A stretch of DNA of 23,603 nucleotides from a virus. How positions within the stretch are numbered: position 1 is the first letter of the stretch; each line of letters opens with the position of its first letter. The position numbers and the translations under genes are program-made. Positions 1 through 23,603 of this stretch are shown piece after piece. The notes below the pieces were generated by a model that had not been told where the DNA came from, made no database searches, and saw only the letters and a program-made list of their open reading frames with translations. The stretch is taken from IMG/VR virus record IMGVR_UViG_3300017743_000127, positions 1 through 23,603 of that record; one strand, given 5' to 3'.

Positions 1-1
1 A

Positions 2-358
2 GAACATCGTTTAACTTTTGAATTCACGCCTGATGAAATCAATGTTCTGCAAGTCGCCTTGGATCACATGAAAGAGTTTTTGGAAGAGGTGGTAGACGTT
101 GAAGGTGAAGCCATTGAAAAAACCGATTGGCGTTATGTCAATTGCGTAAACTTAATTTCTCGCTTCAAAAGTGAGGAAGAAGTAAAGGCTGATGAATATT
201 TCTGCATCGATTGCGGTCATGGCCCTTTAGTTTTTGAGGGCTTTGAGGAATATGAGCCTGACCCTGACACTGGTCAGCCGCGCTGCCTTAAATGTGATAT
301 TGAAGCTGATAAGTTGCGCGATCCTGACAAGAGGCGTGATAATGAAGATTATGTCTGA
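2..358 (+). CDS. Partial zinc-binding hypothetical protein (5' end outside window)
   Basis: The frame is open from the left edge, and the residues before the first internal start (LTFEFTPDEINVLQVAL) read as coherent protein, so the gene probably begins upstream of the window. The C-terminal half has two CxxC pairs (CIDC and CLKC) about 30 residues apart around an acidic stretch. That fits a small zinc ribbon or zinc finger, so nucleic-acid binding is plausible. The tail is very acidic and charged. It overlaps the endonuclease VII-like gene by 17 bases, which suggests translational coupling. I do not recognise a family. If translated only from the internal TTG at 59 or ATG at 68 it would be about 96-99 residues. 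Confidence 0.6.
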   Translation, partial: EHRLTFEFTPDEINVLQVALDHMKEFLEEVVDVEGEAIEKTDWRYVNCVNLISRFKSEEEVKADEYFCIDCGHGPLVFEGFEEYEPDPDTGQPRCLKCDIEADKLRDPDKRRDNEDYV

Positions 359-773
359 CCTAAAATCATGTTCAAAGTGTGGCATTCATCAGGCGGTTTC
401 AGAGTTTCCCAAGGACGCTGAAAAGCCTGATGGTCATCGTGCCCAATGCAAAACTTGCGTTGCGGCTTCAAAGCGCAAATCATACTTAAAGACGCAATAT
501 GGCATCGAAGAGGATTGGGTTGATTTAACTTACGATCAGCAAAATGGTTGCTGTAAGCATTGCGGCTGCACGGTTCCAAAATCTGAAATGAAGATCGATC
601 ACGTTCACGATACCAACCCCCCAATATTGCGAGGATTATTGTGTAATTCTTGTAATTTAGATTTAGGAATCGTTGAACAAAACATCAAAAAATATGAGAA
701 TTTAGTCAGAGAAGCTAAACTCTATCGGCACTACACTCAGGGCCGCTCCCAACGGGCGGTTAATGGAATCTAA
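342..773 (+). CDS. Recombination endonuclease VII-like HNH nuclease
   Basis: This 143-residue protein has an N-terminal zinc ribbon (Cys10, Cys13, Cys36, Cys39; 'KSCSKCGIHQAVSEF'), then the endonuclease VII core. The core has zinc pair Cys71/Cys74, the catalytic segment IDHVHD near residues 85-90, and RGLLCNSCNLDLG near 97-109 with the second zinc pair Cys101/Cys104. Members of this family (T4 gp49 type) cleave branched or mismatched DNA, and phages use them for recombination and for clearing junctions before packaging. I chose ATG 342 because AAGAGG at 329-334 lies seven bases upstream; a frame extension to 234 would lie entirely inside the preceding gene. ATG 351 is a possible alternative. 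Family assignment is confident; the substrate is inferred. Confidence 0.85.
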   Translation: MKIMSDLKSCSKCGIHQAVSEFPKDAEKPDGHRAQCKTCVAASKRKSYLKTQYGIEEDWVDLTYDQQNGCCKHCGCTVPKSEMKIDHVHDTNPPILRGLLCNSCNLDLGIVEQNIKKYENLVREAKLYRHYTQGRSQRAVNGI

Positions 774-788
774 AAATACAGGAGCAGT

Positions 789-1136
789 ATGAAAATACAT
801 TACGAACAATCCCTGGCGGGGATGTGGGAAGCTGCATTGGCTGAAAGTGCGGCAGCTAACCGGCGGGATCACCCGAAAAGATCTGATGCTCATGTTGCTG
901 AAGATGTCCGAAAAGAGATTATGGCCTTGATGTCTGATAAAAAGGTTCGCGCCAGAAAAGAGATTGCATCTACGCTCGATCAATCCCTTGAGCAGATCGG
1001 TCAGGCTTTGCGGATTTTAAAGAAAAACGGTCAGGTTCGTTTGATTCCGCATGAGACAAAAAAGGGTGACAAATGGGGAACTTTTGTTATTAATAATTTC
1101 TACATACAAAAGGAAACCAAATGTACAAATATTTAA
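789..1136 (+). CDS. Small winged-helix-like DNA-binding protein
   Basis: A 115-residue protein with a good ribosome binding site (AGGAG at 780-784, five bases before ATG). Residues about 45-100 look like a winged helix: VRKEIMALMSD, then KVRARKEIASTLD, then QSLEQIGQALRILKKNGQV, ending in a wing-like strand with WGTFVI. The pattern resembles MarR/GntR-like or primase-type wHTH domains in phage accessory proteins. The role is unknown; it could be transcriptional or involved in replication. The last 16 bases overlap the next gene. The TCTACATACA element found upstream of other operons lies at 1099-1108, within its 3' end and just before the next start. Confidence 0.6.
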   Translation: MKIHYEQSLAGMWEAALAESAAANRRDHPKRSDAHVAEDVRKEIMALMSDKKVRARKEIASTLDQSLEQIGQALRILKKNGQVRLIPHETKKGDKWGTFVINNFYIQKETKCTNI

Positions 1137-1513
1137 TCGAAGCTCACTTACTTGAAGATGCGATGGAAATTTCCGGCCCAGATCGCCGCAAGTGGATTGT
1201 GGCCGATGATCCTTATCCTGATGATGAGGGATTTTACAAACGCCAATGGATTTATGGTTATCACAAAAGTGGTAACACGGTTGCGGTTTTAGGATATGTT
1301 AAGGGGTGCGGATCATGGGATTCCCCTGCTTATGCCCGTGATAAATTCATTGAACATGATTTACCAACCATGTCCAAGATTTCTACAGACAAACTAAATG
1401 AATCTGTAGGCCTGACAATAAGCTGGATCGGCGATGTTGCCGCTGCCGTGTCTTTGTTTGCGCTTTTGTTTGGCGGTCTATGGGCGGGTGAAATCCTGAG
1501 TATGTATGGATGA
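1121..1513 (+). CDS. Hypothetical protein with C-terminal membrane segment
   Basis: A 130-residue protein with no family I recognise. The N-terminal part is charged and aromatic (segments such as DDPYPDDEGFYKRQWIYGY). The C-terminus has one hydrophobic stretch, IGDVAAAVSLFALLFGGLWAG at about residues 103-123, long enough to span a membrane, followed by only seven residues. A cytosolic domain anchored by a C-terminal helix is the simplest reading. Its 3' end overlaps the methyltransferase start by eight bases and its 5' end overlaps the winged-helix gene by 16 bases. The ATG is preceded by AAGG at 1111-1114. Confidence 0.6.
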   Translation: MYKYLIEAHLLEDAMEISGPDRRKWIVADDPYPDDEGFYKRQWIYGYHKSGNTVAVLGYVKGCGSWDSPAYARDKFIEHDLPTMSKISTDKLNESVGLTISWIGDVAAAVSLFALLFGGLWAGEILSMYG

Positions 1514-2015
1514 GCCGATTTACCGACATTTCGACATTTGTTCTGGGATCGGCGGCTTTGCGTTGGGATTTCTTCAAACTGGTCGCATTGAGACTGTTGG
1601 TTTCTGCGAGATTGATCCTTTCCCCCGACAAATTCTTGAGGCGCGTTTTCCTGATGTGCCGATTTTCAGCGATGTAAAGGGGCTTGCCGATGAATATGCA
1701 AATGGATCTATTCCAAAATTCTCAATACTTACAGCCGGTTATCCGTGCCAACCGTTCAGCCAAGCTGGTAAACAGCGGGCGGAGCAAGACCCTCGCCACC
1801 TCTGGCCGTGGATTGCTGAATTTATTGAACAAGCGCGACCCGCTTTCTGCCTTTTTGAAAACGTGTATGGTCACGTTGCCTTGGGACTCGACAACGTCCT
1901 CTTTGACTTGGAAAGCCAAGGCTACGCCGCAAGGCCGCTTATTATTCCAGCTTGCGGTGTTGGCGCGTTCCACAAAAGAGACAGGGTCTGGATCTGCGCC
2001 CGAAAAATCGGGTGA
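1506..2015 (+). CDS. C5-cytosine DNA methyltransferase, catalytic part (motifs I-VIII)
   Basis: This 169-residue frame carries the N-terminal two-thirds of a Dcm-type methyltransferase. Visible motifs: the SAM-binding motif I FDICSGIGGFALGF (residues 9-22), the acidic motif II region CEIDPF (34-39), catalytic motif IV GYPCQPFS (78-85, nucleophile Cys81), motif VI ENV (118-120) and motif VIII KRDRVW (157-162). It stops directly after motif VIII, so the target-recognition region and motifs IX-X are missing here and lie in the next, overlapping frame (+1). The join falls at a short palindrome, CCCGAAAAATCGGG (1999-2012), just before the TGA. Loss of one A from the five-A run would fuse the frames into a protein of about 399 residues, a normal Dcm length. 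Either a two-polypeptide enzyme, a frameshift product or a sequence error is possible. Confidence 0.9.
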   Translation: MDEPIYRHFDICSGIGGFALGFLQTGRIETVGFCEIDPFPRQILEARFPDVPIFSDVKGLADEYANGSIPKFSILTAGYPCQPFSQAGKQRAEQDPRHLWPWIAEFIEQARPAFCLFENVYGHVALGLDNVLFDLESQGYAARPLIIPACGVGAFHKRDRVWICARKIG

Positions 2016-2709
2016 TAAGACATGGCCAACGCCGTTGGCTCAAGAGGCAAAGCACGGTTCCCCGACTGATTGGGAAATGAAAACTGATCATGCGGGAACC
2101 GCCGGAAGCTTGCGGGTGGCGGTTGCGAAGGAAGAGGTTTGGCCCACACCTACGGCTCAAGACGGTGGGAAGGCGACCAAGCGATGGCGCGACGATCATC
2201 AGAATAATCTGACAGCTGCCGTATTTAATCCAGAAAAACTGTGGCCCACCCCGACATCGATGACGGGCGGGGAGAACCCTGCCCCATCGCATTTCAAAAA
2301 GGGTGAGGGGCGACACGGTTGGAATTTGGGTGCGGCTGTTAAGTCGGGTTTATGGCCAACTCCAGCGGCTGTTAATCACAAGGGGTCACCGAAAAATCGG
2401 TTTATGGGAAGCCCCACCTATCGCGGAAATCTTGATGAGGCTGTTCGCACCCATCACGATGATTTGCATCTCAATCCAAGTTGGGTTGCGTGGCTGATGG
2501 GGTATCCCCCAGGTTGGCTATCAGCGGGCGGAGAATGTGAGATCCAACCGGCGGAGATTGGAGAGCCTTGGCCCGCTGATCCCGGTAAGCGCGTTTGTGA
2601 GAGCTTCCCTGGACGCGCAAATCAATTGAAGGCTTTGGGCAACGCGATAGTTCCGCAGATCGCGCAGATGCTTGGCACTGCGATTGTTGAGGAGCTTGAT
2701 CGTGCTTGA
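1690..2709 (+). CDS. Overlapping-frame methyltransferase partner: target-recognition region and motif X
   Basis: A 339-residue frame whose first 326 bases overlap the catalytic methyltransferase ORF in the +1 phase. AAAGGGG at 1676-1682 lies seven bases before ATG 1690, a strong independent ribosome binding site inside the upstream gene. The C-terminal part is clearly cytosine-methyltransferase-like: LNPSWVAWLMGYPPGW (261-276) and motif X LKALGNAIVPQ (313-323). Four WPTP motifs (112, 151, 185, 222) punctuate the middle. The overprinted N-terminal part contains TSSLTWKAKATPQGRLLFQL (residues 69-88), which resembles a domain I recall from many phage proteins next to Dcm genes; that memory is unverified. 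It probably supplies target recognition and motifs IX-X in trans, as in two-subunit enzymes such as M.AquI. Confidence 0.8.
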   Translation: MNMQMDLFQNSQYLQPVIRANRSAKLVNSGRSKTLATSGRGLLNLLNKRDPLSAFLKTCMVTLPWDSTTSSLTWKAKATPQGRLLFQLAVLARSTKETGSGSAPEKSGDKTWPTPLAQEAKHGSPTDWEMKTDHAGTAGSLRVAVAKEEVWPTPTAQDGGKATKRWRDDHQNNLTAAVFNPEKLWPTPTSMTGGENPAPSHFKKGEGRHGWNLGAAVKSGLWPTPAAVNHKGSPKNRFMGSPTYRGNLDEAVRTHHDDLHLNPSWVAWLMGYPPGWLSAGGECEIQPAEIGEPWPADPGKRVCESFPGRANQLKALGNAIVPQIAQMLGTAIVEELDRA

Positions 2710-3526
2710 TCCGTATAAGCTTCCTGACGGCAATGTGTTACTGAGCATTTCCGGCGGTAGAACGTCTGGTTTTATGTTGCATAAAATCCTACAGACAAAT
2801 CCTGACTACCTGGAGAAATGCAAAATTGTCTTCTGCAATACTGGCCGGGAGATGCCCGAAACCCTCGATTTTGTTCAAGACATGTCGATCCATTGGGGCG
2901 TTGAGTTTGTGTGGCTGGAATACAACCGGCGGGGTGGCAAGGTTACATTCGATATTGTTAACCACAATACCGCATCCAGGTACGGCGAGCCGTTTGAAAC
3001 GCTTTTAAAGTTCAAGGGTTACAACCCGAATGCGGTTGCTCGCTTTTGCACTCAGGAACTGAAGGTACGCACGATCAAGCGCTATTTGCTTTCGATTGGT
3101 TGGGAGCATTGGACATCGGCAATTGGCATCCGGGCGGATGAGGGGCAGCGCGTTAAGACTAAGAGGACGCGGGAGCGTTGGAAGAACTGGTATCCGCTGA
3201 ATAGCGCTGGTGTGGTCAAGAAGGACATCATGGAGTTCTGGAACGCCCAGCCATTTGATTTGGCACTCTACGGGCGGAATGGCGTTACTCCGAAGGGTAA
3301 TTGCGATGGTTGCTTTTTAAAATCGGAAGCCACTTTGGCGATGATGTGGCGCGAGCATCCAGATCGCATGGAGTGGTGGTCGCGGATGGAAGATCAGGCC
3401 GGTGGATCTTTTCACAAGAGCCGCACTTTCAAGGAATTAGGAAATTTTGTGCAAGCCCAAGGGGATTGGATCTTCGATAGCGAGGACTTTCTTTGTCAAG
3501 CAGACGGCGGGGAATGCACGGGATGA
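2702..3526 (+). CDS. Phosphoadenosine phosphosulfate reductase-like PP-loop protein
   Basis: A 274-residue member of the adenine nucleotide alpha-hydrolase (PP-loop) superfamily, of the PAPS-reductase-like type common in phages. The PP-loop is SGGRTSG (17-23), followed by VFCNTGREMPETLDFV, then ARFCTQELKVRTIKRYL with Cys116, then GIRADE, and GNCDGCFLK with Cys201/Cys204. The extra cysteines may hold a metal or Fe-S centre. GTG 2702 is chosen because GAGGAG at 2689-2694 lies seven bases upstream; it overlaps the methyltransferase partner by eight bases. True sulfate reduction is unlikely in a phage. A sulfur- or nucleotide-transfer role, for example in DNA or tRNA modification (DndC belongs to the same superfamily), is an inference supported only by the methyltransferase neighbour. 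Confidence 0.85.
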   Translation: MLDPYKLPDGNVLLSISGGRTSGFMLHKILQTNPDYLEKCKIVFCNTGREMPETLDFVQDMSIHWGVEFVWLEYNRRGGKVTFDIVNHNTASRYGEPFETLLKFKGYNPNAVARFCTQELKVRTIKRYLLSIGWEHWTSAIGIRADEGQRVKTKRTRERWKNWYPLNSAGVVKKDIMEFWNAQPFDLALYGRNGVTPKGNCDGCFLKSEATLAMMWREHPDRMEWWSRMEDQAGGSFHKSRTFKELGNFVQAQGDWIFDSEDFLCQADGGECTG

Positions 3527-3550
3527 AACAAGCAAACAAGGAAGCAAAAA

Positions 3551-3949
3551 ATGTTGATGGCAAGCAGTATAGTTTGTCTGGCGCTTAATATTTATTGGGA
3601 AGCTCGAAGCGAACCGATAGCCGGACAGTTAGCAGTCGCGGAAGTGACGATGAACCGAACCTATTCGGATCGGTTTCCTGATGATGTGTGTTCTGTGGTG
3701 AAGCAGAGCAACTCCAGCGGATGTCAGTTTAGTTGGTATTGCGATGGCAAGAGCGACAATCCCCAGGATGCGCTCGCCTGGAGCCGCGCTCAACATGTGG
3801 CCCGCATTTATCTGAGCAACTCGGACATCATCGATTTCGTCGGCGAGGCCACTTTTTATCACGCTGATTACGTCACGCCTTATTGGGCAAAAACATTTAA
3901 AAAGGAGAGAAAAATTGGACGGCACATCTTTTACTCAATCGACAGTTAA
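3551..3949 (+). CDS. SleB/Hydrolase_2-type cell-wall hydrolase (endolysin)
   Basis: This 132-residue protein is essentially one Hydrolase_2 domain: CLALNIYWEARSEPIAGQLA (residues 9-28, with probable catalytic Glu17), a VAEVTMNRTYSDRFPDDVC segment, GCQFSWYCDG, and FYHADYVTPYWA followed by IGRHIFYS. The family cleaves peptidoglycan glycan strands (lytic transglycosylase or glucosaminidase type), and in phages it is a lysis enzyme. There is no convincing signal peptide; the hydrophobic N-terminus is part of the fold, so export would need a holin, which I do not see beside it. AAGGAAG at 3538-3544 precedes ATG 3551. Its 3' end overlaps the next gene by 35 bases. Confidence 0.9.
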   Translation: MLMASSIVCLALNIYWEARSEPIAGQLAVAEVTMNRTYSDRFPDDVCSVVKQSNSSGCQFSWYCDGKSDNPQDALAWSRAQHVARIYLSNSDIIDFVGEATFYHADYVTPYWAKTFKKERKIGRHIFYSIDS

Positions 3950-4289
3950 GCCCCGCGTAAAAACCTTTTGGCATTGGCGGCTTGCTGATGCTCACCAGCC
4001 TATCTTTGATCACGCTGCCGGCGTTCCAATGGTACGTTATTGCGTACGGGGCCATAAGTGGATTGATTGGGGTGAGTGCGAGGCCGCAAAGGTTAAGACC
4101 GCATTGGGCGAGATTTCGCAAGTTGAGGTCTGGGAAGGTTACAAGGTTGAGACAGCCATCGAGGCTTCTGAGCTTTTTCGGGATACTTTCTATTATAAAC
4201 TAGATGAGTGCTTGGCTGAACTCAGGAGACACATCCAGGGACGCCTTGATGCAAAAAAATCTATTGGCCCTTGGTACTTCCCCCTTTAA
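3915..4289 (+). CDS. Hypothetical protein overlapping the lysin gene
   Basis: A 124-residue soluble protein starting at TTG, supported by a strong AAAGGAGA ribosome binding site at 3901-3908 located inside the lysin gene. It contains WHWRLADAHQPIF, the Cys/His-bearing VRYCVRGHKWIDWGEC segment and a helical C-terminal half (EASELFRDTFYYKLDECLAELRRHIQGRL). No family recognised and no membrane helix, so it does not look like a holin or spanin. Position after the lysin is the only functional hint. It is the last gene of the first block; the repeated TCTACATACA element follows five bases after its stop codon. Confidence 0.65.
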   Translation: MDGTSFTQSTVKPRVKTFWHWRLADAHQPIFDHAAGVPMVRYCVRGHKWIDWGECEAAKVKTALGEISQVEVWEGYKVETAIEASELFRDTFYYKLDECLAELRRHIQGRLDAKKSIGPWYFPL

Positions 4290-4293
4290 AAAG

Positions 4294-4303
4294 TCTACAT
4301 ACA
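4294..4303 (+). repeat. TCTACATACA element, copy 2
   Basis: The ten-base TCTACATACA, here followed by AAAG, is identical to the copies at 1099-1108 (also AAAG), 4568-4577 and 10227-10236. It lies in the short gap between two genes and is followed by AT-rich TATAAGATAAG at 4308-4318. An operator or promoter-associated site is a reasonable guess; no protein can be assigned from sequence. Confidence 0.5.
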
Positions 4304-4351
4304 AAAGTATAAGATAAGTGCCGGGATTAATTGGCTCAAAGAAAGAAAACA

Positions 4352-4522
4352 ATGCAAGAACCACAAAACCCTCAAGATTGGATCTACACCTTTTTTAGCA
4401 GTGGCAGAAACTGTTGGAACATGGTGAAAGATGAGTGCAATGACAACTGCGATGACTTTATTTGGAAGTACGTTGATCGGTGCATTGAGCTTCATAAACT
4501 TGATACAGAATTAGAAGATTAA
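4352..4522 (+). CDS. Small hypothetical protein
   Basis: A 56-residue acidic protein (from ATG 4352) with several cysteines: NCWNMVKDECNDNCDDFIW and a second CIELHKL segment. No recognisable family. The start is uncertain: no ribosome binding site stands out for ATG 4352 (a GAAAG-rich stretch precedes it), and an in-frame TTG at 4331 would add seven basic residues (MAQRKKT). The composition reads like real protein and it fills the gap between the lysis block and the HTH/integrase operon. It is followed by a 79-base intergenic region with a promoter and dyad. Confidence 0.5.
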   Translation: MQEPQNPQDWIYTFFSSGRNCWNMVKDECNDNCDDFIWKYVDRCIELHKLDTELED

Positions 4523-4535
4523 TATCCATAAAAGC

Positions 4536-4564
4536 TTGCGATAAGCAATTCTTTCACCTATATT
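4536..4564 (+). promoter_or_regulatory. Candidate sigma70-type promoter for HTH/integrase operon
   Basis: TTGCGA at 4536-4541 and TATATT at 4559-4564 are separated by 17 bases, matching the consensus -35 and -10 boxes at 4/6 and 5/6 positions. Transcription would begin near 4571. The -10 box lies inside the left arm of the large dyad at 4552-4597, so a protein bound to the dyad would block this promoter. Assigned by eye only. Confidence 0.45.
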
Positions 4565-4597
4565 GATTCTACATACAGAATCAAACAATAGGTGAAA
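4552..4597. repeat. Large interrupted inverted repeat (probable operator)
   Basis: The outer arms TTTCACCTAT (4552-4561) and ATAGGTGAAA (4588-4597) are perfect ten-base complements. The inner arms TTGATTCT (4563-4570) and AGAATCAA (4577-4584) are perfect eight-base complements around ACATAC. The right outer arm contains the ribosome binding region of the following HTH gene, and the left arm covers the candidate -10 box. It could act as a DNA operator, as an RNA hairpin hiding the ribosome binding site if transcription starts further upstream, or both. Confidence 0.75.
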
Positions 4598-4601
4598 AGA
4601 A

Positions 4602-4868
4602 ATGGCAAAATTTAGTTCTTCAATGGCAATGTTAGACCATATGCTAGAGGGTCACCCTTTGTCTCTTCTTGAGGCAATGGCTCTTCTCGGCGTTTGCAAC
4701 CCGGCAGCGGAGCTTACGAAGTTTCGCAAAAAAGGTTTTGTCATAAAATCACGGCGGGTAAACATGGCGTTTATTGTTCGCCGGATGAACGAGTGTGCAA
4801 TCTTTAAAGTCCCTCGCCAACTTCCATACAAAGAATGTCAGATGATGGAATATTGGATCGAAAGGTAG
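4602..4868 (+). CDS. Small helix-turn-helix protein
   Basis: An 88-residue basic protein. Residues about 18-55 (HPLSLLEAMALLGVCNPAAE then LTKFRKKGFVIKSRRV) match the pattern of a short helix-turn-helix domain in phage proteins in which a helix-rich DNA-binding unit is followed by a 'G-x-x-I-x-S-R' turn (HTH_39-like, from memory). It may be a repressor, excisionase-like factor or activator. It sits ten bases upstream of the recombinase, so they are almost certainly co-transcribed, and it lies directly behind a large dyad overlapping its promoter and ribosome binding site, which suggests autoregulation. ATG 4602 follows AGGTGAAA at 4590-4597. Confidence 0.65.
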   Translation: MAKFSSSMAMLDHMLEGHPLSLLEAMALLGVCNPAAELTKFRKKGFVIKSRRVNMAFIVRRMNECAIFKVPRQLPYKECQMMEYWIER

Positions 4869-4877
4869 GGGATTGAT

Positions 4878-5777
4878 ATGAACCAGATCGTAAGCCTTCA
4901 GTCAGACCTTCAAGCTTCTGAAAATCTCGCCGCTCAGTTTCGGGCTGATAGCACCATTGAGTCTTATCAGACCGGAGCCAAGCAGTTTGCGGAGTATTGC
5001 GAGACTAATGGTCTTTGCGCTTTACCCGCTGAACCACATGCCGTGAACGCTTTCATCGCTTACTTGTCAAAGCAGGGCAGAAGCGTTGGCACGATCAAAG
5101 CGCGTGTATCTGCTATTGGGTGGGTACATAAGACGGCGGGTTACTGGTCACCAACGTCTGATGCCACTGTTGAGATGGTTTTGGCCGGACTGACCCGCAC
5201 TGACACGACACCTATTAAGCAAGCCAAGCCTATGCTTGCCAACACAGCCAAGACCATCATCGATGCTATCGCAGCCGACGATGTACGGGCGGTTCGTGAT
5301 CGGGCATTGTTGCTGATGTCTTTCTTTGGAGCGTTTCGCCGGAGCGAGTTGGTGCAGATCCGCGTTTGTGACTTAGAGTTTACCGATGAGGGTGTGTCGG
5401 TTTACTTGGCGAAGTCCAAGACTGACCAAGAGGGTCATGGGCGTTGGGTTGCGGTTGCGCGTCAGGACAATGATTATTGCCCCGTTGATGCGTTAGAGGA
5501 TCATCTATTGGACATCGACGTTGGTCGGGTTTTTGCCGTCACTGGCCGCATGGTTGATAAGATCATTAAGAAGCTTGCAGTACGGGCGGGTTTTGACAAA
5601 ATGGAGTTCAGCCCTCACTCCTTGCGGGCGGGCATGATTACTCAGGCATCATTGAATGATGTTGAAAAGCGCGACATTCGTCGTATTAGTGGGCACAAAA
5701 CGGACGCAATGATTGATCGGTACACTCGCGTCACCGACCAATGGAAGAACAACGCAACACGGGGGTTGATGGGATGA
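4878..5777 (+). CDS. int: Tyrosine recombinase (phage integrase family)
   Basis: This 299-residue protein has the full two-domain architecture. The N-terminal SAM-like DNA-binding domain covers about residues 20-110 (TIESYQTGAKQFAEYCETNG then VNAFIAYLSKQGRSVGTIKA). The catalytic domain contains Arg154 (GAFRRSEL), Lys181 (KSKTDQEG), the HSLRAG box (His247, Arg250), His273 (SGHKT) and nucleophile Tyr282 (MIDRYTRV). All catalytic residues are present, so the enzyme is probably active in integration, excision or resolution. Length fits compact XerC/D-like phage integrases. It is downstream of an HTH gene and overlaps the next HTH gene by four bases (ATGA). No attP core or tRNA fragment was recognised nearby. 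Confidence 0.95.
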   Translation: MNQIVSLQSDLQASENLAAQFRADSTIESYQTGAKQFAEYCETNGLCALPAEPHAVNAFIAYLSKQGRSVGTIKARVSAIGWVHKTAGYWSPTSDATVEMVLAGLTRTDTTPIKQAKPMLANTAKTIIDAIAADDVRAVRDRALLLMSFFGAFRRSELVQIRVCDLEFTDEGVSVYLAKSKTDQEGHGRWVAVARQDNDYCPVDALEDHLLDIDVGRVFAVTGRMVDKIIKKLAVRAGFDKMEFSPHSLRAGMITQASLNDVEKRDIRRISGHKTDAMIDRYTRVTDQWKNNATRGLMG

Positions 5778-5980
5778 AATTGACCGGAAATGAATTTGAA
5801 GAGTTACTGGCTGAAGTTTATCCTGATGAGCGCTTTAAGCGCCACCGGCATCGGCGGCTCGCGGAAGAGTTTGATTTATCGCAAGCAACAATTCTAACTT
5901 GGACATCGCGAGGCACTCCATCTTGGATTGAACCAGTTTTGCTGATGCGGAAAAAATTAGGGGAGTATGAGAATGGATGA
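5774..5980 (+). CDS. Small HTH protein, possible excisionase or Cro-like regulator
   Basis: A 68-residue protein whose ATG overlaps the recombinase stop as ATGA, so translation is probably coupled. RRLAEEFDLSQATILTWTSR (about residues 28-47) fits helix-turn-helix spacing, followed by GTPSWIEPVLLM, as in many Cro-like or transposase-type helices. The preceding segment is basic (FKRHRHRR). Position immediately after an integrase makes a recombination directionality factor or a repressor plausible, but this is inference. A longer reading from 5741 would lie within the recombinase gene and is less likely. Confidence 0.65.
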   Translation: MKLTGNEFEELLAEVYPDERFKRHRHRRLAEEFDLSQATILTWTSRGTPSWIEPVLLMRKKLGEYENG

Positions 5981-6152
5981 AGACGCACTTAAACACGTTG
6001 TAAATGATCCGCACTTTGTGCAAGCGCTCAAAGATTTTGAGAAAATGGGCTTTATTAAAGTTGATAAAGGCAATGTTAAAATCATTGATCAAGAGGGAAT
6101 GCAAAAGTGGATGGAAAACTTTGGGAAGTGGGATGAAGGTCAAAAGCCATGA
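5973..6152 (+). CDS. Small acidic hypothetical protein
   Basis: A 59-residue protein from ATG 5973, chosen because AGGGGAG at 5959-5965 is seven bases upstream; in-frame ATG 5967 would be too close to it. The sequence (DPHFVQALKDFEKMGFIKVD then DQEGMQKWMENFGKWDEGQ) looks like a small helical domain. No family recognised. It overlaps the previous gene by eight bases and its stop codon overlaps the start of the ArfA-like gene as ATGA, linking all three to the recombinase operon. Confidence 0.6.
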   Translation: MDEDALKHVVNDPHFVQALKDFEKMGFIKVDKGNVKIIDQEGMQKWMENFGKWDEGQKP

Positions 6153-6295
6153 AAACGCGAAACCCGATGGCGCGGGATCTTAGGACGCCGAAATATCGCC
6201 CCCAAGTAGTCAAACCGAAAAAGGGCAAAGGTTCATACAACCGAAAGAAAGAAAAGGCCGCTGCGAAGCGGCTTTTTTATTGGTTTTTAATATAG
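6149..6295 (+). CDS. arfA: ArfA-like alternative ribosome-rescue factor with internal terminator
   Basis: A 48-residue, strongly basic ORF starting at ATG 6149, overlapping the upstream stop as ATGA and preceded by GAAGG at 6134-6138. Residues 5-33 (from RNP, ending KKGKGSYNRKK) closely follow the core of E. coli ArfA as I remember it: N-x-[IM]-x(3)-L-x(2)-P-x-[FY]-R, then V-x-K-x-KKGKGSY-x-RK. ArfA recruits RF2 to ribosomes stalled on mRNAs lacking a stop codon. A rho-independent terminator (6252-6278) lies inside the coding region, so most transcripts should end near codon 43 without a stop codon. This is the arrangement by which bacterial arfA is controlled by tmRNA. The real product may therefore be about 43 residues, lacking YWFLI. 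Confidence 0.7.
   Translation: MKTRNPMARDLRTPKYRPQVVKPKKGKGSYNRKKEKAAAKRLFYWFLI
6252..6278 (+). terminator. Rho-independent terminator inside the ArfA-like ORF
   Basis: GCCGCT (6257-6262), loop GCGA, AGCGGC (6267-6272), then six T residues (6273-6278); upstream AAAAG can extend pairing into the T tract. It ends the rightward control/integration operon and also lies between convergent operons. On the opposite strand the stem is followed by a CCTTTTCTTTCTTT stretch, so it may also stop the leftward operon. Confidence 0.9.
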
Positions 6296-6357
6296 AGATT
6301 AAATCCAGACCCCCCCCCTCATGATTTTTCCCCTATATTAATTTTTATCGTTTTGTG

Positions 6358-7020
6358 CTAGCTGGCCGCTCTTTTATCTTGCCATTCAAAATGCTCACAC
6401 GCGTAATCCTTACAGTCGTGAATATTGCCCGCAGAACAAGTAATTATTAAAGTCTCCAACGCTAAATCAAAACCGCCACTCACCAATGCATGTTCCACTA
6501 CTTTCAAAGCATTAACATGGGAAATTTCGGGGTTCTCAGTGTTGTTTTTCTGTGCATATGGGTGAAACCATTTACGATGAAGCCCTGCATCCTTTTCTGC
6601 CTGATTAATTAATAAAAAGTGCCGATGGGGGTTTTTATTGATAGCAATGCTTTCAATCATGTCTCTTCTAAAAGCCTTTAATCTATTGAACCCTGCCATG
6701 TTTTTGATTGGTGGGTTTTTAACTTTAAATTGGTTATGTTGAATATTGTATTTTGGCGCGAGCTTTTTGATCAGACTGCGCTCTTGTTTTTGCGCTTCTT
6801 CTCTTGTTTTAAACCAGTGAATTTTTATGTTTTCGACTTCTTCAAACCAATCTTTGGCCTTCGAATGCTGATGTGTTCTGAATAAAGGCTTATAGGATAT
6901 TCCTACATAAAGAACCTCATTGTGCTTATTTGTATGTACATAAACACTTGTTTTTTTTGGGCTTTGAGTTGAAGAAAAATTGTTCCACAATTCTTCCTCA
7001 GTTTGATTTGAATCTTTCAT
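6358..7020 (-). CDS. GIY-YIG family endonuclease-like protein
   Basis: A 220-residue protein with an N-terminal GIY-YIG domain (about residues 24-93). VYVHT (Tyr27) and LYVGIS (Tyr38) form the signature, Arg48 in LFRTHQH is the likely catalytic Arg, and Glu80 in QERSLIKKLAPKYN with Asn92 completes the active site. These nucleases cut one DNA strand per domain; free-standing phage versions can be homing nucleases or DNA-processing enzymes. The remaining 120 residues are unrecognised and end in a Cys/His-rich segment (CSAGNIHDCKDYACEHFEW) that might bind zinc. It is the last gene of the leftward terminase operon and overlaps the gene before it by 23 bases, so it is operonic rather than an isolated insertion. 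Confidence 0.8.
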   Translation of the reverse strand: MKDSNQTEEELWNNFSSTQSPKKTSVYVHTNKHNEVLYVGISYKPLFRTHQHSKAKDWFEEVENIKIHWFKTREEAQKQERSLIKKLAPKYNIQHNQFKVKNPPIKNMAGFNRLKAFRRDMIESIAINKNPHRHFLLINQAEKDAGLHRKWFHPYAQKNNTENPEISHVNALKVVEHALVSGGFDLALETLIITCSAGNIHDCKDYACEHFEWQDKRAAS

Positions 7021-7282
7021 TTTCTAGTCTTTGCTCGATCGCTTCTTTGATTGTTTTTGCATGAAATGAGTTTGTTTGCAGAACGGCGGTTTTGATGATT
7101 TCGTAGACAACGCGACCTGTCAGTTCGACCACTATTTCACCGTGATCATAGACGTTCATCTTCATATCTCTTATAGGATCAGCGAGTGGCCCACCGTCAT
7201 TCAACGTGGCCGTTTGATCTGAATTTCGACTGCCTTTATATTCACTGCGCTGGTCAGATTTATCCCAAACATAAATGCTCAT
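6998..7282 (-). CDS. Hypothetical protein in terminase operon
   Basis: A 94-residue leftward protein with a clear AAGGAG ribosome binding site just upstream of ATG (complement of 7288-7293). It begins with IYVWDKSDQRSEYKG and ends with a helical, charged segment (TIKEAIEQRLENER). I recognise no family. It is three bases downstream of the stop of the preceding operon gene and overlaps the GIY-YIG gene by 23 bases, so expression is tied to both neighbours. Confidence 0.65.
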   Translation of the reverse strand: MSIYVWDKSDQRSEYKGSRNSDQTATLNDGGPLADPIRDMKMNVYDHGEIVVELTGRVVYEIIKTAVLQTNSFHAKTIKEAIEQRLENERFKSN

Positions 7283-7285
7283 ATT

Positions 7286-7498
7286 TCACTCCTTGATTGA
7301 GGCAGCGGCGGCTTTACCAGATCCCACTGTCAAGCTTGCTTGAGTCATTAAATCAATTCGATCCAACAGAGTTTCGCGGATCTCTTCTAATTTGCGAATT
7401 TTCTTTTCCATCACAATCAACTCATCAAGACACTTGCGGAGAAGTTGGTCATCTTTGTGATCAAGAACGATGCGTAGCTCTTCAATTAGACTGGTCAT
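7286..7498 (-). CDS. Small coiled-coil hypothetical protein
   Basis: A 70-residue leftward protein from ATG 7498, chosen because GGGAG lies six to seven bases upstream; a longer in-frame extension to 7555 would run into the methyltransferase gene. Heptad-like stretches (LIEELRIVLDHKDDQLLRKC and ELIVMEKKIRKLEEIRETLL) predict a helical coiled coil, ending in an Ala-rich tail. No recognised family. It starts three bases after the methyltransferase stop. Confidence 0.6.
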   Translation of the reverse strand: MTSLIEELRIVLDHKDDQLLRKCLDELIVMEKKIRKLEEIRETLLDRIDLMTQASLTVGSGKAAAASIKE

Positions 7499-7500
7499 AC

Positions 7501-8022
7501 CTATCTCCCGATAAATTGCGTTGCCCCGATATGATTTTTTGTAAAGAGATACCAAGCGCAGTTATCCTTGCCGGTGTTTTTGCTTCCCTCAATCCACTTG
7601 ACCCGCCCCACTGAAATTACCTTGGAGCAATATCGCTTCATTAATTCCGCTGATTGTTTGGTGTGCATCCAATCGGCATCAAACAGTAGCCACGTTGGCA
7701 CCTGGGCGGCACTGTGTTCGATGAACCCGTGCAGAAACTGTCGATCCCAAGGCGGGTTTGTTATGACAAAATCAACCTTTGAGAAGTCGGCAGCGAAAGC
7801 ATCTTGCGGGGTGATCCACACAGATTTCGGCTCTATGTCTGTAGCAATTTTGCACGAAAGATTAGTAAGAGATTTAATATGCTCAATCAGCCGCCCATCC
7901 CCTGCACAAGGTTCAGCGTATACACCGTGATCGGGTAGATACTGAACCAGCGGGTAAACGGCGCTGATCGGCGTTGGGTAATAATCCCGCTCTACTCTTT
8001 CAAAGTTAGATCGCTTGCCCAT
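7501..8022 (-). CDS. SAM-dependent adenine-type DNA methyltransferase (NPPW)
   Basis: A 173-residue single-domain methyltransferase. It has DYYPTP at 13-18, the SAM-binding motif I EPCAGDG (37-43), an acidic motif II (TDIEP, 61-65) and the catalytic motif IV NPPW (89-92), typical of N6-adenine or N4-cytosine amino methyltransferases. It has no obvious separate target-recognition domain, as in other short phage enzymes of this kind. It likely modifies phage DNA to escape restriction or to time replication or packaging; specificity cannot be read from sequence. It starts within the TGATG junction with the preceding gene and is three genes downstream of the small terminase, an interesting place for a DNA-modifying enzyme. 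Confidence 0.85.
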   Translation of the reverse strand: MGKRSNFERVERDYYPTPISAVYPLVQYLPDHGVYAEPCAGDGRLIEHIKSLTNLSCKIATDIEPKSVWITPQDAFAADFSKVDFVITNPPWDRQFLHGFIEHSAAQVPTWLLFDADWMHTKQSAELMKRYCSKVISVGRVKWIEGSKNTGKDNCAWYLFTKNHIGATQFIGR

Positions 8023-8294
8023 CAGAACTCTGCATTGTCCAGCATGACAGTCTTCATAACTTCAGCGGCGTAAACAACATTTGCCGGTTCATTAAACACG
8101 TTAGATGTCATGCTTAAATCAAGCCCACCATCTTTTTTAAATCCGATGATAATGACAGCATTAATGTCTTCACCCCGTAATTCTTTGATCGCCGTCAAAA
8201 GCTTGCTTTCCTCTGATCCATCCAGATCGGCGTCCAACCGCTTGTCTAGATCAATGACGTTTTCTCTACCTTCGATGACAGTGAAATCTGGCAT
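8022..8294 (-). CDS. Conserved-type small phage protein
   Basis: A 90-residue leftward protein joined to the large terminase gene by a TAATG overlap and to the methyltransferase by TGATG. An acidic N-terminal half (ENVIDLDKRLDADLDGSEE) is followed by a hydrophobic strand with INAVIIIGFKKDGGLDLSMT and a helical end. I recall similar 'vviigf-k-dG' proteins next to phage terminase or replication genes, but cannot name a function. Conservation of the GFKKDGGLDL region suggests a compact folded domain. Confidence 0.7.
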   Translation of the reverse strand: MPDFTVIEGRENVIDLDKRLDADLDGSEESKLLTAIKELRGEDINAVIIIGFKKDGGLDLSMTSNVFNEPANVVYAAEVMKTVMLDNAEF

Positions 8295-9571
8295 TACCCA
8301 CCTCTCAATCTAAATGAACCTGTGTTGATGCGTTTGATGGGCCGAAGCTGCATGAGGGCGTAGCCGATGGCATCGCAGAGATGATCCATGCCGCTCTTCT
8401 TATCTGGCTTGCCATTGTCATCAAAAGATAAACCCTCAAGACCTCTGATCAGCCCCTTACATCGGGGGTTAATTAGGAGCCGGGGGACACCGTCTGCATT
8501 TCGCAAGACTGCCTGAGTACAATTAATTCTATCTCTTACTGGCGCAGTTCTCGACGGTGCGATTACAGAATACCCTGCCCCACCTAGAATCGTAAAGTCT
8601 GTATTTCCCCCGGCGGATGTTTTTCTTTGCCTTCCGCTAGGATCTGGATACGCAATTAATTCGCGCTCTTTAAATTTTTTGTCGATCTCTGTAACGAGCA
8701 TTGAGGTGTTGCCGCCGAATATCTCAATTTCATCAAAAGCTAGCAGTAACCCGTCCTCTGCTTCACAGAGAAAGATCGCGCTCATCGGATTGATGTTAAA
8801 GTCGATCCCGGCGTAGACCGTACCGCCAAGATCCACGGCGTCTTTGCTCACGTTAATCTTTCGGTCAAAGCTAGAATACACGCGGCTGGATGGATTGCTG
8901 AAGGCGGCTTCGAACTCTTGCCGGAACTGATGCTCGGACAGGGTTTCGCGGGCAGCGGCGACCTCATCATCATCCACGTTTCCGCCTTGCAGGGTTGTGT
9001 AACTGTGGGCGCTCCAAGTCGGTTCATTGGCCTCGGCATATGTGAATAGATCATAGACCCAGTTAAGACCCTTGGGGGTTCCACAAGCGAGCATATCTCC
9101 GCGTCTATCGGCAAGGGCCGGACGCAAGATTTCAAACCAGACATGAGCCGGTTGGTCAGCGATTTCATCGAGCAAAACCATGTCGATTGCCATGCCCCGG
9201 AGTCCATCGCCGTTATCCGCGCCACCGAGCTTTATCATCGATCCCCAGTGTTTAATTATAATCTCCAGGGACGTTTCGTTTGAGTACTCCACCATTTCTT
9301 TTGGTATTGCATTTTTGAGTTCGCGCCAAAAGATTTGCTTGGTTTGTTTGAGCGATGGGCCGACGATCAGTATGTTTGCCCGCTGACGGGTTTGCGCTGC
9401 CCGCACTGCTTCATGCATCATCAGGTAAGACTTGCCGAAACGCCTTCCCGCAATGACTACTCTGAACCTAGCCGGATCAGTATACACTTGGGTTTGGGCG
9501 TGAGTGAGGCCCAGCGCTTCTTGAATGCCTTTTTGGTCGTTACTTAGTTCATCAAGGGTTTCAGTTGCCAT
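8294..9571 (-). CDS. terL: Terminase large subunit
   Basis: The DNA-packaging motor and nuclease. From ATG 9571 it has 425 residues. The ATPase domain carries Walker A AGRRFGKS (41-48), Walker B MVLLDE (131-136) and a C-motif-like segment LACGTPKG (161-168). The nuclease domain begins at VYAGIDFN (252-259) with metal-binding Asp257, and ends with SGMDHLCDAIGYAL. Length and motif spacing fit a compact phage TerL. ATG 9571 overlaps the small terminase stop by 11 bases; a Shine-Dalgarno-like AGAGGAAG is about 13 bases upstream. An extension to ATG 9640 has no ribosome binding site and lies inside the small terminase gene. It is transcribed away from the portal, unlike the usual same-strand order. 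Confidence 0.95.
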   Translation of the reverse strand: MATETLDELSNDQKGIQEALGLTHAQTQVYTDPARFRVVIAGRRFGKSYLMMHEAVRAAQTRQRANILIVGPSLKQTKQIFWRELKNAIPKEMVEYSNETSLEIIIKHWGSMIKLGGADNGDGLRGMAIDMVLLDEIADQPAHVWFEILRPALADRRGDMLACGTPKGLNWVYDLFTYAEANEPTWSAHSYTTLQGGNVDDDEVAAARETLSEHQFRQEFEAAFSNPSSRVYSSFDRKINVSKDAVDLGGTVYAGIDFNINPMSAIFLCEAEDGLLLAFDEIEIFGGNTSMLVTEIDKKFKERELIAYPDPSGRQRKTSAGGNTDFTILGGAGYSVIAPSRTAPVRDRINCTQAVLRNADGVPRLLINPRCKGLIRGLEGLSFDDNGKPDKKSGMDHLCDAIGYALMQLRPIKRINTGSFRLRGG

Positions 9572-10169
9572 TATCGGTGGGGCTTCCTCTACGCTGAAGC
9601 ACTGGCACAAACGGTTTGATTTCTTTGTTTGAGTCAGCATTCAGCCGGTGAATGTTGGTTTCTAGTTCTGTAATGGTTTTGGCGATGTTGGTTTGCTTGG
9701 TGACAAGATCGAAGACACTTTCTTTGTAGTTCACAAAGTCATTGGCACGTTCATCACCTGATCTTTTCAGATCAATTACCATCGACAGGAAATCCCAATC
9801 CTCATGTAATTTCTCCAGACGGGACTTTTGCCTTTGTAGAACTGTTTTCTTAATATCGACATCTTTGGCGTACACATCTTCGCTTGTGATGCGTTTCTTT
9901 TTGTCAATTTTCTGAACTTCTTCTTCCAGAACTCTGGTTCTTGCGTCCACATTCGCTTGAGCGCCTGTGTCACGGCTCCAACCGTGCCTTTTTGCATACT
10001 GGTCTATGGCTTGGAAGCTTCGACCCTGGGCAATTTCCATATCAGCTATGGCTCTAACGCTTACGCCTTGCTGATATAGACCTCGGATCTGATCCCAATC
10101 AGGTTGTTGACGCTTTTTCTTCTCAACCCGTTGATTTTCAACAGGTAATTTCTCAACATTGCTTGCCAT
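9561..10169 (-). CDS. terS: Probable terminase small subunit
   Basis: A 202-residue protein. The N-terminal helix-turn-helix (about residues 22-67: DWDQIRGLYQQGVSVRAIAD, then AIDQYAKRHGWSRD) is of the type seen in small terminase subunits, which recognise the packaging site on phage DNA. The middle and C-terminal parts are highly charged and helical (KTVLQRQKSRLEKLHEDWDF, then TNIAKTITELETNIHRLN), compatible with ring oligomerisation. Location directly before terL supports the assignment. ATG 10169 is preferred; an in-frame TTG at 10184 is possible. It is the first gene of the leftward operon, whose promoter must lie in the 10170-10300 region. Confidence 0.8.
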   Translation of the reverse strand: MASNVEKLPVENQRVEKKKRQQPDWDQIRGLYQQGVSVRAIADMEIAQGRSFQAIDQYAKRHGWSRDTGAQANVDARTRVLEEEVQKIDKKKRITSEDVYAKDVDIKKTVLQRQKSRLEKLHEDWDFLSMVIDLKRSGDERANDFVNYKESVFDLVTKQTNIAKTITELETNIHRLNADSNKEIKPFVPVLQRRGSPTDNGN

Positions 10170-10212
10170 ATCCAAATCCGTCAATTTCTTACTGTTGACG
10201 CAGCCTAATTTA

Positions 10213-10220
10213 TTGACAAA
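10213..10220 (+). repeat. TTGACAAA direct repeat, left copy
   Basis: TTGACAAA recurs exactly at 10245-10252, 32 bases downstream, and a third TTGACG lies at 10195-10200. Spaced TTGACA boxes in a divergent control region may be alternative -35 elements or binding sites. Between the two exact copies lies the TCTACATACA element (10227-10236), itself in a small dyad TATGT-CT-ACATA (10224-10235). Confidence 0.5.
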
Positions 10221-10244
10221 ATTATGTCTACATACAAATTAAAG

Positions 10245-10272
10245 TTGACAAAGTAGGAATGCAAAATATATG
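10245..10272 (+). promoter_or_regulatory. Candidate promoter for structural genes or leader RNA
   Basis: A perfect -35 TTGACA (10245-10250) is followed after 16 bases by TATATG (10267-10272) as a -10 box. Transcription would start near 10279 and run about 100 bases to the terminator at 10342-10377, just before the portal. The region also has to hold the leftward terminase promoter; TTGCAT-N17-TAATTT-like combinations exist on the minus strand but none is convincing. Confidence 0.5.
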
Positions 10273-10278
10273 CACAAA

Positions 10279-10377
10279 TTGAAGGTAGAGGTTATGTGTT
10301 TCTCCTCCCAGCATGACTTCCCTTCGACTTCAAGTCCAACTGCCTCGCCAGTCCTCTTTCGGCGGGGCTTTTTTTTT
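10279..10377 (+). ncRNA. Predicted short terminated leader RNA
   Basis: If the promoter at 10245 is used and the terminator at 10342-10377 works, the product is an RNA of about 100 bases with no credible ORF. It contains a pyrimidine-rich TCTCCTCCC (10301-10309) complementary to Shine-Dalgarno sequences, and CTTCCC (10317-10322) whose CTTCC can pair with the portal's own GGAAG. It also has a small hairpin GACTT-C-AAGTC (10326-10336). It is either a leader controlled by antitermination or a separate small RNA. Existence is inferred from flanking signals only. Confidence 0.35.
10342..10377 (+). terminator. Rho-independent terminator directly upstream of portal
   Basis: GCCTCGCC (10342-10349) pairs with GGCGGGGC (10361-10368) across an 11-base loop, eight pairs including one G-U wobble, followed by nine T residues (10369-10377). 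The portal ribosome binding site begins at the very next base. No gene reads into this terminator from the left, because the terminase operon runs the other way, so it must act on transcripts started in this intergenic region. Confidence 0.85.
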
Positions 10378-10388
10378 GGAAGAATGCT

Positions 10389-11771
10389 TTGGCTCAAATA
10401 GACAACCATTCAGCGTACCAGTGGCACCAAGAAGATTGGAGATTGCTGCGAGACTTTTATCGCGGCGAACGCTGGGTCAAAACAGCGGGTCAAACCTATC
10501 TTCCTCAACTGGAAGATCAGAACACTGTTGAGTACCGCAACTACAAGGCCCGCACCGTTTATCTAAATGCAGTCAAGCGCACTGTCGCTGGGTTGGTCGG
10601 CGTAGCGTTTCGGCGCCCGGTTGAATACACCATCGGCGAACAGAACGCTGATCTCATGGACGATCTGCAAAACTTCACAAATGATGGCCTATCGTTTGAG
10701 GTGTTCTGTCGTGAGGTCTTCCGCGAGACAATCCTGATGGGCCGTTGTGGCGTTTTAGTTGATGCCCCTGCATCTGGCGGGCTGCCGTATGCAACGACTT
10801 ATCACGCTGAAAACATCACTAACTGGTTTGTTGAAAGCCGTGATGGCCGCAAGCGGGTGACTGAGATCCAAGTGTACGAGGCCGACAGCAACAATTACAT
10901 CCGCCAGACCTTTGGAAATGTCACTAGCGATCAGTACCGCGTCCTAAAGATCCAAGACGGCATCTATAATCAGTCTGTCATCATGCCCGATGATCAGGGC
11001 GAATATGGCGAGTCTTCTGACTTTTTTGTACCCCAGGTTGGCAATCGACCTCTAGCGTCGATCCCGTTTGTATTCTTTGGCCCCAACACCTTGCTGTCTG
11101 ACTGTGACACGAGCCCCGTGTTGGACATCGCTCGCCTCAACGAGAAACATTACCTAGCATCAGCGGATCTTTCTCATGCTCTACACTACAGCGCGTTACC
11201 TACGCCGTTTGTTACCGGATATTCCGGTGAAGCCGGATCGCTTAGTCTTGGGCCTAATCGAGTCTGGTTACTGGATACAGATCAAAAAGCCGGAATGTTG
11301 GAATTTAAAGGTGAAGGACTTTCCTTCTTGGAAAGCTCGGTTCAACGCCTCAAAGAAGAGATGAGTTTGATGGGTGCGGGGCTGATGGCTGAAGCGCGTC
11401 GAGGCTCAGAGAACTCAGAGGTCATGCAGTCACGGGCACGCGGAGAACAGGCTACTCTTCTCTCGGTACTGGACACCGTTGAACGTGGCTTGGAGCGGGT
11501 GCTTGAGATGTACTTGATGTTCCGCCAGCGAGATCCATCAGAGGTTAACGTGCGGCTCAACCGTGATCTATCCGAAACCCGTTTGAGCTACCGCGATGTC
11601 CTGATGACGCTTCGCCTTTATATGAATGGCATTTTGCCACTGGATGCGATTTTGGACAAGTTCTATGAGGGCGACATCCTCCCGTCCAACATGACAGCCG
11701 CTGAAGCCAAGGCGCTATTAGAGGAACCGGGACAGACGCCGGAGCCAGATCCTGATCGGAAGGTGTTCTGA
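10389..11771 (+). CDS. Portal protein (DUF4055-type)
   Basis: This 460-residue protein forms the dodecameric portal at the capsid vertex through which DNA is packaged. It matches the DUF4055-type portal pattern as I recall it: WHQEDWRLLRDFYRGERWVK near the N-terminus, YLPQLEDQNTVEYRNYKARTVY, VKRTVAGLVGVAFRRP (about 59-74), FCREVFRETILMGRCGVLVD, and a long C-terminal helical domain with LSLGPNRVWLLD and RGSENSEVMQSRARGEQA. The start is TTG 10389, with GGAAG six bases upstream immediately after the terminator's T tract. It overlaps the next gene by one base (TGATG). Confidence 0.85.
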   Translation: MAQIDNHSAYQWHQEDWRLLRDFYRGERWVKTAGQTYLPQLEDQNTVEYRNYKARTVYLNAVKRTVAGLVGVAFRRPVEYTIGEQNADLMDDLQNFTNDGLSFEVFCREVFRETILMGRCGVLVDAPASGGLPYATTYHAENITNWFVESRDGRKRVTEIQVYEADSNNYIRQTFGNVTSDQYRVLKIQDGIYNQSVIMPDDQGEYGESSDFFVPQVGNRPLASIPFVFFGPNTLLSDCDTSPVLDIARLNEKHYLASADLSHALHYSALPTPFVTGYSGEAGSLSLGPNRVWLLDTDQKAGMLEFKGEGLSFLESSVQRLKEEMSLMGAGLMAEARRGSENSEVMQSRARGEQATLLSVLDTVERGLERVLEMYLMFRQRDPSEVNVRLNRDLSETRLSYRDVLMTLRLYMNGILPLDAILDKFYEGDILPSNMTAAEAKALLEEPGQTPEPDPDRKVF

Positions 11772-11959
11772 TGGCCAAAAAGCCCGCAAAGAAATCCACT
11801 GTAAACGCGGCTGGCAACTACACCAAGCCGACGATGCGGAAGCGCCTATTCAGCAAGATTAAGTCGGGCAGCAAGGGTGGCCGTCCCGGTCAGTGGTCGG
11901 CCCGCAAGGCCCAGCTATTGGCCAACGAATATAAAAAAGCTGGGGGCGGCTACAAGTGA
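11771..11959 (+). CDS. Small basic phage protein 1
   Basis: A 62-residue, strongly basic protein (MAKKPAKKSTVNAAGNYTKP, then MRKRLFSKIKSG, GGRPGQWSARKAQLLANEYK and a Gly-rich end). Very similar small proteins are common between portal and scaffold genes of phages, in my recollection, but have no assigned role. Nucleic-acid binding or packaging with the DNA in the head is a plausible inference from the charge. It is translationally coupled to the portal by TGATG. Confidence 0.75.
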   Translation: MAKKPAKKSTVNAAGNYTKPTMRKRLFSKIKSGSKGGRPGQWSARKAQLLANEYKKAGGGYK

Positions 11960-12005
11960 ACACTTTTGTGACCGGGAAGCGAGTAGTGATCGGAAAGGAC
12001 AAGTC

Positions 12006-12248
12006 GTGGCGCTTAAAAAATCTCAAAAAAGCCTCAAAAGCTGGACGAAACAAAAGTGGCGCACGAACACGGGGAAAGCGTCATTAAAAGGCGGCGGGAG
12101 ATATCTGCCTGATGCGGCGTGGAGTTCCTTATCCCCTGGAGAAAAAGCAGCGGTTTCCCGCTCAAAAAACAAAGCCACAAAATCTGGCAAGCAAGTTTCA
12201 AAAATGCCGAAACGGATCGCACGAAAAGTTGCGAGGCACCGCAAGTAA
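12006..12248 (+). CDS. Small basic phage protein 2 (DUF5872-like)
   Basis: An 80-residue basic protein starting at GTG 12006 with AAAGGA six bases upstream (11994-11999). The sequence SLKSWTKQKWRTNTGKASLK, then GGGRYLPDAAWSSLSPGEKA and a Lys/Arg-rich C-terminus, resembles the DUF5872 phage family from memory ('W-x-KQ-x-WRT-x-SGK ... RYLP ... LS'). Function unknown; binding to nucleic acid is likely from composition. It is the second of four consecutive Lys/Arg-rich small genes. A longer reading from 11877 would overlap basic protein 1 and lacks a ribosome binding site. Confidence 0.7.
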   Translation: MALKKSQKSLKSWTKQKWRTNTGKASLKGGGRYLPDAAWSSLSPGEKAAVSRSKNKATKSGKQVSKMPKRIARKVARHRK

Positions 12249-12249
12249 G

Positions 12250-12296
12250 CCTCATCAGACTAACCGTCTGAGGTTCACGCTGCGCTCTTGGCGCAG
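12250..12296 (+). promoter_or_regulatory. Two tandem hairpins before basic protein 3
   Basis: CAGAC-TAACC-GTCTG (12256-12270, extendable by CCTC at 12250-12253 with GAGG at 12270-12273) and CTGCGC-TCTTG-GCGCAG (12280-12296) are consecutive perfect short stems. Neither is followed by a T tract, so termination is unlikely. They may be RNA-processing or translation-control structures ahead of the AAAGGAGA site at 12307. Confidence 0.4.
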
Positions 12297-12319
12297 ACAA
12301 TTCATAAAGGAGAACATCG

Positions 12320-12412
12320 ATGCCTAAAGGAATTGGCTACGGCAAAAACGTGAAGACCGCGAAGGGCGGCATGAAACTCAAAGGGAAGAAAAAGGGTGGC
12401 AAACGCAAGTGA
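12320..12412 (+). CDS. Very small basic phage protein 3
   Basis: A 30-residue ORF, MPKGIGYGKN then VKTAKGGMKLKGKKKGGKRK, preceded by the strong ribosome binding site AAAGGAGA about six bases from the start. Half of its residues are Lys, Arg or Gly, so it would be disordered and nucleic-acid binding. Short MPKG-type ORFs of this kind recur in phage head clusters in my recollection. It overlaps the following GTG start by 17 bases. The good ribosome binding site and position in a run of similar genes are the main reasons to call it real. Confidence 0.6.
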   Translation: MPKGIGYGKNVKTAKGGMKLKGKKKGGKRK

Positions 12413-12746
12413 CACCACCCGCAAGGGTGGACGCGTAATATACCGGGGAAAGAGCTTCCCAGGCTTCAACAAGCCGATGCGAAACACGGGATCATCGCAG
12501 CATAAGATGGTCGTTCTCGCTAAGAAGGGAAGCAAAGTCAAAGTAGTCCGTTTTGGTCACAAGGGCTACGGGCACAATTACAGCGCATCAGCGCGAAAGA
12601 ATTACCTGACTCGATCCGCCGGGATCAGGAATAAGGCGGGCAAATTGACCGCAAAAGACAAATTTTCAGCGAATTACTGGGCGCGGAAAACCCTATGGGC
12701 TGGTTCCGGTGGTTCAAAGAAATCTCCCCCGAAACGTAAAAGCTAG
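12396..12746 (+). CDS. Small basic phage protein 4
   Basis: A 116-residue basic protein from GTG 12396, with AAGGGAAG at 12381-12388 seven bases upstream. Key segments are VIYRGKSFPGFNKPMR, HKMVVLAKKGSKVKVVRFGH, SARKNYLTRSAGIRNKAG and KFSANYWARKTLWAG. I recall this pattern ('YRG-F-G-NKP ... HKMVVLAK-G--VK-VRFG ... AYWA-K-LW') as a conserved phage protein family, also near DUF5872 proteins. Its role is undetermined. It is the last of the four basic genes before the scaffold. Confidence 0.75.
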   Translation: MANASDTTRKGGRVIYRGKSFPGFNKPMRNTGSSQHKMVVLAKKGSKVKVVRFGHKGYGHNYSASARKNYLTRSAGIRNKAGKLTAKDKFSANYWARKTLWAGSGGSKKSPPKRKS

Positions 12747-12757
12747 AGATTGGATCA

Positions 12758-13492
12758 ATGGCAGAAGAAATTAATGCGCCAGAGGCGCAAAGCGATACAG
12801 CTACGCCTGATATCAACGAAATCGTAAGAAAAGCAGTCGAAGAACAGACCGCTGGATTGAAGCGAAACCGCGATGAATTGCTTGCCGAAAAGAAGGCACT
12901 TCAAGAACGCGTAAGCCAATTCGACGGCCAAGACATCGATGAACTTTTGAAGCTGAAAAGCCTTGTTGAAGACAATGAGGAAGCCAAGCTAATCGCTGAA
13001 GGCAAGATCGATGAGGTCTTCAGCAAAAGATATGACCGGGCGTTCCGCGACTTGAATAGTCAAGTCCAAGCCCGCGATGAGAAAATCGAAAGTCTGAGCG
13101 GCGAGCTTAAAACAAAAGCAGACGCCTATGCTCAAGTGACGATTGATACAGCAATACAGCGAGCCGCAAGCGAGCTTGGTGTACAGACAACCGCCCTGCC
13201 GGACGTAACGGCGCGGGCGCGAGGTGTATTTGCCATCGATGAAAGTGGTGGGTTAGTGGCCCGCAACGGAGATGGCACATTACAATTTTCGAAAGACGGC
13301 CAATCGAGTCTCACTCCAGGGGAGTGGCTAGAGTCAATGCGGAAAAATGCTCCGCATTGGTGGCCAATTTCAACAGGTGGCGGGGCCACAGGCGGGTCAG
13401 GCGTAGGCCCAAACGGGAAGATGACCGTTGATGCTGCGTCATCCCTTGATTTCGAGTCTTACAAAAAGGCGCGAATGAACGGGCAAATCTAA
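12758..13492 (+). CDS. Capsid scaffolding-type protein
   Basis: A 244-residue acidic protein between the portal cluster and the coat gene, where scaffolds are normally encoded. A long charged coiled-coil region runs from about residue 20 to 125 (IVRKAVEEQTAGLKRNRDEL, then ALQERVSQFDG, then VQARDEKIESLSGELK). The C-terminal half is more folded, ends in a Gly-rich linker (ISTGGGATGGSG) and a short tail LDFESYKKARMNG that resembles coat-binding tails of scaffold proteins. It would guide shell assembly and then leave the prohead. Start ATG 12758 lies 12 bases after the previous stop. Confidence 0.75.
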   Translation: MAEEINAPEAQSDTATPDINEIVRKAVEEQTAGLKRNRDELLAEKKALQERVSQFDGQDIDELLKLKSLVEDNEEAKLIAEGKIDEVFSKRYDRAFRDLNSQVQARDEKIESLSGELKTKADAYAQVTIDTAIQRAASELGVQTTALPDVTARARGVFAIDESGGLVARNGDGTLQFSKDGQSSLTPGEWLESMRKNAPHWWPISTGGGATGGSGVGPNGKMTVDAASSLDFESYKKARMNGQI

Positions 13493-13518
13493 CTTTTCAA
13501 TCTTTAAGGAGATGAGCA

Positions 13519-14652
13519 ATGGCTAATACCATTCTTACACCATCCATCATCGCCAACGAAGCCCTGTTGATACTGGAAAATAATCTGACGGCAGCTAATA
13601 CTGTTTATCGTGATTATGAATCAGAATTCACTGGTGGTCGCGTTGGTGATACAATCACAATCCGCAAACCAGCGGCCTTCACAGTGAACGAGTTTACAAG
13701 CTCAATCACGAAACAAGATATCACTGAAACCAGTGTGTCTATGCAGCTTGAAAAGCACTTCGACGTTTCAACGGAAGTCACCTCTCGCCAGATGACTTTG
13801 GAACTCGACGGCTTCTCAGAGCGCGTAATCGAACCAGCAATGGTTGCTTTGGCTGAACAAATCGATGGTTATATCTATGACCAATACGATGAAGTTCACA
13901 ACACTGTTGGAACAGCCGGAACCCCACCAGCCTCATTGGCGAACTTGGCCTCAATCGACCAAATTCTCAACGAGCAAAAGGTTCCAATGTCTGGCCGCGT
14001 TGGCTTTATGAACCCAGCTGCAAAAGCAGCTATGATGGGTATCGAAGCAGTCGTAACCGCTGAAAAGCGTGGCGATGGCGGAACAGCGTTGCGCGAGGCC
14101 TCAATGGGTCGCGTGATGGGTCTTGATTTCTACGGCGTACAAGGCGTGAAATCACATACCGCTGGTTCACAGGGTGGACAGTCTGGCTTGCTGGTAAACG
14201 GCACAGTCGCCGCCGGTGCAACAACTATGAACGCAGATGCGGCTCACGCATCGGCTGCAACACTGAAAAAAGGTGATGTCTTCACCGTTGCCGGTGTGTC
14301 AGGTTCTTTCGTTGTGACAGCGGATAAGACTGCTTCTGGCTCTGCATTTACTGGTGTTGCTTTCTCACCAGCGGCTCCGGCCGGCGGATTTGCAGATAAC
14401 GCTGCAATCACTGTTAAAGACGATCACGTTGCTAACCTTGCGGGTCATCCTCGCGGCTTGGCACTGGCAGTTGTTCCTCTGGCGCTTCCAATGGATGCAT
14501 CAGGTCGCGCAGCTATCGTTTCAAACCGTGGCCTCTCAATTCGTGTTGTACAAGATTATGACATCTCATCAAAATCTGATGTGATCTCATTCGATGTACT
14601 TTGCGGAGCGAAAGTGATCCAGCCAGAATTGCTCACTCGCGTTTTGGGCTAA
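13519..14652 (+). CDS. Major capsid (coat) protein, P22 gp5-like
   Basis: This 377-residue protein forms the icosahedral shell. The N-terminus matches P22-type coats (ILTPSIIANEALLILENNLT, VYRDYESEFTGGRVGDTITI, KPAAFTVNEF, then VSMQLEKHFDVSTEVTSRQMT). MNPAAKAAMMG and MGRVMGLDFYGVQGVKSHTAG follow. Residues about 218-300 form a beta-rich inserted region (MNADAAHASAATLKKGDVFT, VAGVSGSFVVTA), comparable to the insertion found in P22-type coats. It is preceded by AAGGAG at 13506-13511. It is the main reason to call the phage P22-like in head type. Confidence 0.9.
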   Translation: MANTILTPSIIANEALLILENNLTAANTVYRDYESEFTGGRVGDTITIRKPAAFTVNEFTSSITKQDITETSVSMQLEKHFDVSTEVTSRQMTLELDGFSERVIEPAMVALAEQIDGYIYDQYDEVHNTVGTAGTPPASLANLASIDQILNEQKVPMSGRVGFMNPAAKAAMMGIEAVVTAEKRGDGGTALREASMGRVMGLDFYGVQGVKSHTAGSQGGQSGLLVNGTVAAGATTMNADAAHASAATLKKGDVFTVAGVSGSFVVTADKTASGSAFTGVAFSPAAPAGGFADNAAITVKDDHVANLAGHPRGLALAVVPLALPMDASGRAAIVSNRGLSIRVVQDYDISSKSDVISFDVLCGAKVIQPELLTRVLG

Positions 14653-14659
14653 ATTCCTA

Positions 14660-14695
14660 CAGACACAGTACATGCATAAATTTATACTGCGTCTG
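14660..14695 (+). repeat. Inverted repeat after coat gene
   Basis: CAGACACAGTA (14660-14670) pairs with TACTGCGTCTG (14685-14695) with one A-C mismatch and a 14-base AT-rich loop. No T tract follows. It may stabilise the 3' end of the coat mRNA or form a regulatory dyad. Confidence 0.55.
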
Positions 14696-14706
14696 AATAA
14701 AATGAG

Positions 14707-14728
14707 AGGGGGCTGTCCGGCCCCCTTT
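14707..14728 (+). terminator. GC-rich hairpin after coat gene, probable weak terminator
   Basis: AGGGGGC (14707-14713) pairs perfectly with GCCCCCT (14720-14726) across TGTCCG, followed by only TTTC. Partial termination here would raise coat mRNA over the downstream tail genes, a common arrangement behind phage coat genes. Confidence 0.6.
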
Positions 14729-14748
14729 CGAACACAACAGGAGAACAC

Positions 14749-15042
14749 ATGAAACTCTGGAAAAACAAAGACTTTGTAGTCGTTGATCCCGGTACAGATG
14801 CTTATGAGCATTTCATCAAGCAAGGCTACAAAGAAGATAAAAAGATCGCTGCTAAAGAGCGCGTCGAAGACCCATATCGCCAAGAGGGCGACCTCATCGA
14901 CATCGATGCAATGAACAAAATTCAAATTGAGGACATGGCTCGCCAAGAGTTTGGCGTTGAGATGGATCGCCGTTGGTCACTGCCCCGCATGAAAGAACAG
15001 TTAGCTGGGTTGTTCGCAAAGGCTGAAAAAGAGGAAGAGTGA
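14749..15042 (+). CDS. Small charged protein downstream of coat
   Basis: A 97-residue protein with a good ribosome binding site (CAGGAGA at 14739-14745). N-terminal VVVDPGTDAYEHFIKQGYKE is followed by an acidic middle and a C-terminal helical segment, IQIEDMARQEFGVEMDRRWS then LPRMKEQLAGLF. That segment resembles the short HeH/LEM/SAP-like two-helix modules at the ends of some phage head or neck proteins. Function not assigned. It is linked to the next gene by a TGATG overlap. Confidence 0.65.
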   Translation: MKLWKNKDFVVVDPGTDAYEHFIKQGYKEDKKIAAKERVEDPYRQEGDLIDIDAMNKIQIEDMARQEFGVEMDRRWSLPRMKEQLAGLFAKAEKEEE

Positions 15043-15404
15043 TGGCTGCCGGTAATTTTGATTTTGTATGTGAGCAAGGCACGACCTTTAAGCACACGAT
15101 TACATACAAAGATTCCACCGATACGGCAATTAACCTAGCCGGATATTCTGTCCGAATGGATGTTCGATATGCAAAAACAAAGAACGCGGATGCAGTCATT
15201 CAGTTAAATGCTAGCAACTCACGGGCTACAGTTCTCGATGCATCCGCTGGCAAGATTCAACTTTTAATTTCATCGGTTGATACGACTTCTCTTCAACCTG
15301 GAGAGTATTTCTACGACTTGGAGATTGCTAATTCAACAACACCCCCAGTGGTCGAAAGAATTTTGGAGGGTCTATTTACCGTTGATGGCGAGGTCACGGG
15401 ATGA
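15042..15404 (+). CDS. Ig-like baseplate/neck-type structural protein
   Basis: A 120-residue all-beta protein. FDFVCEQGTTFKHTITYKDS, INLAGYSVRMDVRYAK, GKIQLLISSVDTTSLQPGEY and FYDLEIANSTTPPVVERILE are typical of phage proteins with an Ig-like domain similar to the N-terminus of lactococcal-phage BppU and many small virion proteins. It probably links the head or tail tip to fibres. Start ATG 15042 lies within TGATG; GAGGAAG is upstream. It overlaps the next gene by four bases (ATGA). Confidence 0.7.
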   Translation: MAAGNFDFVCEQGTTFKHTITYKDSTDTAINLAGYSVRMDVRYAKTKNADAVIQLNASNSRATVLDASAGKIQLLISSVDTTSLQPGEYFYDLEIANSTTPPVVERILEGLFTVDGEVTG

Positions 15405-15655
15405 CGGCCAACACAGTAACAGTTGAGGACAAACGCAACAATGTGACGGTCAATGAGGCTGGCATAAAAGTTGTTGTGGCCGAGACTTCTTTGCGAGTGG
15501 TCACAGTTGGAGTCCAGGGGCCAGCCGGATCTCAGGAAATTGCAGGGAAAAGTGTTGAGGCGAACCCGACTTTAAACGGCGGTGAGATTTTAATTTATGA
15601 CGCAACCGATGATCGGTTTGAATTTGTAACAGCGCTGGACGGCGGCGTAATCTAA
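15401..15655 (+). CDS. Small tail-associated protein
   Basis: An 84-residue beta-rich protein, coupled to the preceding gene by ATGA. TVTVEDKRNNVTVNEAGIKV, then VVTVGVQGPAGSQE, is the pattern of short phage proteins that sit next to fibre genes; the single GxxGPAG-like segment hints at a collagen-like stretch. The C-terminal half (NPTLNGGEILIYDATDDRFE) resembles repeats inside the fibre that begins at 17341 (GELLVYDTTSSKW), suggesting shared fibre-module ancestry. Role unproven. Confidence 0.65.
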   Translation: MTANTVTVEDKRNNVTVNEAGIKVVVAETSLRVVTVGVQGPAGSQEIAGKSVEANPTLNGGEILIYDATDDRFEFVTALDGGVI

Positions 15656-15666
15656 AGGAGCTTTAA

Positions 15667-16914
15667 ATGGCCAATACCATCAAAATTAAGCGCCGTACAA
15701 GTGGTACGGCTGCCCCAAGCACATCTGACATCAGCCAAGGTGAATTGGCTTTTGTAGAGGCTTCCCAGAAGCTTTATTACCGGGACGCCTCTGACAACAT
15801 TCGGGAGATTGGCGGATCGGGCGCATTCTTGAAGTCGAATGAAAATGACACGATGGATGGTGACCTCACAGTTACCGGCGCATTGGTTGTGCAAGGCACC
15901 ACCACAACGGTTGATAGCACCACGGTTTCAATCGCTGATGCGAATATGGAATTGGCATCGAGCAACAACAACGATGGATCTAACGGCGTCACTACTGACG
16001 CGGTGGATTTTGGTGTTTATGGTAATTTCAACAAGGCACCTGGCGCGGCTAACACGACTGCATATGGCGGGTTTTTCCGCGATGCTAGCGACAGTGGCAA
16101 ATTCAAGTTTTACACTGGGCTAGAAGCTGAACCGACCTCTACGGTTAACACCTCTGGCACTGGATATGCGGCTGCTACAGTGGTCGCTGGAACTTTTGAA
16201 GGCAACCTAGCCGGGACACCTACAATTACGGCTGCAACGGTTGCTACCAGCCTCGATATGAACGGCACAGAGCTTATTCTGGATGCTGACGCTGATACAT
16301 CGATAACCGCTGACACAGATGATCAGATCGACATTAAGATTGCTGGAGCCGATGAGATCAACATCACTTCAACGGTCATTCAGCCAGCCACAAATGGCGG
16401 CATGTCGCTTGGTACATCGAGCAAAAAGTTTTCAAATCTGTACGCCTCTGGAACAGTAGACCTTGGCTCCAGCGTAAACGTCGATGGTGGGTCGGTTGAT
16501 GGGACACCGATTGGTGCGAACTCTGCATCAACAGGTGCGTTCACTAGCGTCAGCGCAACAAGCCAGATCACTTCAACGCTAGCAACTGGCACAGCGCCAA
16601 TGGTTGTCGCTTCGACTACAGCGGTCAGCAACTTAAACGCCGATATGCTGGATGGACAACATGCACCAAGTGGCACAATCGTTGGTACGTCAGACACACA
16701 AACGCTGACGAACAAGAACCTGACCAGTGCGGTGATGACAACACCACAGATCAACGACACATCTGCCAATCACCAATATGTTTTTGGGGTTTCTGAATTG
16801 GCCGCTGATCGGACTGTGACACTGCCTCTTTTAACGGGCAATGATACCTTTGTTTTCGCCAATCACACACAGACTCTCGACAATAAAACGATTGACTGTG
16901 GAACCTTCTCATAA
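15667..16914 (+). CDS. Tail fibre-like protein
   Basis: A 415-residue Ser/Thr/Ala/Asn-rich fibre protein with AAAGGAG six bases upstream (15654-15660). Its N-terminal module (IKIKRRTSGTAAPSTSDISQ, then GELAFVEASQKLYYRDASDN) is a virion-attachment type shared with the larger fibre at 17341. The shaft contains repetitive beta segments, with LGTSSKKFSNLYASGTVDLG, ADMLDGQHAPSG and a C-terminal TQTLTNKNLTSAVMTTPQ motif typical of marine phage fibres. It lacks an S74 chaperone domain, so it may be a non-terminal fibre segment. It overlaps the next gene by one base (TAATG). Confidence 0.8.
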   Translation: MANTIKIKRRTSGTAAPSTSDISQGELAFVEASQKLYYRDASDNIREIGGSGAFLKSNENDTMDGDLTVTGALVVQGTTTTVDSTTVSIADANMELASSNNNDGSNGVTTDAVDFGVYGNFNKAPGAANTTAYGGFFRDASDSGKFKFYTGLEAEPTSTVNTSGTGYAAATVVAGTFEGNLAGTPTITAATVATSLDMNGTELILDADADTSITADTDDQIDIKIAGADEINITSTVIQPATNGGMSLGTSSKKFSNLYASGTVDLGSSVNVDGGSVDGTPIGANSASTGAFTSVSATSQITSTLATGTAPMVVASTTAVSNLNADMLDGQHAPSGTIVGTSDTQTLTNKNLTSAVMTTPQINDTSANHQYVFGVSELAADRTVTLPLLTGNDTFVFANHTQTLDNKTIDCGTFS

Positions 16915-17372
16915 TGTCAGAAAATACCCCGGATCTGACAATTTTAAGAAATCAGGTTGCTTATCAAAATGAGTATGCCAACTGTCAGGGTGATGTAACT
17001 GGTGAGTTTATTGGGCGCTATCTTGAGGCCGAGGCTAAACTAAAGATCGTTGAGAAATCTCAGCAAGCTTTGCATGAAAGCCTTGGTGCATACAAAGATA
17101 GAAATGATCAACTGAAGCAAGAAGTCGATCAGGTAAAGGCGGAGCTTGCAGCCGCAAAGACCAACATCGAGGCGTTTGAAACGCAAAACAATGACATGCG
17201 TAATGAGATCCAAGATTTACGCACAAAAAAGCAAACTCTCACGCAGCAAAGGCAAGAAGCTCAAGAGGAAGTTGGTAAGCTTTCTGAAGAAATTTTGACC
17301 CTCAAGCAACAGCTTGAAGATCGGGAAAAGGGGCCAAAACGTGGCAAACGTAGTCAAACACAAGCGAAGTAG
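16914..17372 (+). CDS. Coiled-coil protein between fibre genes
   Basis: A 152-residue protein, mostly one long predicted coiled coil from about residue 35 to 140 (ALHESLGAYKDRNDQLKQEV, then NNDMRNEIQDLRTKKQTLTQ), with a basic tail (KGPKRGKRSQTQAK). No signal peptide or membrane segment, so it is not a spanin. It may act as a fibre-associated trimerisation or assembly factor; this rests on position only. Its last 32 bases overlap the start of the giant fibre gene. Confidence 0.65.
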   Translation: MSENTPDLTILRNQVAYQNEYANCQGDVTGEFIGRYLEAEAKLKIVEKSQQALHESLGAYKDRNDQLKQEVDQVKAELAAAKTNIEAFETQNNDMRNEIQDLRTKKQTLTQQRQEAQEEVGKLSEEILTLKQQLEDREKGPKRGKRSQTQAK

Positions 17373-20300
17373 TACTTCCGGCGAAACGCCCAGCGCTTCA
17401 GATTTAGACGTTGGTGAAATCGCCGTTAATACCGCTGATGGTAAGTTGTTTGTGAAGCACACTGATGGCACTGTTGTTGAAATCTCTGGCGGTGGTGGGG
17501 GCGGGAGCGTTTCGACGCTGTCTGACACGACGATTACGTCCCTCGGTGATGGCGAGTTACTTGTTTATGACACCACTAGCAGCAAGTGGATCAATCAAAC
17601 TCTTTCTGAGGCCGGGATTGCAGCATTGACCTCACCTGGGCTGACCGGAACACCTACTGCGCCAACGGCTAGCGCGGCAACAAACAGCACCCAGATCGCC
17701 ACGACTGCCTATGTAACTACAGCGGTTTCTAATCTGGTTGATAGCGCTCCAGGTGCGCTGAACACCCTCAACGAACTGGCGGCTGCGCTGGGTGATGATG
17801 CTAACTTTAGCACTACTGTAACTAATTCAATCGCTACTAAACTGCCATTATCTGGCGGCACTATGTCGGGCCAGTTAGTTATTGCTGACAACGATGGCGG
17901 TCAGTCTATGTTGCAAGTGCGTAACTTTGCGACTTCAGCCACAGGCGGCTTTACAAACAGCTATACAGCAGAGATTAGAGGCGCAACATCAGGCGGTCAA
18001 ACGCATGGCATGTTGATTAATTTAAACGAAGCAAATGATAGCAGACGAACACTAGACATAGGTGATAACAACGGTGTTTTTGCATCTTTTGTGAATGGTA
18101 AATTAGGGCTTGGTGGTCAGACTAGTCCTGAAGCAAAGCTAGACATTAAAGGCGATACACAGACTTACGCCGGGATGGCAAAGATTTACTTAACTGATAC
18201 TAGCTCAAGCGTCGCTCGACGTAATTGGGCGATAGGTAACGGCGGTAGTGCATACGGAAACTTTACGATTGGCCTCAGTAATGCGGCTGATGGTGATCCA
18301 ATGGCGTCTGGCACTCACACAACTCCGTTTATTATTAATAACAGCGGCAACTCATTCTTCTCAGGCGATGTTCAAGTGGCTGGGCTGTATGTAGGTTCTT
18401 CAAATACGTCCTATGACTTCTACAATAACGGCACGACATATCTTAACGGCGCAACGACAATTGATGATAGTCTTTTAAGCGGCGACATCCATATAAAAAG
18501 TGGAACAAGTGGTACAAACACGCAGGGTTTGCTGTTTAGTCTCAATGACAATGCAGACGCCCAAGCGTATATCAAAAAAACCTCTTATTATATGCACTAT
18601 AACGCCCATCAAAATGAGGGACATAGATTTACCGTTAGTGGAGGTGACGATTTATTGCGGATGCACGGGGCTAACAACGGAACACGCCCTGACAGCATAG
18701 ATATTTTGGCAGCTAATGGCCTTTACATGGGCAACACTCAAGTAATGACGCTGGGTAGAGCGTTAACTAATATTACAGGGGGAACTGTCGCTGGAAGTTT
18801 AACCGTCAACAGCGTAACATTTAAAAGCAACAGCAACGTCACTCGCAATTTAAAAATTCAACCAAGTGGCACCGCAACTGATGTTGGTGTTTCTATATAT
18901 ACTCCCAGCGGTTCCCATTCCATTCAGCTTTATGGCAACGCCACTGAATATGGTTTTTTAGATGCTAATTGGGCAAGCTGGGATATAAAGAAAACTAAAA
19001 ATGGAGCCTTTAAAGTAGATGAAGGCGGCGGCTTACAGCGTGTTTTCAATGATGGCTATCACCCTAACGCAGACGCATGGACTACTGCCAGAACGTTGTC
19101 CCTCTCAGGTGACGCATCAGGCAGTGTAAGCTGGGACGGTTCAGCTAATGCTACACTGAGTGTTAGTGTTGGTGATGCTGATACTGTTGACGGAAAACAA
19201 GCAACAGATTTGCTACACTACAGAGGTGCAGTCAGTGGTGATTGGGATACTATTTTTACAACAGGTACAGGTAAAACAAACACCAGTGGTCTATATCAAA
19301 TAAACAATCACCAAAGTGGTCATAGTAATTACCCCAGTGGTAGTTACAGTTATGGTGGTGTGTTTGCTTGGCAATTAGCTAACAGTACATTTAAACTGTA
19401 TGCACCTCATACTGGCACCCTTTTTTATCAAACTGGTTGGGGTAATGATGAATACAGTGGCTGGCGTAAAATTTGGGATAGTGGCAACGATGGCTCTGGC
19501 AGTGGCCTAGATGCTGATTTGCTTGATGGTGTACATGGTAGTAGCTTCCTAAGAAGTGATGCAGATGATACTTTTACGGGTGATTTAACCCACGTTGGCG
19601 GTGCTGTTTTTGGGGCAGGTACATTAACTGCTGATGGTCAAAATGACATCTTTATGTTTGGTACAAGCCCGACTGGTATTACAGCACAGGGGGGAAACTA
19701 CCATAACAAACTAAGAATTTTAGGCGGTGCAGGTCAAAGCAGAGACTTGCAGCTTTATCAGATAGACAGCGAGTATGCGCATATTGGCTCTAGCTGGACA
19801 AGCAATCAGTTAACTATTGATAGTTCCTTTACTCAGGTAAACTTTAATCAATCTATACGAGCACCCATCTTCTACGACAGCAACGACACTGCTTACTACG
19901 TTGATCCTGCAAGTACATCTGTTGTCAATCAAGTTATAGCCACCAACATAGAGTTTGGAGACAGTACTGGCCCTATTTTATCAGAAGAAAGAAATCAAAA
20001 CCTTAAACTGCAAGGGTCAACCGGCGGCGATGTTGGTATAAGTGGGTATGGTTCTGATGGAAATTGGGATTTTCAATTATACGGCACTGGTGGACAGCAA
20101 GGCTTTTTAAAGTCTAACTGGGGGTCTTGGTCAGCTTATGCTGATACTAGCGGTAACTGGTTTGGTACAGCTAGTGTTCGTGCCCCTATCTTCTACGATA
20201 GCGACAACACAGGTTATTACGTTGATCCAGCAAGTACGGGCAGCAGTGTTCGTATAAAAGGTAATATTGACACCAGAACACAAAACAGCACTACTCAAAA

Positions 20301-22158
20301 TAACCAACTGTATTTTGGTATAAATAACGGTAATGCTAATGGAACCTCGAATGAGATTGGTACAGGTATTACTTGGGCACCTCTATATACATCATATACC
20401 AAACGATCCGCTGGCATCTTACAAATAGGTGAAGGTAACTATTTTAGATCAGGACTTGCATTTTATACAAACAACACCGCTGACGTTTCAACAGATTGGT
20501 CGGAGAGAATGCGGCTTGATATGGATGGCAATCTTATTATCAACCAAGCAGAAATAACCTATACATCAGGTGATAATATACGGCTTACTGGATCGTATAC
20601 ATCAAATAGACTGCACATAAACGGCTCTATACAGCTAACAAACAACGGCGATGCACTAGTGATTGGTCGTGGAACTTCTACATTTCTCTCTGATGAAGAG
20701 CTTGGCTTTGGCTGGGGCAGCGGCTGGTATCAGACAGATGCAACGTATCTAAGGGTGCGTAATAATAAGTCTGTTTACAGCACAGGTGATGCTAGGTTTA
20801 GTACTTACTACGACAGTAACGACACAGCTTACTATGCAAACCCTAACAGTGACAGTAGGATGGCTAGACTGCTTGTTGGTGATGGCAGCAACTACATCCG
20901 CATAGGTGACGAGGGCGAAGGTGCTAATACTAGTTATTCTCGCATCAGAACAGACTCAAGTGGGAATCTTTATTTAGATGCAAAAGGATCACAAAATATA
21001 TATTTAGGTTGGTGGAGTAGTCCTGCTTCTAGGGTTTTCTCAGAAATGGGCGCACAGTTTCCTGTTTACTATGACCGCAACGACACAGCCTACTATACAA
21101 ACCCTGCAAACAACTCTGTGATGAATCAGATCAGTCTGGGTGTTCCAGGCAATGGTTCAAATACCAAAGGCCGTTTTATAGCACTAGAGGGCAACACAGA
21201 CAGTAATGGTGAAGCTTCTAGTCGTATATTCTTCTCAGAACACAATAGCAGTACTGCGAGTATGGACGGATATGGAATGTCTCTTGGCTATCTTGGTGGC
21301 GCTACAAGTATAACAGGTACATCTGGTAACGCTTGGACAGGTTTGTCACAGATCAGCAATGGTCAGTGGGGAATGTGGGGGCATGATGGTAATGCTACAG
21401 GCGCACTCGTTATGTACGGTGATCGTGCTGCTACTTATGTTAACTTTTCTGGCAATGACATTAGTGGTATTAATATTGGAACAGCCGGTAATTCATTCCG
21501 TGCCCCTATCTTCTACGACAGTAACGACACTGCTTACTACGTCAATCCCAACGGCACATCACGCCTAAACGCAATCGACTTTGGTGATAGTAGCCCAACA
21601 CTTTCCCAAGACGGTGATTATTTAAGAGTAACAAGTAGTTACGGATATGCTAATATAGGGGCAGGAAACAGTAGCTACTTTCATTTTTCCACAGACAGAG
21701 GCCAGTTTTACTTCAACAAGACGATACAAGTGGATGGCGATGGCATTCGCATGTACGACACCGCCGCTGATGTTCGTGCATATATCTTTTATGATCAGAG
21801 CGATACAAACTACTACGCTGATCCTGCAAGTACATCTGTATTTAACCAGATCAACGTCACTACCTTAAATTCAACATCTGATATTCGTTTCAAGTCTGAT
21901 CTGCAAAAGATAGACAGCGCTGTTGATAAGTTAAAAACGATTAGCGGCTACACCTACATTCTAAAAGATCACGATGATCGCAAAGCTGGCTTAATTGCAC
22001 AAGAGGTAGAGGGTGTTCTGCCAGAAGCTGTCAAAGGCAGCGAAGATAAAAAACTCTTAGATTACCAAGCGACTATCGCCCTGCTTGTTGAGGCTGTCAA
22101 AGAGCAGTCTGAACAAATCGCAACCCTAAAATCACGCTTAACAAAATTGGAGCATTGA
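17341..22158 (+). CDS. Giant tail fibre with C-terminal S74 intramolecular chaperone
   Basis: A 1605-residue fibre. The N-terminal attachment module (VKHKRSSTSGETPSASDLDV, then GEIAVNTADGKLFVKHTDGT) is followed by fibre modules such as LTGTPTAPTASAATNSTQIA and LPLSGGTMSGQLV. A long Gly/Ser/Asn-rich shaft follows, and then six copies of a FYDSNDTAYYVDPAST-type repeat. The last 93 residues are a peptidase S74 / endosialidase chaperone domain: TSDIRFKSDLQKI with probable self-cleaving Ser1513, AGLIAQEVEGVLPEAV, LDYQATIALLVEAVKE and a terminal coiled coil. The domain drives trimer folding and is released by autocleavage. GTG 17341 has AGGGG seven bases upstream; an in-frame TTG at 17314 is less likely. 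It is the likely receptor-binding protein. Confidence 0.9.
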   Translation: MANVVKHKRSSTSGETPSASDLDVGEIAVNTADGKLFVKHTDGTVVEISGGGGGGSVSTLSDTTITSLGDGELLVYDTTSSKWINQTLSEAGIAALTSPGLTGTPTAPTASAATNSTQIATTAYVTTAVSNLVDSAPGALNTLNELAAALGDDANFSTTVTNSIATKLPLSGGTMSGQLVIADNDGGQSMLQVRNFATSATGGFTNSYTAEIRGATSGGQTHGMLINLNEANDSRRTLDIGDNNGVFASFVNGKLGLGGQTSPEAKLDIKGDTQTYAGMAKIYLTDTSSSVARRNWAIGNGGSAYGNFTIGLSNAADGDPMASGTHTTPFIINNSGNSFFSGDVQVAGLYVGSSNTSYDFYNNGTTYLNGATTIDDSLLSGDIHIKSGTSGTNTQGLLFSLNDNADAQAYIKKTSYYMHYNAHQNEGHRFTVSGGDDLLRMHGANNGTRPDSIDILAANGLYMGNTQVMTLGRALTNITGGTVAGSLTVNSVTFKSNSNVTRNLKIQPSGTATDVGVSIYTPSGSHSIQLYGNATEYGFLDANWASWDIKKTKNGAFKVDEGGGLQRVFNDGYHPNADAWTTARTLSLSGDASGSVSWDGSANATLSVSVGDADTVDGKQATDLLHYRGAVSGDWDTIFTTGTGKTNTSGLYQINNHQSGHSNYPSGSYSYGGVFAWQLANSTFKLYAPHTGTLFYQTGWGNDEYSGWRKIWDSGNDGSGSGLDADLLDGVHGSSFLRSDADDTFTGDLTHVGGAVFGAGTLTADGQNDIFMFGTSPTGITAQGGNYHNKLRILGGAGQSRDLQLYQIDSEYAHIGSSWTSNQLTIDSSFTQVNFNQSIRAPIFYDSNDTAYYVDPASTSVVNQVIATNIEFGDSTGPILSEERNQNLKLQGSTGGDVGISGYGSDGNWDFQLYGTGGQQGFLKSNWGSWSAYADTSGNWFGTASVRAPIFYDSDNTGYYVDPASTGSSVRIKGNIDTRTQNSTTQNNQLYFGINNGNANGTSNEIGTGITWAPLYTSYTKRSAGILQIGEGNYFRSGLAFYTNNTADVSTDWSERMRLDMDGNLIINQAEITYTSGDNIRLTGSYTSNRLHINGSIQLTNNGDALVIGRGTSTFLSDEELGFGWGSGWYQTDATYLRVRNNKSVYSTGDARFSTYYDSNDTAYYANPNSDSRMARLLVGDGSNYIRIGDEGEGANTSYSRIRTDSSGNLYLDAKGSQNIYLGWWSSPASRVFSEMGAQFPVYYDRNDTAYYTNPANNSVMNQISLGVPGNGSNTKGRFIALEGNTDSNGEASSRIFFSEHNSSTASMDGYGMSLGYLGGATSITGTSGNAWTGLSQISNGQWGMWGHDGNATGALVMYGDRAATYVNFSGNDISGINIGTAGNSFRAPIFYDSNDTAYYVNPNGTSRLNAIDFGDSSPTLSQDGDYLRVTSSYGYANIGAGNSSYFHFSTDRGQFYFNKTIQVDGDGIRMYDTAADVRAYIFYDQSDTNYYADPASTSVFNQINVTTLNSTSDIRFKSDLQKIDSAVDKLKTISGYTYILKDHDDRKAGLIAQEVEGVLPEAVKGSEDKKLLDYQATIALLVEAVKEQSEQIATLKSRLTKLEH
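19858..21840 (+). repeat. Six degenerate in-frame fibre repeats (YDSNDTAYYVDP type)
   Basis: The copies begin near 19858, 20179, 20797, 21061, 21499 and 21775. The core is FYDSNDTAYYVDPAST, with variants such as YYDSNDTAYYANP, YYDRNDTAYYTNP and FYDQSDTNYYADP. Spacing is irregular (about 260 to 620 bases), so each caps a variable shaft segment. At the DNA level the copies are unusually alike (for example ATCTTCTACGA at copies 1, 2 and 5), which could promote recombination between segments. Confidence 0.85.
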
Positions 22159-22159
22159 G

Positions 22160-22498
22160 ATGAGCATGACATATTCTTGGGAAATCACATCCCTCAAAAC
22201 GCAAAATCAAACTAACGCCGATGGTGACACATTAGAAAGCGCTGTCGTTCAAACCTACTGGAAAAAAACGGGCACTGATGCAGATGGAAACACTGGTAGT
22301 TTTTCTGGCGCAACTCCGTTTACGGCCACAAACACACCAGCGGGTTCATTTGTAGCTTTGGCGGATCTAAGTGAGGCAATGGTATTAGGTTGGATAAAAG
22401 CTGTTGTTGTTGGTGGATACGAAGAACATGTAAACTCGCAGATACAGAGCCAGATTGACGAACAGACCGTAACAGAAGCCGATATGCCTTGGGCGTAA
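22160..22498 (+). CDS. Small tail-associated protein (DUF7936-like)
   Basis: A 112-residue protein. MTYSWEITSLKTQNQTNADG, then VVQTYWKKTGTD, SFSGATPFTATNTPAGSFVA and LSEAMVLGWIKAVV match a small phage protein type found just after fibre genes: 'W-V--L-----DG-V----W---TDG-Y--S--G---F------FIPY--LTE--VLGWV'. I recall this as a widely conserved but uncharacterised family. GGAG at 22149-22152 precedes ATG 22160. A fibre-assembly or tail-tip role is a guess from position. Confidence 0.7.
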   Translation: MSMTYSWEITSLKTQNQTNADGDTLESAVVQTYWKKTGTDADGNTGSFSGATPFTATNTPAGSFVALADLSEAMVLGWIKAVVVGGYEEHVNSQIQSQIDEQTVTEADMPWA

Positions 22499-22532
22499 TA
22501 TATTAAATTAAGCTAATAGTGGGGACACGACG

Positions 22533-23288
22533 ATGGCTATTCAAATCAACGGCACAACAGTCATAAATAACTCTCGGCAATTAGAAAATATTGACAGGTT
22601 ACAACTAGCTGGGACGAATATAGACGTATCAAATGCAACAACTTCAATAAATTACACTAATCCAGCACAAGACACTTCAAACGCGAATGGTGCAACGTCT
22701 GGAGGGTTATACGTTAGATCAGGAGGCGCTTGGTATTATCGATTAAGTCAAAACGCAAACTGGTCGGGGGCGGTAACATTAGTGTGCAGCAAAAGCGATA
22801 GCAGTTCGAATAATGTAGATTCAACACTATCGTCAATAGTTGACGGAGACACAATGGTAGTCTGGATCAACTCTTCAAATTATGGGGTTTATGAAGTAAA
22901 CGATTCAAGCATATTTAATTCATCATTAGCCCGCTTCTTCGATGTAGACTTCGTTTCTGGCGTTGGAAACTTTGCGGTCGCAAATAATGGCGCTCTTCAG
23001 TTAAAAGTGGGATTTAGCGCCGTAAGTACCACTTTAACCAAAACCAACCCTACAGCGGCGCGAACTATTACTCTGCCAGACGCAAGCGGCACCGTTGCGC
23101 TTACAAGTGATGTTGGCGGCGGGGCTACGGGTGGGGGATCAGACGAAATATTTTATGAAAACGACACAACCGTTACAACAAGTTACACCATTACAAATAA
23201 CAAAAACGCAATGAGTGCTGGCCCTATAACAATTAACTCAGGCGTCACTGTTACAGTCGGCACCGGGGAAGCTTGGACGGTCATTTAA
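22533..23288 (+). CDS. Tail fibre/tail structural protein
   Basis: A 251-residue Asn/Ser/Thr-rich protein with GGGGA upstream. The N-terminus AIQINGTTVINNSRQLENID is a phage fibre or tail-tip start in which the protein declares a short beta-hairpin plug. The middle has ARTITLPDASGTVALTSDVG, a common fibre linker. The C-terminus (YTITNNKNAMSAGPITINSG, then VTVTVGTGEAWTVI) matches an ending I recall on many marine phage virion proteins. It probably forms a secondary fibre. It is joined to the next gene by TAATG. Confidence 0.75.
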   Translation: MAIQINGTTVINNSRQLENIDRLQLAGTNIDVSNATTSINYTNPAQDTSNANGATSGGLYVRSGGAWYYRLSQNANWSGAVTLVCSKSDSSSNNVDSTLSSIVDGDTMVVWINSSNYGVYEVNDSSIFNSSLARFFDVDFVSGVGNFAVANNGALQLKVGFSAVSTTLTKTNPTAARTITLPDASGTVALTSDVGGGATGGGSDEIFYENDTTVTTSYTITNNKNAMSAGPITINSGVTVTVGTGEAWTVI

Positions 23289-23512
23289 TGGCGGATATTC
23301 TTATATCATCTGACTTTGGTTTAAAATGGGGGAACGTCACTATTGCTCCGCGAGAGCTTGCTGACAATATTTCGGGCATTGATATTCAAAACGGACTGCT
23401 TGTTTTTGATGCGGTCAAGATCGTCAATTCTACAGATCGTGAATTCATTACAGATAGTAGAGGAGTTAGCCATATGCTGAATGACCTTGTGGTAAGGATT
23501 TTAGGAGAATGA
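23288..23512 (+). CDS. Small hypothetical tail-region protein
   Basis: A 74-residue protein from ATG 23288 in a TAATG overlap with the preceding gene. It is beta-rich at the start (ISSDFGLKWGNVTIAPRELA) with a short helical end (SRGVSHMLNDLVVRILGE). No recognised family. It overlaps the next start by four bases (ATGA), so it belongs to the same operon. Confidence 0.6.
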   Translation: MADILISSDFGLKWGNVTIAPRELADNISGIDIQNGLLVFDAVKIVNSTDREFITDSRGVSHMLNDLVVRILGE

Positions 23513-23603
23513 GTAATTTCACAAAATATCGAGTAGTCTTTGATGACCCCGATGCTCTCGATGAGCCGACTAAAGTCCTAGTTCCAGCGCAACAATGGTT
23601 GGA
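23509..23603 (+). CDS. Partial hypothetical protein running off the right edge
   Basis: The ATG overlaps the preceding stop as ATGA, with TTAGGAG just upstream. Only about 31 residues are visible (SNFTKYRVVFDDPDALDEPT, then KVLVPAQQWL). Too short for family assignment, but the coupling and open frame to the window end support a real gene. Confidence 0.5.
   Translation, partial: MSNFTKYRVVFDDPDALDEPTKVLVPAQQWL

Follow-up and report, generated by a model that had tools for sequence, protein, structure and literature searches.

A phage C5-cytosine DNA methyltransferase probably made as two polypeptides, the second overprinted on the gene of the first

The window analysed here (an IMG/VR virus record of 23,603 bases that carries terminase, portal, major head and integrase genes) very probably specifies a single C5-cytosine DNA methyltransferase through two polypeptides translated from the same mRNA, the second of which, beta (ORF2), would be independently initiated and overprinted on the gene of the first, alpha (ORF1). 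An overprinted enzyme of two subunits is what the original prediction had read from the letters of this stretch, and it is supported by the agreement between the homologues of both frames, the beta start with its Shine-Dalgarno sequence and the suppression of synonymous change in the relatives.

Table 1. Features of the putative two-polypeptide methyltransferase, in window coordinates
Feature	Position	Strand	Basis
Putative alpha subunit (169 aa) with motifs I-VIII of a C5 methyltransferase catalytic domain	1506..2015	+	Pfam PF00145, phrog_363, PDB
Shine-Dalgarno-like AAAGGGG, 7 nt 5′ of ATG 1690, within alpha codons DVKG	1676..1682	+	position is that of the relatives' AGGAG/AAGGAG site
Putative beta subunit, +1 frame, 339 aa from ATG 1690, stop TGA 2707-2709	1690..2709	+	relatives; phrog_1008
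Dual-coded alpha/beta overlap, 326 nt	1690..2015	+	drop of synonymous change in relatives
Motif IV PCQ, catalytic Cys codon 1746-1748	1743..1751	+	alpha frame
Beta TSSLTWKAKATPQGRLLFQLA, overprinting the alpha stretch just 5′ of motif VIII; predicted beta-hairpin	1894..1956	+	conserved in beta alignments
Motif VIII KRDRVW	1974..1991	+	alpha frame
Decayed alpha spacer, frame 0; relic reading MANAV, LAHTYGS, VAHPDIDDG	2016..2520	+	stop counts
Beta WPTP-repeat region, target-recognition-like; low-confidence fold	2017..2469	+	beta-frame constraint in relatives
Motif IX LNPSWVAWLMGYPPGW	2470..2517	+	beta frame; invariant L261, M270, G271, P273
Motif X LKALGNAIVPQ	2626..2658	+	beta frame in the window

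Results

The two frames of the window

ORF1 reads as had been predicted, with DICSGIGG as motif I, PCQ as IV, ENV as VI and KRDRVW as VIII, and a TGA stop (2013-2015) seven codons past motif VIII, with TAA following directly (TGA TAA, 2013-2018). It has the motifs I-VIII and the catalytic PCQ of a C5-cytosine DNA methyltransferase, and matches Pfam PF00145 at positions 2-160 (E 2e-32), phrog_363 (E 2e-53) and, in the PDB, M.HhaI at residues 13-173. Motifs IX and X, which would complete the fold, are both in the +1 frame, within ORF2, and the 326-nt overlap free of stops, the AAAGGGG seven nucleotides before the beta ATG and the run of five A residues (2003-2007) are all where the original prediction had placed them. 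The +1 frame is stop-free from upstream of ATG 1690 through to the TGA at 2707-2709. Relatives of beta were found in phages, in IMG/VR and in bacteria, and beta matches phrog_1008 (‘DNA methyltransferase’, E 5e-31); a Pfam search with it gave no match.

The methyltransferase genes stand in a tight run, as the upstream ORF (1121-1513) overlaps the start of ORF1. Directly 3′ of beta is a PAPS-reductase-like ORF (2702-3526), whose probable GTG start at 2702 lies within the end of ORF2; among 250 related loci, six have a homologue of it 3′ of the methyltransferase. Another DNA methyltransferase-like gene (phrog_799, E 2e-38) is on the minus strand at 7501-8022, so the phage has at least two modification genes. 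At 17314-22158 there is a repetitive tail-type protein of 1,614 amino acids, at the end of which a segment resembling an intramolecular chaperone can be recognized by eye. The window comes from one metagenomic record and lacks a sister of the same form, its nearest relatives being about 60% identical in alpha.

When alpha and the second half of beta were modelled as a fusion (by a four-letter step at CGAA), the catalytic domain was confident and the recognition region of low confidence, the helices of motifs IX and X had a pLDDT of 83-95, and the best PDB matches were M.HhaI and M.HaeIII. Beta alone gave a model too poor to be used in a fold search (pLDDT 55, pTM 0.24), in which strands 71-78 and 84-91, those of the overprinted hairpin, had a pLDDT of about 84-87. 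The input to structure prediction omitted rows from annotated phage records.

The nested layout among relatives

A first set of relatives consisted of 160 loci from two IMG/VR scans (one with ORF2 as the query, the other with ORF1 only) and six loci from phage records. Beta was in the +1 frame of alpha in all 165 with an alpha match, both frames were open with beta wholly within alpha in 154 relatives, and all 158 with a detected motif X had it in the alpha frame, as opposed to the beta frame in the window. The usual layout is M.EcoHK31I-like, with motifs I-VIII and X in alpha and motif IX in a nested beta. Single departures were also seen: a lone TAG (L159 473) stands within alpha between motifs I and IV, the nested pair being otherwise intact, and in another locus (L029 1728-2528) the overprinted hairpin segment of beta is swapped for a longer one of the ETWPRSGMTRNGTAYQL type.

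Among 80 bacterial loci (Paenibacillus, many Alphaproteobacteria, Planctomycetota and others), motif IX was found in an open +1 frame after motif VIII in 57 and in frame 0 in five, four of which were from Actinobacteria; since beta HMM matches confined to the I-VIII overlap can echo the conservation of alpha, this motif IX count is the safer measure. Far from being always one fused ORF with an unconserved +1 frame, the homologues nearly all have beta in the +1 frame, and the few single-frame ones are mostly actinobacterial. The latter have motifs I-VIII, LPTP repeats, IX and X in one chain, and this order shows beta to be the counterpart of the usual C-terminal half of a C5 enzyme. Their LPTP repeats, which lie in frame, are like the WPTP of beta, and from such position and homology we infer a role in recognition for the WPTP region. 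The original prediction had likened TSSLTWKAKATPQGRLLFQL to proteins beside many phage Dcm genes; in the loci examined this segment is part of beta proteins, which are encoded within the methyltransferase gene and not as separate neighbours.

Start site and selection on both frames

The beta start was surveyed in 138 sequences, the window and L177 included. In 119 of them, an in-frame ATG that has a Shine-Dalgarno match of 4 nt or more occurs 5′ of the catalytic PC codons, usually 50-56 nt away; that of the window sits at -53, with an AAAGGGG that is weaker (AAGG core) than the sequences of its relatives. The alpha peptide DVKELAND and its variants encode the Shine-Dalgarno sequence and the start of beta together.

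The +1 overlap stays stop-free in 28% of permutations of the synonymous codons of ORF1, and the openness of this frame in the window was rejected as evidence by itself (P about 0.28). A chance origin is nevertheless excluded because beta is conserved in the relatives, where it has the same +1 frame, a conserved start and RBS position, and strong dual-coding constraint. Selection was tested on these relatives rather than on the lineage of the window itself. In 75 close pairs, the differences fall on alpha codon positions 1, 2 and 3 in proportions of 28/14/59% 5′ of beta and 21/20/59% 3′ of it, against 50/25/25% within the VIII-X spacer, and four-fold synonymous change goes from 0.36 before beta to 0.17 in the I-VIII overlap, 0.04 in the spacer and 0.38 after the beta stop; such pairwise contrasts are descriptive, since relatedness makes the pairs non-independent, yet they show a very large effect that turns back at either end of beta. 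Over 3,708 pairs, the four-fold synonymous rate is flat (0.58-0.67) up to window nt 1673, drops to 0.44 and then 0.22 across nt 1674-1721, and goes down to 0.04 at 1842-1865, with intervening peaks (e.g., 0.64 at the PCQ motif).

The suppression of synonymous change that was to be looked for in homologues is thus found, and its break coincides with the beta RBS and start and its recovery with the region past the beta stop. In addition, only one frame-0 stop occurs in the spacers of 138 genes of the relatives, against 4.9 per gene expected from the beta protein and codon usage. This avoidance of stops, together with the collapse of synonymous change, upholds the suggestion that both frames are under selection across phages, whilst the conserved start and Shine-Dalgarno sequence and the point at which the constraint sets in argue for independent initiation of beta and against a frameshift at the A run.

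Escape from the overlap

Comparison with the nested relatives marks the window as derived and M.AquI-like, one of a minority in which motif X has shifted to the beta frame and the overlap is largely undone; the old C-terminal half of its alpha has decayed. Its frame-0 spacer (tested part 2017-2520) has 10 stops, and 11.3 would be expected from the coding of beta alone. The shared beta peptide HQNNLTAAVFNPE illustrates this at the codon level, as nested relatives use AAC AAC or AAC AAT, which keep frame 0 open, whereas the window has AAT AAT and TTT AAT, which give TAA twice in frame 0. Nearly all differences between the window and L008 (a nested relative, as is phage C72C1), in the segment compared, are at third positions of beta codons.

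Other AquI-like loci are those of Brevibacillus borstelensis (L177, prophage L298), a second genome of the Brevibacillus family (L256), with a beta 77% identical over residues 1-203 (the best-matching stretch), and the phage loci L170, L307, L311 and L313. A peptide query spanning the IX-X junction, meant for such forms, returned four loci, of which only L170 proved AquI-like. In L170 (2094-3162) motif X is already in the beta frame and the alpha spacer is still open for 305 codons, so that this locus is likely an intermediate in the escape from overlap. In the tree the window branches among nested relatives (support 99/94), with a terminal branch that is long for its group (0.57-0.61), and its starred branches cannot be explained by fewer than three changes of state (Brevibacillus prophages and other phages). 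In a larger tree the AquI-like and three-part forms are scattered in a similar way, although its change counts compare only those two labels with each other.

The three-part form is that of a phage clade (L024, which is the same as L267, and L268, L269, L270, L271, L272 and L273), where alpha stops after motif VIII, beta carries the repeats together with motif IX, and motif X has an ORF to itself, in the alpha frame. In L024 (2374-3939) this ORF spans 3511-3939, with AGAGGAG just 5′ of its ATG; the six further loci have betas that are 51-69% identical. The ATG of the motif X ORF has a Shine-Dalgarno sequence in most loci of the clade, no clear one being seen in L270 and L271, and in several it falls within ATGGCCAACACC, which is the WPTP of beta. 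An alternative genetic code for L024 was rejected, as its spacer has TAA, TAG and TGA. L279 and L290 show the three-part layout in other lineages, and L186 and L234 are further candidates, flagged by script only, in the larger tree.

Discussion

In the scheme proposed here, alpha would bind AdoMet and carry the catalytic Cys, and beta, started at ATG 1690 within the alpha gene from its own Shine-Dalgarno sequence, would supply motif IX, the recognition domain and, to complete the catalytic fold, the motif X segment. Together they would form one enzyme methylating the phage DNA, most simply for protection from restriction. Translation of both frames, assembly, activity, target site and biological role are inferred here. 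Judging from the relatives and the tree, the ancestor would have been nested, its alpha having motifs I-VIII, a spacer overprinted by beta, and motif X; a change of frame between motifs IX and X would then have moved X to the beta frame, after which the alpha spacer would be free to decay. On balance, we favour a wider interpretation for the whole family, namely that alpha and beta are an old, deeply dual-coded pair underlying a very large group of C5 methyltransferases in phages and bacteria, in which the alpha spacer may be mainly a tether and beta the true recognition subunit, and that escape has happened repeatedly, either by transfer of motif X to the beta frame or by giving it a start of its own in an enzyme of three polypeptides, where ATGGCCAACACC would double as the alpha-frame start codon.

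An alpha without motif X, an old spacer full of stops and the long terminal branch of the window could also be taken as signs of a decaying pseudogene, i.e., of an enzyme that died when the C-terminal half of alpha was lost. This is very unlikely, given that all the catalytic motifs of alpha and motifs IX and X of beta are intact, that beta is stop-free over its 339 codons with the differences from L008, in the segment compared, concentrated at its third positions, and that two genomes of the Brevibacillus family retain the AquI-like form, their betas being 77% identical over the best-matching stretch. Even less likely is programmed +1 frameshifting near CCCGAAAAATCGGG, which would give one fused alpha-beta chain and leave the internal start of ORF2 unused. 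ORF1 does end just past motif VIII, at a natural junction, the fused chain models as a C5 methyltransferase, and single-chain relatives exist; however, constraint on the second frame is found well before the shift site, as it begins about 310-330 nt 5′, at the conserved start and Shine-Dalgarno sequence of beta, where a shift at 2003 would give no translation in that frame, and nested relatives would be deprived of motif X by such a shift.

The same position of the onset of constraint, at the beta RBS and start rather than at the A run, speaks against the other alternative named in the original prediction, a one-base sequencing or assembly error in or near that run which splits a single fused gene, and we hold this to be the least likely of all. 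The window is one metagenomic contig, and a one-base change there would restore a continuous single-frame enzyme of the actinobacterial kind. Nevertheless, the overprinted upstream part of beta, with its start and Shine-Dalgarno sequence, is conserved in nested relatives, the many frame-0 stops past 2015 stem from the codon choice of beta and not from one error, and further independent records, including two bacterial genomes from the same family, have the AquI-like form as well. The preferred reading, in our opinion, is still that of two polypeptides with an independently initiated beta.

Similar arrangements have been described. The second gene of M.EcoHK31I lies in an alternative frame within the first gene, and M.EaeI is likewise split into two polypeptides, the second of which has motif IX alone. 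In the window, too, the second gene is read in another frame (+1) within the first, over 326 nt. The split is between I-VIII and IX-X in M.AquI and between I-VIII plus X and IX in M.EcoHK31I, the predicted TRD of the latter being in its larger subunit (PMC3404938). Compared by its published description, M.AquI (CYCGRG) is like the window in having motifs I-VIII in the first polypeptide and IX-X in the second. It differs in that its larger subunit is the one with I-VIII and its smaller the one with IX-X, whereas in the window alpha is the smaller of the two and beta, which has the recognition-like region, starts 326 nt ahead of the alpha end; moreover, the tree places the window among relatives of the EcoHK31I kind. 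Most relatives of the window share the layout of M.EcoHK31I (YGGCCR), with only motif IX in the second polypeptide, from which the window departs by having motif X in beta and not in the large subunit, and by a constrained recognition-like region that is in beta instead of a TRD in the larger subunit. C5 enzymes bisected between motif VIII and the recognition region complement efficiently (PMC5944983), and this bisection point is where ORF1 ends. A plasmid search for the original M.EcoHK31I gave three annotated matches (E. coli, Acidovorax and Xanthomonas), none of them annotated as M.EcoHK31I.

The hidden HNH endonuclease reported in a phage methylase, where the ShiLan domain is a homing insertion (PMC11855218), resembles beta in being an alternate-frame protein within a phage methylase gene, whereas the second frame of the window provides motifs which the enzyme would otherwise lack, and its conservation extends across phyla. 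The proteins of phrog_1008 and the ‘internal genes’ of Paenibacillus larvae phages (Rani gene 51 and Lily gp63) are beta-frame proteins already annotated within cytosine methyltransferase genes, as hypothetical or as a second methyltransferase; a link to a split enzyme or to dual coding was not found in the paper examined. Nor was a paper describing a family-wide overprint found in the open-access literature searched, the subscription literature and REBASE lying outside the scope of the search. Two-polypeptide C5 enzymes are already known; it is the breadth of the family, its deep dual coding, the repeated escape and the three-part split that appear to be new.

Long dual-coding genes on the same strand are thought to be rare in phages and bacteria, and gene finders penalise them. 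The family examined here offers a case with hundreds of sequences, selection on both frames, a conserved internal start and single-frame relatives. It also has its stages of escape caught, from the open spacer of L170 to the decayed one of the window and Brevibacillus and the separate motif X ORF of the L024 clade, and with routes at such different stages, the birth and release of an overprinted gene become directly testable. In practical terms, many phage Dcm enzymes annotated as complete may be partial, their partner being absent from the annotation, which matters for cloning, for the assignment of specificity and for methylome work.

Follow-up and report, generated by a model that had tools for sequence, protein, structure and literature searches.

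An ArfA-like gene with an intrinsic terminator inside its reading frame at the end of a phage integrase operon, and recurrence of this architecture among viral ArfA genes

Does a small gene at the end of a phage integrase operon carry the switch by which bacterial ribosome-rescue factors respond to tmRNA? Nonstop, tmRNA-sensing arfA is known from bacterial chromosomes, while phage ArfA, already published for HTVC027P (gp30; PMC12753301) and, in the ArfA passages of PMC8953757, for RXM (g10), has been annotated with no mention of such control. Hairpins within the coding frame cause both E. coli arfA and B. subtilis brfA to yield nonstop mRNA, and tmRNA represses the two genes (PMC3989581, PMC6881298); the nonstop mRNA of E. 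coli arfA arises by hairpin-directed termination or by RNase III cleavage (PMC3989581, PMC8012679). Such mRNAs are nonstop because the ORF itself contains the hairpin or terminator; tmRNA then tags what is translated from them, so that the factor is seen only once trans-translation becomes insufficient (PMC3989581, PMC6881298, PMC8012679). The bacterial nonstop arfA/brfA genes and phage ArfA are each known separately; in the full-text literature, in which subscription journals are thinly covered, we found no report of a nonstop arfA in phages, which is weak evidence of absence.

We analysed a window of 23,603 nucleotides, positions 1 to 23,603 of IMG/VR record IMGVR_UViG_3300017743_000127 (G+C 47%), in which TerL, TerS, a portal and a major head protein are encoded elsewhere. 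The portal is most similar to those of a Microcystis phage and of alphaproteobacterial phages, the matches of the head protein are remote, and a scan with the integrase found no close relatives of the whole phage. The features around the gene of interest are the following:

4878–5777, plus strand: tyrosine integrase, which opens the run of coupled genes (PF00589, E 4.2e-14; PHROG integrase, E 1.2e-18)
5774–5980, plus strand: 68-aa small protein, possibly helix-turn-helix (weak; PF07022, E 0.0094, below the cut-off)
5973–6152, plus strand: 59-aa protein of unknown function, ORF opening at 5967 (no family match of note)
6149–6295, plus strand: arfA-like ORF of 48 codons (PF03889 match)
6218–6247, plus strand: KKGKGSYNRK codons (residues 24–33), mRNA-channel core of ArfA
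6251–6278, plus strand: intrinsic terminator within the ORF, hairpin and T6, 12-bp stem with a G+C core at 6257–6272
6276–6280, plus strand: predicted mRNA 3' end, ahead of any stop, after codon 43 or 44, from the terminator position
6293–6295, plus strand: TAG stop 3' of the terminator
6257–6272, minus strand: the same hairpin, possible terminator of the convergent gene
6358–7020, minus strand: GIY-YIG endonuclease, convergent neighbour (PF01541, E 3.7e-8)

The gene order is integrase, 68-aa gene, 59-aa gene and, last, arfA. ATGA overlaps join the integrase stop to the start of the 68-aa gene (5774–5777) and the TGA of the 59-aa gene to the arfA ATG (6149–6152), which supports the coupling to the integrase operon that an initial annotation of this DNA had proposed. 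Integration of the phage in ssrA was considered as well and is unsupported, as a search for an attP with a tRNA or tmRNA 3' end gave no match.

The initial annotation had also described a 48-codon ORF from an ATG at 6149 to a TAG at 6293 and assigned its product to ArfA, and both points are borne out. The plus-strand ORF translates as MKTRNPMARDLRTPKYRPQVVKPKKGKGSYNRKKEKAAAKRLFYWFLI, and in an HMM search this product scored 33.3 bits (E 3.3e-8) against Pfam ArfA (PF03889; curated cut-off 25.5 bits), its sole Pfam match. ArfA was also recovered when all six frames of the record were searched for families, E. coli being the only control genome with a match, while the PHROGs match of the product is a family of unknown function. 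When solved structures were searched with the single sequence, only E. coli ArfA chains were returned, and weakly (E 0.006); a profile from 16 phage sequences retrieved E. coli ArfA chains on the ribosome at E 1e-9, in a gapless alignment of 32 positions (5–36 of the phage profile with 16–47 of the E. coli chain). Residues K25, G26, K27, G28, S29 and R32 are invariant in the alignment of phage and bacterial ArfA, and the N-terminal RF2-contact segment keeps its fixed distance before the core, with individual residues only partly conserved. A short basic peptide that resembles ArfA by chance, and is not a rescue factor, could account for the Pfam model scoring residues 14–36 only and for the lack of an NCBIfam match of the product, but hardly for a score above the curated cut-off, invariant core residues, the preserved E. 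coli ArfA spacing and the many relatives in phages, so that we regard it as extremely unlikely. Given the Pfam score and the profile match to the structure chains, membership of the ArfA family is sound by sequence, and from it we infer a function on the ribosome.

The terminator lies exactly where it had been claimed, in codons 37–44. A perfect 6-bp stem is formed by GCCGCT (6257–6262) and AGCGGC (6267–6272) around a GCGA loop and is followed by six T residues (6273–6278); with flanking A-U and G-U pairs, the stem lengthens to 12 bp and the extended element (6251–6278) covers codons 35–44, with a folding energy of -17.4 kcal/mol and a z of -2.9 for the 51-nt stretch. When the 116-nt 3' region was shuffled 2000 times with its dinucleotide content preserved, no equal terminator arose. 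By a strict criterion, no other plus-strand site in the 23,603 bases scores 17 or more, and 1 of 20 shuffled windows held a site of equal score. The hairpin and T run are located 3' of the KKGKGSYNRK core and 15–20 nt 5' of the TAG, the arrangement of nonstop genes of the arfA/brfA type, and the predicted product is a nonstop mRNA for about 43 residues including the whole functional core. The reading frame across the hairpin comes from a single metagenomic contig, and it stands without a confirming second copy because the two near-identical contigs found in a TerL scan (one with a 99% identical TerL) do not include the arfA region.

On the opposite strand, the hairpin is followed by CTTTTCTTTC, a T-rich tail there too, and it can serve as a transcription terminator for the convergent GIY-YIG gene as well, a point that the first reading had overlooked. 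The hairpin might be an ordinary bidirectional terminator between convergent operons, with the ArfA frame running into it by chance; a nonstop mRNA could still be formed, but it would not have been selected for control by tmRNA. The position of the hairpin, with the convergent GIY-YIG gene 81 nt past the T run, suits this explanation well, as does the absence of the device from the nearest relatives.

The position of terminators in other viral ArfA genes bears on this question. IMG/VR was searched for the codons of the core with a T run 12–42 nt downstream, on either side of the stop and with no hairpin required; such looser scans were needed because a strict KGKGS plus GCTTTTT pattern had given only cases without an in-frame terminator. 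Among distinct viral ArfA-like ORFs, a strong terminator was located before the stop in 32 (including the window), across it in 1 and after it in 1, with none in 45, whereas terminators of ordinary genes on the same contigs were located before the stop in 9 cases, across it in 8 and after it in 75. The contrast (32 before versus 2 at or after in viral ArfA, 9 versus 83 in ordinary genes; Fisher p 2e-19) remained when the sequences were grouped, by 60% identity outside the core, into 16 clusters (p 4e-11); the scans do, however, select for T runs close to the core, the clusters do not amount to a tree, and most contigs are fragments. One member (L005) is in-ORF by rule but has a weak tail (TTCTTGCT) and is better dropped, which brings the cluster count to 15. 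With bacterial sequences included, a strong terminator lies no more than 75 nt from KGKGSY in 34 of 137 distinct sequences, versus 0.13 expected from shuffles. In viral ArfA ORFs, the frame often stays open for 30–226 nt past the point where the T run begins, as expected without selection on the codons there.

Judged by the 32 terminators before the stop versus 2 at or after it, the nonstop layout is found again and again in phage ArfA, much more often than expected, and this family-level comparison supports the in-ORF terminator of the initial annotation. For a bidirectional terminator met by chance, the same bias would have to have arisen by accident in precisely the family noted for in-ORF hairpins, in 16 clusters whose hairpins differ from one another, and we therefore consider this explanation unlikely. 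A same-strand gene ends close upstream in 7 of the 32 ORFs with an in-ORF terminator versus 28 of the 45 without, in counts that ignore relatedness; the arfA of the window is unusual because device and operon are both present.

The closest relatives are mostly different. Nearly all of the 80 nearest phage loci stop soon after the core without a strong in-ORF terminator, and among 37 distinct nearest-relative ORFs with an intact KGKGS, 35 have no terminator, 1 has it after the stop and 1 has a weak one in the ORF. Since most of the closest phage relatives have a plain stop and no device, the device is no general trait of phage ArfA. The initial annotation is supported in part: the ArfA assignment, the in-ORF terminator and the operon end stand, while the plain-stop closest relatives had been missed. 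Pelagiphage HTVC027P gp30 is likewise a PF03889 ArfA, with high expression both early and late in SAR11 infection (PMC12753301), but it ends with a stop codon (KKGRGSFKRDNGIT) and has no in-ORF terminator. In the ArfA annotated as g10 of Citromicrobium phage RXM, the ORF crosses a strong hairpin after the core, but only a short T run follows the hairpin, and the ArfA passages of PMC8953757 do not discuss regulation. The ArfA-like ORF of Ochrobactrum phage OC (vB_OspM_OC) also has a hairpin inside, and several phage records are annotated ArfA.

ArfA-like ORFs are also present on SAR11 chromosomes (L094–L114), with an ArfA core about 57% identical to that of the phage protein but with a plain stop and no terminator in the ORF. 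Because these and the nearest phage relatives are stop-coded without such a terminator, the device is not required by ArfA. The SAR11 (Pelagibacteraceae) ORF, present in the same genomes and in L153 at about 4001–4140, encodes 38–52 aa; one tested was above the Pfam cut-off, and in L112 the ORF is convergent with an adenosine-kinase-like gene amid housekeeping genes. A 2024 survey table lists no arfA in 2,376 Alphaproteobacteria (PMC11633108). By tblastn, the SAR11 matches seemed to run on into the C-terminal tail, but in the DNA the core is followed by a stop codon, and the conserved 3' region overlaps the end of the convergent adenosine-kinase-like gene and is not a terminator. Caulobacter phage Cr30 (L332:647-799) has, between two annotated genes, an ArfA-like ORF that lacks annotation and ends in a plain stop codon. 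A sister group (L009, L018, L024, L027, L030, L042 and L043) has an N-terminal MKTRNPMARDLRTPKYR half in common with the window protein and a KNKTLPRKAKHK-like stretch in place of KKGKGSYNRK; one member is weakly DUF7230 in Pfam, and the group is perhaps an ArfA relative with a changed mRNA-channel part.

The best explanation of the locus, and one that we consider probable, is a phage-encoded ArfA made from nonstop mRNA and kept low by tmRNA. Its termination, tagging, RF2 recruitment and timing in infection we infer as follows. RNA polymerase would stop at the in-ORF hairpin, so that the message would break off near codon 43, ahead of any stop codon, while retaining the RF2-binding and mRNA-channel part (residues 1–33), and ribosomes at its end would stall. 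As long as host trans-translation has spare capacity, tmRNA would tag the peptide for proteolysis and ArfA would stay low; once tmRNA is saturated or lost, untagged ArfA would accumulate and recruit host RF2 and would free stalled ribosomes, including those on arfA's own message. No Rfam family or tmRNA was found within the window.

As far as its sequence can tell, the phage gene has every feature of the E. coli and B. subtilis nonstop devices. It resembles E. coli arfA (YhdL) in the KKGKGSYxRK core, the upstream spacing, the in-ORF hairpin after the core and the hydrophobic tail beyond, but the E. coli gene is chromosomal, has 72 codons and is transcribed from its own promoter inside zntR, whereas the phage gene has 48 codons, ends an integrase operon and has a classical terminator T run. 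With B. subtilis brfA it would share a Rho-independent terminator in the coding region, nonstop mRNA, control by tmRNA and dependence on RF2, although brfA is chromosomal and has been described as evolutionarily distinct from ArfA (PMC6881298). Ribosomes following closely behind the polymerase might instead block the hairpin, in which case the full-length, stop-coded protein would be the main product and the phage ArfA constitutive. Coupling through the ATGA overlap does suggest that arfA is well translated, and many phage ArfAs have plain stop codons; however, the hairpins of E. coli arfA and B. subtilis brfA work despite translation (PMC3989581, PMC6881298), and the residual tail LFYWFLI is hydrophobic, like the tail owing to which full-length E. 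coli ArfA is unstable (PMC3989581), which makes a constitutive factor very unlikely.

If phage ArfA is made from nonstop mRNA, the rest of the operon might be affected as well. In E. coli, translation of nonstop arfA leads tmRNA and PNPase to degrade the upstream cistron zntR (PMC10107115). Since the nonstop arfA of the phage is the translationally coupled last cistron and the integrase occupies the upstream position corresponding to that of zntR, trans-translation on arfA might set off decay that runs 3' to 5' through the entire int message. Integrase would then be kept down as long as tmRNA is functioning and, along with ArfA, be freed once tmRNA is overloaded or disabled. We offer this as a tentative proposal with a fairly low chance of being right; if true, the phage would read the ribosome-rescue capacity of its host, and this would govern integration or excision.

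The in-ORF terminators in about 15 divergent clusters suggest that phages repeatedly keep or acquire the switch, and if it does recur, trans-translation capacity would be something that phages sense. This raises the testable question of whether infection overloads tmRNA and whether phages time the backup to that moment. For annotation, residues past the hairpin in such phage ArfA genes are probably not made.

Further observations concern ArfA-like proteins outside the main set and other parts of the window. Some phage proteins (L181, L199, L298 and L305) have the KKGKGSYNRK core with a different N-terminal half (IPWNTGxRxxKP) and fall below the Pfam cut-off; they also carry in-ORF terminators and may be a distinct type of rescue factor. 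Sinorhizobium phage phiM12 (L339:701-841) encodes an ArfA-like ORF whose core is altered to KKTYNRKK and in which a perfect hairpin with its T run ends about 17 nt ahead of the stop; nearly identical proteins occur in phiM7, phiM19 and phiN3. Within the window, TCTACATACA occurs in four exact plus-strand copies, at 1099, 4294, 4568 (within the inverted repeat GATTCTACATACAGAATC) and 10227, and in 8 copies versus 0.94 expected when one mismatch and both strands are allowed; the copies lie mostly near gene starts or between genes, as a possible operator or promoter element. A 1614-aa tail-region protein contains six copies of a YDSNDTAYYVDP-type repeat (50-nt direct repeats; 19858–21824, plus strand).
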